Source of the DNA: Rosettibacter firmus
GTDB taxonomy: Bacteria > Bacteroidota > Ignavibacteria > Ignavibacteriales > Melioribacteraceae
Direction of reading: 5' to 3'
Assembly: GCF_036860695.1 (NCBI RefSeq)
Contig: NZ_JAYKGJ010000001.1
Coordinates: 1,488,001 to 1,552,000, forward strand
Length of the DNA: 64,000 bases
A program made the position numbers and the translations under genes. This document shows positions 1 to 64,000 of the stretch, in pieces. The notes under the pieces are model-generated. The model was not told the origin of the DNA, made no database searches, and saw nothing but the letters and a program-made list of their open reading frames with translations. Each line of letters opens with the position of its first letter. The stretch's first letter is position 1.

Positions 1-1
1 G

Positions 2-25
2 ATATGGATATTTGGAGTATCTTAA
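2..25 (+). CDS. C-terminal tail of the upstream gene (partial)
   Basis: The first bases read as the last seven codons of an open frame that ends in TAA directly before the ATG of the next gene (codons IWIFGVS, stop). Tight spacing suggests it is the preceding gene of the Hyf-like operon, by family gene order probably a HyfB/NuoL-type antiporter-like subunit. Only the position supports that; the fragment is too short to identify. Confidence 0.3.
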   Translation: MWIFGVS

Positions 26-943
26 ATGGTAAAAATTATTATTTACATTTTTTTGATTATCTCCCCTTTTTTCTTTGTAGGAATTATTAATCGAGTAAAA
101 GCATTATGGGCAGGAAGAAAAGGAACTCCAATTTTACAAGCTTATTATGATTTTTTGAAGTTACTCCAAAAAGGTGAGGTAATAAGTAAAACAACTTCTT
201 TTATTTTTAGATTAACTCCATCGATAAATGTTGCATCGATGTTGATTGCGTTACTAATTATTCCAATTCCTCTTTTAGGAAGCATAATAAAATTTCCAGC
301 TGACTTTGTTTTATTCTCTTATATTCTTGGATTTTCAAAATTTATGACTGTACTTGCCGCACTCGATACAGGAAGTAGCTTTGAAGGAATGGGTGCAAGC
401 AGAGAAGCTACTTTTTCTACTATTAGTGAAACGGCATTCTTTATAATTATTGGAACATTGGCTTTACTTACAAATCGATTATCTTTCGAATCAATTTTTC
501 TTGTTTTGAATTTAAGCTCTGGCTATACAGCTCTTGTTAAGATACTTCTTGTGATCTCAATTTTTATAATGTTATTAGCAGAAGGCAGTAGAATTCCTGT
601 TGACGATCCCAATACTCATCTCGAGTTAACTATGATTCACGAAGTTATGATACTTGATTATTCTGGACCAGATTTAGCTTTGATTAATTATGCTGCTTCT
701 TTAAAAATGTTATTGTTTTCTATGTTAATATCTAATCTATTAGTGCCTCCTTCTCTATCTCTGGAAATTTCTATTACTTTATTTCTTTTGTTGCTGGTAT
801 TGATATTTATGACAGTTGGTTTAATTGAATCTTTAATAGCAAGAATTAGAATGTCGCACGTGCCTCAGTTCATTTTTGTTATAACTGCTTTTTCGATAAC
901 TGCTTTTGCAATAGTAATGTTCTTTTTACGCGGAGGATATTAA
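26..943 (+). CDS. Hyf/Hyc-type membrane subunit, NuoH-like (HyfC/HycD family)
   Basis: This is a 305-residue polytopic inner-membrane protein with about eight hydrophobic segments, homologous to complex I subunit NuoH and to HyfC/HycD of group 4 membrane-bound hydrogenases. The diagnostic stretch is the acidic loop around residues 188-212 (AEGSRIPVDDPNTHLELT, then IHEVMILDYSG). In this family the subunit anchors the soluble arm and forms part of the quinone- or proton-linked channel. The ATG follows a TTTGGAGTAT ribosome site and directly abuts the stop of an upstream frame. It overlaps the next gene by one base, so the genes are translationally coupled. Family assignment is firm; what the complex does is uncertain because its large subunit lacks NiFe ligands. 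Confidence 0.88.
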   Translation: MVKIIIYIFLIISPFFFVGIINRVKALWAGRKGTPILQAYYDFLKLLQKGEVISKTTSFIFRLTPSINVASMLIALLIIPIPLLGSIIKFPADFVLFSYILGFSKFMTVLAALDTGSSFEGMGASREATFSTISETAFFIIIGTLALLTNRLSFESIFLVLNLSSGYTALVKILLVISIFIMLLAEGSRIPVDDPNTHLELTMIHEVMILDYSGPDLALINYAASLKMLLFSMLISNLLVPPSLSLEISITLFLLLLVLIFMTVGLIESLIARIRMSHVPQFIFVITAFSITAFAIVMFFLRGGY

Positions 944-1578
944 TGAGTGATTTTTTAATTGTACTTCTTGGTACTACAATGCTTTATATCTTTGCTGTGG
1001 GTAGAATAGAAGCATATGTAAAAACTCTTTCACTTCAGGGTCTTATTTTATTTCTTTTGGTTCTACTTGATATAAAAGAAATTAACTGGTTAAATATACT
1101 TTTTTTAAGCTTTGAAACTCTGGTTATAAAAGCTATTGTTATTCCAGTATTTTTATTAACAGCAATTAGAAAAAATGAAATAGGAAGAGAAGTTGAACCA
1201 TATATTTCTCAGTTTTATTCTTTGCTTATAGCAATTGGAATTTTCGTTCTTGGTTTTGTTGCAGCATTCTGGTCGGCACAGGTTGGTGAGTTTATAAAAC
1301 CACTATATTTTGGTGTGTCGATTGTTTTAATAATTTCATCTCTATTTTTAATTATTAATAGAAAAAGAATTATTACACATATACTTTGTTATATGCTCTT
1401 AGAGAATGGAATTTTTTTACTTTCTATTTCGGTTGCAAACGAAATGCCTTTATTAGTAAATCTTGGAGTTTTACTTGATCTGTTTGTTGGAATTTATCTC
1501 TTTGTTTTATTTTTTAATAAGATTCAAGAAATGTATGATGGCAACCATATTGATGTATTAACAGAACTAAGAGATTGA
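943..1578 (+). CDS. Hyf-type membrane subunit, NuoK-like (HyfE family)
   Basis: A 211-residue protein with six to seven hydrophobic helices and few polar loops. Length, position between the NuoH-like and NuoN/L-like genes and the general pattern fit HyfE, the subunit whose C-terminal half corresponds to complex I NuoK. A lone Glu lies in a membrane segment near the motif ENGIFLLSISVANE (about residues 153-166), as expected for a NuoK-like proton-path residue. The start overlaps the end of the preceding gene in TAATG, and the next gene begins one base after this stop. The family call rests mostly on context and topology, since HyfE sequences diverge strongly. Confidence 0.78.
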   Translation: MSDFLIVLLGTTMLYIFAVGRIEAYVKTLSLQGLILFLLVLLDIKEINWLNILFLSFETLVIKAIVIPVFLLTAIRKNEIGREVEPYISQFYSLLIAIGIFVLGFVAAFWSAQVGEFIKPLYFGVSIVLIISSLFLIINRKRIITHILCYMLLENGIFLLSISVANEMPLLVNLGVLLDLFVGIYLFVLFFNKIQEMYDGNHIDVLTELRD

Positions 1579-1579
1579 T

Positions 1580-3004
1580 ATGATAGCCAGTATTTTACTA
1601 ATACCAATAATTTTTAGCTTATTTGCTTTACTTATAAAAAACAAAGTTTACAATAGGATTGTCTTAATTGGCAATGCTATTATTTATCTTATAATTGCAA
1701 TAATGCGATGGTTAAATGTAGTCTGGTTTGTGTTGCCAGCATGGTTGCTAAAATATTTTTCTTTTGACGACGTTGGATTATACTTTTTCTCGATTATGAG
1801 TATTGTCTTTCTTGCAACCTCGGTTTATAGTGTTTTTTACTTTAAAGAAAGTAATTTAACGGCTTATCAAGAAGCGGTCTTTATTGCAGAACTTTTATTT
1901 TTTGTTGTGGCAATGAGTGGAGTAATTTTATCAACTCATATTGCTTTGCTCTGGGTATTTATTGAAGGAACAACATTAACGAGTGCACTCTTGATTTACT
2001 TTGAAAAGAAAAAATCATCTTTAGAAGCAGCCTGGAAGTATGTTTATATTTGTTCCATAGGTATTGCAATTGCTTTTGTTGGAATAATTGTGCTGTCAAT
2101 CGGAAGTAAAGGAATTGATTCCCTCTTTTTTGAAAATTTGTATAAGTATGCAGCAGAAAAAAATCCATTCTGGTTAAAAATAGCTTTTGCTTTTTTATTT
2201 GTGGGAATCGGAACAAAAATTGGTGTTGCTCCAATTCATGCATGGTTGCCAGATGCCCACTCAGAAGCACCTTCACCTGTATCGGCTTTATTATCTGGTA
2301 CTTTACTTAACTCTGCTTTGCTCGGTATTATTAGAATAAATGAAATATTTATACATGCCCATCAAGAAGACTTTATCAACTTTTTTTTGTTATTGACTGG
2401 ATTTTTGTCTTTAATGGTTAGTTCAGTCTTTATTTTACGAGTGAAGAATTATAAAAGAATGTTAGCTTATTCTTCTATTGAAAATATGGGAATTATCTTT
2501 ATTGCTCTTGGTTTGGGTAAAGCAGGAATTTATGCAGCTATGTTACATATTCTTGTTCATTCACTTTCTAAAACTACTTTTTTCTTAACTTCAGGGAATA
2601 TTTATTACTTGTATAAATCAAAGAAAATAGAAAGTGTTAATGGATTATTATATTCTGAGCCAAAAACAGCCTGGCTCTGGATAATTTCTACAATTACTAT
2701 TCTTGGAGTACCACCTTCGCCAGCTTTTATTACGAAGTTTTTGATTATTAAAGCTTTGTGGTTAAGTAATTTGGGTTGGTTAATTATTCCATTTTTCTTG
2801 TTTATTATTTTCATTACTTACGGAATGATAAATGTTGCTACGAAAATGTCTTTTGGTAGTTCTCAATTATCCACTAACAATAAAATTCCAGGGTATGCCT
2901 ATATTCCACAATTTATTTTATTGTTAATCTTAATAATAATGGGAATTATTATTCCCCAGCAATTAAATGAATTTATTATAAATGCAGGAAAGTTTATTGG
3001 TTAA
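1580..3004 (+). CDS. Proton-translocating antiporter-like subunit (HyfF/HyfB, NuoL/M/N family)
   Basis: A 474-residue integral membrane protein of the Mrp/NuoL-NuoM-NuoN family (Proton_antipo_M). The hallmark TM7-TM8 stretch near residues 212-240 is intact (GTKIGVAPIHAWLPDAHSEA, then PSPVSALLSG) and carries the channel Lys of this family. The TM5 Glu is visible in WVFIEGTT near residue 129. These residues are the charged pair that moves protons or sodium ions in complex I and Hyf complexes, so this arm looks functional although the hydrogenase site next door is degenerate. It lies one base after the HyfE-like gene and one base before the large-subunit start, so it is clearly in the same operon. 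Confidence 0.9.
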   Translation: MIASILLIPIIFSLFALLIKNKVYNRIVLIGNAIIYLIIAIMRWLNVVWFVLPAWLLKYFSFDDVGLYFFSIMSIVFLATSVYSVFYFKESNLTAYQEAVFIAELLFFVVAMSGVILSTHIALLWVFIEGTTLTSALLIYFEKKKSSLEAAWKYVYICSIGIAIAFVGIIVLSIGSKGIDSLFFENLYKYAAEKNPFWLKIAFAFLFVGIGTKIGVAPIHAWLPDAHSEAPSPVSALLSGTLLNSALLGIIRINEIFIHAHQEDFINFFLLLTGFLSLMVSSVFILRVKNYKRMLAYSSIENMGIIFIALGLGKAGIYAAMLHILVHSLSKTTFFLTSGNIYYLYKSKKIESVNGLLYSEPKTAWLWIISTITILGVPPSPAFITKFLIIKALWLSNLGWLIIPFFLFIIFITYGMINVATKMSFGSSQLSTNNKIPGYAYIPQFILLLILIIMGIIIPQQLNEFIINAGKFIG

Positions 3005-3005
3005 T

Positions 3006-4475
3006 ATGAATAACAACTGGCTTGAAATAAAAAACTTAGAAGCAATTCCATTATCAGAAATCCCACGTCTCGATATAAATTCTTTTCGAGAGCAATTGGT
3101 AAAAAAAATTAAAAGCGGTGAAAGATTAGTTCAGCTATTTGGCAATAAGGATAATGATGATGTGGTTTTATATGGTATAACTGCTAATGATGATAATTCT
3201 AAATTGTACCTTGCTTCTTGTATCTTTGATAATAAAAAAGAATATGAATCATTAACTCAAGATGTACCTGCTGCTCATCTTTTTGAAAGAGAGTTTTATG
3301 AACAATTTGATATTAAACCGCTTAATCATCCATGGCTAAAACCACTACGCAAAATTAATGCAGAGTTATATAACTTTTTCAAAATGGAAGGAGAAGATGT
3401 ACACGAAGTTGGTGTTGGTCCAATCCATGCGGGTATAATAGAACCAGGACATTTTCGATTTTCGTGTCATGGTGAAAAAATTTATCATCTGGAAATTCAA
3501 CTTGGGTTTCAACATAGAGGAATAGAAAAGTTATTTAGAAAAAACAATCCTGTTTATTTATTAAAATTAGCAGAATCAGTTTCTGGCGATAGTGTTATTG
3601 CTCATGCGAGTACTTTTGTTCGTGCAGTAGAGTCGCTATCAAATTGTAATGTATCCTACAATGCAAACCTGATAAGAGCAATTGCTTTAGAGTTAGAAAG
3701 AATTGCTGTTCATCTTGGTGATTTATCTGCATTATCAAATGATGTTGCGTATTTAACAGGCAGCTCTGTATTTGGTGCATTAAGAACAAAAGTAATAAAT
3801 ACAACAATGTCATTGTGTGGAAATCGATTTGGAAGAGGATTGATTAATTATGGTGGTGTTAATTATGAAATTGATGATGCTCTTAAAAGTAAAATTCTTA
3901 ACACAATTAATAGTCTTGAAGAAGAAGTTAATTTAGCTTCAGAAGTATTGTTCTCTTCAGCTTCTGTGCTCGAAAGATTTGAAAAAACTGGAATTGTAGA
4001 TAAAGAAACAGCCATACAAATCGGGATGGTTGGTCCAGCTGCTCGTGCAAGTGGTGTTTCAATTGATGTTCGTGCAGATCATCCCAGTGGAGCTTATCAA
4101 TATTTTCCTGTTCATAAACTTACATTAAATTCTGGTGATGTTTTTGCAAGAGCCTATATAAGATATGTTGAAATAATACAATCAATTAAAATTATTAGAG
4201 AGCAGCTTGAAAATCTTAGTAAAGAAAATATTATTAGCAGCCTGGGAAGCTTAGAGCCAAATAAATTTGTGATTTCTCTTACCGAAGGATGGCGAGGCGA
4301 AGTTTCTTATGTAATTCTAACAGATGAAACAGGTAAAATCAAAAAAGTAAAAATAAAAGATCCTTCGTTTAATAATTGGTTTGCATTAGCATTAGCTGTA
4401 AGAGGAAATGATATTTCTGATTTTCCATTATGTAACAAAAGCTTTAATCTCTCTTATTGCGGTTTCGATTTATAA
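3006..4475 (+). CDS. Hydrogenase-4-like large subunit (NuoC-NuoD fusion) without NiFe ligands
   Basis: A NuoC-like N-terminal domain (about residues 1-120) is fused to a NuoD/NiFe-large-subunit domain (from about 125), as in HycE/HyfG. Typical large-subunit stretches are present (GPIHAGIIEPGHFRF, EIQLGFQHRGIEKL). The first ligand motif, normally CGxC, reads SGDS (residues 193-196), and the second, normally DPCxxC, reads NLSYCG near the C-terminus (481-486). All four cysteines that would hold the NiFe centre are therefore missing. It has no C-terminal extension for protease processing. I chose the ATG at 3006, directly after the upstream stop; an ATG at 2982 inside the preceding gene is in frame but would overlap it. 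It is best described as the large subunit of an energy-converting hydrogenase-related (Ehr-like) complex. The electron acceptor is unknown. Confidence 0.88.
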   Translation: MNNNWLEIKNLEAIPLSEIPRLDINSFREQLVKKIKSGERLVQLFGNKDNDDVVLYGITANDDNSKLYLASCIFDNKKEYESLTQDVPAAHLFEREFYEQFDIKPLNHPWLKPLRKINAELYNFFKMEGEDVHEVGVGPIHAGIIEPGHFRFSCHGEKIYHLEIQLGFQHRGIEKLFRKNNPVYLLKLAESVSGDSVIAHASTFVRAVESLSNCNVSYNANLIRAIALELERIAVHLGDLSALSNDVAYLTGSSVFGALRTKVINTTMSLCGNRFGRGLINYGGVNYEIDDALKSKILNTINSLEEEVNLASEVLFSSASVLERFEKTGIVDKETAIQIGMVGPAARASGVSIDVRADHPSGAYQYFPVHKLTLNSGDVFARAYIRYVEIIQSIKIIREQLENLSKENIISSLGSLEPNKFVISLTEGWRGEVSYVILTDETGKIKKVKIKDPSFNNWFALALAVRGNDISDFPLCNKSFNLSYCGFDL

Positions 4476-4493
4476 TTATAATTGGTGATTTTT

Positions 4494-5252
4494 ATGATGA
4501 ATTTAATAAAATTAAGAAAACAACATGGCTTTCAAACAATAAATGATATTAAGAATGCTTTAATACTTGATACACATAGAGGATTCCCTCTTTTAGATGA
4601 ATCGAAATGTGAATTAAATTGTTCTGAATGTAAAGAAATTTGTCCAACCGAAGCTATTGAATTAAATCCCCTATCGCTCGACTTGGGCAAATGTATTTTT
4701 TGTGGTGAATGTGAAAAAATTTGTAAAGGAAATGGAATAAGGTTTACATCAAATTATAAAATTGCTGCTACCTCAAGAAATAATTTAATTGTAAGCTCAC
4801 AACAGAGTTATGAAGAGTACGAATTAAAAGCTATTGAGATAAAAGAGAAGATTTATAAACTATTTGGTAGATCATTAAAGCTAAGACAGGTTTCTGCTGG
4901 AGGTTGTAATGGATGCGAAATGGAACTGGCAGCAACAACAAATGTTAATTTTGATATTACAAGATTCGGGATAGATTTCGTTGCATCTCCACGTCATGCA
5001 GATGGTATTGTAATAACTGGACCAATTACAAAAAATATGGCATCTGCATTACTTGATGCATATAAAAGTATTGGAGAACCTAAAATAGTAATAGCTTTTG
5101 GTGCCTGTGCAATTAGTGGTGGAATTTTTTATGAGTCTGATGAGTTAGATCGTTCTTTTATAGAAAATCATAAAGTGGATTTGTATATCCCTGGTTGTCC
5201 GCCTCATCCTCTTACTTTTATTAATGCATTATTGAAATACTTAAATATTTGA
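4494..5252 (+). CDS. Fused 2[4Fe-4S] ferredoxin / NuoB-like small subunit (HyfH-HyfI type)
   Basis: A 252-residue protein combining two roles that are separate genes in E. coli hyf/hyc. Residues 39-77 hold two [4Fe-4S] ferredoxin motifs (Cys39, 43, 46, 50 and Cys67, 70, 73, 77). The first has an extra residue between its first two cysteines (CX3CX2CX3CP). Residues 130-245 are a NuoB/HycG-like small-subunit domain with the proximal-cluster ligands Cys138, Cys141, Cys205 and Cys235 (GGCNGCE, FGACAISGG, PGCPPHP). Electrons would pass from the ferredoxin clusters to the proximal cluster and then to the modified large subunit. All Fe-S ligands are intact, unlike the NiFe site. Two adjacent ATGs (4494, 4497) follow a GGTGAT site; an in-frame TTG at 4482 is less likely. 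Confidence 0.87.
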   Translation: MMNLIKLRKQHGFQTINDIKNALILDTHRGFPLLDESKCELNCSECKEICPTEAIELNPLSLDLGKCIFCGECEKICKGNGIRFTSNYKIAATSRNNLIVSSQQSYEEYELKAIEIKEKIYKLFGRSLKLRQVSAGGCNGCEMELAATTNVNFDITRFGIDFVASPRHADGIVITGPITKNMASALLDAYKSIGEPKIVIAFGACAISGGIFYESDELDRSFIENHKVDLYIPGCPPHPLTFINALLKYLNI

Positions 5253-5323
5253 GTCAATCAAATTGATACTATTCAAAACAATAATTAAGTTTATACTAAT
5301 TTATTTACTATTTTAGAAGAAAT

Positions 5324-5434
5324 ATGAAAACATCCGGTTATATTTTTTTAATATTAGCATGGGGCTCAATTTTTTCACTGGTTGTTTATTGCATTTATAA
5401 AATTCTCAGATCGAACAATCAAAAATATGAATGA
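5324..5434 (+). CDS. Small single-pass membrane peptide (36 aa), possibly MetS-like
   Basis: A short ATG frame after a good AGAAGAAAT ribosome site encodes 36 residues: a short polar start (MKTSGY), one hydrophobic helix of about 18-20 residues containing a WG pair, then a basic tail (YKILRSNNQKYE). Length and plan resemble the small accessory subunits (MetS type) that accompany NSS-family sodium symporters. No symporter gene is adjacent, so that link is only a resemblance. It is the only coding signal in the 320-base gap between the Hyf-like operon and the efflux operon. Confidence 0.5.
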   Translation: MKTSGYIFLILAWGSIFSLVVYCIYKILRSNNQKYE

Positions 5435-5571
5435 GAATAGAATTTTATTCCCGCTAAAATTGTTTTATAAACACAACCCAAGCATATAATTTAAACGGTG
5501 CATTAATCTATAACATAATTATTGTTGTCTAATCATTGTATTTTTATAAATATTATTAATTCGGAATTTTT

Positions 5572-6636
5572 ATGAACAAGAAAAAGTTGATAAGCTTAAT
5601 TTCTATTGTAATAATTTTGTTTTTATTTGCATTACCTAAATTAATAATTAATAAAAGCAAGAATTTAAATTCGCCTCAATCAAATCCAAGATCACAACCT
5701 CTTGTTGTTAAAGGAATAATTATTAAAGAAGGATACCTGCAAAATAAAATATTTTCAAATGGTACTTTAATGAGTAATGAAGAAGTTGAGCTAAGAACAG
5801 AAATAGCAGGAAAAATTACGCAGATTTTATTTGAAGAAGGAAAATATGTAAAAAAGGGAGAACTTTTATTAAAGATTAATGATGCAGAACTTCAGGCAAC
5901 TTTGAAAAAAAATAAATCGAGAGAAACACTTGCACGAGATAAAGAATATCGATATAAACAATTACTTGAAAAGAATCTTACAAGTCAACAGGATTATGAT
6001 GTTGCTCTCGGTGAACTAAATTCAGTTCTTGCAGATATTGAATACACACAGGCACAGATTGAAAAAACTGAAATTCGAGCTCCTTTTGATGGAATAATTG
6101 GATTAAGATCTGTAAGTGTAGGAAGTTATATCTCTCCTCAAACAAGAATAGCAACTCTTCAAAGTATCAATCCAATGAAAGTCGATTTTGCAGTTCCACA
6201 AAAATATTTTGGTTTAATTAAACCAGGAAAAACAGTATATATAAAAATTTCTTCTACTGGAAAGACATACACTGGAAAAGTTTATGCGGTTGAACCAAAA
6301 ATTGATCCGAATACAAGATCTGTACAGGTTCGTGCAATAGTACCAAATGAAAAAGGAGAGTTAACTCCTGGTGCTTATGTTGAAATTGAGATTGTACTGG
6401 AAGAATTTAATAATGCAATTTTAGTTCCTTCAGAAACTATTGTACCAGATATTGAAGGAGAAAAAGTTTTTGTATATCGAAATGGTAAAGCAGTTCCACA
6501 AATTGTATCAACTGGAATTAGAACTGAAAAAGAGGTTCAGATACTTGGTGGACTTAATATAGGTGATACATTAATTGTTTCGGGTATCATTCAAATAAAA
6601 CCAAATGCTCCGGTAAGACTAAGTTCTGTGAATTAA
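5572..6636 (+). CDS. RND efflux periplasmic adaptor (membrane fusion protein, HlyD/AcrA family)
   Basis: A 354-residue adaptor with an N-terminal signal anchor (about residues 7-23), a lipoyl-like half motif (EIAGKITQILFEEGKYVKKG), a coiled-coil hairpin (about 100-150), the second lipoyl half (IEKTEIRAPFDGIIGLR) and C-terminal beta-barrel and membrane-proximal domains ending near GDTLIVSGIIQIKP. It would join the inner-membrane RND pump encoded 37 bases downstream to an outer-membrane TolC-like channel. No TolC-type gene is adjacent, so the channel must be encoded elsewhere. Length and domain order are normal for MdtA/AcrA-like adaptors. The substrate cannot be inferred. Confidence 0.9.
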   Translation: MNKKKLISLISIVIILFLFALPKLIINKSKNLNSPQSNPRSQPLVVKGIIIKEGYLQNKIFSNGTLMSNEEVELRTEIAGKITQILFEEGKYVKKGELLLKINDAELQATLKKNKSRETLARDKEYRYKQLLEKNLTSQQDYDVALGELNSVLADIEYTQAQIEKTEIRAPFDGIIGLRSVSVGSYISPQTRIATLQSINPMKVDFAVPQKYFGLIKPGKTVYIKISSTGKTYTGKVYAVEPKIDPNTRSVQVRAIVPNEKGELTPGAYVEIEIVLEEFNNAILVPSETIVPDIEGEKVFVYRNGKAVPQIVSTGIRTEKEVQILGGLNIGDTLIVSGIIQIKPNAPVRLSSVN

Positions 6637-6673
6637 AAAATTTATATTAATAAAGAAAAATTGAAAGACAATT

Positions 6674-9600
6674 ATGAGTTTATCATCAGTTAGCATACGA
6701 AGGCCAGTTCTTGCCATTGTAATGTCTCTTACAATAATTTTATTTGGAATAATTGGTTATACATTTTTAGGAGTAAGAGAATATCCAAGCATCGATCCAC
6801 CAATAATTACAGTCTCCACAACTTATGTTGGTGCAAATGCTGATGTAATTGAATCTCAGATAACCGAACCTCTTGAAGAGCAAATTAATGGAATAGCTGG
6901 AATACGTTCATTAACATCTGTTAGTCGTGATGGAAGAAGTGTGATAACTGTTGAATTTGATGTTTCAGTTGACCTTGAAGCAGCTGCCAATGATGTTCGC
7001 GATCGGGTTTCGATTGCAAGAGCTCGACTTCCTCAAGATGTAGATCCACCTGTAATATCAAAAGCAGATGCCGATGCAATTCCAATTGTTTTTTTGAATA
7101 TAAAAAGTGATAAGAAAAACTTATTACAACTTTCAGATATTGCACAAAATATTTTTAAGGAAAGATTACAAACAATTCCTGGAGTAAGTCAGGTTAATAT
7201 CTGGGGCGAAAGAAGATATTCTATGCGACTATGGATGGATCCTGCTCAATTAGCTGCACACGGAATAACACCACTGGATATAAGAAATGCTCTTAATAGA
7301 GAAAATATTGAATTACCATCAGGACGAATTGAAGGAAATAATACAGAACTGACAGTAAGAACTCTTAGTAGATTAACCAGCGAGGAAGATTTTAATAATC
7401 TTATTATTAAAGAATCGAATGGTATTATTGTTCGATTGAAAGATGTTGGATATGCACAGCTTTATCCAGAAAATGATCGTTCTATTTTAAGACGAGATGG
7501 CACTCCAATGGTTGGGGTAGTTTTAATTCCACAACCTGGTGCAAATCATATTCAAATAGTAGATGAATTTTATAAACGTATTGAACAAATCAAAAAAGAT
7601 TTACCACCAGATATCGAACTTGGAATCGGTTTTGATGTTACTAAGTATATTCGAAATTCAATTTCTGAAGTTAAAGAAACAATTTTACTTGCATTTGGTC
7701 TGGTTATTTTAATTATATTTTTCTTTTTGAGAGATTGGCGTACTACATTAATTCCTATCATAGCTATTCCTGTATCTCTGATTGGTTCTTTCTTTATAAT
7801 GTATCTGGCTAATTTTTCGATAAATGTGCTTACACTTCTGGGATTGGTACTTGCAATTGGAATTGTTGTTGATGATGCAATTGTTGTACTCGAAAATATT
7901 TATAAAAAGATCGAAGAAGGAATGAATCCAATTGAAGCTGCTACAAAAGGATCTTCTGAAATTTTCTTTGCTATAATTTCAACAACAATAACTTTAGCGG
8001 CAGTATTTTTACCAATAATGTTTTTACAGGGAATCACAGGAAGATTATTCGTTGAGTTTGGAGTTGTAATAGCAGGATCGGTAATAATTTCTGCATTTGT
8101 TGCTTTAACATTAACACCAATGTTAAGTTCTCGATTATTAAAAACAAAAGAAAAACATAGCTGGTTTTATTATAAAACCGAACCAATCTTTTCCTGGCTT
8201 GAAGATTTTTATCGAAATACTCTCGAAAGTTTTATGGAGAGAAAATGGCTTGCAATTGTTATAATGATTGTATCTATAATGATTATATATTTAATTGGTA
8301 CAAATTTACAACAGGAACTCGCTCCAATAGAAGATCGCGGAGAAATTCGTGTTCAATGCACAATGCCAGAAGGTACATCTTTTGAAATGATGGATAGATA
8401 TATTCAACAATTAGCCAGAACGATTCAGGATTCAATCAAAGAAACAGAGGCTATAATTTCTGTTACGGCTGGTGGCGGTGGTGCAAGCGGTGCAAACACT
8501 GGGTTTGTTAGACTTACTCTAACGGATGCTTCTAAACGTAAAAGAAGTCAACAAGAAATTGCTGAACAAATAACTGGCATTACAAGAAGACTTAACGATG
8601 CTCGTTCATTCGTTATTCAAAGTCAATCAATTTCAACAAGAAGAGGTGGTTTGCCTGTTCAATATGTTGTTCAAGCACCAGATTTTGAAAAGCTGAGAGA
8701 AGTTGTACCAAAATTTTTAGAAGCTGCACAGGAAGATCCTACTTTCGCAACCGTTGATGTTAATCTAAAATTCAATAAACCAGAAATTGTTGTTGAAATT
8801 AATAGAACAAAAGCACGTGAACTGGGTGTAACTGCACTGGATATAACTCAAACACTTCAACTTGCATATAGTGGACAGCGTTTCGGTTATTTTATTATGA
8901 ATGGTAAACAATATCAGGTAATTGGACAGGTACTTCGCGAAAACAGAAATAAACCAGTAGACCTTGCATCTTTATATGTTAGAAATAATCGAGGAGAATT
9001 AATTCAACTTGATAATTTAATAACAATGAAAGAAAGAAGTAATCCACCACAACTTTATAGATTTAATCGATATGTTAGTGCAACTTTTTCAGCAAGTTTA
9101 GCTCCTGGAAAAACAATTGGTGATGGCATTAAAGCTATGGATAATATTGCTAAAAAAGTTTTAGATGATAATTTCTCCACTGCACTCGAAGGTGCTTCTA
9201 AAGATTTTGTTGAGAGTTCATCCAGTTTGTTATTTACTTTCTTACTTGCACTAATATTGATTTATTTAACACTTGCTGCTCAGTTTGAAAGTTTTAGAGA
9301 TCCATTTATAATTATGTTTACCGTTCCACTTGCAATCGCAGGGGCTGTTTTTTCATTATGGTATTTTAACCAGACTTTAAACATTTTTAGTGAAATTGGT
9401 CAAATAATGTTAATTGGACTGGTTACAAAAAATGGAATTTTAATTGTTGAATTTGCAAATCAAAAGAAAGCACAGGGCTTATCTGTAATTGATGCAGTAA
9501 AAGAAGCAGCACGTTTGAGATTAAGACCAATTTTGATGACAAGCTTTTCAACTATTCTCGGAACTCTTCCAATAGCTCTGGCTCTTGGAGCTGGCTCAGA

Positions 9601-9763
9601 AAGTCGTATGTCAATGGGAATCGCTGTAATCGGCGGTTTGATTTTTTCAACATTATTAACACTATATGTAATTCCAGTAGTATATTCATATCTATCAGAA
9701 AAAACAAAAACAGTTAGCAACGTAGTTGTTGAAAAAGTTGAAGAAGCATATGTTGCTAAATAA
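6674..9763 (+). CDS. RND multidrug efflux transporter, HAE1 (AcrB-like) family
   Basis: A 1029-residue inner-membrane pump with the duplicated 12-TM RND plan: TM1, a large periplasmic porter/docking domain, TM2-TM7, a second periplasmic domain and TM8-TM12. The N-terminus has the typical SIRRPVLAIVMSL start. The proton-relay residues of the HAE1 family are visible: paired Asp in TM4 (GIVVDDAIVVLENI, about residues 397-410) and the TM10 Lys (LVTKNGILIVEFANQ). The paired Asp argues for the hydrophobe/drug class and against the heavy-metal class. It forms an operon with the upstream adaptor. Energy source is the proton motive force and the trimer would sit in the inner membrane. The export substrate is unknown. 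Confidence 0.93.
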   Translation: MSLSSVSIRRPVLAIVMSLTIILFGIIGYTFLGVREYPSIDPPIITVSTTYVGANADVIESQITEPLEEQINGIAGIRSLTSVSRDGRSVITVEFDVSVDLEAAANDVRDRVSIARARLPQDVDPPVISKADADAIPIVFLNIKSDKKNLLQLSDIAQNIFKERLQTIPGVSQVNIWGERRYSMRLWMDPAQLAAHGITPLDIRNALNRENIELPSGRIEGNNTELTVRTLSRLTSEEDFNNLIIKESNGIIVRLKDVGYAQLYPENDRSILRRDGTPMVGVVLIPQPGANHIQIVDEFYKRIEQIKKDLPPDIELGIGFDVTKYIRNSISEVKETILLAFGLVILIIFFFLRDWRTTLIPIIAIPVSLIGSFFIMYLANFSINVLTLLGLVLAIGIVVDDAIVVLENIYKKIEEGMNPIEAATKGSSEIFFAIISTTITLAAVFLPIMFLQGITGRLFVEFGVVIAGSVIISAFVALTLTPMLSSRLLKTKEKHSWFYYKTEPIFSWLEDFYRNTLESFMERKWLAIVIMIVSIMIIYLIGTNLQQELAPIEDRGEIRVQCTMPEGTSFEMMDRYIQQLARTIQDSIKETEAIISVTAGGGGASGANTGFVRLTLTDASKRKRSQQEIAEQITGITRRLNDARSFVIQSQSISTRRGGLPVQYVVQAPDFEKLREVVPKFLEAAQEDPTFATVDVNLKFNKPEIVVEINRTKARELGVTALDITQTLQLAYSGQRFGYFIMNGKQYQVIGQVLRENRNKPVDLASLYVRNNRGELIQLDNLITMKERSNPPQLYRFNRYVSATFSASLAPGKTIGDGIKAMDNIAKKVLDDNFSTALEGASKDFVESSSSLLFTFLLALILIYLTLAAQFESFRDPFIIMFTVPLAIAGAVFSLWYFNQTLNIFSEIGQIMLIGLVTKNGILIVEFANQKKAQGLSVIDAVKEAARLRLRPILMTSFSTILGTLPIALALGAGSESRMSMGIAVIGGLIFSTLLTLYVIPVVYSYLSEKTKTVSNVVVEKVEEAYVAK

Positions 9764-9919
9764 AAACAAGAATAAAACTTGAATAGAGCTTTTCTGTTTA
9801 AGTTTTCCGATTGAATTATTTTAAAACAATTTCTTAATTAAAACTATTTATTGTTCTCTATCTCGCCTTATAAATTTATATTGCATCTACATTTTTCATA
9901 ATATTATAAATGGTGAATT

Positions 9920-11221
9920 ATGCATAATTCCATAAAAGAAAAACCTGCTATATTTTCTTTTTCCAAAAATTTCTGGATAGTTATTCTTATGGAATTCTTC
10001 GAAAGAGGTTCTTACTATGGTGTAATGTCTGTACTTTCAGTTTACTTAATATTAAGTAGTAACGAAGGTGGATTGGGTTTTTCTAAAGAAAGTGTTGGTA
10101 TTATTAAAAGCACAATAACACCACTTCTTTATTTTTTGCCTATTCTTTCTGGAGCAATTGCAGATAGATTTGGTTATCGAAAAACGCTGATGTTTGCTTT
10201 TATAATGATGAGTGCTGGTTATTTTTTCACATCATTGTTTTCTTCATATCCATTAGTGTTTGCAAGTTTAATCTTAATGGCAATTGGAGCTGGATTTTTC
10301 AAACCAATAATTTCAGGCACAATAGCAAGAACTACTGATAAATCTAATTCTACTTTAGCATTTGGAATTTATTACTGGTCAATAAATCTTGGGGCTTTTT
10401 TATTTCCACTTATTCTTGTTCCAATCTTAAAACAAATTTCCTGGTCATATATTTTCATAATGGCTTCTGTTGGAACAGGCTGGCTTTTATTTTTAAATAT
10501 TTTTGTTTATAAAGAACCAGATAAACCAGAAAACACAAAAGCATTAAAAACTGTTTTGTTTGATATGATTAAAGTTCTTGGCGATTTTAGATTTGTATTT
10601 ATGATTGTCATCTATTCTGGTTTCTGGATTTTGTACTTTCAACAATTTGATACTGTGTTATGGTATGTAAAAGATTATGTTGATGCCACACCAGTAAATA
10701 ATATTGTAAATTCTTTTCTATCAATTTTTATTTCTAATCCCGACTGGAAATTTGATGTTGAACATGTAACTGTAATAAATGCTGGAACAATTATTCTTTT
10801 GCAAATTTTCATTTCAAATTTTGTTAAAAACTTTAAAGCTTTACCAACAATGATTGCTGGTATAAGTCTCGGTACAATTGGAATGGCAATTCTTGCAATA
10901 TCAACTCATCCATATGTATTTATACTTGGAATAATTATTTTTTCGATTGGAGAAATGACTGCACATCCAAAATTTATTAGTTATGTTGGTTTGATAGCAC
11001 CCGAAGATAAAAAAGCACTTTATCTTGGGTATGCATTTTTATATGGCGTGATAGGAAGTGGAATAGGTGGTGTTCTGGGTGCAAATCTTTATGTTCATTT
11101 TGTTGATAACTTAAAAAATCCAACAATTCTCTGGATTATCTTTAGTTCAATTGGATTATTAACAATAATAGGTTTGTTACTTTATAATAAATTTTTTGCA
11201 CCCAAGAATCTTGATGTATAA
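9920..11221 (+). CDS. MFS transporter, POT/PTR-like (peptide transporter family)
   Basis: A 433-residue major-facilitator protein with about 12 helices. The early motif EFFERGSYYGVMSVLSVYL (about residues 22-40) matches the ExxER...YYG signature of proton-dependent oligopeptide transporters, and GAIADRFGYRKTL is the MFS loop 2-3 motif. A longer hydrophilic insert lies in the middle (about residues 235-275). Family members bring di- and tripeptides into the cell with protons, but Bacteroidota carry many POT-like proteins of unknown substrate. It stands alone, 157 bases after the RND pump gene. Confidence 0.75.
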   Translation: MHNSIKEKPAIFSFSKNFWIVILMEFFERGSYYGVMSVLSVYLILSSNEGGLGFSKESVGIIKSTITPLLYFLPILSGAIADRFGYRKTLMFAFIMMSAGYFFTSLFSSYPLVFASLILMAIGAGFFKPIISGTIARTTDKSNSTLAFGIYYWSINLGAFLFPLILVPILKQISWSYIFIMASVGTGWLLFLNIFVYKEPDKPENTKALKTVLFDMIKVLGDFRFVFMIVIYSGFWILYFQQFDTVLWYVKDYVDATPVNNIVNSFLSIFISNPDWKFDVEHVTVINAGTIILLQIFISNFVKNFKALPTMIAGISLGTIGMAILAISTHPYVFILGIIIFSIGEMTAHPKFISYVGLIAPEDKKALYLGYAFLYGVIGSGIGGVLGANLYVHFVDNLKNPTILWIIFSSIGLLTIIGLLLYNKFFAPKNLDV

Positions 11222-11384
11222 AGAAATTATTTGTGTGCTAAAAATAAATCAATGTGTTTTTTATTTTAATAAAAAGTGAGGTTATGTTTTCTAATTGACT
11301 TTTATTTTTTTGTGTTGGAGTTCTATTAATATCAATATTATTTCATAAATTTTGTTATTCTATTAAAAGATAATCAGAAATAAA

Positions 11385-13061
11385 ATGAAGTATTTATATC
11401 CAATTGCATTAATAATTCTATCATTTAATATTTTATTAGCCCAGCAGGAAAATGTACCAATCGATCATAATGTTTATGTTTTTCTGAAAGAAATGAAAGT
11501 AAAAAAGATTATATCCTTTATTCATGATGATAATCCTAAAATGTCTCGCTCAGAAGTTAGAAAGTATCTCGAAGTAATTGAATCAAAAAAAGATTTGTTA
11601 AGTCAAACTGAAAAAAAGTTATTGAAGAAATTTCAAGATGAATTTTATGATGATAAAGCTGATTCAACCAATACAATGCAGTTTTTAGGTAAAACAGAAA
11701 AGTTTTCAAAAGACATTTTTGATATGTTCAGTCAAAAAATAAAATATATTTATGCTTATAGAGAAGAAAAAGCAAATTTATATCTGGAAATGATTGGCAG
11801 AGCCATGTATGGTCAAAATATTAAAGAAGAAGTGAATAATTCTGAATTATTTGATATTGGATTTAGATTGCGAGGAACTTTGTTCGATAGATTGGGATAT
11901 AACTTAACAGTTCAAAAAGGTGCAGTTGCTGGTTCTACAAATTATGCAACAGTATTCGATCCACGTTTGAAATATAATTTCAAGTTCTATGAGAATATAG
12001 AAAATGTTAGTAATTATGATTTTACAGAAGGTTATTTAAGATATTACACACAACCAGTTGAAAATATGGATTTATCTTTTCAAATAGGAAGAGAAAAAAT
12101 AAAATTAGGTTATGGATATGGTAGTAAATTAGTTTTATCTGGTGATCATCCTTATCTCGATTTTATTAGAATGGATTTTAATTATGGCATAATTAGTTTT
12201 TCTTCCTTGCATGCAACAACTGTGGGCGAATTTCATGAAGATCGTTCGCTCAATTACACAAAGTTTTATGCATACAACAAAATGAAATTTATGTTTAAGA
12301 ATTTGTTCGAAGCAGGGATTGGTGAAGCAGTTATTTATACTGGAAGAGGAATTGATTTAGCTTATCTAAATCCATTTGCTTTTTATAAATTCGAGGAGAT
12401 GTCCCTACAGGATAGAGATAATGGAGTTTTATTTTTAGATTTTCAATCAGACTTTCTTAAAGATATAGAATTTCAGGCTACTTTCTTTTTAGATGAAAAT
12501 ATTCTTTCGCATCTTCAAGATTTAGAATTATTTTCGAACAAAACTGCTTATCAAATAGGAGCGTTCTGGTACTCACCTTTATCAATTAACGATCTATCAT
12601 TAATACTGGAATACACTAAAATTCGACCGTATGTTTATTCACACACTAATTTGAAAAACTCTTATACAGCACATGGTGAATTACTTGGACACAGAATTGG
12701 TCCAAATGCAGATGAAATTTATTTGAGTTTATCATATAACTTAAATGAAAGACTTAGAACAAATTTTCAATATCAACATATACGCAAAGGCAAAAATATT
12801 TATGATGCTTCTGGTAATTTAGTTTTTAATGCTGGAGGAAATCCATTTGAAGCGTATCGTTATGAAATTGATCCCCAGTATATTAAATTTTTAGATGGAG
12901 AAAGAATTAATCAAGATATATTTGCAATTAATATAAGATATGAACCGTTTAGAGAAGTGTTTTTCGATTTGAATTATAACTATACTATAGAAAAAAGTAT
13001 TACAAAAAGTAAAAATAGATTTTCGAGTTATGCATATTTAAAAATGTCACTTGAGTTTTAA
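11385..13061 (+). CDS. Outer-membrane beta-barrel protein, Wzi-like capsule assembly family
   Basis: A 558-residue exported protein. A signal peptide (about residues 1-19, ending ...NILLAQQ) is followed by a helical, charged region (20-130) and then by a long series of alternating hydrophobic/aromatic strands typical of an outer-membrane barrel, ending in a strand with a terminal Phe (YLKMSLEF). The central stretch (IGREKIKLGYGYGSKLVLSG, then IYTGRGIDLAYLNPFAFYKF) resembles Wzi-family capsule-assembly barrels, which bind surface polysaccharide. It is a single gene convergent with the downstream kinase, with an 18-base gap. The barrel nature is well supported; the Wzi label is moderate. Confidence 0.65.
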   Translation: MKYLYPIALIILSFNILLAQQENVPIDHNVYVFLKEMKVKKIISFIHDDNPKMSRSEVRKYLEVIESKKDLLSQTEKKLLKKFQDEFYDDKADSTNTMQFLGKTEKFSKDIFDMFSQKIKYIYAYREEKANLYLEMIGRAMYGQNIKEEVNNSELFDIGFRLRGTLFDRLGYNLTVQKGAVAGSTNYATVFDPRLKYNFKFYENIENVSNYDFTEGYLRYYTQPVENMDLSFQIGREKIKLGYGYGSKLVLSGDHPYLDFIRMDFNYGIISFSSLHATTVGEFHEDRSLNYTKFYAYNKMKFMFKNLFEAGIGEAVIYTGRGIDLAYLNPFAFYKFEEMSLQDRDNGVLFLDFQSDFLKDIEFQATFFLDENILSHLQDLELFSNKTAYQIGAFWYSPLSINDLSLILEYTKIRPYVYSHTNLKNSYTAHGELLGHRIGPNADEIYLSLSYNLNERLRTNFQYQHIRKGKNIYDASGNLVFNAGGNPFEAYRYEIDPQYIKFLDGERINQDIFAINIRYEPFREVFFDLNYNYTIEKSITKSKNRFSSYAYLKMSLEF

Positions 13062-13078
13062 AATTATGTTTTGAACTA

Positions 13079-14911
13079 TTAATTGGTTTTAATATTATGG
13101 AGAGTAAAACTAAATGTGCTTCCTTTTCCCGGTTCACTTTCGACCCAGATTTTTCCACCAAGTTTTTCAATCAATTCCTTGCATATTGATAAACCGAGAC
13201 CGGTTCCTTTTTCATTTGCAGTTCCACGTGTAGTAAATCCTTTTTCACCACCAAATATTTTAGGTAAATTTTCTTCTGGTATTCCTATGCCATTATCGAT
13301 TACTTGAATTTTATATCCATCGTTTTCTTTTGTTGCAATTATTTGAATGATTCCTTTGCGGGGTGTATACTTTATTGCATTTGATATTAAGTTTCTCAAA
13401 ATTGTATTTAATGAATGTTGATCTGTAATTATTTCAAAAGAAGGATCAACTTTTTCTATTATCTTAATCTCTTTATCGTTTATAATGGGCTGATAAAGAT
13501 TTATAACTTTTTTTACTTCATCAAATAAATTCAATTCTTTTGGTTCTATTTTTATTCTTCCGCTTTCCAATCGAGACCAATCAAGAATGTTTTCCAGAAG
13601 TTGAAATTGATTTTTGACTATTACATCAAGACTATGGGCATATTCTTTTATTTCTTGATAAGTAAGATATTCGGCACTTGTTGCCAGTAATTCTGTATAT
13701 CCAAGGATTGGAGTAAATGGACCCCGAAGATCGTGAGCTAAAATGGAAATGAATTTATCTTTGCTTTTATTTAAATCTTCAAGTTGTTTGGTGTATTTTT
13801 TTATTTCTTCTTCTTTTTGCTTTCTATCAGTTATATCTATTTCAATCCCAACAATGTAAGTCTTCCCATTTGAATTATCTTTGATGGGAAATTTGTGAGT
13901 AAGCCAGACATACTTTTTCCCTTCAGTTTCAATTGTTTCTTCAAAAACTTTTGATTTCATGCTACTTAAAATTTCGAGATCATTTATTCTTAATTTCTCT
14001 ACAATTTCTTTATCCCATATATCAGAGTCTTTCAATCCTTTCCATTCACCATTCCTGAAATTTAAAGGTAAGTATTGCTCGGCAATTTTATTCATGTATA
14101 TTAAGTTTCCCTCGGCATCTTTAATAAAAGTACTCATTGGTGCATTATCGAGAAATTCATAAAATTGTTCTCTACTTAGTTTCAATTCTTTTGTGTGTAA
14201 ATAGATTTTTCTGAATGAAAAAAGAATTATTAGTAAACCGGAAATCCAGATAAAGGTATGTACAATAATGTTATTTTTTGCCTGTCTACGATAATAATTG
14301 TTATAATCCAAAGAAGATATGGCAACACTATAAATGCCTTTAATATCTCCTTCTTTATTTTCGTTAGAATGACAGGTTAAACATTCCTTTTTAATTATTA
14401 ATGGACGTGCATAACGAAAATATTCATGATTATTTAATGTATCATAAGAAAAGAAATCAATTTTCCCGGCTTTGAATTCATTATAAGCTTTATTTTCAAA
14501 TTTATCTGGCAAATTTGTTTCTTTAATAGGATTTAAGCTTACAATTCGTGTAATTATATTTTTATCGCTTGAAATAATGATTGGTTGTTTTTTATGTAAA
14601 AAAATTGCTGTATCAACAATACCTGAAAGATCTTTTTTTGTGCTTTCTTTTTCTGTGTGGGCTAATAATCGATGAAATAAATCCCAGGTTTTGTTATTTA
14701 TATCTCTTAGAACAAAGGATTTTGATTCTGTTAACGCAAAGGTAGTTTTTTCTTTTTGTAAATCATTTAATTTCCATATTAAAAAGAAAAGTATTATTAA
14801 TGTCCATCCAAATATTAAAACCGAAAAGATGAACCTGTAATAGTTCAAAATTTTTTTGGTGTTATCATCTCTATATAGTAGACCAAAGTTTTGTTTATGT
14901 TTACTTTTCAT
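13079..14911 (-). CDS. Sensor histidine kinase with heme-binding-type periplasmic domain (DUF3365/Tll0287-like) and PAS
   Basis: A 610-residue membrane kinase. TM1 is at about residues 27-48, a periplasmic domain spans 50-215 and TM2 is at about 216-236. The periplasmic part contains a CxxCH motif (Cys177-His181, CLTCH), which in DUF3365/Tll0287-like domains binds c-type heme. A PAS domain follows (250-365), then a short coiled coil, HisKA with the phospho-accepting His393 (ILAHDLRGPF) and a HATPase_c domain with N and G boxes (GTGLGLSICKELIEKLGG). A redox or diatomic-gas input is plausible. No response regulator is adjacent, so the partner is unknown. Confidence 0.85.
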   Translation of the reverse strand: MKSKHKQNFGLLYRDDNTKKILNYYRFIFSVLIFGWTLIILFFLIWKLNDLQKEKTTFALTESKSFVLRDINNKTWDLFHRLLAHTEKESTKKDLSGIVDTAIFLHKKQPIIISSDKNIITRIVSLNPIKETNLPDKFENKAYNEFKAGKIDFFSYDTLNNHEYFRYARPLIIKKECLTCHSNENKEGDIKGIYSVAISSLDYNNYYRRQAKNNIIVHTFIWISGLLIILFSFRKIYLHTKELKLSREQFYEFLDNAPMSTFIKDAEGNLIYMNKIAEQYLPLNFRNGEWKGLKDSDIWDKEIVEKLRINDLEILSSMKSKVFEETIETEGKKYVWLTHKFPIKDNSNGKTYIVGIEIDITDRKQKEEEIKKYTKQLEDLNKSKDKFISILAHDLRGPFTPILGYTELLATSAEYLTYQEIKEYAHSLDVIVKNQFQLLENILDWSRLESGRIKIEPKELNLFDEVKKVINLYQPIINDKEIKIIEKVDPSFEIITDQHSLNTILRNLISNAIKYTPRKGIIQIIATKENDGYKIQVIDNGIGIPEENLPKIFGGEKGFTTRGTANEKGTGLGLSICKELIEKLGGKIWVESEPGKGSTFSFTLHNIKTN

Positions 14912-14990
14912 ATAATTATTTTTTTCTTAAGATAAAGATATTGTTTCTAATATTAATTACAAATTAGGCTGTGTGTTTAAAACTTTGGGG

Positions 14991-15060
14991 ATAGAGGGAA
15001 GTAGAGGAACCGATGTTGAGGGCAAAACATCGGCAAGAGGAACTTCCCTCTATTTTTTTA
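14991..15060 (+). terminator. Long two-part hairpin followed by a T-run; isolated terminator or structured RNA
   Basis: A perfect 12-bp inverted repeat (arms 14991-15002 and 15042-15053) encloses a second 8-bp stem (15010-15017 with 15026-15033). The purine-rich internal loop carries the direct repeat AGAGGAA (15003-15009 and 15036-15042). A run of seven Ts follows on the plus strand. It lies between the leftward aspS and leftward kinase genes, so the apparent terminator points against both. It may end antisense transcripts or be the 3' end of a small RNA. Confidence 0.55.
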
Positions 15061-15248
15061 ATGAAAGGAATAGATTGAATAGATTTTTTAAATGATTTCA
15101 TATTTTATGCTTTTACTTATTCAGGATAAATAAAGCAGGATAATTCTTACTTAATTATCGGAAAATTCTTTTTAAAGTTTAATCCGGAATCTATTAAGTT
15201 ACGAATTAAGACTTAATATTCAATAAACTCAAATACTTGAATAATGAA

Positions 15249-17015
15249 TCATCTAATTTTTATGTGTAACTCTGCCAATTGTGCTTCGTCAACATACGAA
15301 GGTGAATCGTCCATTAAAGAGATACCACTTGATGTTTTAGGAAATGCTATTACATCGCGAATAGATGATTTACCAGCAAAGAGCATTACAAGTCGATCGA
15401 ATCCAAATGCTATACCACCATGAGGTGGAGCACCATATTTAAATGCATTCATCAAGAAACCAAATTTTTCCTGTGCTTCTGCTTCGCTTATTCCGAGTAC
15501 TTTAAACATCTTTGCCTGTAAATCTGCATTATGAATTCTTATACTACCACCGGCTATTTCATTTCCATTCAAAACAAGATCGTATGCACGAGCTTTTACT
15601 TTGAGGGGATCGGTTTCCATTAATGGAATATCTTCAATTCTTGGTGAGGTAAATGGATGATGCATTGCATAATATCGTTTGGTTTCGTCATCCCATTCAA
15701 ACAATGGAAAGTCTGTTACCCATAATAAAGATGGTTTAGCATCAGGTTTTATTAAGTTCATTCTTTTTGCCATTTCTAAACGAAGAGTTCCCATAATGGA
15801 AAGAGTTTTTAATTTTTCGCCAGTTAGTAATAACAATAAATCACCGGGTTGAGCGTTAGTTCTTAGAATTAAATTTTTCTTTTCTTCTTCGCTTAGAAAT
15901 TTAGCAATAGGAGCTTCTAAATCATTTTCTTTAACACGCATCCAGATTAAACCACCAGCTCCTAATTTTTTTGCATAATCTGTTAAACCATCTAATTGAT
16001 TTCTTGTATAATCACCGCAGCCCTGTGCTACTAATCCTGTAATTATGCCATTTTTTGATATGGATTCTTTGAAGACACGAAATTCTGAATTTTTAAATAC
16101 ATCATTAAGTGTTATTAATTCAAGACCAAATCTCAAATCTGGTTTATCGCTTCCATATTTTTCCATTGCTTCATCAAAACTTAAACGCGGGAGGGGAGTC
16201 TCTAAATCGATATTCCAGATCTCTTTAAAGAAAATTTTCATTAAACCTTCTGCCATTTCAAGAACATCGTCTACATCAACAAAAGACATTTCTACATCAA
16301 TCTGTGTAAATTCATATTGTCGATCTGCTCTTAAATCTTCATCACGAAAACATTTTACTATTTGGAAATATCTATCGAATCCAGCGACCATTAAAATTTG
16401 TTTATAAGTTTGTGGAGATTGAGGGAGAGCATAAAATTTCCCTTTATGAAGTCTGCTTGGTACAAGGAAATCTCTTGCCCCTTCTGGTGTACTTTTCATT
16501 AAAACTGGAGTTTCTATTTCAATAAATCCATTTGAGTCAAAATATTTTCTTGTAAGTTGATACATTTTATGTCGAAGCAGTAAATTTTTTTGCATCTCAC
16601 TTCTTCTTAGATCGAGGTATCGATACTTTAATCGAATATCTTCACTTACATCAATATTGTCTTCAATTTGAAAAGGAGGAGTTTCTGATTGATTGAGAAT
16701 TATGAGTTTATCTGCCATTACATCTATGTTTCCAGTTTCAATAGAAGGATTTTCTGTACCTTCTGGTCTTCTTCTTACTTTACCTTCTACAGAAATAACG
16801 TATTCACTTCTTAATTTTTTTGCCAGTTCGTGAGCTTCGGCATTGTAGCTTGGTTCAAAGACAACCTGAGTTATTCCATAACGATCTCGTAACTCAATAA
16901 AAATTACACCACCTAAATCGCGTCTTGTGGCAACCCAGCCGTTAAGAACAACTTCCTGTCCAATGTTTGATTCTCTTAATTCACCGCATGTATGTGTTCT
17001 TTTCTTGAATTTCAT
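15249..17015 (-). CDS. aspS: Aspartyl-tRNA synthetase
   Basis: A 588-residue class II synthetase of the bacterial type. An N-terminal OB-fold anticodon domain (1-110, GVIFIELRDRYGITQVVFEP) leads into the catalytic core. A GAD insertion domain lies at about 290-420 and class II motif 3 near the C-terminus (HGGIAFGFDRLVMLFAG). It charges tRNA-Asp. The length matches bacterial AspRS. Whether it also acts on tRNA-Asn depends on GatCAB elsewhere and is not visible here. The ATG at 17015 is preceded by AAGGAGTAG, a strong ribosome site. Confidence 0.97.
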   Translation of the reverse strand: MKFKKRTHTCGELRESNIGQEVVLNGWVATRRDLGGVIFIELRDRYGITQVVFEPSYNAEAHELAKKLRSEYVISVEGKVRRRPEGTENPSIETGNIDVMADKLIILNQSETPPFQIEDNIDVSEDIRLKYRYLDLRRSEMQKNLLLRHKMYQLTRKYFDSNGFIEIETPVLMKSTPEGARDFLVPSRLHKGKFYALPQSPQTYKQILMVAGFDRYFQIVKCFRDEDLRADRQYEFTQIDVEMSFVDVDDVLEMAEGLMKIFFKEIWNIDLETPLPRLSFDEAMEKYGSDKPDLRFGLELITLNDVFKNSEFRVFKESISKNGIITGLVAQGCGDYTRNQLDGLTDYAKKLGAGGLIWMRVKENDLEAPIAKFLSEEEKKNLILRTNAQPGDLLLLLTGEKLKTLSIMGTLRLEMAKRMNLIKPDAKPSLLWVTDFPLFEWDDETKRYYAMHHPFTSPRIEDIPLMETDPLKVKARAYDLVLNGNEIAGGSIRIHNADLQAKMFKVLGISEAEAQEKFGFLMNAFKYGAPPHGGIAFGFDRLVMLFAGKSSIRDVIAFPKTSSGISLMDDSPSYVDEAQLAELHIKIR

Positions 17016-17175
17016 TTTATAGACTACTCCTTAAATTTATACTGGGAAATCAAAAAAATTTTAGCAAAAATAAAGAATAATTGAAGGTATTACAAATTTT
17101 TGAGATTGTTTGAATGTAACATTACCTATATTTGTTAATTAAAATATTTTGTTTAATAAACATTATAAAAATATC

Positions 17176-18309
17176 ATGTTAATTATTGCTGATGAAAACA
17201 TTCCACAAGTAAAAGATGCTTTCAGTTCTTTTGGAGAAGTAAAATTATTTGCAGGGAGATCAATTACCAATAAAGATTTACTTGATGCTGATGTTCTCCT
17301 TGTTCGTTCAGTTACAAAAGTAAATAAAGAATTACTGGAAAATACTAAAATAAAATTTGTTGCAACAGCAACTATTGGTACTGATCATATTGATAAAGAA
17401 TATTTAAAAGAAAGAAATATAGTTTTTGCAGATGCCGCAGGGTGTAATGCATATTCAGTTGCTGAGTATGTAATTTGTGCTATCGCCAGATTATTTAATA
17501 TATATAACAAAAAGTTTAATAATTCGAAAATTGGAATAATTGGATATGGTAACATTGGTAAAAAAGTTGCAGCTTTTGCCCGTACATTGGGTTTTAATGT
17601 ATTGATAAACGATCCACCACTTCAAAGAGAAGGATTTCCAGAAAACTTCTGTTCATTAGAAGAAGCTTTATCTGCTGATGTGATTACATTTCATGTTCCA
17701 CTTAATTTAGATGGAATCGATAAAACATTTCATTTGCTTGATGAAGAAAAGCTAAACTTAATAAAGAGTGAAGCAATATTAATTAATACTTCGCGTGGAC
17801 CAGTAGTGGATAACTTGGCTTTAAAGAAAAGATTAATAGAAAAAAATGATCTTTTAACAGTACTTGATGTTTGGGAAAATGAACCACAGATAGATACTCA
17901 ACTTCTTGGTTTGGTAAATATTTCAACGCCACACATTGCAGGCTATTCTTATGAAGGAAAAATAAATAGTACACTTTTTATATATAATAAGTTTTGTGAA
18001 TTTATGAATATTGAACCTGCATGGCATCCAGTTGTAAATAATGTAGAAAATAATATTATAACTGTTGATAACAACGAATCATTAGAAAAATTAATTGATA
18101 AAATTTGTTCTTATATATATGATATAAATGAAGATAGCAAACTTTTAAAGAAAGCAGTCAATTTTAATACAAATGAGTTGATTAAATATTTTGATAGCCT
18201 GAGAAAATATTATAGGATTCGCAGAGAGTTTAATAATTACACAATTAGATTGAGCAAGGAAGACGATAAACTGAAGGAAATTTTAAAGGTTCTTAGACTT
18301 CAAATTTAA
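17176..18309 (+). CDS. pdxB: 4-phosphoerythronate dehydrogenase (pyridoxal phosphate synthesis)
   Basis: A 377-residue D-isomer-specific 2-hydroxyacid dehydrogenase. It oxidises 4-phospho-D-erythronate in the DXP-dependent PLP pathway. The N-terminus MLIIADENIPQVKDAF matches PdxB. The Rossmann fold shows GIIGYGNIGKKVAAFAR. Catalytic Arg (NTSRGPVVD), Glu (DVWENEP) and His (TPHIAGYS) are all present. About 100 C-terminal residues form the extra domain that distinguishes PdxB from other family members. I prefer the ATG at 17176; an in-frame TTG at 17149 would add nine residues not typical of the family. It is divergent from aspS and shares a 160-base gap with it. Confidence 0.9.
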   Translation: MLIIADENIPQVKDAFSSFGEVKLFAGRSITNKDLLDADVLLVRSVTKVNKELLENTKIKFVATATIGTDHIDKEYLKERNIVFADAAGCNAYSVAEYVICAIARLFNIYNKKFNNSKIGIIGYGNIGKKVAAFARTLGFNVLINDPPLQREGFPENFCSLEEALSADVITFHVPLNLDGIDKTFHLLDEEKLNLIKSEAILINTSRGPVVDNLALKKRLIEKNDLLTVLDVWENEPQIDTQLLGLVNISTPHIAGYSYEGKINSTLFIYNKFCEFMNIEPAWHPVVNNVENNIITVDNNESLEKLIDKICSYIYDINEDSKLLKKAVNFNTNELIKYFDSLRKYYRIRREFNNYTIRLSKEDDKLKEILKVLRLQI

Positions 18310-18431
18310 TACCAATTAAGCCAGCCTTTTATTTTTTTGTTCAGATTATTAAAAAATATTTGCACATTTGTTGAATTTGCCTTATATTTTAAACCATAAA
18401 TTATGAATTACCTAAAAAAATAAGAGTAAAT

Positions 18432-18878
18432 ATGTTAGACGAATTAGATATTTCCATACTTAAAAAGCTCCAGGAAAATGGAAGAACTAAAAGGAGCGAA
18501 TTAGCAGATCTAATAGGTTTATCTCTACCTTCGCTTAGCGAAAGATTGAAAAAGTTAGAAGACAATAACGTAATTGAAGGTTACTATGCAAAGCTCAATC
18601 GTCATGTATTTGGTTATGATATTATGGTTTTTATAGTTGTTTTTATGGATTCATCTAAGAATTATGAAAAATTAATTGAGCATGTAAAAAAAACCCCAGA
18701 AATTCTGGAATGCCATGCAATTTTAGGTGAAGGTTCACATATTCTTAAAGCTATTGTGAAGGACACAAAGTCATTAGAGCAATTGCTAAGTAAAATTCAA
18801 TCATGGCAGGGAGTTACAAGAACGGTTACAAATTTTGTATTATCAACTATAAAGGAAACAACTAAAATAAATATCTAA
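18432..18878 (+). CDS. Lrp/AsnC family transcriptional regulator
   Basis: A 148-residue regulator with an N-terminal winged HTH (residues 1-55, LDISILKKLQENGRTKRSEL) and a C-terminal RAM/AsnC ligand-binding domain (65-145). Such proteins form octamers and respond to amino acids. Only 10 bases separate it from glnA downstream, so it is probably co-transcribed with glutamine synthetase and may control it in response to glutamine or another amino acid. The effector cannot be read from sequence. Confidence 0.9.
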   Translation: MLDELDISILKKLQENGRTKRSELADLIGLSLPSLSERLKKLEDNNVIEGYYAKLNRHVFGYDIMVFIVVFMDSSKNYEKLIEHVKKTPEILECHAILGEGSHILKAIVKDTKSLEQLLSKIQSWQGVTRTVTNFVLSTIKETTKINI

Positions 18879-18888
18879 GGAGTAAACT

Positions 18889-20316
18889 ATGGGAAAAACT
18901 GACATAACAGTCAAAGATGTACTTTCTTTTATTAAAGAAAATAAAATCGAATTTATCGATTTTAAATTCATGGACTTTCCGGGACAGTGGCAGCATTTTA
19001 CTGTTCCAGCTTCAGAATTAGATGAATCTTCTTTCGAAAGTGGTTTTGGATTTGATGGTTCATCAATTCGCGGCTGGAAATCCATTAATGAAAGTGATAT
19101 GTTAATTATCCCTGATCCAACTACAATGTTTGTTGATCCGTTTATAACTGCACCTACAGTTTCACTAATTTGTGATGTTTATGAACCATTAACAAAAGAA
19201 AAATATGCCAGATGTCCTAGAAATATTGCACAAAAAGCAGAGGCATATCTGAAATCTACCGGTATAGCAGATACTTCATACTTTGGACCGGAAGCAGAAT
19301 TTTTCGTATTTGATGATGTAAGATTTGATTCGGGACCAAATTTTGCATTCTATCATCTTGATTCCATCGAAGGCAAATGGAATTCTGGTAAAGAAGAAAA
19401 TCCAAATCTTGGTTATAAACCAAGATATAAAGAAGGATATTTTCCTGTACCGCCCACAGATAAATTGATGGATTTGAGAAATGAAATGGTTCAGAATTTA
19501 ATTAAAGTCGGGATCGAAGTTGAAGCACAACATCATGAAGTTGCAAGTGGTGGTCAGTGTGAAATCGATATGAGATTTAAACCATTATTGCGTGCTGCTG
19601 ATCAGTTGCTGATGTTTAAATATATAGTAAAGAATACTGCAAGAATGCATAACAAAACTGTAACATACATGCCAAAACCAATCTTTGGAGATAATGGTAG
19701 TGGAATGCACGTGCATGTAAGTTTATGGCTTAAAGATAAACCATTGTTTGCTGGTGGTGGATATGCTGGATTGAGTGAAACTGCATTATATTTTATTGGT
19801 GGATTATTAAAACATGCTCCTTCTCTTTTAGCATTTACAAATCCAACAACAAATTCTTATAAACGACTCGTACCTGGTTTTGAAGCACCTGTAAATTTAG
19901 CTTATTCTCAGAGAAATAGAAGTGCTTCAATAAGAATTCCAATGTATTCGACTTCACCAAAAGCAAAAAGAATTGAATTTCGCTGTCCAGATCCATCAGC
20001 CAATCCTTATTTAGCTTTCTCTGCAATCTTAATGGCTGGTCTTGATGGTATAATTAATAGAATTGATCCTGGTGAACCACTTGATAAAGATATTTATGAT
20101 ATGTCGCCAGAAGAATTAAAAGGTGTACCATCTACTCCAGAATCTCTGGCTGCAGCATTAAAAGCGCTTGCAGATGATCATGAATATTTACTTAAAGGTG
20201 ATGTATTTACAGAAGATGTAATCAATGCATGGATAAATTATAAAATTGAAAAAGAAATAAAACCAATGGCATTACGTCCACATCCATTTGAATTTGAGCA
20301 ATATTTTGATGTATAA
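18889..20316 (+). CDS. glnA: Glutamine synthetase, type I
   Basis: A 475-residue GS I that forms glutamine from glutamate, ammonia and ATP. The beta-grasp N-terminal domain is at 1-105 ([12 protein letters not shown]) and the catalytic domain follows. Signature stretches include [31 protein letters not shown] and [10 protein letters not shown]. The adenylylation loop has a Tyr in the expected setting ([10 protein letters not shown], about residue 402), which suggests regulation by GlnE-type adenylylation and the GSI-beta subgroup. A strong AAGGAGT ribosome site precedes the ATG. It is co-directional with the adjacent Lrp regulator and is followed by a clear intrinsic terminator. Confidence 0.97.
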
Positions 20317-20337
20317 TTTTTATTCGTAATCATTTAT

Positions 20338-20378
20338 GCCTGCTGAAGTTTTTCAATAAACTTCATGCAGGCTTTTTT
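20338..20378 (+). terminator. Intrinsic terminator after glnA
   Basis: A stem of GCCTGC/GCAGGC continues through GAAGTTT/AAACTTC with one bulged T. It is followed by a T-run at 20373-20378. It lies 22 bases past the glnA stop and also next to the end of the convergent dehydratase gene. Confidence 0.9.
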
Positions 20379-20380
20379 AT

Positions 20381-21349
20381 TTAATTTTTCCAGGGAAGTT
20401 TTTCCAGATCAACATTTCCACCTGTAAGAATAAGTGCTATATTTTTATTAACAAATTCTTCTTTGTTCTCAAAAATTACAGCCAGTGTAATAGCACTTGA
20501 TGGTTCTACAATTATTTTCATTCTTTCCCAGATTAACTTCATGCAGTAAATAATTGAATCATCTCTGGCTCTTAAAATTTTATAAACATTTTTTTTGATT
20601 ATTGAAAAAGTTTTATCGGAAAGTTGTGTTAAAAGTCCATCGCAAATTGTACTGGGATTAATTGAAGGATGTATAAAATTATCTCTTAGAGAACGAAATG
20701 CATCATCTGCACCGGATGGTTCTGCCCCAATCACTTTTGTATTAGGTGAAAAATAAATTGTACTCAAACATGTTCCACTCAATAGACCACCTCCACCAAC
20801 TGGTGCGATTATAAAATCTAATTTCACTTTATTATTCAATTCTTCATAAATTTCTTTTGCACATGTTGCCTGACCAGCAATTACTGAATAATTATCATAT
20901 GAATGTACAAAAACAGCATTTGTTTCATTAATAATATTTTTTAATGTTTCTTCGCGAGATTTTAGATTGGGTTCACAATAAATAATTTTTCCGCCATAAC
21001 TTTCAACTGCTGATATTTTTGTTCGTGTTGCAGTTTTTGGCATTACAATATATGCTGGTATATTTCTAATTTTTGCCGAAAGAGCAAGAGCAGCAGCATG
21101 ATTTCCCGAAGAATGTGTTGCAACTCCGTTTTGTATTTCATCTTCACTTAAAGAAAAAACTGAATTACTTGCACCCCTGATTTTAAAGGCACCAACTTTT
21201 TGAAAATTTTCGCACTTGAAAAATAAATTGCAACCAAATAATGAATTGATTGATGAAGATGTTAATATGGGTGTTCGATGAATATAATTTTTTATTCTTT
21301 CATGAGCTTCAATAATATCCTGCTTCGATGGTTCTTTTTTTAAAAACAT
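20381..21349 (-). CDS. PLP-dependent threonine dehydratase / serine racemase family enzyme
   Basis: A 322-residue fold-type II PLP enzyme. The Schiff-base Lys lies in FKIRGASNSVF (about residue 56), the phosphate-binding glycine loop is PVGGGGLLSG (about 185) and the N-terminal substrate motif is SSGNHAAALAL. Threonine ammonia-lyases make 2-oxobutanoate from threonine, and close relatives racemise or dehydrate serine. There is no C-terminal ACT domain, so this is the short catabolic/TdcB-like or serine racemase-like form. The substrate cannot be settled by eye. It starts 46 bases after valS and could be co-transcribed with it. Confidence 0.85.
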   Translation of the reverse strand: MFLKKEPSKQDIIEAHERIKNYIHRTPILTSSSINSLFGCNLFFKCENFQKVGAFKIRGASNSVFSLSEDEIQNGVATHSSGNHAAALALSAKIRNIPAYIVMPKTATRTKISAVESYGGKIIYCEPNLKSREETLKNIINETNAVFVHSYDNYSVIAGQATCAKEIYEELNNKVKLDFIIAPVGGGGLLSGTCLSTIYFSPNTKVIGAEPSGADDAFRSLRDNFIHPSINPSTICDGLLTQLSDKTFSIIKKNVYKILRARDDSIIYCMKLIWERMKIIVEPSSAITLAVIFENKEEFVNKNIALILTGGNVDLEKLPWKN

Positions 21350-21395
21350 TTTATTAAAAATTGTTTATCGCCATTTAACGGCAAGCAACTCAGTA

Positions 21396-24017
21396 TCAAT
21401 TCAAATCAGATAAAATACTTTGAAGTTTTTCGAGAGCATTTTGCCAGTCGTTCATTTTATTTTTTTCTCTTTCAATTACATCAGCAGGTGCTTTGGCAAC
21501 AAAATTTTCATTCGATAATTTTTTCTTTACTGCTTCGAGAGATGATGTAAGTCTTGCAATTTCTTTTTGTATTCTTTGTCTTTCGATATTTAAATCAATT
21601 AAACCTTCTAATGGCACAAATATATCACATCCTTTTACTACAGCAGAAGCACTTGCTTTTGGTTTTTGAATATCTGGACTAACAATTAACTGGTCAATTT
21701 TTACGAGTGATTTTATGTAATTACTCTGTTCTTCTGTAATTTTATCTGTCTTAAGATAAACATTAATTTGTTTTGAAGGAGGAATATTCATTTCGCCGCG
21801 AATATTTCTTAAGGCAGTAACAATATTTTGAACAAATTCAATTTCTTTTTCTGCTTCTTCGTTTATCATGTTTTCATTAAATTCGGGGTAAGCCGAAATT
21901 GAAATACTTTCGCCATCTTTCCTTTCGTCGAGCATTTGCCATATTTCTTCTGTTATAAATGGCATAAATGGATGAACAAGTTTTAGCATCTCTTCATATA
22001 ATAAGATTGCTCTTGTAAGAACAGCAGATTTTACTTCTTCATCGCCATGATAAAGTCTGTATTTGGAAAGTTCAACATACCAATCACAGAAGTCATTCCA
22101 TACATAAGAATAAATAATTTTTGAAGCTGCATTTACTTCAAAATTATCAATTGCATTTGTGAATTCTTTAATTGTCTTGTGGAATCTTGAGTAAATCCAT
22201 TTATCTGTAAAATCAATATGTTTATCTTTGAGTGAAAGATCGATTTTTATATTTTGAGCATTCATTAATAAGAATCTTCCAGCATTCCAGATTTTATTTG
22301 CAAAGTTTCTACCAATTTCGACCATTTCGTTACTGAAGTGAACATCCTGTCCAAGTGGCGAGATGTAAGTCATTGTAAATCTAAGAGCATCGGCACCAAA
22401 TTCATTGATTAAATCGAGTGGATCTGGTGAATTGCCGAGTGATTTACTCATTTTTCTTCCCTGAATATCACGAACTGTACTTGTGAAATAAACATCTTTA
22501 AATGGTATTTCTTTCATAAAGTGCATACCAGCGATAATCATACGAGCTACCCAGAAGAAAATTATATCTGGAGCAGTAACAAGAAGGTCGGTAGGATAAT
22601 AATATTTTTGATCGCGTTCGTTAGTAAAGACATCCTGAGCCCATAACCAGCTCGAAGCCCATGTGTCGAGTACATCGTCATCCTGTCGCCAGTTTTCAAT
22701 ATCTTTTGGTGGATCAACTTCGCAATAAATTTCACCTGTTTCTTTGTGATACCAGACAGGGATTCGATGTCCCCACCATAACTGACGTGATATACACCAA
22801 TCTTTAATATTTGTCATCCAGTGTTCATAAGTTTTAACCCAGTGTTCTGGATGAAATTTTATTTTTCCTTCAAGAACTACTTTTAAAGCTGGTTCAGCTA
22901 ATTCTTTCATTCTCATGAACCATTGTTCAGAAAGATATGGTTCAATGGGAACATTACCACGTTGTGAATAACCAATTTTTGTAACATAATCTTCTTCTTT
23001 AAATAACAATCCAAGTTCTATGAATCGATCAATAACTTTTTTTCTTGCTTCGTATCTATCGAGTCCTTGAAACTCTTTGGGAACATTTCCATTGGTAGTT
23101 GCATCTTCGTTAAAGATATTAATTATTTCAAGATTGTGTCTTAAACCCATATCATAATCATTTACATCATGAGCTGGAGTAACTTTTACTGCACCTGTTC
23201 CAAATGTCATGTCAACATATTCATCTCCTATTATTGGAATTTCTCTTCCAACAATTGGAAGAATTACTCTTTTTCCAATTAGATGTTTATAACGTTCATC
23301 TTTTGGGTTAACAGCCACTGCAGTATCGCCGAGCATTGTTTCGGGACGTGTTGTTGCAACTATAATAAATTCGTTAGAATCTTTTACTGGATATTTTAAG
23401 TACCAGAGTTTTCCTTTAACTTCTTTGTAAAAAACTTCTTCATCAGATATTGCAGATCTTGAAGCTGGATCCCAGTTAACCATTCTATAACCACGATAAA
23501 TGTAACCTTCTTTATAAAGCTTTACGAATGCTTCAATAACTTTTCGATAGTAATGATCGTCCATTGTGAATCGTTCTCGCTGCCAGTCGCAACTTACTCC
23601 AAGTTTCTTTAATTGTTGAAATATTATTCCACCATATTTTTCTTTCCATTCATAACAGTATTTAAGAAATTCTTCTCTTGATAGTTGATCTTTAGTGATA
23701 TTTTTTTCTTTAAGCATTGCCACTACTTTTGCTTCGGTAGCAATAGAAGCATGATCAATTCCCGGAACCCAGCAGGCATTAAAGCCTTTCATTCTTTTGT
23801 ACCGAATGTAAATATCCTGAAGCGTATTGTTAAGAATATGACCAATATGTAGAATTCCAGTTATGTTTGGTGGAGGAATTACTATTGTGTAAGGAGTTTT
23901 TGTTTCATCTACTTCTGAATGATAAAGATTATGATCGTACCAGTATTTATACCATTTATCTTCAACATCTTTTGGGTTATAAGCTTTTGGAATATCAGAA
24001 AGATTTTTGGGTCGCAT
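21396..24017 (-). CDS. valS: Valyl-tRNA synthetase
   Basis: An 873-residue class I synthetase. The HIGH signature is exact (PPNITGILHIGHILN), KMSKS appears as GRKMSKSLGNSPDP, and a CP1 editing domain lies between them (TTRPETMLGDTAVAVNP). The C-terminal coiled-coil arm (about the last 65 residues, LNIERQRIQKEIARLTSSLE) is typical of ValRS. I place the start at the ATG at 24017; an in-frame TTG at 24038 would add seven residues. Length is normal. Confidence 0.96.
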   Translation of the reverse strand: MRPKNLSDIPKAYNPKDVEDKWYKYWYDHNLYHSEVDETKTPYTIVIPPPNITGILHIGHILNNTLQDIYIRYKRMKGFNACWVPGIDHASIATEAKVVAMLKEKNITKDQLSREEFLKYCYEWKEKYGGIIFQQLKKLGVSCDWQRERFTMDDHYYRKVIEAFVKLYKEGYIYRGYRMVNWDPASRSAISDEEVFYKEVKGKLWYLKYPVKDSNEFIIVATTRPETMLGDTAVAVNPKDERYKHLIGKRVILPIVGREIPIIGDEYVDMTFGTGAVKVTPAHDVNDYDMGLRHNLEIINIFNEDATTNGNVPKEFQGLDRYEARKKVIDRFIELGLLFKEEDYVTKIGYSQRGNVPIEPYLSEQWFMRMKELAEPALKVVLEGKIKFHPEHWVKTYEHWMTNIKDWCISRQLWWGHRIPVWYHKETGEIYCEVDPPKDIENWRQDDDVLDTWASSWLWAQDVFTNERDQKYYYPTDLLVTAPDIIFFWVARMIIAGMHFMKEIPFKDVYFTSTVRDIQGRKMSKSLGNSPDPLDLINEFGADALRFTMTYISPLGQDVHFSNEMVEIGRNFANKIWNAGRFLLMNAQNIKIDLSLKDKHIDFTDKWIYSRFHKTIKEFTNAIDNFEVNAASKIIYSYVWNDFCDWYVELSKYRLYHGDEEVKSAVLTRAILLYEEMLKLVHPFMPFITEEIWQMLDERKDGESISISAYPEFNENMINEEAEKEIEFVQNIVTALRNIRGEMNIPPSKQINVYLKTDKITEEQSNYIKSLVKIDQLIVSPDIQKPKASASAVVKGCDIFVPLEGLIDLNIERQRIQKEIARLTSSLEAVKKKLSNENFVAKAPADVIEREKNKMNDWQNALEKLQSILSDLN

Positions 24018-24186
24018 CGATTTCTCAGAATTATTCAAATATTAAATGCAAATATAAGAAAAGCATTTCGTATTTACATTTTGGGAAATTTAATTGAAAA
24101 GTAGATTATTCAATCACTCAAATTCTTTATGTCTGGGTATGAAAAACTTTATAAAATCAGATATTTTGCTTTGCTCAAAAATCGGG

Positions 24187-24513
24187 TTAATAATAAAATT
24201 TATAAATTCTGTCAATTTCACTTTTTAATTCTTCTAAATTTATAAATCTGGATTTTCTGATATGTTCTTTCCCATCAATAAATAAGATTATTGTTGGAAC
24301 AGCAAATATGCTTAATTGTGCTGCCAGTTCTTTCGATTCATTTATATTTACGTAAAGAAAAATTACTTTCGGAAATTCATTCTCAATTAAATCTTTTACT
24401 TTTGGCTTTAGAACTTTACAAACATTACAATTATCTGTGCTGAAATATGTAAGCACAAATTTGTGTGATTTGAGATATTCGTAAATTTCTTCAAGACGAA
24501 TAGTATTATTCAT
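24187..24513 (-). CDS. Thioredoxin-like protein
   Basis: A 108-residue thioredoxin-fold protein without a signal peptide, so cytoplasmic. The redox motif is CNVC in FSTDNCNVCKVLKPKV (about residues 28-31), differing from canonical CGPC, and the cis-Pro region is AVPTIILFIDG. It would be a dithiol oxidoreductase or a bacilliredoxin-like helper; the partner is unknown. It is the first of several leftward genes after a 17-base gap from the AlaX-like gene. Confidence 0.8.
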   Translation of the reverse strand: MNNTIRLEEIYEYLKSHKFVLTYFSTDNCNVCKVLKPKVKDLIENEFPKVIFLYVNINESKELAAQLSIFAVPTIILFIDGKEHIRKSRFINLEELKSEIDRIYKFYY

Positions 24514-24530
24514 TTGTTTTTGTTTGATGG

Positions 24531-25001
24531 TTAAGAATTTTCGTTCTTGTTTTCATTGATCTTAAATCTAACTCTCAATACTCCATTTTCATAACTTGTC
24601 GATACAATTTTGAAAGCACCAATCTCTCTGGTAGATTTTACATGAGGTCCACTACATAAGCATTTGTCGTAATCTCCAATTTTAATTATGCGTAAAATAT
24701 CACCGGCTTCTTCTGGAAGACGAGCAAGATTAAAATACTTTGCTGCTTCGTCTCGATTCATAAATTCTTCTGTAATTGGTAAATTCTGCTGGATAAGCGA
24801 ATTAATTTTTTCTTCTATTGCTTTTATTTCATCATCAGTTAGATTTCTATTAAAATGATAATCACATTTTGATTTTTTCTTTTCAATATGTGCACTGAAA
24901 GCACGACCACAACCAAACATTTTATCCATTGTTCCATTTAATAGATGTTCAGCAGAATGCATTGGTGGATAATATTCTTTTGGATTAATGTTGTATTCCA
25001 T
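24531..25001 (-). CDS. AlaX-like tRNA-editing protein (alanyl/threonyl-tRNA synthetase SAD domain)
   Basis: A 156-residue free-standing editing domain related to the second additional domain of AlaRS and ThrRS. The zinc and catalytic motifs are HSAEH (residues 16-20) and CLCSGPHV, giving the HxxxH...CxxxH arrangement. Such proteins hydrolyse Ser- or Gly-mischarged tRNA-Ala in trans. Length is close to small AlaX forms. It sits 17 bases downstream of the S9 peptidase gene, with no obvious functional link. Confidence 0.8.
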   Translation of the reverse strand: MEYNINPKEYYPPMHSAEHLLNGTMDKMFGCGRAFSAHIEKKKSKCDYHFNRNLTDDEIKAIEEKINSLIQQNLPITEEFMNRDEAAKYFNLARLPEEAGDILRIIKIGDYDKCLCSGPHVKSTREIGAFKIVSTSYENGVLRVRFKINENKNENS

Positions 25002-25018
25002 TTTTGTTCCTTCGATTT

Positions 25019-27208
25019 TTAATCTTTATCTATGTGAAATTCTTTTCCAAGTAAATATTTAAACCAGAATTGAGTTTTCAATTTCAAAGAATGATTTCTT
25101 AGTGGCATTGTTATTCCGTGTCTTGCATTTGGATAAATCATTAATTCAAAGTCTTTATTTAGTTTTTGTAATTCATAAATTAATTGAATTGAGTTTTGCA
25201 TGTGGACATTATCGTCCATAGTTCCATGAGTAATTAATAATTTGCCTTTATAATTTTTTACATAATTGAGCACAGATGAATTTTTATATCCTTCTTCATT
25301 TTCATCTGGTTTATCCATATATCTTTCTGTGTAAACATTGTCATAAAGTTTCCAATCCATAACGCCAAATTCTGCTATTCCATATTTAAAATAATCAGCT
25401 CCGTAAGTTAAAGCCAGAGCTGTAACATACCCACCATAGCTTCCTCCGGTAATTGCAATTTTATTTGTATCGATGAAAGTTTTTTTCTTAAGCCACTTGA
25501 CAGCTTCGATGTAATCATGCATTTCCCATTTTCCCAGGTTGCGATGCATTAAATCAATTCCTTTCTTACCAAAGTGACCCGAACCACGATGATCAACTGA
25601 GATATAAATTATTCCATATTGTGATAAATAATAAGGCTCAAGCCAATATGGGAATGCATTGCGAACGGTGGGACTTCCAGGTCCACCATAAATCGAAATT
25701 ATTACAGGATATTTTTTGGTTTCATCAAAATCAGATGGTAAATACCAGATAGCTGGTAGTTGATATCCATCTTCTGTGGGAATTCTGAATAATTCTACTT
25801 TTGCAAGTTTATATTCATTCATTATTGGATTTTTTGAATCTCCAATAGTTCTAATTTTTTTTCCATCAATTGAATATAAATCAATTTTAGCTGGTGTTGT
25901 TATATTGCTAAATCTATCATAAAAATATTTTCCATCTGGAGAAATAGTACAAGTATGAGTACCTTCAATTGTAGTTATTTGTTTGAGACCTTTGCCATTT
26001 AGATTAACAACAAATAAATGTTTTTCAGTTGAATTATCTTTCCAGCCATGAAAATAAACTTTTTCTTTTTTTTCATCTACAAAAGCAATATCAAGGACTG
26101 TCAGATTCCCTTCTGTTAATTTTTTCTTGAGCACACCATTCATGTCATAATAATATAGATGATACCAGCCATCAACAGAAGTTCTTAATAGAAATCCATT
26201 ATTTAAGAAATATAAGTCTTCGAACCATTCAACCCAGGTATTTTGTTTTTCGTTATAAAGTTCTTTTAGTTTTCCTGTTGAAGTATCAACAAAATAAATT
26301 ATGATATTATTTTGTTCTCTATTCATCCATTGAACAGTAAGATCTTTTCCATCTTTTGTCCAGAAAGGCCAAGCAATATATTGATCTTTATTTTCATCAA
26401 AATCTGCCCAGATGGTTTGTAAGTTGTTTAGATTAACGATACCAAATTTTACTTTAGGATTTGGATCGCCTGCTTTAGGATAACGTTGTAATTCTAATTT
26501 ACCATGTTGTCCATCGGCACGGTAGAGAGGAAATTCAGGTACTGGTGAGTCATCAAATCTCAGGAAACAAATCTTATCGCTATTTGGTGACCACCAGAAT
26601 GCAGCATATTGACTTGCTCTTCCAAGAATTTCTTCATAATAGACCCACGATGCCCATCCATTATAAATCAAATTACTTCCATCAAAAGTAAGTTGTGTTT
26701 CTTTCTGATTTTCTAAATCGAAAACATAGAGATTATTGTTTTTTGTGTAAGCTATCTTTTTTTCATCAGGTGAGAATTTTGGATTTTTTTCTTCAAGAGT
26801 ATCTCTGGTTAATTGAATGAATTGATTTTTTTCGGTAGAATAAACGTAAAGATCGTTTTGTTGATTAAATAGAAAATACCTGTAATTAGAAGAAGCAATA
26901 GCATTTTCTACACTAAATCCATTTGGCAATGATTCATTTATTTTTCTATAGTCAATGAATATTTCTGATGTGCCATCTATTGCATTAACTTTCATTAAAA
27001 CTGGTTTAAATATCATTTTAGAAGAATCAGTTTTAAGTTCGAGGTAATGAGAATTATCGAGCCAGCCTTTTATTTGAGGAAGAGGATTAATTAATCTTGG
27101 TTCGGCAAAATTATATACTTGCTTAAAAGTTAGAGTTTTTTGTTGTGGTAATAAGTTATTGTATAAAAAAGATAAGAATAAAATTGAGAGTAAGAATTTT
27201 GTTTTCAT
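25019..27208 (-). CDS. S9 family peptidase (dipeptidyl peptidase IV-like)
   Basis: A 729-residue exported serine peptidase. A signal peptide occupies residues 1-21. A DPP IV-type beta-propeller follows (about 40-470, including the YYEEILGR loop, whose Glu pair binds the substrate N-terminus in DPP IV). The C-terminal alpha/beta-hydrolase domain has the nucleophile Ser in GGSYGGYV, an Asp in HGTMDDNVH and the His in YPNARHGI. It removes dipeptides from peptide N-termini, usually after Pro or Ala, in the periplasm or at the surface. There is no lipobox and no T9SS tail. Confidence 0.92.
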   Translation of the reverse strand: MKTKFLLSILFLSFLYNNLLPQQKTLTFKQVYNFAEPRLINPLPQIKGWLDNSHYLELKTDSSKMIFKPVLMKVNAIDGTSEIFIDYRKINESLPNGFSVENAIASSNYRYFLFNQQNDLYVYSTEKNQFIQLTRDTLEEKNPKFSPDEKKIAYTKNNNLYVFDLENQKETQLTFDGSNLIYNGWASWVYYEEILGRASQYAAFWWSPNSDKICFLRFDDSPVPEFPLYRADGQHGKLELQRYPKAGDPNPKVKFGIVNLNNLQTIWADFDENKDQYIAWPFWTKDGKDLTVQWMNREQNNIIIYFVDTSTGKLKELYNEKQNTWVEWFEDLYFLNNGFLLRTSVDGWYHLYYYDMNGVLKKKLTEGNLTVLDIAFVDEKKEKVYFHGWKDNSTEKHLFVVNLNGKGLKQITTIEGTHTCTISPDGKYFYDRFSNITTPAKIDLYSIDGKKIRTIGDSKNPIMNEYKLAKVELFRIPTEDGYQLPAIWYLPSDFDETKKYPVIISIYGGPGSPTVRNAFPYWLEPYYLSQYGIIYISVDHRGSGHFGKKGIDLMHRNLGKWEMHDYIEAVKWLKKKTFIDTNKIAITGGSYGGYVTALALTYGADYFKYGIAEFGVMDWKLYDNVYTERYMDKPDENEEGYKNSSVLNYVKNYKGKLLITHGTMDDNVHMQNSIQLIYELQKLNKDFELMIYPNARHGITMPLRNHSLKLKTQFWFKYLLGKEFHIDKD

Positions 27209-27247
27209 TTTAATGCCGAATTATTTATTATAAAATGTTAATTCAAA

Positions 27248-28219
27248 TTACCAGGCATATGCTTCTGGTGCCTGATTACCGGGTCCAGGCCAGATTTCAT
27301 CAAGTTTTTTCAAAATATCATCAGATAATTTTAAATCGAGTGCTTTAACATTTTCTTCAAGTTGTTCTAAAGTTCTTGGTCCAATAATAGGAGAAGTTAC
27401 AACAGGATTACTTAATACCCAGGCTAAAGCAACATCAGCTGGCTTTTGATTAATCTCTTTGCATAGTTTTTCATAAGCTTCGAGTTGTGGACGTAATTTT
27501 TCAATTGATTTTTGTAATGGTTCTCTTGTTCTTCTTCCTTCTTTAACTCCTTCTAAAACACCGCATAGGATTCCACCACCCAGTGGACTCCATGGAATTA
27601 ATCCAATACCAAATGCTTTACATGCAGGAATAACTTCGAGTTCAATGTGTCTATTTCTCAGGTTGTAAATACTTTGCTCTGAAACAATTCCCAGAAAATT
27701 TCTTTCTCTAGCTTTATAAATTGCTTCTGTTAAATTCCATGCAGCAAAATTTGAACTACCTACATAAATGATTTTTCCTTCTCTTACGAGTTGTTCCATT
27801 GCTTGATAAATTTCTTCCCATGGTGTGTTGCGATCGATATGATGCATTTGATATAAATCGATATGATCTGTTTGAAGCCTTCTTAAACTATCTTCACAGG
27901 CTTTTCTAATATGATATGCAGAAAGTTTTGAATCGTTTGGACCTTCTCCCATTTTTCCATATACTTTAGTTGCAAGCACAATTTTATCTCTACGACTTTT
28001 ATCTTCTGTTAGCCATTTGCCAATAATTTGTTCGGTAACTCCTGCCCCTTTTTCCCAACCATATACATTTGCAGTGTCAAAAAAATTTATTCCTAATTCT
28101 AAGGCCCGGCTCATTATTCTGAAACTTTCTTCCTCACTTGTATAAGGTCCAAAATTCATTGTGCCGAGACAAAGACGACTGACTTTTAAGCCTGTTCTAC
28201 CGAGATGTACGTATTCCAT
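27248..28219 (-). CDS. Aldo/keto reductase
   Basis: A 323-residue TIM-barrel NADPH-dependent oxidoreductase. The family signatures are GTMNFGPYTSEEESFRIM, the catalytic Asp/Tyr region FFDTANVYGWEKGAG, Lys in VLATKVYGKMG, and His in YQMHHIDRNTPWEE. It resembles the YajO/Tas-like (AKR12-13) branch. The start at 28219 is decided by a strong AAGGAGATCAAT site just upstream; an in-frame TTG at 28234 lies before that site. The physiological substrate is unknown. Confidence 0.9.
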   Translation of the reverse strand: MEYVHLGRTGLKVSRLCLGTMNFGPYTSEEESFRIMSRALELGINFFDTANVYGWEKGAGVTEQIIGKWLTEDKSRRDKIVLATKVYGKMGEGPNDSKLSAYHIRKACEDSLRRLQTDHIDLYQMHHIDRNTPWEEIYQAMEQLVREGKIIYVGSSNFAAWNLTEAIYKARERNFLGIVSEQSIYNLRNRHIELEVIPACKAFGIGLIPWSPLGGGILCGVLEGVKEGRRTREPLQKSIEKLRPQLEAYEKLCKEINQKPADVALAWVLSNPVVTSPIIGPRTLEQLEENVKALDLKLSDDILKKLDEIWPGPGNQAPEAYAW

Positions 28220-28387
28220 ATTGATCTCCTTCAATTTGTTTCTAAAAAATATAAAAACAATTTAGTATTATAAAGATTTACTAATATACTTTTGTTTTCA
28301 TTAAATCGTACAAACATAAGAATATATTTAGAAGTATTATATTTTTTATAGTTATTTTTGGAGAAGAAATTAAGTAGTAGAATATTT

Positions 28388-29047
28388 ATGAAATCATATT
28401 ATTTATTTAAGAAAGACTGGGAATCGGAATTAAGAACTCGATATGCTATAAATGCACTCGCAATGTTTATACTGGTTACAATAAGTATAATAATGTTTTC
28501 AATTGGTGAAGAGAAGATTTCAGAATATTTAAATGGTGGCTTACTCTGGGTTGTTATATTTTTTTCTGCAATGTCTGGATTATCAAGAGTTTTTGTTTCT
28601 GAAGAAGAACGTGGAACTACAATGACTCTTCATCTTATAGCATCGCCAGCAACAATATTTACCGGAAAATTAATTTTTAATTTAGTTCTTGTTTTTTTGA
28701 TGAATTTTGCCATTACCATTCTTTTCCTGATTTTTTTTGATTCTTTTATAATTCGCAATTTCTTACTTTTTTTTATTGCATTCTTATTGGGTAATATAGG
28801 GATTGCAATTTCTTCAACAATTATAGCAGCCATAATTTCAAAGGCATCAACGAAAGGAACCCTCTATCCAGTGTTGTCATTTCCAATTTTACTTCCTTTG
28901 ATTTTAATACTACTTGAACTTACGAAGTTTTCGATGGATGGAAATACAGTTTCATCATCTCTGATTGAAATATTAGTGCTTGTTTGTTATGATGTTATTA
29001 TGATAACAGCTTCGTATCTTTTATTTGATTTTATATGGAAAGAATAA
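28388..29047 (+). CDS. ccmB: Heme exporter protein B (cytochrome c maturation)
   Basis: A 219-residue inner-membrane protein with six hydrophobic segments. Family stretches are KKDWESELRTRYAIN, the loop FVSEEERGTTMTLHLIASP and the later FPILLPLIL. CcmB is the membrane half of the CcmAB ABC complex that helps release heme from CcmE in System I cytochrome c biogenesis. No other ccm gene is in the window. The ATG at 28388 gives the usual length; a TTG at 28358 is in frame but has no ribosome site ahead of it. Confidence 0.85.
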   Translation: MKSYYLFKKDWESELRTRYAINALAMFILVTISIIMFSIGEEKISEYLNGGLLWVVIFFSAMSGLSRVFVSEEERGTTMTLHLIASPATIFTGKLIFNLVLVFLMNFAITILFLIFFDSFIIRNFLLFFIAFLLGNIGIAISSTIIAAIISKASTKGTLYPVLSFPILLPLILILLELTKFSMDGNTVSSSLIEILVLVCYDVIMITASYLLFDFIWKE

Positions 29048-29052
29048 ATTAT

Positions 29053-29074
29053 TTATTGTATAATTATACAATAA
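29053..29074. promoter_or_regulatory. 22-bp perfect palindrome between ccmB and the aminotransferase gene
   Basis: Arms TTATTGTATAA and TTATACAATAA meet with no spacer. A partial echo (GTATAATTATA) follows at about 29078-29088. It lies 64 bases before the ATG of the aspartate aminotransferase-pckA pair. No T-run follows, so it looks more like an operator (GntR- or TetR-like geometry) than a terminator. No function is proven. Confidence 0.4.
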
Positions 29075-29137
29075 TATGTATAATTATAAATATATTTTGC
29101 GATATTTATCTCTTTAAAATAAAACACAGGTAAATGT

Positions 29138-30355
29138 ATGAGCCTAAGTCAAATAGCGAGATCTATTAAACCCTCCCCCACTTTAGCTCTCAATGAAAAA
29201 GCAGCAATTTTAAGGGAAAAAGGGGAGCCAGTAATTCATCTGGGTGGAGGAGAGCCTAAAAGCAGAGCTCCAATGGATGCAATTTTAGCTGCAGTTAATG
29301 CATTAAATTCAGGCGAAGTTCGTTATGCTCCTGCAGATGGAATTCCAGATTTAAAAAAAGCAATTATTCGTTATACCGAAGAATTTTATCATCGCAAGGT
29401 TTATCCAGAAAATGTAATTGCTTCTGGTGGTGCTAAACAAGCAATTATGGTTGCACTTCAAGCTTTATTAAATCCACAGGAAGAAGTAATCTTTCCAGCA
29501 CCTTATTGGGTTAGTTATCCAGATATGGTTAAATTGTGTGGTGCAATACCTGTCCCTGTTTTGCCAGAAGATGGAACATTTTATCCACGTCTTAAAGATA
29601 TTGAGCAAAGAGTCAGTTCATATACTAAAGTGATTATAATAAATAGCCCAAATAATCCAACAGGTGCATATTATTCAGAAGAGTTTATTGCTGATATAGT
29701 CGATTTTTGTGAACGGAGAGGAATTTATTTAATAATGGATGATATTTATCATCGCCTTTTATTTGATGGCAAAAAAACATATAGTGCTTACGACTATACA
29801 AAAAAATCTATTGAAGAATCAAAGCTTATTATAATTAATGGAGTATCTAAACAATATGCTATGACAGGTTTTAGAATTGGATGGGCTGTTGGAAATAAAA
29901 AATTAATTGAAGCAATGGCAAATATTCAGGGACATCAAACTTCGGGTCCATCGGTACTTTTACAGAAAGCAGCAGTTGGTGCTCTAAATGGAATTCAATC
30001 GAGTGTAGAAAGTTTAAGAGTTACATTGGAAAATAATCGCAATGTTCTTATCGATCAATTACGTTCTTTCTCTGGAGTAAAAGTTCATGTGCCAGATGGA
30101 ACTTTTTATTGCTTTGCAGATTTTTCTGCTTATGAAAAAGATTCACAGAAACTCTCAAACTTTTTAATAGATAAAGTTATGGTTCTTACTGTTCCAGGAA
30201 AAGAATTTGGATTGGATGGGCATCTTAGAATTAGTTTTTGTGGAACTATTAAAGATATCACCGAAGGTATTGAAAGAATGAAATGGGCATTAGATCCAAA
30301 TTCTCCAAACGAACTTTACATTGGCGATAGAAAATTAGTGAGGGATTGGTCATGA
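29138..30355 (+). CDS. Class I pyridoxal-phosphate aminotransferase (aspartate aminotransferase-like)
   Basis: A 405-residue fold-type I aminotransferase. Conserved landmarks are GGGEPK near the N-terminus, SGGAKQAI, INSPNNPTGA, the Asp in IMDDIYH and the Schiff-base Lys in GVSKQYAMTGFRIGW (about residue 236). The last arm Arg lies in LRISFCG. It most resembles the AspC/AAT I-gamma branch. Its ATGA overlap with pckA suggests a joint role: aspartate to oxaloacetate, then to phosphoenolpyruvate. Confidence 0.88.
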   Translation: MSLSQIARSIKPSPTLALNEKAAILREKGEPVIHLGGGEPKSRAPMDAILAAVNALNSGEVRYAPADGIPDLKKAIIRYTEEFYHRKVYPENVIASGGAKQAIMVALQALLNPQEEVIFPAPYWVSYPDMVKLCGAIPVPVLPEDGTFYPRLKDIEQRVSSYTKVIIINSPNNPTGAYYSEEFIADIVDFCERRGIYLIMDDIYHRLLFDGKKTYSAYDYTKKSIEESKLIIINGVSKQYAMTGFRIGWAVGNKKLIEAMANIQGHQTSGPSVLLQKAAVGALNGIQSSVESLRVTLENNRNVLIDQLRSFSGVKVHVPDGTFYCFADFSAYEKDSQKLSNFLIDKVMVLTVPGKEFGLDGHLRISFCGTIKDITEGIERMKWALDPNSPNELYIGDRKLVRDWS

Positions 30356-32016
30356 GTAAATATCTTGAATTTAATACACCTGCAAGCAAACAGGCAATGG
30401 AGCTTGCATCGGACTTTAGATTAAAAAATCAGGGTCTAACTTATCTCGACAGAGTTTACTGGAATTTGCCAGAAGAAGCTTTGTACGAAGAAGCAATTTT
30501 TAGAAACGAAGGTAAAATTGTAAAGGGTGGTGCATTACTCGTAAATACTGGAAAACACACGGCAAGAGCAGCAGCAGATAAATTTGTTGTTAGAGAAGAA
30601 TCCACCGAAAAAGATATCTGGTGGGGAATTTATAATCGACCATATAGCCATGAAAAATGGTCTCAACTTGTAGCACGTCTTCAAGCCTGGGCACAAGGAG
30701 AAGAATTTTTTGTTCAGGATGTTTATGCTGGTGCAGATCCCGATTATCGAATGCCTGTTAGAATTATTACAGAAAAAGCATGGCATTCTCTTTTTGCAAG
30801 AAATATGTTTATTACAACTAATGATAGAGATGAACTTAAAAATTTTGTTCCCGATTTTACAGTAATAGCTGTTCCTGGATTTAAAGTTGATCCAATTACC
30901 GATGGTACAAGAACCGATACAGCAATTATTATTAATTTTCTTCAACGAACAGCAATTATTGCTAATACACTTTATGCAGGTGAAATTAAAAAATCTGTTT
31001 TTACTGTATTAAACTATTTACTTACTTATGAAGATGTTCTTCCAATGCATTGCTCTGCAAATGTTGGAGAAAAAGGTGATGTGGCTTTGTTCTTTGGTTT
31101 AAGTGGTACTGGGAAAACAACACTTTCTGCCGATCCTAAACGAAGATTAATAGGAGACGACGAACATGGCTGGAGTTCGCAGGGTGTCTTTAATTTTGAA
31201 GGAGGATGTTATGCAAAAGTAATTCGACTTTCTGCTGAACATGAACCACAAATCTATGAAACCACTCATAAATTTGGGACAATTTTAGAAAATGTTGTTT
31301 TTGATCCTGTCTCAAGAAAAGTTGATCTTGATGACGATACAATAACAGAAAATACTCGTGCTTCTTATCCAATTGAATTTATTCCCAATGTAATTGAAGA
31401 AGGTTATGTTAGAAGTCATCCAAAAAATATAATCTTTTTAACATGCGATGCTACAGGCGTTATGCCCCCTATCGCAAGATTAACTCCTGAACAGGCTCAA
31501 TACCATTTTATTAGTGGTTATACATCTAAAATTGCTGGTACCGAAGTTGGTTTGGGTATTGAACCACAAATTACTTTTTCTGCTTGCTTCGGTGCTCCTT
31601 TTATGGTTCGTCATCCTTTTGAATATGCAGAAATGTTGAAACAAAGAATCTTGAAACACAAAGCAAATGTATGGCTTGTAAATACAGGCTGGGTTGGTGG
31701 TCGATTTGGTGTTGGAAAAAGAATTAGTATACGTCATACCAGAAATTTATTGAATGCTGCCCTTGAAGGAAAATTAGATAATGTTAAATATCGTAAAGAT
31801 AAATTGTTTGGTTACGAAATTCCTATGAGCTGTCCAGATGTACCAGAAGAAGTTCTTTATCCAGAAAGGTCATGGGGAGATAAAAATGAATACTGGAAAA
31901 AATATGATGCTCTTGCTGCACGTTTTATAGAGAATTTTAAATTGTTTGAAAATGGTTGCTCGCAAGAAGTAAAAAATGCTGGACCAAAACGATTATCACA
32001 AATCGAAGTTAAATAA
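30352..32016 (+). CDS. pckA: Phosphoenolpyruvate carboxykinase (ATP)
   Basis: A 554-residue ATP-type PEPCK that converts oxaloacetate and ATP to PEP, CO2 and ADP at the entry to gluconeogenesis. The kinase P-loop is GLSGTGKTTLSADP (about residues 246-259). The Mg/Mn-binding acidic motif is LIGDDEHGW, and the adenine-binding region includes ARLTPEQAQYHFISGYTSK. The start overlaps the aminotransferase stop by four bases (ATGA), so translation is coupled. Length is slightly above the 530-540 usual for bacteria. Confidence 0.96.
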   Translation: MSKYLEFNTPASKQAMELASDFRLKNQGLTYLDRVYWNLPEEALYEEAIFRNEGKIVKGGALLVNTGKHTARAAADKFVVREESTEKDIWWGIYNRPYSHEKWSQLVARLQAWAQGEEFFVQDVYAGADPDYRMPVRIITEKAWHSLFARNMFITTNDRDELKNFVPDFTVIAVPGFKVDPITDGTRTDTAIIINFLQRTAIIANTLYAGEIKKSVFTVLNYLLTYEDVLPMHCSANVGEKGDVALFFGLSGTGKTTLSADPKRRLIGDDEHGWSSQGVFNFEGGCYAKVIRLSAEHEPQIYETTHKFGTILENVVFDPVSRKVDLDDDTITENTRASYPIEFIPNVIEEGYVRSHPKNIIFLTCDATGVMPPIARLTPEQAQYHFISGYTSKIAGTEVGLGIEPQITFSACFGAPFMVRHPFEYAEMLKQRILKHKANVWLVNTGWVGGRFGVGKRISIRHTRNLLNAALEGKLDNVKYRKDKLFGYEIPMSCPDVPEEVLYPERSWGDKNEYWKKYDALAARFIENFKLFENGCSQEVKNAGPKRLSQIEVK

Positions 32017-32026
32017 ATTGATAATT

Positions 32027-32077
32027 TTTGAGGTTATCTCTGTATTGATTTAATTACTAACAAGAGATAACCTCAAA
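32027..32077. terminator. Hairpin between convergent pckA and thioredoxin genes
   Basis: Perfect 14-bp arms (32027-32040 and 32064-32077; core GAGGTTATCTC / GAGATAACCTC) with a 23-base loop. A weak T-rich stretch follows on the plus strand. Its position in a 65-base convergent gap suggests a bidirectional terminator. Confidence 0.7.
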
Positions 32078-32081
32078 TGAA

Positions 32082-32426
32082 TTATTTTTCAAAATAGTTA
32101 TCGAGTATTTCTTTAATTTGTTCTTTTGTTTGAATGCTGCTGGTAGCTTTTACAACTTTGCCATTTTTATAATATACTGTAAATGGTAAACCTGCAAATC
32201 CTTTGCATTCAGGTAAATTTCTAATAACTTTAGCATCTGGAATGTCAAATTCCATATCAAAAAATTTTACATGCTTATATTCATTTTCTAATTCTTGCAT
32301 AGCTTGATATACAGGAATACACATTGGTCCCATTCTACCACAGCATATCATTACATATTCATTTTCACTGAGGATTTTATTGTATTGTTCTTCTGATAAA
32401 ATATGATTTAAGTTTGTTTTGAGCAT
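32082..32426 (-). CDS. Thioredoxin-like protein
   Basis: A 114-residue thioredoxin-fold protein. The cysteines are arranged as ICCGRMGPMCIPVY (about residues 27-40), so the usual CxxC is replaced by a wider CCxxxxxxC spacing. The cis-Pro loop reads GLPFTVYYKNGK. It has no signal peptide. The ATG at 32426 follows a TAAGGATAAACTT ribosome site, which excludes a longer in-frame start at 32495. The unusual cysteine spacing suggests a specialised or non-canonical redox role. Confidence 0.75.
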   Translation of the reverse strand: MLKTNLNHILSEEQYNKILSENEYVMICCGRMGPMCIPVYQAMQELENEYKHVKFFDMEFDIPDAKVIRNLPECKGFAGLPFTVYYKNGKVVKATSSIQTKEQIKEILDNYFEK

Positions 32427-32546
32427 AAGTTTATCCTTAATTAATAATTGAAATTTTTCTTGAATGAGATGTAGAATAATTAAAAACGATTCCAAGATTT
32501 TATAAGACTTTTTCTATATTTATTAAATAATAAATAAAAAATTCTA

Positions 32547-34121
32547 ATGGATAATTTTCATTTTGATTATGTAATTATTGGTGCTGGACTTTCTGGTTTA
32601 TATTCTGCTTATCTTGCATCGAAATATGGTACTGTTGCATTAATTACTAAAACCACAATTGAAATAAGTAATTCATACCTTGCTCAGGGTGGTATTGCTG
32701 CTGCACTTGGAGAAGATGATTCTCCTGAACTTCATTTCGAAGATACTATTAAGGCAGGTGCAGGTTTATGCAACAAAGAGGCTGTAAATATTCTTGTAGT
32801 TGAAGGCAGAGAAAGAGTTAAAGAACTTATCAATTTGGGAATGCAATTCGACAAGGATAACAATGAAATTTCTTTTGGCTTAGAAGGTGGACATAGCAGA
32901 AAAAGAGTTCTTCATGCATCTGGCGATGCTACAGGAAGAGAAGTAGTTAATTTTATTCTTAAATTCATTTATGATAATAATAGAATTAAAATTTTTGAAA
33001 ATACTTTAATCTATAAACTCATAATTAAAAATAATGAATGCTCTGGTGTTTATGCATACAATCACATTGATAATAAAAGTTTTATAGTAACAGGTAATGT
33101 TACAATTTTGGCAACTGGAGGTGCTTCGGCTATTTATTCAAATACAACTAATCCACATACATCTATTGGAGAAGGTTTATATTTAGCCTATGATGCTGGA
33201 GCAATAATCGAAAGTATGGAATTTATTCAATTTCATCCTACAACTTTTTATACAGGTACAGACGAAACTTTCTTGATTAGCGAGGCTCTTCGAGGTGAAG
33301 GTGCTATTCTTGTTAATAGTAATGGTGAGAGATTTTTGCTGGAAAAAAATCTAACAGAATTAGATACAAGAGATATAGTCTCAGAAGCAATTTTTGAAGA
33401 ACTTAAAAAAACTGGAGAATCGAAAGTCTACTTAAAACTTGACCATCTTGATAAAAATAAAATAAAAAATAGATTTTCTTACATTTATCAAGAAGCATTA
33501 AAATACGGAATCGATATTACAAAAGATCTTGTGCCAGTTACACCAGCAGCACATTATATGGTTGGTGGAATTAAAACAGGTGTTAATGCAGAAACAAATA
33601 TTTTTCGTCTTTATGCAGTTGGCGAAGTTGCTTCTACTGGAGTTCATGGTGCTAATAGATTGGCAAGCAATTCATTGCTTGAATGCCTTGTCTTTTCTAA
33701 ACGAGCAATTGATCATTCATTAAATGTAATTAAGAAAAATGCCGATAGATTCTTTCAACAGACTCATCCTGAATTTAGAATTGATAATAATATGAAAGAA
33801 TATTTTATTGAAGTAAGAAACAAAATTGCAAAACTACTATGGAATAACGTAGGTATTTTAAGAAATAAAAATGATTTAATGATTGCATTAAACGAAATTG
33901 ATAACATATCAAATAATTTTTTACACGACGATTCTGAATATTATAGCAGTAGAATAATAAGTTTAATTAATGTTGCCAGAATGATTACTTTGAGTGCACT
34001 TTTACGAGAAGAAAGTAGGGGATGTCATAAAAGAATTGATTATCCCAGCACAAATGATAGATTTAAACAAGTAATTATTTTACAAAAAAATAAAGAACCA
34101 GAGTTTGTTCCTTTATTATGA
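32547..34121 (+). CDS. nadB: L-aspartate oxidase
   Basis: A 524-residue FAD enzyme that oxidises L-aspartate to iminoaspartate, the first step of de novo NAD synthesis. The dinucleotide motif is VIIGAGLSGLYSAYLAS. The NadB-specific loop is SYLAQGGIAAALGEDDSPELH, and the succinate-dehydrogenase-like active site region is IESMEFIQFHPTTF. HGANRLASNSLLECLVF is the C-terminal FAD motif. It heads a nadB-nadC-nadA operon with gaps of 27 and 17 bases. Confidence 0.96.
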   Translation: MDNFHFDYVIIGAGLSGLYSAYLASKYGTVALITKTTIEISNSYLAQGGIAAALGEDDSPELHFEDTIKAGAGLCNKEAVNILVVEGRERVKELINLGMQFDKDNNEISFGLEGGHSRKRVLHASGDATGREVVNFILKFIYDNNRIKIFENTLIYKLIIKNNECSGVYAYNHIDNKSFIVTGNVTILATGGASAIYSNTTNPHTSIGEGLYLAYDAGAIIESMEFIQFHPTTFYTGTDETFLISEALRGEGAILVNSNGERFLLEKNLTELDTRDIVSEAIFEELKKTGESKVYLKLDHLDKNKIKNRFSYIYQEALKYGIDITKDLVPVTPAAHYMVGGIKTGVNAETNIFRLYAVGEVASTGVHGANRLASNSLLECLVFSKRAIDHSLNVIKKNADRFFQQTHPEFRIDNNMKEYFIEVRNKIAKLLWNNVGILRNKNDLMIALNEIDNISNNFLHDDSEYYSSRIISLINVARMITLSALLREESRGCHKRIDYPSTNDRFKQVIILQKNKEPEFVPLL

Positions 34122-34148
34122 TTATTAAAACAAAAATTATAATGAAAG

Positions 34149-34985
34149 ATGAATAAAAAAGAGATTTTAAAAATTGTAAAAATTGCTCTACAAGAAGATA
34201 TTGGAAGTGGAGATATCACCACAAATTTAATTGTATCCAACAATCAAAAGGGATTTGCAACAATTTATGCTAAAGAAGATGGCATTGTTGCTGGTTTATT
34301 TGTAGCTCGTCTTGTATTCAAAACTCTTGATGATAAAATTATCTTTAAAGCATTAACTGAAGATGGTAATAAAATATCTTGTGGTGAGAAGTTAGCAGAG
34401 ATAAAAGGAAATTTAAAATCATTGCTAACTGGTGAACGAGTGGCTTTGAATTTTTTACAACGAATGAGTGGTATTGCAACAATTACATCAAAATTTGTAA
34501 AGCAACTTGAAGGAACAAATACCAGACTTCTTGATACTCGCAAAACTGTGCCAGGTTTAAGAATGCTTGATAAATATTCAGTTAAAATTGGTGGTGGAAC
34601 AAATCATCGCTTTGGACTTTACGATATGGTGTTAATTAAAGATAATCATATTAAAGCTGCAGGAAGTATTACAAAAGCAATAACTTTGGTTAAAAGTAAA
34701 CTAAAAAATAAAATTAAAATTGAAGTTGAAACAACGAATCTTGAAGAAGTAAAAGAAGCTCTTGCAAATAAAGTTGATATTATTATGCTCGATAATATGT
34801 CAATTGATACAATGAAAGAAGCTATTAAATTAATAAATGGTAAAGTAAAAACTGAAGCATCTGGAAATATTACATTAGAAAACATAAGGGAAATAGCATT
34901 AACAGGAGTTGATTTTATTTCAGTTGGAGCTCTCACTCATTCTGTTAAAGCTCTTGATATAAGTATGAAAATAGAAAATGTTTAA
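34149..34985 (+). CDS. nadC: Nicotinate-nucleotide pyrophosphorylase (quinolinate phosphoribosyltransferase)
   Basis: A 278-residue type II phosphoribosyltransferase that condenses quinolinate with PRPP and releases CO2 to give nicotinate mononucleotide. Signatures: EDIGSGDITT at the N-terminus, NFLQRMSGIAT, the active-site DTRKTVPGLRMLDKYSVKIGGGTNHR, and IKIEVETTNLEE. Length is normal. It is the middle gene of the nadBCA operon. Confidence 0.96.
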   Translation: MNKKEILKIVKIALQEDIGSGDITTNLIVSNNQKGFATIYAKEDGIVAGLFVARLVFKTLDDKIIFKALTEDGNKISCGEKLAEIKGNLKSLLTGERVALNFLQRMSGIATITSKFVKQLEGTNTRLLDTRKTVPGLRMLDKYSVKIGGGTNHRFGLYDMVLIKDNHIKAAGSITKAITLVKSKLKNKIKIEVETTNLEEVKEALANKVDIIMLDNMSIDTMKEAIKLINGKVKTEASGNITLENIREIALTGVDFISVGALTHSVKALDISMKIENV

Positions 34986-35002
34986 TTTATCAGGAAAAAT
35001 CT

Positions 35003-35938
35003 ATGAATGATTTAATAAATGAAATAAATAGACTTAAAAAAGAAAAAAATGCAGTAATTCTTGCACACAATTATCAAATACCAGAAATTCAGGATTTAGC
35101 AGATTTTGTTGGAGATTCACTTGGATTATCTCAACAGGCTGCAAAAACAGAAGCTGAAATAATTGTATTTTGTGGTGTTCATTTTATGGCAGAAACAGCT
35201 TCGATAATTTCACCTGATAAAAAAGTTTTAATTCCAGATTTACAGGCAGGATGTTCACTTGCTTCAACAATTGATGCTGAACAACTTAAAAAATGGAAAG
35301 AAGAACATCCCGACTATATTGTGGTTTCTTATGTAAATACAACTGCAGAAGTCAAAGCTGAAAGTGATTATTGTGTTACATCGTCAAATGCTGTAAATGT
35401 TATAAAAGCAATTCCTTCGGATAAAAAAATTTTATTTCTACCAGATAAATTTTTAGGAATGTATGTAAGTACAATTACAGGTAGAAAAATGGAAATCTGG
35501 AATGGTTCATGTCATGTTCATGAAAAGATTGGTGATGTAAGTTTTGAAGAAGTAAGAAAAATTCATCCCGATGCAGAATTTCTTATTCATCCAGAATGTG
35601 GTTGTTCGTCATCATGTATGCTTAAATCTCAACTTTATTTTGATTGCAAAAATATTCATATTTATTCAACAGAAGGAATGATAAAACATGTGATGAATTC
35701 AAATGCGAAAGAATTTGTAATTGCAACAGAAATAGGAATACTTCATAGATTAAAAAAGATTAAACCAGATGCAAAATTTTATCCTTTGAGTGAAAATGCA
35801 GTGTGTGAATACATGAAAATGATTACTCTGGAAAAACTATATGAATCCCTTCTTTATGAAAAATTTGAAGTGAAAGTAGAAAATGAAATTGCTGAAAAAG
35901 CAAGATTGCCAATTGAAAGAATGCTATCAATTACTTAA
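35003..35938 (+). CDS. nadA: Quinolinate synthase A
   Basis: A 311-residue [4Fe-4S] enzyme that condenses iminoaspartate with dihydroxyacetone phosphate to quinolinate. The three cluster cysteines can be placed in FCGVHFMAETA, HPECGCSS and ENAVCEYMK. AHNYQIPEIQDLADFVGDSL is the N-terminal family signature. The ATG follows CAGGAAAAATCT. It is the last nad gene of the operon; the next gene begins nine bases later. Confidence 0.96.
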   Translation: MNDLINEINRLKKEKNAVILAHNYQIPEIQDLADFVGDSLGLSQQAAKTEAEIIVFCGVHFMAETASIISPDKKVLIPDLQAGCSLASTIDAEQLKKWKEEHPDYIVVSYVNTTAEVKAESDYCVTSSNAVNVIKAIPSDKKILFLPDKFLGMYVSTITGRKMEIWNGSCHVHEKIGDVSFEEVRKIHPDAEFLIHPECGCSSSCMLKSQLYFDCKNIHIYSTEGMIKHVMNSNAKEFVIATEIGILHRLKKIKPDAKFYPLSENAVCEYMKMITLEKLYESLLYEKFEVKVENEIAEKARLPIERMLSIT

Positions 35939-35947
35939 TAAAATAAA

Positions 35948-36484
35948 ATGAAAATTCTTGTTGGTTCTACTAATCCAGTTAAAATCGAATCTGTCAGAGA
36001 AGCTTTTTCCTGTTACTTTGAAAACATCGAAGTTGAAGGAAAAGATATTAAATCTGGAGTTTCTGCTCAACCAATCAACGAAGAAACTTTTTTAGGTGCT
36101 CAAAATCGTGCTGTCAATCTTAAGTACTTGAGTGAAAAGGAAAATCTTAATTCAGATTTTTTTGTGGGCATTGAAGGTGGAATTATAAAATTATTTAATA
36201 GATGGTTTGCTTTTGGCTGTATGTGCATTATTAATAAAGAAGGAAAGATTTCATTTGGAACTTCTCCACATTTCGAGTTACCTGAAATTGTTGTAGAAAA
36301 ATTATTAAATGGTAAAGAACTTGGTGATGTGATGGATGAATTAACCAATCAAAAAAATTCCAAACAAAAAAATGGTGCAATAGGATTTTTTACAAATGGC
36401 GTAATGAATAGGAAAGAATTATATGTTGAAGGTCTAAAAGTAGCAATTATACCATTTCTGCATTCAGAAATGTTTTATAAATAA
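35948..36484 (+). CDS. DUF84 / YjjX-family inosine/xanthosine triphosphatase
   Basis: A 178-residue protein with the ITPase-like fold of the YjjX/DUF84 group. The N-terminal phosphate-binding motif is VGSTNPVKIESVREAF, then SGVSAQPINEET and the acidic GIEGGI. These enzymes hydrolyse non-canonical purine triphosphates (ITP, XTP) to clean the nucleotide pool. It follows nadA by nine bases and precedes the PhzF gene by 11, so it is likely in the same transcript. Confidence 0.85.
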   Translation: MKILVGSTNPVKIESVREAFSCYFENIEVEGKDIKSGVSAQPINEETFLGAQNRAVNLKYLSEKENLNSDFFVGIEGGIIKLFNRWFAFGCMCIINKEGKISFGTSPHFELPEIVVEKLLNGKELGDVMDELTNQKNSKQKNGAIGFFTNGVMNRKELYVEGLKVAIIPFLHSEMFYK

Positions 36485-36495
36485 ATGAGGTAAAT

Positions 36496-37278
36496 ATGAT
36501 ATTACCAATTTATCAAGTTGATGCTTTTGCAAGTAAAATATTTTCAGGAAATCCAGCTGCAGTAGTGCCATTAGAAAAATGGCTTGATGACAAAACACTT
36601 CAAAATATTGCTATGGAGAATAATTTATCTGAAACAGCATATTTTGTTAAAGATGGCGAAGAATATCAAATTAGATGGATGACACCACAATCAGAAGTTC
36701 CTCTATGTGGTCATGCTACACTTGCTTCTGGTTATGTTCTTTTTAATTTTATTGAGAAAGATAAAAAACAAATTGTTTTTAATTCCAAAAGTGGAAAATT
36801 ATTTGTTGAACGAAATGAAGATTTTATTACTCTTGATTTCCCTTCAAATAAACCTCATAGAACAATACCACCAGAAGATTTAAATAAATGTTTTAGTGTT
36901 CAACCTGTTGAGATTCTCGAGAACGGATTCTTTCTACTTTTAGTTTTCGATGACGAGAATTTTATTAAAAATTATTCTCCAGATTTTAATTTAATTCGCA
37001 AATTACATAAACATGCAGTAATCATTACTGCAAAAAGTAGTACTGTTGATTTTGTTTCAAGAGTCTTTGTTCCAAACGAAGGAGTTGACGAAGATCCTGT
37101 AACAGGCTCTGCTCATACAGTACTTACACCATACTGGTCAGAAAAATTAAATAAGAAAAAACTTATTGCTCATCAAGTATCAAAAAGAGGGGGAGAACTT
37201 ATTTGTGAAAATATGGGGGAACGAATTAAAATATCTGGAAGGGCAGCTTTATATATGACAGGGAATATTTATCTATAG
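36496..37278 (+). CDS. PhzF family isomerase/epimerase
   Basis: A 260-residue protein with the duplicated diaminopimelate-epimerase fold of the PhzF family. Landmarks: DAFASKIFSGNPAAVVPLE, the catalytic-Glu region ENNLSETAYF, CGHATLASGYVLF and DEDPVTGSAHTVL. PhzF itself isomerises a phenazine precursor, but most family members, including this stand-alone one, have unknown substrates. It is the last gene of the nadBCA-DUF84 run. Confidence 0.88.
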   Translation: MILPIYQVDAFASKIFSGNPAAVVPLEKWLDDKTLQNIAMENNLSETAYFVKDGEEYQIRWMTPQSEVPLCGHATLASGYVLFNFIEKDKKQIVFNSKSGKLFVERNEDFITLDFPSNKPHRTIPPEDLNKCFSVQPVEILENGFFLLLVFDDENFIKNYSPDFNLIRKLHKHAVIITAKSSTVDFVSRVFVPNEGVDEDPVTGSAHTVLTPYWSEKLNKKKLIAHQVSKRGGELICENMGERIKISGRAALYMTGNIYL

Positions 37279-37353
37279 AAATCACAATTAAATAATAATA
37301 GATTTTACTTAATCAAACTCTACTTTATTAAAAAAAATATAAGCATATTTACA

Positions 37354-37378
37354 CGAAAAATTTTTCGCAGTGCGAAAA
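37354..37378. promoter_or_regulatory. Overlapping palindromes upstream of the lipoprotein operon
   Basis: Two perfect palindromes overlap: CGAAAAATTTTTCG (37354-37367) and TTTTCGCA-G-TGCGAAAA (37362-37378). Together they give three TGCGAA/TTCGCA-like half-sites, ending 43 bases before the start codon of the repeat lipoprotein. The same half-site pair recurs at 44588-44604. A regulator-binding site is likely; a hairpin in the leader is the alternative. Confidence 0.45.
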
Positions 37379-37421
37379 TTTTACACAAATAAATTTTATT
37401 ATTGAATTTTAATCTAAAATA

Positions 37422-39371
37422 ATGAAAAAAATATTATTATTGGTAATAATATCGATTTGTGGAATTATATCTTGTGATGCTCCAAGATTAAATCCACTGG
37501 ATTGGCAAAATCCAAATAATAAATTAGGTCAGATTGATGGCTATATTCTCTCGTCTTCTCGTAATCCTTTAAGTGGAGTAAAAATTATCTGGAAGAATCA
37601 AAATATTTTTACTTCCACCGATGCACAGGGATACTTCAAAATTGAAAATATACAAATGAAAAATGGAATGCTGATTTTTGAAAAAGAAGGATTGGCAAAA
37701 GATTCTATTTATGTTGAATGGAATAATCAAAAAGTTAAACATCTGCAAGAAATTATTCTCAGTTATATTAAAGGAAAGTTTTCAGGTTATGTTTATACTA
37801 TTCCACGTGTAGCTGTTTCTGGTGTGAGAGTGTTATGGAAAGTTCAGAATTTATTTACCGAAACAAACTCAGAAGGATATTATGAGATGGAAAATGTATC
37901 GATGAACAATGGCTGGATTTACTTCGAGAAAGAAGGATTGTCTAAAGATTCATTTTATGTTGAATGGGGAAACGAAGAAGTAAAACAAATTCCTGATATA
38001 ATTTTATATCCAACAATTGGAACACTTGATGGATACGTTTATGCAGTTCCACATTCAGCATTATCAAATGTAAAAGTATTGTGGAAGAATCAAAATATAC
38101 TTATCGAAACAAATTCTGATGGATATTATAAATTTGAAAACATTTCTATGAAGAATGGATGGTTGTATTTTGAAAAAAATGGATTTGCAAAAGACTCGAT
38201 TTATATAACCTGGAATAATCAAAAAGTTATACGAGCTAACGAAGTTATTCTTTATCCAACAATTGGTACTCTTGATGGATTTGTTTACGATATTTCTTTT
38301 AGACCAATTAAAGATGTTAAAATTTACTGGAAGAATCAGAAATTGTTTGAAGAAACAAATTCAAGTGGCTATTATAAATTTGAAAATGTTTCTTTGAAAG
38401 ATGGCTGGCTTATTTTTGAAAAAACAGGTTTTAAGAAAGATTCTGTTTATGTAAGCTGGGGATCTCAAAATTATGTGAGAGTTAGCGATAGAATTTTAAG
38501 TTATACCACGGCTACAATTTATGGCTATGTTAAAACAGTTGCACTTCCACGCAGAACTATTCCAGGTGTAAAAGTATACTGGAAAAATCAATCAATGATT
38601 ACACAAACAGATGCTTCTGGATTCTATCAATTTGAAAATGTGATTCAAAATAATGGCTGGCTTTATTTTGAAAAAGAAGGTTACAGTAAAGATTCTGTCT
38701 TTGTGCAATTTAATAATTTACCAACAAAACAAATTGAAGATAGATTTTTAAATTCAAATCCGAAATTATCAAGCTTATCAATTTACACTACAGTTCAGAA
38801 TCGATATCCAGATATACAGGTGCAACGACTTTATATTAATGCTGAAATTACTGACGACGAAAAAGATGTTGATTCTGTTTTTGTAAAAAATAATTCTTTT
38901 AATTTCTACAAAAGATTAGTATTTAATCCAGAGACAAATAAATATGAAAATAATTTTAGAACCGTAGATTTAAAAGTTAATTCACTCGAAGATGCTATTG
39001 GAACTGACTTTATTATAATTGCAAAAGAGAAGTCTGGCAAAACTTTTACAATTGGCTCTGGTGGTATTAAAAGATTGATTACAAAGGAAATTATAATTGA
39101 ATCACCAGTCAACAGAGCAATAGTTAGTAGCACACCAACTTTTGTATGGAAAAAGTTTACTCCAGGATTCAATTTCAAATATACTGTTCAGGTTTATACA
39201 GATGAAGTAGCCCCAATTTTAGTTTGGGAGAAAAAAAATATATCTAAAGATGCAGTTGAAACAACTTGCGATGTAGCTCTTTCACCAGGAGATTATTACT
39301 GGGTTGTAATATGCACAGATGATTTTGAAAATAGTTCTATTTCTAAACCAGGTACTTTTACAGTAAAATAA
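37422..39371 (+). CDS. Lipoprotein with five tandem carboxypeptidase-regulatory-like domains
   Basis: A 649-residue lipoprotein. The signal peptide ends in IISC, with Cys18 as the lipid site. Five repeats of about 80 residues follow (about 36-115, 118-197, 200-280, 282-361, 365-443), each with the pattern GYV...L..VKVYWKNQ...T.SDGYYKFENV...NGWLYFEKEG..KDS.YV.W. This is the CarboxypepD_reg/SpaA-like beta-sandwich type. The C-terminal 200 residues include an Ig/Fn3-like domain (PTFVWKKFTPGFNFKYTVQV, then GDYYWVV). No catalytic residues are seen, so it probably acts as a surface stalk or carbohydrate- or protein-binding module. It leads a five-gene run with a sigma54 activator and a Ser/Thr kinase. 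The family is recognised; the function is unknown. Confidence 0.8.
   Translation: MKKILLLVIISICGIISCDAPRLNPLDWQNPNNKLGQIDGYILSSSRNPLSGVKIIWKNQNIFTSTDAQGYFKIENIQMKNGMLIFEKEGLAKDSIYVEWNNQKVKHLQEIILSYIKGKFSGYVYTIPRVAVSGVRVLWKVQNLFTETNSEGYYEMENVSMNNGWIYFEKEGLSKDSFYVEWGNEEVKQIPDIILYPTIGTLDGYVYAVPHSALSNVKVLWKNQNILIETNSDGYYKFENISMKNGWLYFEKNGFAKDSIYITWNNQKVIRANEVILYPTIGTLDGFVYDISFRPIKDVKIYWKNQKLFEETNSSGYYKFENVSLKDGWLIFEKTGFKKDSVYVSWGSQNYVRVSDRILSYTTATIYGYVKTVALPRRTIPGVKVYWKNQSMITQTDASGFYQFENVIQNNGWLYFEKEGYSKDSVFVQFNNLPTKQIEDRFLNSNPKLSSLSIYTTVQNRYPDIQVQRLYINAEITDDEKDVDSVFVKNNSFNFYKRLVFNPETNKYENNFRTVDLKVNSLEDAIGTDFIIIAKEKSGKTFTIGSGGIKRLITKEIIIESPVNRAIVSSTPTFVWKKFTPGFNFKYTVQVYTDEVAPILVWEKKNISKDAVETTCDVALSPGDYYWVVICTDDFENSSISKPGTFTVK
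37527..38750 (+). repeat. Five in-gene tandem repeats of about 240 bp
   Basis: These encode the five beta-sandwich units of the lipoprotein. Recurring DNA cores such as TGGAAGAATCAAAAT and TTTGAAAAAGAAGG mark each unit, while the protein copies have diverged substantially. Unequal recombination could change the copy number. Confidence 0.7.
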
Positions 39372-39381
39372 AAGAAGAGCT

Positions 39382-40869
39382 ATGAAATTTATTCCAGAAA
39401 ATATTAATTACATAAAAAATCTATCGAAGGAAGAATTCGAAGCATTACTTGAATTCAGCCAGATGCTGAATTCGTCAAACTATCAGGAATCATTCATTGA
39501 AGATGTAATGGATATTGTAATAAAGATTGTTAATGCAGAGCGTGGTCTATTTGTAAAGTATGATGAATCAACAGATAGCTTTTCAATAATTAGTGCAAGA
39601 AAGATATCGAATGAAAGCATAACAGACTTAAATCAATTTTCATCTGGAATACTTCAAAAAGTTATTAAAGAAAAAAAGCCACTTTTGTATCACGATGTTA
39701 TGGGAGATCCAAATTTATCACAATTTCAGAGTGTTCAGATTCATAGAATAAAATCTGTAATTGGAGTTCCAATTATTAGAGATGATAAAGTATGGGGAGT
39801 AATAATTGCAGATAGTACAATGGATCGACGTGAATTCACAGAAGAAAATCTGATCTTTTTGAATTTCTTCTCAAATCTTGTTTCACTTACTTTAGATAGA
39901 ATAATTAAACTCGAAGAACTGGAAAAAGAGAATAGAATTCTTATAAATAAACTTCAGGCTACCGAACCAATTCCAGAGATGATAGGCAACAGTGTTGCTG
40001 TTCAAAATCTTACAAAACTAATTCACAAAGTTGCACAAACAGATGCTACAGTTTTAATAATGGGAGAAAGTGGAACTGGTAAAGAAGTAGCCGCTCGTGC
40101 AATTCATCAATTGAGTAAAAGAAGAGATAAACCATTTCTTGCTCAATTTTGTGGTTCGATACCAGATAGTCTTCTTGAAAGTGAATTGTTTGGTTATAAA
40201 AAAGGAGCGTTTACAGGAGCTACTTCAGATAAACAGGGCTTGCTCGAAGCAGCTGATGGTGGAACATTTTTTCTTGATGAGATTGCCGATATTTCAAGTG
40301 CTCTTCAGGCAAAACTTTTAAGAGTTCTTGAGAATAGAGAAATAATTCGACTTGGTGATACAAAGGTTAAAAAAGTTGATGTTAGAATTATCGCAGCAAC
40401 TAATAAAGATTTACATGCACTTACAAAGGAAGGACAATTTAGAGAAGATCTTTTTTATAGATTAAATGTCTTCCCTATTAAAATGCCACCATTGCGAGAA
40501 AGACGAGAAGATATTCCTTTACTTGCAAGTTATTTTGTTAAGAAAATTGCTAAGAAAGATATTTCAATTGATTCATCAGCAATTAAAAAATTAGAAAGTT
40601 ATTACTGGCCTGGCAATATTCGTCAATTAATTAATGTGGTTCAACGAGCACTAATTCTTTGTGATTCAGATAAAATTTCTGCCGAGCATATTATTCTTGA
40701 AGATAATCAGGATCTAATGAATTTTAAGGGAACATTAAAAGAATTTGAAATGCTGCTACTTAAAAAACGTCTCGAAGAATTTAATGGTAATAGAACTCTC
40801 ACAGCAAAATCACTTGATGTTTCTGTAAGATGGATTCAGCTAAAACTTAAAGAAATGGGCGAACAATAA
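39382..40869 (+). CDS. Sigma54-dependent activator with N-terminal GAF domain
   Basis: A 495-residue NtrC-family enhancer-binding protein. A GAF sensory domain covers about 15-175, followed by a short coiled coil, an AAA+ domain (about 200-430) and a Fis-type HTH at the C-terminus (NRTLTAKSLDVSVRWIQLKL). Walker A is GESGTGKEVAA, the sigma54-contact loop GAFTGA is intact and Walker B is GGTFFLDEIAD. There is no receiver domain, so it is not controlled by phosphotransfer; a small ligand or the adjacent Ser/Thr kinase may act on the GAF domain. It is 10 bases after the lipoprotein gene and three bases before the kinase gene. Confidence 0.9.
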   Translation: MKFIPENINYIKNLSKEEFEALLEFSQMLNSSNYQESFIEDVMDIVIKIVNAERGLFVKYDESTDSFSIISARKISNESITDLNQFSSGILQKVIKEKKPLLYHDVMGDPNLSQFQSVQIHRIKSVIGVPIIRDDKVWGVIIADSTMDRREFTEENLIFLNFFSNLVSLTLDRIIKLEELEKENRILINKLQATEPIPEMIGNSVAVQNLTKLIHKVAQTDATVLIMGESGTGKEVAARAIHQLSKRRDKPFLAQFCGSIPDSLLESELFGYKKGAFTGATSDKQGLLEAADGGTFFLDEIADISSALQAKLLRVLENREIIRLGDTKVKKVDVRIIAATNKDLHALTKEGQFREDLFYRLNVFPIKMPPLRERREDIPLLASYFVKKIAKKDISIDSSAIKKLESYYWPGNIRQLINVVQRALILCDSDKISAEHIILEDNQDLMNFKGTLKEFEMLLLKKRLEEFNGNRTLTAKSLDVSVRWIQLKLKEMGEQ

Positions 40870-40871
40870 TA

Positions 40872-42422
40872 ATGGTAGGCTCAACAGAAATATTGTTTGA
40901 AAAGTTTGAAATTATTGATGTCCTTAAGAAAGATGACCATGCTGCAGTATATCTTGCAAATCATATTTATCTGAGTAAAAAAATAATTTTAAAAGTATTA
41001 AACACAGAAAAAATTTCTGATCAGGCATTAATCGAAAGATTTAAGAGAGAAGCAAAATTACTTGCAAAACTTGATCATCCAAATATTATTAAAGTACTCG
41101 ATTTTGGAACGAGTAAAGAATTTTTTTATATATCATTTGAATACATTGAAGGAGAAAGTTTAAGAAATTTACTGAAGCATAAAGAACTCACATACGAAGA
41201 AAAGAAATCGTTAACCATTCAACTTTTTAAAGCTCTTCACTTTGCTCATTCAAATCAAATAATTCATAGAGACATAAAGCCCGAAAATATTTTTGTTGAT
41301 AAAAATATGAATCTCAAACTTGGTGATTTTGGACTTGCACTCTCAGCCGAAGATAATTTTGTTACCAGTCCATATTCAATTGTTGGAACACCAAGTTATA
41401 TGTCGCCCGAACAAGTTGCAGGTGCAAAATTAAATAATCAGAGCGATTTGTTTTCTGCTGGAGTTGTAGTATATGAAATGTTCACAGGAAAAAATCCTTT
41501 TCTTAAAGAGAATGTTACTCTCACATTAAATGAAATAATGTCGTATAATGAAAATGCTATTGTTGAAGAAATTTCAAATGTACCTGATGAAATAAAAAAT
41601 ATCATAACTCGATTGCTAAAGAAAAAACCAGCTCAAAGATATAACTCAGCTCTCGAAGTATTAAATGAATTGAATGTTCAAGCAGAACAATTAACAGTTT
41701 CAATAATTTCAGAATCGAAAAAAGAAAGTAAAAAGAATTTACTGGTTTTATCAGCATCAGTATTGGTAGTAATATTTATTGGTTTATTACTTTTTATTAA
41801 CAAACTTCAACCAGATAAAATTTCGCCCGAGAAAAAACAATTGAATCAATTAACAGATAAATTAAATAAAGAGAAAATGGAATCTTCTGGCATTCAAACC
41901 GAGAAGATAGAATCGGGTTCAGGCGTCGATAAGCTGGATTTAAAATCAGATCAAACAACAAATAAAGAATCTGAAAATTCTCCTTTACCTGCAATTAAAT
42001 ATGGTGGTTTGTTTGTAGAGTGCTATCCCTGGGCAGATGTTTATGTGGATGGCGAAAAACTTGAAACAACACCAATGAATAAACCATTAATGCTTGTTGA
42101 AGGAGAACATACAATAAAATTGGTTCATCCCGATTATCCAGTTTATACGAAGTTAATTAGAATTAATCATTCGCAGGTTACAAATTTAAGAGTTTCGCTT
42201 GAATCGTTGATGGGTTACATAAATTGTAAGGTTAATCCATGGGGTGATGTCTATGTAAATGGTGATTATAAAGGACAAACACCATTAAAAGATTTAATTA
42301 AAGTTTTCCCGGGTTTTGTAAGATTGACAATAAAAAATCCCAATTATAAAGAAATTGATACAAGTCTTTATGTTCAACCGGGAGATACAATTTTGCTAAA
42401 GTTTTTATTGAAAAATAGATAG
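40872..42422 (+). CDS. Ser/Thr protein kinase with transmembrane segment and two PEGA domains
   Basis: A 516-residue Hanks-type kinase. The catalytic domain (about 10-270) has Lys41, Glu60, HRDIKPEN (132-139) and DFG (152-154), so the core is intact. The glycine-rich loop is atypical: LKKDDHAAVYLA has no glycine where GxGxxG is expected. A TM helix follows at about 288-308. Two PEGA domains end the protein (about 377-430 and 435-500, CYPWADVYVDGE and VNPWGDVYVNGD). The C-terminal part would face the periplasm, where PEGA domains probably bind surface polymers. Likely partners are the adjacent GAF activator or the STAS proteins; this is inferred from neighbourhood only. Confidence 0.88.
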   Translation: MVGSTEILFEKFEIIDVLKKDDHAAVYLANHIYLSKKIILKVLNTEKISDQALIERFKREAKLLAKLDHPNIIKVLDFGTSKEFFYISFEYIEGESLRNLLKHKELTYEEKKSLTIQLFKALHFAHSNQIIHRDIKPENIFVDKNMNLKLGDFGLALSAEDNFVTSPYSIVGTPSYMSPEQVAGAKLNNQSDLFSAGVVVYEMFTGKNPFLKENVTLTLNEIMSYNENAIVEEISNVPDEIKNIITRLLKKKPAQRYNSALEVLNELNVQAEQLTVSIISESKKESKKNLLVLSASVLVVIFIGLLLFINKLQPDKISPEKKQLNQLTDKLNKEKMESSGIQTEKIESGSGVDKLDLKSDQTTNKESENSPLPAIKYGGLFVECYPWADVYVDGEKLETTPMNKPLMLVEGEHTIKLVHPDYPVYTKLIRINHSQVTNLRVSLESLMGYINCKVNPWGDVYVNGDYKGQTPLKDLIKVFPGFVRLTIKNPNYKEIDTSLYVQPGDTILLKFLLKNR

Positions 42423-42463
42423 TGGTATAAAACTTGTGCTAAACAATTGAAAAGGTGAATGAT

Positions 42464-43738
42464 ATGAAGAATAATATATTAATAATAATGTTTTTATTAA
42501 CCATGCCATTAATTGCTCAGAACTATGAATGGCAGGTTCTTGTAGGATGGGATATGGAATATCCAGTATCAGGTGGACAGGTTGTATATGATTCAACAAG
42601 TAGTAAATTTTATGTTCTGGGTGGTGAAGATGCATCTAAAGAAGTTGTTGATTGGATTCAAGAATATAATATACTTGATGGCAAGTGGAAAATAGTTGGA
42701 AAAATGATGCAACCAAGATACTTGTTCGTAGCAAATATGTGGAAATCTCAAATACTTTATTTTGGTGGTGTAAGTGAGCTCTCAGAAAATAAAAATGTTA
42801 TGGAAACATGGAACTTGAAAACAATTCCATCTGAACCAGTTGTTTTTGATACTCAAGATAATTTTGCAAGAGCATTTTCTACAGGATATATAAAGAATAA
42901 TTTGCTTTATATAATTGGTGGTGAACCAATTCCAAGTGGTCCAAGTGAACTTCCATATATTGTAGGATATGATTTAAATAACAAATCAATTAGTTTTACT
43001 TATGGTACAACAAGTCAAAATCAACCTAAACAACAAATGTCAATTCTGCTTAATAATAATATTTATATTTTTGGTGGTATACTAAATGGAGCTCTCTCTT
43101 CGATAAGTAAATTTGATATAAGTAAAAATGTATTTGAAGTTTTATCACAAAAACTTCTTACTCCAAGAGCAGGTGGTGTGGCGATTTATAATCCGATATT
43201 AAAAAGAGGATTTATTATTGGAGGCTTTAACGAAACCGACAAAGCTCTAAACTCTGTTGAAGCAATCGATTTTTTAAGTGATGGGAAAGTACTAATTTAT
43301 CCATTTGCTTCGCTTAAATATGCTCGCAGAAATCCTATGGCTATTAATTATGGAAATACAATTGTTGTATTTGGTGGTAGAGATGAAAATGGTAATATAG
43401 TCCCTTATCTCGAAAAACTTGTAACTCCAACTGGCATGAGTGATTTAAATGAAATACCAATTAATGATAATTTATTACAAAATTATCCGAATCCTTTTAA
43501 TTTAAGTACAAAGATAATATTTGAATTATCACGGAATTCAAATGTTTCGCTTGATATTTTTTCGTTATTAGGTGAACATGTCTTAACATTAAAAAAAGGT
43601 TACTTCAACGCAGGCAGATATGAGGTTGATTGGAATGGTAAAGATAAATTTGGAAACATCGTTCCTGCAGGAGTTTACTTTGTGCAATTAAAAACTGATA
43701 GACTCATTCAAACAAGAAAAATGGTTCTTCTCAAATGA
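42464..43738 (+). CDS. Secreted Kelch-repeat protein with T9SS C-terminal sorting domain
   Basis: A 424-residue exported protein. Residues 1-19 are a signal peptide (ends LIAQ). A Kelch-type beta-propeller follows (repeated ...FYVLGGE, ILYFGGV, LYIIGGE, IYIFGGI, FIIGGF, IVVFGGRDENG). The last 85 residues are a type A T9SS sorting domain (LLQNYPNPFNLSTKIIFEL, then GVYFVQLKT and KMVLLK), which sends the protein through the type IX system to the surface. The ATG at 42464 after AAAGGTGAAT is preferred to an in-frame GTG at 42455. It overlaps the next gene by four bases (ATGA). Confidence 0.9.
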   Translation: MKNNILIIMFLLTMPLIAQNYEWQVLVGWDMEYPVSGGQVVYDSTSSKFYVLGGEDASKEVVDWIQEYNILDGKWKIVGKMMQPRYLFVANMWKSQILYFGGVSELSENKNVMETWNLKTIPSEPVVFDTQDNFARAFSTGYIKNNLLYIIGGEPIPSGPSELPYIVGYDLNNKSISFTYGTTSQNQPKQQMSILLNNNIYIFGGILNGALSSISKFDISKNVFEVLSQKLLTPRAGGVAIYNPILKRGFIIGGFNETDKALNSVEAIDFLSDGKVLIYPFASLKYARRNPMAINYGNTIVVFGGRDENGNIVPYLEKLVTPTGMSDLNEIPINDNLLQNYPNPFNLSTKIIFELSRNSNVSLDIFSLLGEHVLTLKKGYFNAGRYEVDWNGKDKFGNIVPAGVYFVQLKTDRLIQTRKMVLLK

Positions 43739-44544
43739 TTAAAAAATTACTTTTCCTTCTTTTTTTTCTAAATTCATTTTTAATTTTTGCACAGCATTCC
43801 GAATTTGAAAAAGTTAAAAGTCTCTATAATTCTTTTGACTATGAAAATGTAATTAAATTTTCGAGTCCATTAATAAGTGATAAATCTCTTCCAGATTCTT
43901 TACTAATTGAAGTATATTTAATGCGTGCAGTCTCTTTTTATTCTTTGGGAAACGAAGATTCAACAAAAGAAAATTTTAAAGGTATATTAAAAATCAATAA
44001 CAACTACGAAGCCGATCCTTCTAAAATTTCTCCCAAACTTATTTCACTTTTTAATAAGGTGAAACTGGAATTTCATGAATCACTAAAACCAGAAACCGCT
44101 TTAACCGATAGTCTACAAAATTATTCGATAAAGAAATCATTTGATTACTCACTTTTTAGAAATTCTTTAATAAGAAATATAATTCTTCCTGGTACTGGAC
44201 AATTTTTTAGTGGCATAAAAACAAAAGGATCTATTCTTACTGCATTATCTATTATTAATCTTGCAGGAATTGGTTATTTTATAAACGATACAAACAAAAA
44301 AGAAAAAGATTATTTAAATGAGTTAGATCCCCAGCTTATTCAACATAAATATGATATATATAATAAGTCTTATAAAACAAGAAATATTTTATTTGCTTCA
44401 TATATCGTTATCTGGATTTATAGTCAACTCGATTTACTTTTCTTTAATAGTAATGACATATTTATGAGCGAAGACATTAATGCAGAATTTAATTCATCGA
44501 TTAAAATTAATGAGATAAATCTTAGCTTAAAAATTCCATTTTAA
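43735..44544 (+). CDS. Exported TPR-like protein with C-terminal membrane segments (DUF5683-like)
   Basis: A 269-residue protein with a signal peptide (1-19, LIFAQ), a helical TPR-like domain (about 22-120) and two hydrophobic helices (about 160-182 and 218-236). The sequence LPGTGQFFSG before the first helix is the small-membrane-protein signature seen in DUF5683 proteins of Bacteroidota. Function is unknown. It is translationally coupled to the Kelch gene and ends the five-gene run. Confidence 0.6.
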   Translation: MIKKLLFLLFFLNSFLIFAQHSEFEKVKSLYNSFDYENVIKFSSPLISDKSLPDSLLIEVYLMRAVSFYSLGNEDSTKENFKGILKINNNYEADPSKISPKLISLFNKVKLEFHESLKPETALTDSLQNYSIKKSFDYSLFRNSLIRNIILPGTGQFFSGIKTKGSILTALSIINLAGIGYFINDTNKKEKDYLNELDPQLIQHKYDIYNKSYKTRNILFASYIVIWIYSQLDLLFFNSNDIFMSEDINAEFNSSIKINEINLSLKIPF

Positions 44545-44587
44545 ACAGGCTTCAACACCAATTTTATAATGAATAAATTTCGTTGTG

Positions 44588-44604
44588 TGCGAAAAAAATT
44601 CGCA
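44588..44604. promoter_or_regulatory. Candidate enhancer-binding palindrome (UAS)
   Basis: Inverted repeat TGCGAA-AAAAA-TTCGCA. Its centre is about 96 bases upstream of the start site predicted from the -24/-12 element at 44666-44681. That is the usual distance for an NtrC-type activator site, and the half-sites match those before the lipoprotein operon. Confidence 0.5.
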
Positions 44605-44665
44605 ATAAAAATTTTATAGACTAACTGAATGTTATTAAAAAAACGAAAAAGATTAATTTTTTGTT

Positions 44666-44681
44666 CTGGCATTTTAATTGC
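44666..44681 (+). promoter_or_regulatory. Sigma54 (-24/-12) promoter
   Basis: TGGCATTTTAATTGCA matches the consensus TGGCAYNNNNNTTGCA. The GG (44667-44668) and GC (44679-44680) dinucleotides are separated by exactly 10 bases. The predicted start is near 44692. Two sigma54 activators are encoded within 6 kb. Confidence 0.7.
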
Positions 44682-44691
44682 ACAATGACAT

Positions 44692-44762
44692 AACACACAC
44701 AAACAAGCTCCGTCCTTAAGAGGCGAAGGTAAAACAAGTTTCAAATCACCTTCGCCTTTTTT
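44692..44762 (+). ncRNA. Candidate sigma54-dependent small RNA (about 70 nt)
   Basis: From the predicted sigma54 start, transcription would meet a perfect 10-bp hairpin plus T-run within about 70 bases. No start codon with a reading frame of useful length lies between them. The unit could be a short regulatory RNA, or an attenuated leader for the STAS gene at 44835. Expression is not proven. Confidence 0.4.
44721..44762 (+). terminator. Strong intrinsic terminator
   Basis: Arms AGGCGAAGGT (44721-44730) and ACCTTCGCCT (44748-44757) form a GC-rich 10-bp stem with a 17-base loop, followed by TTTTTT interrupted only after the run. It lies 73 bases before the STAS gene and 177 after the preceding stop. 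Confidence 0.85.
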
Positions 44763-44834
44763 ATTTCATATAATTAACAATAAATTTTCAAGTCTAAATG
44801 AATATTTATATATTTAATAAAAAAATTTTGGGAA

Positions 44835-45206
44835 ATGGAATTTAAAGCAGAAAAACAAAAGGATGTCTCAATCATTCATGTATATCTAACCAGAGCTACA
44901 TTAGCAAAAGCTGTAAAATTTAAAGAGTTTGCAACAGATATAATTAATGAAGGGATTAATAAAATTATAATAGACCTAACTCTTTGTGAATATATCGATT
45001 CAACATTTTTAGGAGCTCTTGTTTCTTTATTGAAAAAAGTAAATGCTTTAGGCGGCGATATAAGGTTAGTTTATAATAAAGAAGCTCCCTCTTTAATGTT
45101 TATGATTACAAGAATGGATAAAGTATTTAAGATTTTTTCTACACTCGACGAAGCATTAATTAGCTTTGGAATAACTCCACAAAAACCTAAGCTTGAGTGG
45201 AAATAA
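44835..45206 (+). CDS. STAS-domain protein (anti-sigma factor antagonist family)
   Basis: A 123-residue SpoIIAA/RsbV-like STAS domain. The phosphorylatable Ser is Ser56 in EYIDSTFLGAL. In partner switching, the unphosphorylated form binds an anti-sigma kinase and frees its target, while a PP2C phosphatase reactivates it. A receiver-PP2C protein is encoded 6 kb downstream, and a paralogue at 50953 has the same Ser56 and the same ATL and LGGD stretches. No kinase of the RsbW type is in the window. It overlaps the end of the convergent U32 gene by 20 bases. Confidence 0.85.
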   Translation: MEFKAEKQKDVSIIHVYLTRATLAKAVKFKEFATDIINEGINKIIIDLTLCEYIDSTFLGALVSLLKKVNALGGDIRLVYNKEAPSLMFMITRMDKVFKIFSTLDEALISFGITPQKPKLEWK

Positions 45207-46410
45207 TTTTATAGACTTTGTCGTTTTCTCTAACAAGTTCTTTACAGGGGAAAGTAATTTCGTTGCCTCTTTCGGCTTTTTGTAATTTGTCGTTTTCCTG
45301 CATCATTTCTTCAATTGTTAATTCTACAACTCCTGTTGTATTCCCGATTATATAAATAGAATCACCTACGTTTAATTCCCCTGCTTCTATTTTTACATAT
45401 GCAATTTTATTTTTTTTATAGTAATTCAATACTTTGCCAACGTATACTTTTCTTGTTGTTGCTTTGCTACCATAAGCATCTGTAAAACCTTCCTCTCCAG
45501 GAGTACCAAAATAAAATCCAGGTGAAAAGCCTCTATTATAAACTTTTGATAACTCTTCGAAAAATTTAGATTTAATTTCAGATGTAAGTTTATTTTCATA
45601 ATATAAGTCAATTGCATTTCGATAAACAGATACAACTTTATAAATATACTCTGGACTTCTTTTTCTTCCTTCTATCTTAAAGGCATCTATTTTTGCTTCA
45701 ATCAGTCTGTCAATAAAATCAACAGTACATAAATCCTTGGGAGATAAAACATATCCATCTCCAATTATTAAACTGAATTTTTCATCTTTATCAACAATCT
45801 CATATTCTCTTCTGCAAGGTTGTAAGCATTCTCCTCTGTTTGCACTTTTATTAAATACTTCGTGACTCATAAAACATCTACCGCTAATTGCAACACACAT
45901 AGCTCCATGCACAAAAGTTTCTATTTCAATATCAACTTTATTTTTTATTTCTATTATTTTATCTAAAGTACATTCTCTTGCAAGAACAATTCTTTTTGCA
46001 CCAAGATTTTTATAAAACTTTGCCGCTTCAGAATTTGAAATTGAAGCCTGCGTACTAATGCAAAATGGCATTTCATATTCTTTACATTTTTGAAGAACAG
46101 ATAAATCCCAGCCAATAATCATATCTATTCCAGCATCTTTTGCAGCAGATATGATTCTATCGAGTTCCTGTAGCTCATCTTCAAATATTATTGAATTTAA
46201 TGTAAGGTGTGCTTTTATATTATTTTTTTTACAAATATTAGAAATCTCTTTCAAATCTTTCAGTTCAAAATTTTTTGCCATTGCTCGCATATTGAGACTT
46301 TCAACACCAAAATAAATAGCATCTGCACCAGCTTTTATTGCTGCATTGAGCATACTCCAGTCGCCAGCAGGAGCTAAAAGTTCAGGTTTATTTTTATATT
46401 TTATTCCCAT
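45187..46410 (-). CDS. U32 family protein (TrhP-like tRNA hydroxylation / peptidase U32)
   Basis: A 407-residue U32 protein. The N-terminus ELLAPAGDWSMLNAAIKAGADAIYFG is family-typical, and the cysteine cluster (CVAISGRC, RGECLQPCRREY) likely binds an Fe-S cluster. The C-terminal beta-barrel domain (VGKVLNYYKKNKIAYVKIEA) matches the TrhP/YegQ branch, which makes 5-hydroxyuridine at tRNA position 34; RlhA and UbiU/UbiV are related branches. The old peptidase label for the family is doubtful. It stands alone on the minus strand. Confidence 0.85.
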   Translation of the reverse strand: MGIKYKNKPELLAPAGDWSMLNAAIKAGADAIYFGVESLNMRAMAKNFELKDLKEISNICKKNNIKAHLTLNSIIFEDELQELDRIISAAKDAGIDMIIGWDLSVLQKCKEYEMPFCISTQASISNSEAAKFYKNLGAKRIVLARECTLDKIIEIKNKVDIEIETFVHGAMCVAISGRCFMSHEVFNKSANRGECLQPCRREYEIVDKDEKFSLIIGDGYVLSPKDLCTVDFIDRLIEAKIDAFKIEGRKRSPEYIYKVVSVYRNAIDLYYENKLTSEIKSKFFEELSKVYNRGFSPGFYFGTPGEEGFTDAYGSKATTRKVYVGKVLNYYKKNKIAYVKIEAGELNVGDSIYIIGNTTGVVELTIEEMMQENDKLQKAERGNEITFPCKELVRENDKVYKIISTQA

Positions 46411-46481
46411 GATGTTCTAAAGTATTTAAAGTTTACTATGTAAATCTATCTATTTAATAATAAATCTGCTTAAGGTTGTTT

Positions 46482-47606
46482 ATGCATAAAAATTTTTACC
46501 TTGCTCTACTTGGAATAGGAATAGGCGGAATTGGTTTTGGATTAATTACACCTGTTACAGTTCTACTGCTTGAACAAAATAAAGCTCCAGCAATTATTAC
46601 GGGAAGCATTACAATGGTCGGCTATTTAAGCGTGGTCATTTTTTCTCCTGTAGCAGGATTGTTAATTAATAAATATAATCTTAAAAAAGTTCTTGGTACT
46701 GGATTGTTTTTATGGTCAATAGGAGCATTAGCACATATATTCTGGTACATAATTCCATTACTTTATTTAATAAAATTTTTGATGGGAATAGGGGGAACAT
46801 TAATTTTTGTTTCAACAGAAGTTATAATAAATTATTATAGTGATGAAAATAATAGAGGAAAAAATGTTAATCTTTATGCTGTAATTTTATCGATAGGAAT
46901 TGCACTCGGTTCAATTTTAATCTGGACAATTAAAATAGCTACGTGGTTGCCTTTTGTTATAGGTGCACTTGTTATGTTGTCTGTTTTTTTATTTCAAGTA
47001 ATATTTTTTGAAGATATAAATGTTAATCACAATAATAGCAGAATAGCAAAAATCTCATTTACCAGTTTACCTTTGTTGAGTATTATTGCACCAGCAGTTT
47101 ATGGATTTTTTGAATCATCAATTATTGTGGTTATACCGATGTATGGTTTAAGAAATCTGTTTAATGTAAATCAGGTTTCTTATTTTATTGCATCTTTTGT
47201 TACAGGTGGAATAGTGTTACTTTACTTTATAGGTTTTATTAGTGATATCATCAATAGACAAAAATTACTACTCTTTATTTTCTTCCTTTTGAGTAACCTG
47301 CTTATTCTACCATCTATTTATAATAATTTTATTTTTTTGATTATAACTTTCTTTCTAATCGGTGGAATGATTCCAGCAATTTATACTGTTGGATTAAGTT
47401 ATACAATAGAGAAGGTCGAAAAACAATTTATAGCACAAGCAAATGGTTATTATATAATGATGTATGGAATAGGAACAATTGCAGGACCATTTATTGGTGC
47501 ATTACTGGTTGATATAAACAAGCAATTTGGTTTCTGGTTGTTTTCGGCAATTCTTTGCTTTCTCTTGTTTGCCTTTTTTAGATGGTATGGAAAACAAAAT
47601 TCGTAG
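46482..47606 (+). CDS. MFS transporter
   Basis: A 374-residue major-facilitator protein with about 11-12 helices and no sizeable soluble domain. GIGIGGIGFGLITPVTVLLL opens TM1, and the loop after TM2 reads LINKYNLKKVLG, a weak form of the GxxxDRxGRK motif. It resembles drug or sugar exporters of the DHA type, but the substrate is unknown. I prefer the ATG at 46482 over an in-frame TTG six bases earlier. It is transcribed away from the U32 gene and lies 54 bases before the kinase operon. Confidence 0.8.
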   Translation: MHKNFYLALLGIGIGGIGFGLITPVTVLLLEQNKAPAIITGSITMVGYLSVVIFSPVAGLLINKYNLKKVLGTGLFLWSIGALAHIFWYIIPLLYLIKFLMGIGGTLIFVSTEVIINYYSDENNRGKNVNLYAVILSIGIALGSILIWTIKIATWLPFVIGALVMLSVFLFQVIFFEDINVNHNNSRIAKISFTSLPLLSIIAPAVYGFFESSIIVVIPMYGLRNLFNVNQVSYFIASFVTGGIVLLYFIGFISDIINRQKLLLFIFFLLSNLLILPSIYNNFIFLIITFFLIGGMIPAIYTVGLSYTIEKVEKQFIAQANGYYIMMYGIGTIAGPFIGALLVDINKQFGFWLFSAILCFLLFAFFRWYGKQNS

Positions 47607-47660
47607 TATGTTTACTTGAATGATTTTATTATTTTAGAACAAAGTTAATAATCTATTTTA

Positions 47661-49553
47661 ATGCCTAATAAGAACATAAATATAATTGAAAGTCTAAATA
47701 ATATAGATACTCCAGTACTTATAAATTTTATAGATAAACATCAAATTGCCAACGATAAGCTTAAAAACTTATTTGAAATATCATACGATCCTAATAATGA
47801 TTTCTGGAATACAATAAAATTTTATGATGTACAAAATAATTTATTGACTCTCGAAGAATTACCTTTCATTAAAGCCGCAAAAGAAAAAAGAAGTATTCCT
47901 TTTTTTAGATTAAAATACCTGGATAAAAATTCTTCTGAAAAATATTTAATTGTTAACTCAATATTTATTCAGGATAAAAGCGAAGAGTCTTTTGTTATAT
48001 CCTTATTTAGTGATGTAACAAAAGAAATTGGTATTGAACAAATACTTAAAGAATCGCTTGGTAGCATACAGGCAGTTTTATATTCTACTAATGCAGATGG
48101 AAGTGAATATTATTTTATAAGTGATGCTGTACGACAACTTTTTGGATTTACTCCAGAAGAAATTTATAACAATAAATTTTTAATACTGAGAACAATCGAA
48201 AAAGAACACTTCAAAAATTTTAGAGAGTTTATTGATAAGTTAAGGACAGGTGAAGCTTCGGTAGTTGAATATAAGATGAAAGATCGCTTTGGAAAAGAAC
48301 ACTGGGTAAGACATACAGGAATTCCAATTATTAGAAACGAAAAAGTTATTCGTGTGGTGGGAATTATTCTGGATATTACAGAAGAAAAAATTACAAGACT
48401 TCGTCTTGAAAACTCAGAAGAAAAATTTAGAATGCTAATTGATACTGCAGACGATTTAATTTTTATATTGAATGGCTTTGGTTATTTCAATATGGTTAAT
48501 AAAAATGGTGCTAATGCTCTTGGATATAGACCAGAAGAAATGATAGGAAAACATTTTTTAGACTTTGTTGATAAAGAAGATGAATCAAAAATTGCAGAAG
48601 CATTTTCAAAAATCTTAACAACTCAAGAAAAAGTTATTTTTGAAGTTTCCTTTATCGATCGATTCGAAAAGAGTATTACATTCGAAATCCACGCAAAACC
48701 AATGATTATTGATGGCGAAGTAGCTGGGATGATAAGCATAGGAAGAAATATTACAAATAGAAAACTTTATGAACAGAAAATAAAAGAACTGAATGCAAAA
48801 TTAATTGAAGCAAATAGAATTATTTCCATTGAGCGAGAAAGAGCACGACAGAAAATCACCTTGCTCGAAGAACTAAATAAACTGAAAAGCGAATTCGTTT
48901 CGAATATTTCACACGAATTAAGAACACCACTTGCATCGGTAGTAGGTTTTGCTGAGACCATTGCTACCGATTCTGATCTCCCAAAAGAAACCATCAAAGA
49001 ATTCAGCGAAATAATTTTAAGCGAAGGCAGAAGACTTGCAAAAATAATAAATGATGTTTTGGATTTTTCAAGATTGGAAACAGGTCAAGAAGAATTAAAA
49101 AAAGAAGAATTCGAAATTCAAAAACTTATTGATGAAGTAGAATCAGATTTTAAAAACGAAATAAATCAAAAAGAATTAGTTTTATCGAAAGAATATCCAC
49201 AAAAGGAAGTTAAAATTTATGCAGATAGAAAAAGATTAAAACAGGCACTCGATAATCTTGTTTCAAATGCAATCAAGTATACACCTAAAGGTGGAAGAAT
49301 TAATTTAATGGTCAACGATTTTGAAAAAGAAATTGAAATTACAGTAAGCGATACTGGAATTGGAATACCAGAAAAAGAACTTCCCAAATTATTTCAAAAG
49401 TTTAGTAAAATTTATAGACCAAATGCACCAGTATCAGGAGCGGGAATGGGACTGGCAGTTGTTAAACAAATTATTGATTTGCATAAAGGTGTTATAAGGG
49501 TTAAGAGCGAAGAAAATAAAGGGACAACATTTATTATAAGATTACCAAAATAA
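47661..49553 (+). CDS. Cytosolic PAS histidine kinase
   Basis: A 630-residue kinase with no membrane segment. Two clear PAS domains (about 135-245 and 255-370, with PAC-like VVGIILDITEEK and MISIGRNITNRK) follow a divergent N-terminal region that may hold another PAS. HisKA contains the His of FVSNISHELRTPLASVVGF (about residue 419), and HATPase_c has the N box (LDNLVSNAIKYTP) and G boxes (DTGIGIPEKE, GAGMGLAVVKQI). It is 15 bases upstream of the NtrC-like regulator, its probable phosphorylation partner. Confidence 0.9.
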   Translation: MPNKNINIIESLNNIDTPVLINFIDKHQIANDKLKNLFEISYDPNNDFWNTIKFYDVQNNLLTLEELPFIKAAKEKRSIPFFRLKYLDKNSSEKYLIVNSIFIQDKSEESFVISLFSDVTKEIGIEQILKESLGSIQAVLYSTNADGSEYYFISDAVRQLFGFTPEEIYNNKFLILRTIEKEHFKNFREFIDKLRTGEASVVEYKMKDRFGKEHWVRHTGIPIIRNEKVIRVVGIILDITEEKITRLRLENSEEKFRMLIDTADDLIFILNGFGYFNMVNKNGANALGYRPEEMIGKHFLDFVDKEDESKIAEAFSKILTTQEKVIFEVSFIDRFEKSITFEIHAKPMIIDGEVAGMISIGRNITNRKLYEQKIKELNAKLIEANRIISIERERARQKITLLEELNKLKSEFVSNISHELRTPLASVVGFAETIATDSDLPKETIKEFSEIILSEGRRLAKIINDVLDFSRLETGQEELKKEEFEIQKLIDEVESDFKNEINQKELVLSKEYPQKEVKIYADRKRLKQALDNLVSNAIKYTPKGGRINLMVNDFEKEIEITVSDTGIGIPEKELPKLFQKFSKIYRPNAPVSGAGMGLAVVKQIIDLHKGVIRVKSEENKGTTFIIRLPK

Positions 49554-49568
49554 ATTACGAGGGAAGAA

Positions 49569-50939
49569 TTGGAAAAATTAATTTTTATAGTTGACGATGA
49601 AGAATCGATATTGAAAATGTTAACACATTGGTGTAAAAACCAATGGGGCTACAAAGTAAAAACATTTACTACAGGTTCAGAAGTTTTAAATGCACTTAAT
49701 GAAGAACCAGATTTAATTTTGCTTGACATAATGTTGCCTGATATAAATGGTAATGACTTATTAATTAAAATAAAACAATCTAATCCACAACTTCCAGTAA
49801 TTATGCTTTCTGCTCAGGGAAGTATTGAAGTAGCGTTAGAATCAATTCGTCTTGGAGCATTTGATTACTTTCCAAAACCACTCGATAAAAATAGACTCGA
49901 ATCTGCAATCAGGAATGCAATTAAAAATTATGATCTCGAAAGAGAATTAAAAAAGCTGAAAGAGAATATTCAAAAAGAATATAGTTTCGATAATATTGTA
50001 TCTGCAGATAAAAAAATGCAGGAAGCTTTTCGAATGGTTTCGAGAGTTCTGGATAATGATATAACTGTTTTAATTCAGGGAGAAAGTGGTACTGGAAAAG
50101 AATTAATTGCAAGAGCAATTCATTACAACGGGAAAAGAAAAAATGCTCCATTTGTTGTTGTAAATTGTGCTTCGATTCCACGTGAACTTTTAGAGAGTGA
50201 ATTATTTGGTCACGAAAAAGGTGCATTTACAGGTGCACATCAAAGAAAAATTGGAAAGTTTGAACTTGCAAATGGAGGAACAATTTTTCTTGATGAAATT
50301 GGTGAAATGGAAATGTCTCTTCAGGCAAAAATTCTCCGTGTAATTCAACAAAAAGAATTTGAAAGAGTTGGTGGTAACGAAGTTATTAAAACAGATGTAA
50401 GAATAATTTCTGCTACAAATAGAGATTTGAAAGAATGTGTGGATAAAAAACTTTTCCGTGAAGATCTATACTATCGATTGAGTTCATTTCCTATTTATAT
50501 TCCACCACTTAGAGAAAGAAAGGGTGACATTGTTGTATTGATTGATCATTTCATTAAACAACTTAATGAAAAACTCGGGAAGAATATTAAAGGAGTTACC
50601 AAAAATGCACTAAAACTTATGTACGATTACAATTGGCCTGGCAATGTAAGAGAACTTGAAAACACACTCGAACGATGTATGATTCTTACAGATGGAGATT
50701 ACATTGATGTTGATGTATTGCCAGATTCAATTACAGCTCAATCTGTTTCAATTGATAATAAAACTGCTTTGTTTGCAGACGATTCCCCCATTATTCCAAT
50801 TGAAAAACTAAAAGAGCAGGCTATACGTCATGCTCTTAAAGTAACAAATGGAAATATTGTTGAAGCAGCAAGAAAACTTAAAATTGGTAGAGCAACATTA
50901 TATCGTTTAATAGATAAATATAAATTAAACAGAAATTAA
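49569..50939 (+). CDS. NtrC-family response regulator (receiver, AAA+, Fis HTH), TTG start
   Basis: A 456-residue sigma54-dependent regulator. The receiver (1-120) has the phospho-Asp in LILLDIMLPD and its acidic pair in IVDDEESI. The AAA+ domain (145-385) has Walker A GESGTGKELIA, GAFTGA intact and Walker B GGTIFLDEIGE. The Fis-type HTH is at the end (GNIVEAARKLKIGRATLYRL). No ATG precedes the acidic pair, and a GAGGGAAG ribosome site sits just before TTG 49569, so a TTG start is probable. With the upstream kinase it forms a two-component pair that could drive sigma54 promoters such as the one at 44666. Confidence 0.92.
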   Translation: MEKLIFIVDDEESILKMLTHWCKNQWGYKVKTFTTGSEVLNALNEEPDLILLDIMLPDINGNDLLIKIKQSNPQLPVIMLSAQGSIEVALESIRLGAFDYFPKPLDKNRLESAIRNAIKNYDLERELKKLKENIQKEYSFDNIVSADKKMQEAFRMVSRVLDNDITVLIQGESGTGKELIARAIHYNGKRKNAPFVVVNCASIPRELLESELFGHEKGAFTGAHQRKIGKFELANGGTIFLDEIGEMEMSLQAKILRVIQQKEFERVGGNEVIKTDVRIISATNRDLKECVDKKLFREDLYYRLSSFPIYIPPLRERKGDIVVLIDHFIKQLNEKLGKNIKGVTKNALKLMYDYNWPGNVRELENTLERCMILTDGDYIDVDVLPDSITAQSVSIDNKTALFADDSPIIPIEKLKEQAIRHALKVTNGNIVEAARKLKIGRATLYRLIDKYKLNRN

Positions 50940-50952
50940 ATATGGAGCTTTT

Positions 50953-51294
50953 ATGAGTATATCAGAAGAAATAATTGGCGATATTGTTATTGAAACAATA
51001 AATTCTAATAGAGCTACATTAATCGAATCAGAAAACTTAAAAAAGCTGATATATGATAAAGTTGAAAAAGGTTATAAGAAAATTATAATTGACTTAAGTA
51101 ATGCTGAATTCATAGATTCAACTTTTCTTGGAGTAATTGTTAATGGACTTAAGAAAGTTGTAAGTCTTGGTGGTGATTTAAAACTTGTAGGATTTAAACC
51201 AGCTGTTCGTTCTATGTTTGAATTAACACGCTTATTTAGAGTTTTTGAATCTTATCCTGAATTACAATCAGCATTAAAAAGTTTTCAGAAATAA
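50953..51294 (+). CDS. STAS-domain protein (anti-sigma factor antagonist family)
   Basis: A 113-residue SpoIIAA/RsbV-like protein. The phospho-Ser is Ser56 in EFIDSTFLGVI. It is closely similar to the STAS protein at 44835. It lies between the NtrC-like regulator (13 bases upstream) and the receiver-PP2C phosphatase (24 bases downstream), which probably dephosphorylates it. The anti-sigma or other kinase partner is not in the window. Confidence 0.9.
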   Translation: MSISEEIIGDIVIETINSNRATLIESENLKKLIYDKVEKGYKKIIIDLSNAEFIDSTFLGVIVNGLKKVVSLGGDLKLVGFKPAVRSMFELTRLFRVFESYPELQSALKSFQK

Positions 51295-51318
51295 TATGGA
51301 GTTATAAAGTAATCTACT

Positions 51319-52461
51319 ATGGTCGAAAATAAATTTTCTGGAAAAATTCTACTCGTGGAAGATGAATTTAATATTGCAAAACTTTTAATACACAATTTAA
51401 GTAAAGCTGGTTTTGAGTGTGAACACGCAAATAATGGAATAGAAGGATTGAAATTAGCTCACGAGATTAAACCAGATTTAATTATAAGTGATATTATGAT
51501 GCCAGAAATGGATGGTTTTGAATTTAGAAGAGAATTATTAAAAGATCAGGAGCTAAAAAAAATTCCTTTTGTATTTCTTACAGCAAAAGGAGCAGAAGAA
51601 GATATTCTTAAAGGTTATGATTTAGATATAGAAGATTATATTATTAAAACATCCAGTCCAAAAGTTATTATTGCTAAAGTTTCTGCTATTCTAAAAAGTC
51701 TTGAGAAAGAAAGATCAAAAGTTGTGGACGAAGTACAAAAAGCTGCCGATACAATGGTTGCAACTGTTGTGCCTGATGCTCCACCAAAATTTGAAGGTCT
51801 AAAAATAAATCAGTGGTATCAACCTTTCAAAAATGTACCTGGCGGAGATTTTATCGATTATTTCAGTATTGACGAGAATAATTTTGTTGCAATTCTTGGT
51901 GATGTTATGGGCAAAAGATGGGGTGCATGGTATTTTGCTGTTGCTTATGCGGGATATGTAAGAAGTGCAGTTCGTTTTGTACTTCAATCAACTCAAGAAT
52001 ATAAACCAAGTGAAATACTTCAGAAAGTTAACGAAGCCGTGTATAACGATGAAAGAATATCAGAAGTTTTTATTACACTTTCAATTGTTGTTATTGACAC
52101 AAAAAATAAAATTGCAAAATATTCTGGAGCAGGAGATTTACCTATAATTTATAAATCATCAGACCAGACCAAATTGATTCAATCAAGTGGTTTATTACTT
52201 GGTTTTAGTCTTTCAGGTCAATATGAAGATAATGAAATAAAATTGACGGAAGGAGATGAAATAATTTTACTTACAGATGGTATAACTGAATCAAGAAATA
52301 AAAATGGTGAACAGTATGGACAGGATCGGTTATTGAAATTTATTAGTTCATTATCTTTAAATGACAACACAGTTGAAGCTCTGAAATCTGAAATCATGAA
52401 ATTTACAGATGGAGAACTTGAAGACGATGCAAGTGTAATTTCAATAAAACTTTCTACATGA
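51319..52461 (+). CDS. Response regulator with PP2C (SpoIIE/RsbU-type) phosphatase output
   Basis: A 380-residue protein. The receiver domain (8-125) has acidic residues in LVEDEFNI and the phospho-Asp in LIISDIMMPEMDG, and Lys in FLTAKGAEED. After a linker (125-160), a PP2C-type SpoIIE domain runs to the end, with metal-binding Asp residues in VPGGDFIDYF, LGDVMGKR, LLTDGITESR and LEDDASVISI. It converts phosphorylation into dephosphorylation of a STAS antagonist. It is the last gene of the kinase operon and converges on nhaA. Confidence 0.92.
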   Translation: MVENKFSGKILLVEDEFNIAKLLIHNLSKAGFECEHANNGIEGLKLAHEIKPDLIISDIMMPEMDGFEFRRELLKDQELKKIPFVFLTAKGAEEDILKGYDLDIEDYIIKTSSPKVIIAKVSAILKSLEKERSKVVDEVQKAADTMVATVVPDAPPKFEGLKINQWYQPFKNVPGGDFIDYFSIDENNFVAILGDVMGKRWGAWYFAVAYAGYVRSAVRFVLQSTQEYKPSEILQKVNEAVYNDERISEVFITLSIVVIDTKNKIAKYSGAGDLPIIYKSSDQTKLIQSSGLLLGFSLSGQYEDNEIKLTEGDEIILLTDGITESRNKNGEQYGQDRLLKFISSLSLNDNTVEALKSEIMKFTDGELEDDASVISIKLST

Positions 52462-52492
52462 GAATTATTACAATAAAATTTACAATTCTAAA

Positions 52493-53641
52493 TTATTCTT
52501 GATTATCTACAGGTTTTAATGTGAATCTAAGAATAATATATCCAATCATACCTGCGATGAGTGATGCTATTAGAATTGAAATCTTAGAATAATCTATAAT
52601 TCTTGGATTATCGAAAGCAAGTAAAGTTATAAAAATTGACATTGTAAAACCAATTCCAGCAATAAATCCAGCACCTGAAATATTAATCCACTTTAAATCA
52701 GATGGCAATTTACATAGACCCAGCAAAACACCTAAAAATGAAAAAAGTATAATCCCAAGTGGTTTACCTAAGAGCAAACCTGAAATTATTCCAATACCAT
52801 AATTATTTAATAAGTTGTTGTACCAGTCTGATTCTATAGCTATACATGTATTTGCGAGTGCAAAAATTGGCAATATTAAAAATGCAACAGGTTTATGTAA
52901 AAAATGTTGTAGATGATATGATGGTGATTCTTCATCTTTTTTATTAAAAGGAATTGCAAATGCAAGCAATACACCTGTTATAGTTGCATGAACTCCAGAA
53001 TTTAACATGAAGTACCACATTATTATTCCACCAATAATATATGGTAAAAGGCTATAAACTTTAAGTCTATTTAATAATAAAAGAATAGCAAAAATGCCCA
53101 GTGCAGTAAATAAATTTATAAAAGAAAGATCTGAAGTGTAAAAAATAGCTATAACTAAGATTGCACCGAGATCATCAATAACTGCAAGAGCTGTTAAAAA
53201 TATTTTTAATGAAGAAGGTACTCGTTTACCAAGTAACGATAATATTCCAATGGCAAATGCAATATCTGTAGCCATTGGGATACCTGCACCGGATTGAGTA
53301 TCGGTTCCAAAATTAAATAGTGTATAAATTGAAGCAGGAACAATCATTCCACCACCAGCAGCAAAAATTGGTAGAAGTGCATTTTTAATATCGGACAATT
53401 CACCTTTATAAATTTCTCTTTCTAATTCAAGACCAATTAAAAGGAAAAATATTGCCATCAATCCATCATTAATCCAGTGAGATAATGAGTGATTGGCAAT
53501 ATCATAATTCCAGAAATTAATGTAGATTGTTTGTAGTGGAGAGTTAGCAACAATAAGTGAAAGAGCTGTCATAATAACCAGAAGAATTCCACCTGCCTTT
53601 TCACTCTCAAAGAATTCTGTAAATAATTTTGTAAGCTTCAT
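52493..53641 (-). CDS. nhaA: Na+/H+ antiporter NhaA
   Basis: A 382-residue, about 12-helix antiporter. The ion-binding Asp pair lies in LAVIDDLGAILVIAIFYT (TM5, about residues 155-160), the pH-sensing amphipathic start is FFESEKAGGILLVIMTALSL, and GIPMATDIAFAIGILSLLGKRVPSSLK is the TM4 signature. It exchanges protons for sodium. Length and motifs are normal for NhaA. It is a single gene, convergent with the phosphatase gene. Confidence 0.95.
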   Translation of the reverse strand: MKLTKLFTEFFESEKAGGILLVIMTALSLIVANSPLQTIYINFWNYDIANHSLSHWINDGLMAIFFLLIGLELEREIYKGELSDIKNALLPIFAAGGGMIVPASIYTLFNFGTDTQSGAGIPMATDIAFAIGILSLLGKRVPSSLKIFLTALAVIDDLGAILVIAIFYTSDLSFINLFTALGIFAILLLLNRLKVYSLLPYIIGGIIMWYFMLNSGVHATITGVLLAFAIPFNKKDEESPSYHLQHFLHKPVAFLILPIFALANTCIAIESDWYNNLLNNYGIGIISGLLLGKPLGIILFSFLGVLLGLCKLPSDLKWINISGAGFIAGIGFTMSIFITLLAFDNPRIIDYSKISILIASLIAGMIGYIILRFTLKPVDNQE

Positions 53642-54104
53642 AAAATATTTATCTTATTTTTAAGATGAACAAAAAATATTATTAAGCATAATTGATAAAC
53701 AAATTGGTTATAACATTAAAGCTAAGTTTACTGTATGGTAAGTACATTATTGCTTTGATATTATTTTAATTATAATTCAACTAAACTTTTGTGCCTTTCT
53801 ATATCTGATTGAACTGGTTGATAAGTAAACAACAGATTTTTGTTAAAATGAAGCCATATAATAATTTCAAGTTAGATAAATTTATTTAAGAAAACAACAA
53901 AAGTTGTAGAACCAGCAATTTATTAATTACAAAAGAATGTTATAATCGTTTTCTTTCTTTTCAGAAAATTTAATCACTTAAAATGTTTTTGTTCTATTAA
54001 TCCAGGATTAATAGTTATATATCATATATTGATTTATTAATTTTTGAAAAACACAATTAACAGATAGATAAGAATAAAGAGAATTCTCATAAAAAAGGAA
54101 AAAT
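53642..54104. other. Intergenic region without recognised genes
   Basis: 463 AT-rich bases between divergent nhaA and the NAD-binding protein gene. I see no reading frame with coding character, no tRNA and no strong hairpin. It must hold both promoters. It marks the start of the accessory zone with decayed genes. Confidence 0.6.
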
Positions 54105-55073
54105 ATGAAACAAACAATTTTAGGAGCAGGCGGTTCAATAGGTATTGAACTAGCAAAAGCTCTGAAGGAATACACATCAGATATAAGACTGGTAAATAGA
54201 AACCCGGTAAAGGTAAGTTCAACAGATAGCTTATTTCCTGCAGACCTAACTATAAAAAATAATGTATTTGAAGCTATTAAAGGTTCGCAAGTTACTTATG
54301 TAACAATTGGTTTTCCATATAATACAAAAGTATGGAAAGAATATTGGGTTCCTTTCATTAAAAATGTAATCGAAGCTTGTTTGAAGTATGATTCAAGGCT
54401 TGTATTCTTCGATAATGTATATGCTATTGGAGGTGATAATGTAAATCACATAACAGAAAATTCACCAATAAGCCCAACAAGTAGAAAAGGTGAAATCCGT
54501 GCAGAAGTTGATAGACTTATTCTGGAAAATATTGACAAAAATAACTTGCAAGCAATTATAGCACGTGCACCAGATTTTTTTGGTGGGACTTCAAGAGAAA
54601 ACAGTGTTATTATAAATCTTGTGTATAATAATCTTATAAAAAATAAAAAAGCACAATGGCTCTGTAATGCTAAAGTTATTCATTCAATGGGATATGTTCC
54701 AGACCTTACTAAAGGAACAGCTTTACTTGGAAATACTCCACAGGCTTTCAATCAGATCTGGAATTTACCAACCGATCCGCAAAAAATTACAGGTGAAGAA
54801 TGGATAAATCTTTTTGCAACAGAATTAAAAAAAGTTAGTGAATATACTGTGGTTCCCAATTGGTTAATAAAGGGAATTGGATTATTTGTGCCTGTTATGA
54901 AAGAAATAGCAGAAATGAATTATCAGTATGATAGAGATTATTACTTTGATAGCACGAAATTTAAAAACTACTTTAAGTTCACTCCTACTTCGAATGCAAT
55001 TGCAGTAAAACAAACGATTAAACAAATAAAATATACAGAGATATCAGATGGTAAAAGAACAAAGAATCGCTAA
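54105..55073 (+). CDS. NAD(P)-binding Rossmann protein, NAD-dependent epimerase/dehydratase family
   Basis: A 322-residue atypical short-chain dehydrogenase. The dinucleotide motif ILGAGGSIGIELAKAL opens the protein, DNVYAIGG provides a possible active-site Tyr, and IIARAPDFFGG follows. It lacks an obvious YxxxK pair, so it may be an NmrA-like or non-catalytic binder. Its substrate is unknown. The ribosome site AAAAAGGAAAAAT is clear. It is the only intact plus-strand gene in the accessory zone. Confidence 0.75.
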   Translation: MKQTILGAGGSIGIELAKALKEYTSDIRLVNRNPVKVSSTDSLFPADLTIKNNVFEAIKGSQVTYVTIGFPYNTKVWKEYWVPFIKNVIEACLKYDSRLVFFDNVYAIGGDNVNHITENSPISPTSRKGEIRAEVDRLILENIDKNNLQAIIARAPDFFGGTSRENSVIINLVYNNLIKNKKAQWLCNAKVIHSMGYVPDLTKGTALLGNTPQAFNQIWNLPTDPQKITGEEWINLFATELKKVSEYTVVPNWLIKGIGLFVPVMKEIAEMNYQYDRDYYFDSTKFKNYFKFTPTSNAIAVKQTIKQIKYTEISDGKRTKNR

Positions 55074-55074
55074 C

Positions 55075-55336
55075 AGCCATTCGTTATAATGTGGACAAAT
55101 GTTGTTATATCAAGTGCAGTACTTCCATCAACTTGATGATGAAATACTTCTGAATCGCCATAACTTCTGAAGATTATTATTCAGGATATCCGGGAAATAC
55201 TCTTTAAATTTTTGTGTCAAGTGCTTTAAAATCTTTTAATGATGATACGAATAAAATATTTTCTTTTGAAATAACTACTTACACATTTTTGAATCCAATC
55301 TTTTTAGAAACTTCACGTAGTTTTTCATTCCACTTC
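55075..55336 (-). pseudogene. Degraded coding remnant, unidentified
   Basis: Read on the minus strand, two stretches look like real protein: WNEKLREVSKKIGFKNV followed by VVISKENILFVSSL and ALDTKI, with in-frame stops between them, and, in another frame further on, GDSEVFHHQVDGSTALDIT. Neighbouring decayed genes support a remnant rather than chance. I do not recognise the family. Confidence 0.3.
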
Positions 55337-55419
55337 TTAAAATTTTTTAAAGCAATTTAAATAACACATTGTAATGTGTTTTATAGATTTTTCATTATAT
55401 TGATTTTTGATTTCATCTC

Positions 55420-55948
55420 CGGCTATTTTGAATATTTTAAAACTACACCACCATTCGAAAGTTGCTGAGTAGAAACAAGAGAGCAATTTCTTAAATTTAT
55501 TCCCTGTCTGAAAAGAGGTCTTCATAAAATAATTGGTGCAATTATAATACGATATTCGTCAAAAAGATTATTGTTGATAAAAGTTTCAGAAAGATTGGCG
55601 CTTCCAAATACATCATATATCTATCGCCTTGTTCTTTTATTTTTTGATTTCAGTTGAAGCATTTCCTTTGATCAGAGTGGAATTATTCCGCTCTACTGAT
55701 TTCAATGTTTTTGAAAAAACGAGTTTAGGAATTTTATTCATCAGGTTAGTAATTACATCTTCTTTGGTCCAGTAAGCAACCATGCCTTCATAAGTTACAC
55801 GTCCAAAAACAAGAAAGTCTGCCAATTGTAATTGTTCAATGCTTAGTTGTTCAAGTTTTTTTCCTAAATTACTTTATGAAAAGATAAATCCCAGTTTTTA
55901 TTACCAAAGTATCCATCAAGTGTAATGAGGTTCCACAAGTTTTCTCAT
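55420..55948 (-). pseudogene. Dihydrofolate reductase family (RibD C-terminal-like) pseudogene
   Basis: Pieces of one protein lie in order but in different frames on the minus strand. They are MRKLVEPH; then LITLDGYFGNKNWDLSFHK; then LADFLVFGRVTYEGMVAYW to STLIKGNASTEIKK; then FGSANLSETFINNNLFDEYR and IIIAPIIL; then RPLFQTGNKFKKLL and ATFEWWCSFKI. This is the usual order of DHFR-like RibD_C proteins (LDGY, FGRVTYE, FGSA, EYRIIIAP, PLF). At least three frameshifts plus in-frame stops break it, so it cannot make a functional enzyme. Intact relatives are about 180 residues long and usually of unknown substrate. Confidence 0.8.
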
Positions 55949-56013
55949 GGTTTACTTTAAATGTTTAATTAAGAATTTAATTTGATTTCTTACATACTTG
56001 ATAGCAGAACTGT

Positions 56014-56385
56014 TTATCCTGGTAAAATTGGCTTTACTTTCCAGCGCATATACCAAACGAAGGTAATGATTATAAAAAGAACTGCTGTATAGATTGCACT
56101 GCTGGTTTCACTTCTCATTAAGTGATAAACAGTAGCACTCACCGAGACAATCATCAATCCTGCTAAAGCTAAAAGAAGCAGCCAGATATAAATTCGCAAC
56201 AGTCCTGGTAAGATTAAACCAAGGGCAGCAAGTAATTCAGCTATACCGATGAAGTAACGGAATCCGATTCCCAGAGATGCATTCATTATCTCAACATATT
56301 CTGCAGGTGGGAAAATCATAATCCATCCGTGCCATAAAAATTGAGCAGCAAGCAGTAACTGAATTGTCCAGAGAACTTTGTTCAT
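56014..56385 (-). CDS. DoxX-like small membrane protein
   Basis: A 123-residue protein with four hydrophobic helices: LLLAAQFLWHGWIMIF, YFIGIAELLAALGLILPGLL, IYIWLLLLALAGLMIVSV and IYTAVLFIIITFVWYM. This is the plan of the DoxX/DoxD-like family (also annotated DUF4267/SURF4-like), whose bacterial members are mostly of unknown, possibly redox-linked, function. The ATG at 56385 follows TCTAAAGGAAAAATT; a longer frame to 56433 has no such site. It is co-directional with the SRPBCC gene 63 bases upstream. Confidence 0.8.
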   Translation of the reverse strand: MNKVLWTIQLLLAAQFLWHGWIMIFPPAEYVEIMNASLGIGFRYFIGIAELLAALGLILPGLLRIYIWLLLLALAGLMIVSVSATVYHLMRSETSSAIYTAVLFIIITFVWYMRWKVKPILPG

Positions 56386-56448
56386 AATTTTTCCTTTAGA
56401 ATTATTTATTAATAAATTTTCTCCAACCGGCATATAACAAAGAACTTT

Positions 56449-56889
56449 TTAATCCGGAATTACCGGCTCTACCAGTTTTGTTAATTGATCAAGTGAATCC
56501 TGCCATCCGAGATAGCAGAGTTCCTGTGGAATAGCATCCGGTACACCTTCCTGAACGATTGTCACATCCGAGCCGCAGGAAACCTGTTTGATAGTAACCG
56601 TAGTAATCATTTCACCAGGCAAATTCGGATCATCAAATTGATCTGAATAACGAATAAGTTCATCTGGTATCAGTTCAAGGTATTTTCCTCCAAATGAATG
56701 ACTTTTTCCCGACGAGAAATTTGTAAATGACATTTTATAAGTTCCACCAACTTTAGCAACCAGATGATGCACTTTGCAGGTAAATCCATTTGGTGGAAGC
56801 CATTTTGCCTGTGCATCAGCATCAAGAAAAGCTTTGTAAATTTTTTTAGGTGATGCTTTAAAAACTCTATGAAGCGTTATTGTTGACAT
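56449..56889 (-). CDS. SRPBCC (AHSA1/START-like) family protein
   Basis: A 146-residue START-like ligand-binding domain. The opening ITLHRVFKASPKKIYKAFLD and later WLPPNGFTCKVHHLVAKVGG, then GWQDSLDQLTKLVE near the C-terminus, are typical of the activator-of-Hsp90-homology 1 (AHSA1-like) group. Such proteins bind hydrophobic ligands; the ligand here is unknown. The ATG at 56889 follows AAGGATAAATATT. It lies 76 bases after the VOC gene in a run of minus-strand genes often found together in Bacteroidota. Confidence 0.88.
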   Translation of the reverse strand: MSTITLHRVFKASPKKIYKAFLDADAQAKWLPPNGFTCKVHHLVAKVGGTYKMSFTNFSSGKSHSFGGKYLELIPDELIRYSDQFDDPNLPGEMITTVTIKQVSCGSDVTIVQEGVPDAIPQELCYLGWQDSLDQLTKLVEPVIPD

Positions 56890-56965
56890 AATATTTATCC
56901 TTATTAAATTAATTAACAAATGAACTTATGAATCATTTCTATCAAATGATTGTTACATTTAATAA

Positions 56966-57856
56966 TTATTTTCCTTTATATGCTCTTTCTATCTCTGCTA
57001 TATTGATTTTTTTTATCTGGAGCATTGCCTGCATAACTCTTTTTGCTTTGTTTGCATCTTTATCATTCAGCATATCAACTAAAATTTTGGGAGTAATCTG
57101 CCAGGATACACCAAATTTATCTTTCAGCCAGCCGCACATACTTTCTTCTCCGCCATCAGCTGTAAATTTATTCCAGTAGTAATCAACTTCTGTCTGGTCA
57201 TTGCAATCAATAATGAACGAAATTGCTTCATTAAATTGGAAATTATGTTCACCGGGTCCATCCATTGCAGCAAATAAATTTCCATCCAGAATAAAATCAC
57301 TGTACATAACAGCATTTTCATTGTCGGGAAATTTATAGATACTTTCTATCTTCGAATTATTGAAAACAGATGTATAATATTTGATTGCTTCCTCTGCTTT
57401 ACCAAAAGCACTATTAACAAAAAGGAGAGATGGAAAAATTTCCTGTTTTATATCACCCTCTGCTAAAATTATCTGCCAGGATAATCCAAATTTGTCTTCA
57501 ACCCAACCGTATTTTTTACTCCAGTCATATTTATTTAATTCCATTAAAACTTTTCCGCCATCAGAAAATTTTTTCCACAGGCGGTCTATTTCAGATTCAT
57601 CTTTTACAAGAATAAAAAAAGAAATTGAAGGATTGATCTTGAATGCAGGTCCACCGTTAAGTGCCAGAAATTTAATTCCAGCTATTTCAAATTCAATTGT
57701 AAGCACACTTCCTTCCGGCTGACCTGAAGCTTGTGAAGATGCTTCATCATATCTGAAAACTTTACCAATCTTTGAATTCTTAAAAATAGATGTATAAAAT
57801 TTAAAAGCGTCTTCAGCATTGCTGTCGAACCATAAACACGAAGTTATTTTTTGCAT
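56966..57856 (-). CDS. Tandem VOC-family protein (PhnB/3-demethylubiquinone methyltransferase-like)
   Basis: A 296-residue protein made of two vicinal-oxygen-chelate domains of the PhnB type (about 1-135 and 136-285). Each has the family pattern: TSCLWFDSNAEDAFKFYTSIF with ...KYGWVEDKFGLSWQII in the first, and LLFVNSAFGKAEEAIKYYTSVF with ...CGWLKDKFGVSWQITP in the second. Many such proteins occur as stand-alone genes of unknown function, sometimes linked to drug resistance. It sits 131 bases downstream of a broken single-domain VOC gene. Confidence 0.88.
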   Translation of the reverse strand: MQKITSCLWFDSNAEDAFKFYTSIFKNSKIGKVFRYDEASSQASGQPEGSVLTIEFEIAGIKFLALNGGPAFKINPSISFFILVKDESEIDRLWKKFSDGGKVLMELNKYDWSKKYGWVEDKFGLSWQIILAEGDIKQEIFPSLLFVNSAFGKAEEAIKYYTSVFNNSKIESIYKFPDNENAVMYSDFILDGNLFAAMDGPGEHNFQFNEAISFIIDCNDQTEVDYYWNKFTADGGEESMCGWLKDKFGVSWQITPKILVDMLNDKDANKAKRVMQAMLQIKKINIAEIERAYKGK

Positions 57857-57987
57857 GATGATATTCCTTTCAGATAATTAAACACTTATGATTTTTGAAA
57901 TATAATAATGAAACAGAACAATTCCATTCTTAACTGATTTTGCATCAATAAGTTTAAGACTCTTTTTTCAATTCCCTCAAAAAATGA

Positions 57988-58419
57988 TTATTGTTTTGGA
58001 TAAGTGTAATTTATCATCCACTGTACACCGAACTTATCAGTGATCATTCCGAAATAATCTCCCCAGAATTCATCTTTCATCGGCACAGTAATTTTTCCAT
58101 CTCCCAAAAGACTGTTGAATATTTTATTAGCTTATTTTTTGCTTTCAATATTTATTGTAACATAAAAATTGTTGCCAGAGTTTATATTAAATCCCATCGA
58201 TTCAAGTGCATTGGTTGCCATGAGCATATTTCCTTTACCCATTGGTAATGCTACGTGCATAACTTTGTTTTTATCTTTTTCATTTAGATCTTCAGAGCCG
58301 GATGCATCTTTGAATCTAATTACTCCACCTATAAAATCTCCGCCAAAAACTTTTTTATAAAAGTTAAATGCTTCTTCTGTGTTACCCGGAAAATTCAAGT
58401 ACGGATTAATTGATTTCAT
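57988..58419 (-). pseudogene. VOC-family (PhnB-like) gene interrupted by one in-frame stop
   Basis: The reading frame is otherwise intact from the ATG at 58419 to a TAA at 57988-57990. It opens MKSINPYLNFPGNTEEAFNF and continues FYKKVFGGDFIGGVIRF. A TAA at 58132-58134 stops translation after residue 95 (NIESKK). The same frame then continues ANKIFNSLLGDGKITVPM and ends DKFGVQWMINYTYPKQ, the normal end of a PhnB-like domain of about 142 residues. A single substitution explains the break, so the inactivation looks recent; sequencing error is the alternative. Confidence 0.8.
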
Positions 58420-58979
58420 TTTTTACCCTTTATTATTTGAATTGCTTTTTAGTGTTATTCTATTGTTGAGAGTAATAGCTTAAACATTATATTTGAATGC
58501 TATTAAATGAGGATAGTTTATAAACAATCATGCCTGCAATATATTTTTTTAGGATTTGTTTAGTAATTCACAAGTAAGTATGAGAATATCTTTGTTAGAA
58601 CAACTTTCCTATTTTTCATTTATGCTTTTAATATGTGTGTCTTTGAGTTTAAATTATCTTTTAATAACAGTTAAATACTTCTTTTAAAATCAAAAGACTC
58701 CTTAGGCATGGATAATTTTTTTAATTTCTATTGCATCCTTTATTTGCATTTGCCATGTTATTAAATTCTTGTATAATACCTGTTGTCTCTGTCTTTCTTA
58801 TTACTAATTATGTTATGAAAAACTTTATACAATAATTCTAAAATAAGTTTTTTATGAAGCAGGAACTGCTTAAATGCTGGTTGTTAACTTAATGAAGGAA
58901 AAGTGGTGTGACCGATGGTTCCTTTAGAGTTGTTTGACAAAATAATGTAGAATGTTACAACGGTTTTAAATGGGAATTA
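58420..58979. other. Intergenic region without recognised genes
   Basis: 560 AT-rich bases between the broken VOC gene and the end of the helicase gene. I find no frame with coding character longer than about 20 codons, no tRNA and no CRISPR repeats. It separates the decaying accessory genes from the RAMP-helicase operon and may contain an integration boundary, but no direct repeat is evident. Confidence 0.5.
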
Positions 58980-61526
58980 CTAATCTTCTTTCATTGTTGA
59001 AATTAATTCCTCAATACTTTTAAATCTATATTTCTCGAAATTTTTTTGGTCTATTCGTTTAAAAGCCCATTTATTCTTGGTTAATTTCATTGCATCTTCA
59101 CACCACAATTTTGTCCGTTTGTCTTTGTACTCAACGTCTACATCTTCCCTGCCTTTTGTTTCGAGGATCCAATGATTACCATTGTTTAATACTACTACGA
59201 AGTCAGGATAGTAGTGTCTGAGATTTCCTTCTGAATCCCTGTATTCGACAAAGAATCCTATCTTTGGAACGATTTTGGAAAAGGACACAACATCTTCGGC
59301 TTTATCTAAAAATCTGGCAAAATCTACTTCAAAATCATTTTCGCAGGGAACATAGTTGAAGATGCATCGATTTGCAGGGTAAACCATTTTTGACCAAATA
59401 AAAGGTCTTATATCTGAAAGTTTAATAACATCACCTTTTTCTGGTTCTCTTTCTATGAAAGTAAGGTCTTTGAATGTTTCTACAAATAATTTTATTAAAC
59501 TCTCCTGAACCTCTGGAGAACTCAGCTTATAAAGGACTCTTGGATCATCAATATCAACATTCTCATTGAATAATTTTTCTACAACATATTTCTTCACAAG
59601 AGGATAGAAAATAGCGAAGGCTCCCCCGATTTTCAATTGTTTAAGGATCTGGTCAGTATAATAGGCAATAACACTTTTTGGATCCTGAGGAACGGGTAAA
59701 TCCCATTTTCTTTTAATAACTTCCATTCCTTTGAGCACATCAACTGCCACATATTCCATTTCTAATATTTTGTTTTCTAACGGTAGTGAAAGAGATGGAA
59801 GTTTATAAACTTCAACTTCTTCTAAGTGAAATTCCCTTATAAAAATTCTTGGAGAGAGAATGGGAATCTCAATATTCTTGTCCAGCTTGTTTTCATCAAC
59901 AAATATCGTTGTTAAATTGAGTGATTTTTCAGTATCAAATTCAGTAAACTTGATGCCCTCTTGCGCTTCTAATTCTTCAAGAATATCAATCAAGCCAGGT
60001 GGTCCAATAACTTCAAGTGTATTTATTGATTTATCAACATTTGCATCTTCTTCAGGAAACATTTTTCTTAAACCTCTACCAATAACTTGTTCTGGAAGCA
60101 CTTTTCTTTTTGATGTATAAGAACGTAATCCCACAATTACATTAACGTTTCTGACATCCCAGCCCTCGTTTAGCATCAGAGTACTAACTATTGCTTCGTA
60201 AGGATTTTTCTCTGGAGCGGGGTCGTCAATGGTTTTTGCAAATTCTCTTGCTTTAGGTAAATCTGCTTTTTTAATTTCACCTGTGCTGTCTGTATGGATT
60301 AATAATACTTTATTCTTGAGGTCGGGCACGGAATTAACATAATTAAATATCTCGTCTGCCTCTTCATTTTCTGGACATTGAAGAAATAATACGGGTTTTT
60401 TATTCAAGGGTTTAAGTTTTTCTTTATATTCACGCCATCTTCTTATTCCCGCATCAATCCAGGCTCTGTATCTTTCGACTGTCTTCTTAGATGCAATTTC
60501 CTCAGCACCCTTTACAAATCCTTTTAGTGGTAATTTCACGATGTTCATTTCGATGGCTTCTTTTAATGAAAAGTCAACAATGATCCATGGAAATAAAGCA
60601 CCGGTTTCGGTTTTTGGTGTGGCGGTAAAGTCAAGTTCCATGTTGATACCTTTTCCATGCCGGGATGTCAAATTTTTATTAAGTTCTAAAAGAATTTTTT
60701 TCCAAGCTTTTTCAAAACTGTAAATGTGGTGAGCTTCATCCTTCAAGATCATTATATTAGAGCAGGAAGTAAGAACTTCTTTTATTCTGTTTTCTTGATA
60801 GATATTGGAAACATTATAAACAGCAGGTAATTCCATTACTTTATCTACATACTCCTCAACTTCTTTTTTCCTGCTTTGCTTTTCTTCTAACTGCTGAATA
60901 TTGGTCAAAAACAACACAGCTTCTGGAATTATGTGAATCGGGTCTTCTTTAAGAATCACTTTCAGATCAAATTCTTCCTGCCACTCTGGAGGAATAAGCG
61001 TCAATACACGGAATATTTTGCCATCCTTGAAATCCCTTGTTAGTCTGTCATAAATTACGTTTTTTTCTCCTGCAATAAGCAGAAATTTTGAAGTGTAATC
61101 ATTCTTGTTCTCTTTCTTATGATTAAAATACTGCCATACAATACTCAACGCCATAACATAGGTTTTGCCTGAACCTGTCGCCATTTTAAAAGCATAAAGT
61201 GGATACTGATCATAAGAAGGATCGTAGCCTTGAATTGGTCCAGCACCAAAATCCCTTGCCATGTCTATGAAATTTCGTTTTTTCATTACTTCATAGACAT
61301 AAATTAGGGTTTCAATTCCTTCTCTCTGACAGAACCAGAACTGGAATGGCTCCCCATTTACAATATGATCTTCATTGAACCAATATTGAAGTAACCGCTT
61401 TGTCGTGTCAGTCGTGTTAGGATAACCTTGTTCTCGCCAGGTATAAACTGCTTTGCGAAGTTCATTAACCAGATATGCTTTGCTTGGTTGTCTTTGCTCA
61501 GGATGTAAAAGTTCAATCGGTCTCAC
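58980..61526 (-). CDS. SF2 DEAH helicase with C-terminal PD-(D/E)XK nuclease (type III restriction Res-like)
   Basis: An 848-residue protein of the type III restriction-enzyme Res family. Walker A is ATGSGKT (116-122), motif II is DEAH (263-266), motif III is TAT (301-303) and motif VI is QVIGRGLR (480-487). The last 120 residues carry a nuclease core: Glu733, YPDF (Asp775) and LETKG (Glu789, Lys791). It should translocate on and cut double-stranded DNA. No methyltransferase (Mod) gene is present; instead the start lies 10 bases after a Csm3-like RAMP gene. GTG at 61526 is the likely start, preceded by TAGGTGAT. It may act as a Cas3-like effector for the RAMP complex. An independent restriction enzyme that happens to be adjacent is the alternative. 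Confidence 0.88.
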   Translation of the reverse strand: MRPIELLHPEQRQPSKAYLVNELRKAVYTWREQGYPNTTDTTKRLLQYWFNEDHIVNGEPFQFWFCQREGIETLIYVYEVMKKRNFIDMARDFGAGPIQGYDPSYDQYPLYAFKMATGSGKTYVMALSIVWQYFNHKKENKNDYTSKFLLIAGEKNVIYDRLTRDFKDGKIFRVLTLIPPEWQEEFDLKVILKEDPIHIIPEAVLFLTNIQQLEEKQSRKKEVEEYVDKVMELPAVYNVSNIYQENRIKEVLTSCSNIMILKDEAHHIYSFEKAWKKILLELNKNLTSRHGKGINMELDFTATPKTETGALFPWIIVDFSLKEAIEMNIVKLPLKGFVKGAEEIASKKTVERYRAWIDAGIRRWREYKEKLKPLNKKPVLFLQCPENEEADEIFNYVNSVPDLKNKVLLIHTDSTGEIKKADLPKAREFAKTIDDPAPEKNPYEAIVSTLMLNEGWDVRNVNVIVGLRSYTSKRKVLPEQVIGRGLRKMFPEEDANVDKSINTLEVIGPPGLIDILEELEAQEGIKFTEFDTEKSLNLTTIFVDENKLDKNIEIPILSPRIFIREFHLEEVEVYKLPSLSLPLENKILEMEYVAVDVLKGMEVIKRKWDLPVPQDPKSVIAYYTDQILKQLKIGGAFAIFYPLVKKYVVEKLFNENVDIDDPRVLYKLSSPEVQESLIKLFVETFKDLTFIEREPEKGDVIKLSDIRPFIWSKMVYPANRCIFNYVPCENDFEVDFARFLDKAEDVVSFSKIVPKIGFFVEYRDSEGNLRHYYPDFVVVLNNGNHWILETKGREDVDVEYKDKRTKLWCEDAMKLTKNKWAFKRIDQKNFEKYRFKSIEELISTMKED

Positions 61527-61536
61527 TTTTAATCAC

Positions 61537-62397
61537 CTACCCTTTTTGAGTGTCTAATTCTATCAATATTTTCCCTGCACCTTTACTCTTTTGGCCACCG
61601 AGAATAGTTACATTGTTTAAAGCAGGAATCAAAATCTCATTGATTAACAAGAGTTGAGATTCTTCTAAAGGTTTTGAGGCGATTCCATCCAACCAGAGGT
61701 CGACTTTTGTTTCTCCAATCTCTCTTGCCTTACCAAACTGAAGGGTATTTTGTTGCAAAATTATCTCCATAGCGCCCTTAAATATGGTTCCAGGCTTAAC
61801 CTGCTCAGCAGTAACAATTGCTCCAGTTGCTGCTGTGCCGCTCTCTCGGTCTATCCTGATACTTGTTTGGTCTATTCTGAACTCCCCTTCTTCAGGCCAG
61901 AAATTAGGTATCCGAAGGAAACCCATTAAACCTGTGGCACCAAAGAAATAGCAAACAGGGCAAACTCCAATTGGCGTGTCATTTTCTTTTTCTTTTGGTA
62001 TCTCAATTCTATCCTCATCAACCTTTATCTCACAATGGCTGCGATATCCAGATTTGAAGAGCTTCTTTTCCGCATGTGAGGGGCGTGGTGCAGGTATGCA
62101 AGGCTTGAGTAAATTGTCGTCAGATATTTTGAATTTTTCTTTGAGAGAGTTCTTTTGTTTGAGCAGTAACTGCTCTACTTGATATCTAAAAGCTCCTTTA
62201 AAGCTAGATGCAGGTATCGCTGGCTTTCCGTCCACAGAAAAGACTGGAGCCTTCTTTTCCGTAAGTGGCGAAGGACTGCCTCCAATATGGAGGAAGGAAC
62301 CTTCCTGAACGGTTATCTTCAGTGGTATCTGAAGCACTGACAGAACTCCTTGCGTACTCTTTTTCGGCAGACTTTCCATTTTTTCTATGTTATTCAT
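61537..62397 (-). CDS. Csm3/Cas7-like RAMP protein of a type III CRISPR-like complex
   Basis: A 286-residue RAMP-superfamily protein. Landmarks: LHIGGSP (36-42), IPASSFKGAFRYQVEQLL (61-78), CPVCYFFG (146-153), IRIDRESGTAATGAI (180-194) with AEQVKPGTIF, and the glycine-rich LGGQKSKGAGK (266-276). These match Csm3/Cmr4/Csx7-type Cas7 backbones that coat guide RNA. Csm3 cuts target RNA with an Asp just before a PV pair (DNPV-like); here the segment reads EKKAPVF (47-53), with Lys instead of Asp, so RNA cleavage is probably lost. Cys100, 122, 146 and 149 could bind zinc. A very strong GGAGGTGAT ribosome site (62403-62411) precedes the ATG. It overlaps the upstream gene by eight bases. Confidence 0.85.
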   Translation of the reverse strand: MNNIEKMESLPKKSTQGVLSVLQIPLKITVQEGSFLHIGGSPSPLTEKKAPVFSVDGKPAIPASSFKGAFRYQVEQLLLKQKNSLKEKFKISDDNLLKPCIPAPRPSHAEKKLFKSGYRSHCEIKVDEDRIEIPKEKENDTPIGVCPVCYFFGATGLMGFLRIPNFWPEEGEFRIDQTSIRIDRESGTAATGAIVTAEQVKPGTIFKGAMEIILQQNTLQFGKAREIGETKVDLWLDGIASKPLEESQLLLINEILIPALNNVTILGGQKSKGAGKILIELDTQKG

Positions 62398-62959
62398 CTT
62401 TTATCACCTCCATAAATTCTGTTAGTGAATTTAGTTTTCTGATAAAGAATGCAATCTCAAGTATATCAAGATTCATTGCATATAACTCCTTTAGATATTC
62501 TAGTGTTTTTCCAAGTGCCTTCTTCTCAAATTTTTTTGCTTTTTCTATTTTGTATAGGAAGAACTGTTCCACAATGGGGAAGCTGTGATTTTCTATGACC
62601 TTTCCATAGTCTTCCATGTTGGGGAGATTGCATCTTACAATACCGAATTTATCTAAAGTTAAAAACATCTGCTTAAGAAAGTGTGGTTTATTGTTAATAG
62701 CGCTCTTTAATGCGTTGGTTAATTCTATTGAATACTGGAGATTTTTCTTTTGTGTGTCATCCTTTTTCGAGTCGTAATAACTTCTTAGCTCCGCTACCTT
62801 CTGCTCAATCCTCTGAGTTACCTTATCTAATTTATTCTCTGCATATTCTTTCCCAAGATTCTTCCACTCTCGCTCATCAAAAATGGTATAACTGATGTAG
62901 AACACATCAGAATCATTCATCACCCGTCTCATCACATCATCCAGAGTCTTAGTGGTCAT
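62390..62959 (-). CDS. Helical protein of the RAMP operon, possible small subunit (Cas11-like)
   Basis: I do not recognise this 189-residue protein by sequence. It is highly charged and predicted all-helical, with long amphipathic stretches (ENKLDKVTQRIEQKVAEL, LYKIEKAKKFEKKALGKT). Its place between a Cas5-like and a Cas7-like gene is where type III systems encode the small, all-helical Cas11 subunit (Csm2/Cmr5), and its helical nature agrees, though it is longer than the usual 110-150 residues. The ATG at 62959 follows AAGGAGG (62969-62975) and overlaps the upstream gene by 11 bases. The function is inferred from context alone. Confidence 0.6.
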   Translation of the reverse strand: MTTKTLDDVMRRVMNDSDVFYISYTIFDEREWKNLGKEYAENKLDKVTQRIEQKVAELRSYYDSKKDDTQKKNLQYSIELTNALKSAINNKPHFLKQMFLTLDKFGIVRCNLPNMEDYGKVIENHSFPIVEQFFLYKIEKAKKFEKKALGKTLEYLKELYAMNLDILEIAFFIRKLNSLTEFMEVIKDE

Positions 62960-63596
62960 ATCTATATTCCTCCTTGATAAGAATCTCAGGGCCTTCAATA
63001 ATGCTTCCTTCAAATAATGCTTTTTTATACACACCACTCACTTCTGATATTGGATAAAAGAGATATCCCTGACGTCTTTTAATGATCTTGGTTATTCCAA
63101 AATCCCTAAATTCTTCCTCAAGCAAACGCCCTTTCAAATACCCAACTTTATTCTTTGATTTAACTTCACCTATGTATCTCAATTTACATCTGCCAAACCC
63201 TCTGCTCTTTAAGGCGCCAAGAGAAATTTCAGTTGGTAAACTTCTAATAAGTTGTTCTGTGGCATCATTTTTCACTATAAAGATATCCGCTTCCACAGCT
63301 TCTTTGCTACTTGCGGATCTGAGATATTCTAATGAGATTGGCAGTTTTGCAGTTCCTAAAAATGCATCAAAAGGCGCATAGGTAAAAATATCTCTCTCGT
63401 ATGTTTCTTTCCTGAAAAAACCTATCCCTAAAGCATCTGTTAAACCAAAATAACTCCTAAAAGAGCCTTTCAAAGTCGAAGTAGGGATGGTTTCTATGCA
63501 AGGTCGAAACGTACCCCCTTTAATACGCTCCCCAATTGCAATGGCCGGAGTGGTCAATTCTAAATGAATGAATGTGATTTCATTTAGGTCGTTCAT
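62949..63596 (-). CDS. RAMP protein, Cas5/Csm4-like
   Basis: A 215-residue RAMP-superfamily protein. The N-terminal strand-helix motif IPTSTLKGSFRSYFG (37-51) and the glycine-rich loop LGALKSRGFGRCKL (126-139) are RAMP hallmarks. Only one such module is visible, with a C-terminal extension of about 75 residues, which fits the Cas5 group (Csm4, Csx10-like) that caps the 5' end of guide RNA. A Cas6-like or additional Cas7 role is the alternative. No obvious catalytic His is in place for guide processing. Strong AAGGAGG (63603-63609) precedes its ATG. It overlaps the upstream gene by 17 bases. Confidence 0.75.
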   Translation of the reverse strand: MNDLNEITFIHLELTTPAIAIGERIKGGTFRPCIETIPTSTLKGSFRSYFGLTDALGIGFFRKETYERDIFTYAPFDAFLGTAKLPISLEYLRSASSKEAVEADIFIVKNDATEQLIRSLPTEISLGALKSRGFGRCKLRYIGEVKSKNKVGYLKGRLLEEEFRDFGITKIIKRRQGYLFYPISEVSGVYKKALFEGSIIEGPEILIKEEYRYDH

Positions 63597-64000
63597 AGGG
63601 TGCCTCCTTTTTAATTAATTTGTAAAAATTAAGGATTTGTTGAACAGATATACCCTTCTGAGTCAACTCCCATATGGCAGGAAATTTTTTGCGATTATTT
63701 AGTAGTTCTAACTCTACAGTAATGTGGCTTCTTGTCTCCCTTTCAATATCTGCCAGACGGTGTAAGAAATGGCTCAATTTAGAATCTTCTCCACCAATAG
63801 TCTCTCTTAGTAATTTATATCTAACCAAGTCTAAACTAAGTTTTGCACTTCCGGGGCTACGGAGATTAATGGAGTTCTCTGGTTTAGATAAGAACCTCCA
63901 GTGTTCCTGATAAGGATATTTTACTTGTGCAATACTTAGCGATAATTTAATAGGAGAATCTTGCAAGCAATTAGGGAAATAACTCTCCATAAGACTATAA
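63580..64000 (-). CDS. C-terminal part of a probable Cas10/Csx11-like large subunit (partial, runs off the window)
   Basis: The frame is open to the window edge. An internal ATG at 63990 has no ribosome site, so the gene most likely begins beyond the window. The visible 139 residues start with SPIKLSLSIAQVKYPYQEHW, which resembles the last strand-helix of a Cas10 palm domain (xxLSAGIAxxHxKYPxxE pattern), and end in a helical domain (KLSHFLHRLADIERETRSHI) like the Cas10 C-terminal bundle. This matches gene order large subunit-Cas5-Cas11-Cas7. The GGDD cyclase motif and HD domain, if present, would lie outside the window. The identification is tentative. Confidence 0.5.
   Translation of the reverse strand, partial: YSLMESYFPNCLQDSPIKLSLSIAQVKYPYQEHWRFLSKPENSINLRSPGSAKLSLDLVRYKLLRETIGGEDSKLSHFLHRLADIERETRSHITVELELLNNRKKFPAIWELTQKGISVQQILNFYKLIKKEAPYERPK

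Follow-up and report, generated by a model that had tools for sequence, protein, structure and literature searches.

The named locus of CRISPR subtype III-F is Tlet_0097-0100 of Thermotoga lettingae (PMC8036902), where a Cas10 without a cyclase motif is accompanied by a single Cas7, Cas5 and Cas11. III-F Cas10 proteins are described as lacking the cyclase motifs and generally retaining the HD domain (PMC11229360), and most III-F loci lack arrays in the 2025 classification (PMC12669027). Published predictions on DNA cleavage are not unanimous: one paper predicts that the Cas10 proteins of III-C to III-F neither cut DNA nor signal (PMC7192623), while a review predicts DNA cleavage for III-F and enters the subtype as ‘DNA?’ in its table (PMC8036902). 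As of 2020, a review described III-F as still to be investigated experimentally (PMC7694759), and our literature search, which missed most subscription journals, found no later experimental study. Loss of the conserved catalytic Asp of Cas7 has precedents in subtypes III-G and III-H and in type VII; the Palm is inactivated in III-G and III-H too, and DNA cleavage is predicted for both from the lost Asp together with an apparently active HD domain (PMC12669027). The reference point for this Asp is D33 of Streptococcus thermophilus Csm3 (StCsm3), the RNase residue, whose D33A variant is reported as RNase-dead (PMC11040160).

The window analysed here, a 64,000-nucleotide stretch of the Rosettibacter firmus genome, carries a four-gene III-F effector operon (Table 1), a subtype that the first-pass annotation had not named. 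What is new is the setting. The genes are embedded, in overlapping frames, in a type III-like restriction-modification operon, with mod on one side and res on the other. We found this arrangement once, and the same incomplete search of the literature returned no paper on III-F genes housed in such an operon.

Table 1. Features of the III-F genes and of the surrounding operon, in window numbering
Feature	Position	Strand	Basis or remark
res, Res-like subunit (type III-like restriction-modification); SF2 helicase ending in a PD-(D/E)XK nuclease	58980..61526	-	
cas7f, Cas7 (backbone) of CRISPR subtype III-F, 286 aa	61537..62397	-	PADLOC, Pfam, model fold
Loop LHIGGSPSPLTEKKAPVF, residues 36-53 of Cas7f; site of the RNase Asp in Csm3, Asp missing in Cas7f	62239..62292	-	
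Lys49 codon, equivalent of StCsm3 Asp33	62251..62253	-	alignment
cas11f, small subunit	62390..62959	-	PADLOC Cas11f 7.6e-46, residues 29-213
cas5f	62949..63596	-	PADLOC Cas5_IIIf 5.6e-56
cas10f, 3' part in window	63580..64000	-	PADLOC Cas10a|Cas10f (PDLC01558) 1.1e-130, full gene
mod, split	65592-66398 and 67146-68378	same strand as cas genes	outside window

The cas7f reading frame is real: it begins with ATG behind a good ribosome-binding site (GGAGGTGAT). PADLOC returned family matches for all four cas genes, and for cas7f the model Cas7_IIIf (PDLC02150) matches with an E-value of 6.6e-82, so far ahead of the runner-up model, Csm3 (1.2e-19), that we rejected Csm3 of III-A as the identity of the protein. 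Pfam RAMPs matches as well (1.7e-17). Cas7f is 46-48% identical, over nearly the whole length, to a III-F homologue in the archaeon Methanoperedenaceae GB37 (L030), whose Cas5f is 44% identical to ours, and ~24-26% identical to the III-A Csm3 of its own genome (L029). An AlphaFold2 model built on alignment A4 (pLDDT 76.4, pTM 0.77) is grouped by Foldseek and VIA-align with Csm3, type III-D Cas7 and type VII Cas7, with a Foldseek E-value of 4.9e-11 to 8bmw_G and VIA-align Z scores of 13.9 for 8yhe_F and 13.7 for 9g9h_F (175 residues each, at 3.4 and 3.1 A respectively). Family profiles and the predicted fold, compared at the level of residue ranges, thus bear out the first-pass description of a Csm3-like backbone. 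Chains of type VII Cas7 rank high in the structural comparison, although III-G, III-H and type VII have different subunits and are not the family matched here. With the Csm3 of its own III-A locus, Cas7f shares the fold and the HIGG and SSxKG motifs, but that Csm3 keeps the Asp.

The loop in question reads HIGGSPSPLTEKKAPVFSVDGKPAIPASSFKG in Cas7f. Counting along the PDB alignment gives I32-D33-S34-P35-V36 for StCsm3, and other deposited chains, which we take to be S. thermophilus Csm3 as well, have N or A at D33, as is expected of dead mutants. The first-pass annotation had placed the Asp directly before the PV pair; in Csm3 it sits one residue further upstream (D-x-P-V), which aligns it with Lys49 in Cas7f (K49-A-P-V) and with the Lys of K-A-P-I in the archaeal protein. 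Anchoring on the SSxKG side yields K48 instead of K49, a Lys with either anchor; the span from PV to SSxKG is one residue shorter in Cas7f than in Cas7 such as that of L033. Because the fold tools return only ranges, it is from the sequence alignment that K49 is placed with respect to bound RNA.

An Asp occupies this position in all 42 non-III-F Cas7/Csm3 homologues with a readable loop, whereas both III-F proteins (n = 2, Cas7f and that of L030, among the matches listed) have Lys, so the central claim of the first-pass annotation, a missing RNA-cleaving Asp, is confirmed. The context of the Asp is D-x-P-[VIL] in 28 proteins, D-x-[STAG]-[VIL] in 12 and D-x-x-P-[VIL] in two (L034, L048). The 42, a count that takes no account of kinship and includes close relatives (e.g. 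L036, L041, L045), comprise the 27 non-III-F rows of A4, taken from the 32 Cas7 loci among the matches listed in a genome contig scan (at least 591 stretches), and 15 Csm3 proteins of the same class, among them the genome's own III-A Csm3, in which the Asp is kept in GGADATVV. Having been found through a motif adjacent to the loop and similarity to Cas7f, the A4 rows are not biased towards Asp; the 15 proteins found with the Csm3 profile probably are. Left out were L035, a fusion in which the Asp is present, and L051, L054 and L060, which gave no loop match. The loop HIGGSP[ST]PLT[ED]KKAP[VI]F is common to this bacterium and the archaeon. With the RNase Asp gone, binding without slicing is the likelier outcome, and Cas7f probably binds its target RNA in this way.

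The loss is probably not family-wide. We scored single-residue variants of Cas7f against the PADLOC III-F profile, whose seed sequences were unseen. At position 49 the scores were K 106.6, D 106.2, E 105.5, N and Q 105.4, R 104.9, S 104.7, A 104.5 and G 103.9; at position 48 they were K 106.6, R 105.2, N 104.8, A 104.6 and D 104.4. In two-row control models, Asp scored against Lys at -2.9 bits for Lys/Lys, +0.3 for Lys/Asp and +3.2 for Asp/Asp, and only the Lys/Asp model among these three reproduced the pattern at position 49. These scores suggest that the profile mixes Lys and Asp at this position, where Cas7f itself has Lys. As D scores almost as high as K, a loss of the Asp throughout III-F appears unlikely; judging from the scores, some other III-F Cas7 proteins probably keep it, and RNA cleavage may exist in sister members, which would offer natural pairs for testing the effect of losing slicing. 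Other Cas7 models served as a partial control: PDLC01296, 01442, 01017 and 02112 gain 1.6-2.4 bits with Asp at 49, whereas for PDLC01016, 01297, 01014 and 01015 the larger gain comes from Asp at 48, and an Asp at 49 lowers the score of PDLC01016 and 01407.

The partner Cas10f is 671 aa at full length, its gene continuing beyond the window to 65595 in window numbering (L002:11581-13596). The GGDD cyclase motif was found in neither this Cas10f nor that of L030. For comparison we took 26 further Cas10 proteins, the genome's own III-A Cas10 and 25 encoded in the 32 listed Cas7 loci; of these, 25 have GGDD and one has AGDD. The HD motif is reduced: H15-D16, H36 and D87 are present and the HH pair is absent. 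All seven of the 26 that have an HDxG motif carry the HH pair, and the archaeal Cas10f keeps a single His. The absence of the pair makes HD cleavage doubtful in this Cas10f. The archaeal protein (L030:6661-8694) also has an extra cysteine-rich stretch that is missing from the Cas10f of the window.

On one strand, the operon runs from the N-part of the methyltransferase (410 aa) through MNT (108 aa), HEPN (142 aa) and the methyltransferase C-part (268 aa) to cas10f, cas5f, cas11f, cas7f and the helicase-nuclease gene res. The successive junctions measure -4, -4, -1, -4, -17, -11, -8 and +10 bases, so that frames overlap from mod to cas7f and res starts 10 bases after it; the value of -11 presumes that cas11f starts at residue 27 of a GTG ORF (62390-63037), as alignment with L030 suggests. 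The 410-aa and the 268-aa protein each cover their own region of a single profile, MTase_III (PDLC03633; best stretches 20-229 and 364-615 of 616), which shows that mod is split around the MNT-HEPN pair, and both halves match one ORF of 600-922 aa in 14 fetched loci. The domains between the halves, HEPN and nucleotidyltransferase, are Pfam matches. This split (65592-68378; L002:13593-16379) falls at a domain boundary and is a second insertion in the operon; the HEPN has an R-x4-H motif, and the genes there are in overlapping frames. HEPN genes linked to restriction-modification operons are already known (PMC3710099).

Mod keeps the methylase motifs DPPF and DFFCGSGT and shares its operon with Res, which matches Pfam ResIII (4e-15), with RE_endonuc and TnsA-like N matches below cut-off, and has the motifs GSGKT, DEAH, YYPDF and ETKG. 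The pair resembles type III Mod/Res and BPTD_3080 systems in joining a methyltransferase (DPPF, FxGxG) and an SF2 helicase with PD-(D/E)XK in one operon. Unlike in type III Mod/Res, Mod is split by MNT-HEPN and four cas genes stand between Mod and Res, and unlike members of the BPTD_3080 family, this Res scores 288.8 bits (8.4e-86) with NCBIfam restr_BPTD_3080, against a cut-off of 800.

Homologues of res were found at 1e-20 in 42 of 294 genomes of the class, many of them covering the helicase part only. We fetched 18 loci with long matches, in which full-length homologues are 33-41% identical; a methyltransferase lies near the res homologue in 17, the remaining one (L070) being a 3.3-kb contig. 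Eight Cas proteins from the window and L030, used as tblastn queries at 1e-3, had no match in any of the 18 and 16 matches in two control stretches. The helicase-nuclease had been read as fitting a DNA-targeting role; since it is the Res-like subunit of a restriction-modification pair whose homologues in the 18 loci occur without cas genes, its presence adds nothing independent to the case that the Cas complex targets DNA.

In these operons, the space separating mod from res is a slot for varied cargo, here holding a CRISPR effector. The two genes are adjacent in seven loci (L093, L095, L096, L101, L103, L106, and L107 with a gap of ~206 bases), while one to three genes stand between them in 10 of 17 (L092, L094, L097, L098, L099, L100, L102, L104, L105, L108), with the order res, inserted gene, mod in L099, L102 and L105. 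In the eight of these ten loci covered by Pfam (all but L097 and L099), the inserted genes are varied: DUF4145, Schlafen/AlbA (three loci), SIR2-like, IrrE/HTH, DUF4411, KilA-N and an IS200 transposase. The gaps in L092-L108 repeatedly carry unrelated, defence-like cargo and could be mined for new defence genes. In L092 (3430-6081), the res homologue is in two frames with one TAG stop inside the match, and is either broken or recoded.

A script that recovered the arrays of both control stretches detected no CRISPR-like repeats in the window, including the part below 52000, or in its flanks (L002, L003), and the ORFs listed around the operon include no recognisable cas1 or cas6. Elsewhere in the genome, a III-A locus (L029, C1:388000-407999; L109) has an array of 11 repeats and reads by eye as Cas1, CARF proteins, Csm5, Csm4, Csm3, Csm2, Cas10 and Cas6, of which csm3 was confirmed by family search. 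Three genes there look CARF/Csm6-like by eye. The archaeal III-F genes lie beside ORFs that by eye read as type I-B, cas6, cas1 and cas4, and their locus contains a repeat family of 84 members. Given the III-A array, the archaeal repeats and the arrayless state of most III-F loci, it is plausible that the guides of this III-F complex are supplied in trans.

The locus is rare. In the phylum, four of 395 genomes match the III-F profile at 1e-3 (its own at 3.9e-81, the next at 1.1e-11); in the class, four of 391 match the Cas7f protein (next after its own, 1.0e-5); in the order, its own genome is the single match among 164. Only L030, among the 32 loci in the matches listed, also matches Cas10f, Cas5f and Cas11f, and no Res homologue lies within the 20.8 kb read there. 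Viral contigs scanned with a single Cas7, with alignments A1, A2 and A3 and with Cas5f and Cas10f alignments yielded no further III-F locus, nor did tblastn searches of plasmids that used two Cas7f queries, Cas10f and Cas5f. Seen once in the order, the mod-cas-res arrangement could be an isolated insertion.

Our preferred reading, to which we give a probability of roughly 0.55, is that the III-F effector inside the mod-res operon binds without slicing, cleaves DNA through the HD domain of Cas10 and obtains its guides in trans. Cas10f, Cas5f, Cas11f and Cas7f, guided by crRNA, would bind a target transcript or another complementary strand and leave it unsliced. As slicing would not turn the complex off and the cyclase motif is missing, cleavage of DNA by the HD domain would be left as its output, provided that the reduced HD motif still works; the guides would come from the III-A array, and Res would mainly serve its own restriction-modification system. 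If the HD domain is inactive, Res might be the effector instead, or the complex might act by binding alone. The complex might also still slice RNA through another acid of the loop. The first-pass annotation had itself offered D56 as a substitute, which we ruled out because this residue is Gly in L030 and thus not conserved. Conservation of an acid is seen instead at position 47, Glu in Cas7f and Asp in L030 (n = 2), so that the proposal of binding without slicing is probable from the loss of the Asp and yet leaves E47 as a candidate. The strong conservation of the loop and a preference of the III-F profile for E/D over A at 47 by >2 bits speak for slicing by E47 or another loop acid, but E47 is offset from the Asp site by two residues on the upstream side, in a loop of moderate confidence (mean pLDDT 64 at residues 41-50), and the high profile score of Asp at 49 is what one would expect of active members that rely on the usual site. 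We regard continued slicing as quite unlikely.

Cascade recruits Cas3 and type IV complexes use DinG, and by analogy a III-F complex with no working nuclease of its own could recruit the Res of the operon as its effector. Three classical catalytic features (Asp, GGDD, HH) are missing or reduced, Res keeps its helicase and PD-(D/E)XK motifs immediately behind cas7f, and the genes from mod to cas7f overlap on one strand. Such RNA-guided restriction is nevertheless rather unlikely. The res homologues in the fetched loci occur without a cas match, the archaeal III-F locus manages without Res in the stretch read, other cargo in 10 of 17 mod-res gaps means that position alone implies no partnership, and Res already has its own partner in Mod, whose motifs are intact. 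The fuller version of this reading, in which the stripped III-F complex is only a crRNA-guided platform and Res obeys both methylation-dependent and RNA-guided recognition units, we consider unlikely. The same degree of doubt applies to the III-F genes being a decaying passenger of the cargo slot with no current CRISPR function: the reduced motifs, the lack of CRISPR-like repeats in the window and flanks and of a recognised cas1 or cas6 around the operon, and the sole occurrence in the order are consistent with decay, but all frames are open and tightly overlapping, motifs away from the catalytic sites retain their residues, and Cas7f has its 46-48% identity with the protein of an archaeal locus that contains repeats.

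With its RNA-slicing, cyclase and HD features all missing or reduced, this compact four-gene complex can be used to test whether a type III system works by binding alone, and because its genes are flanked by mod and res, a possible connection of restriction-modification with RNA-guided defence is open to direct test. Beyond res, two further genes (56966-57856 and 58132-58419), which by eye look glyoxalase/PhnB-type, lie in a stretch with related repeats (families D1 and D2).
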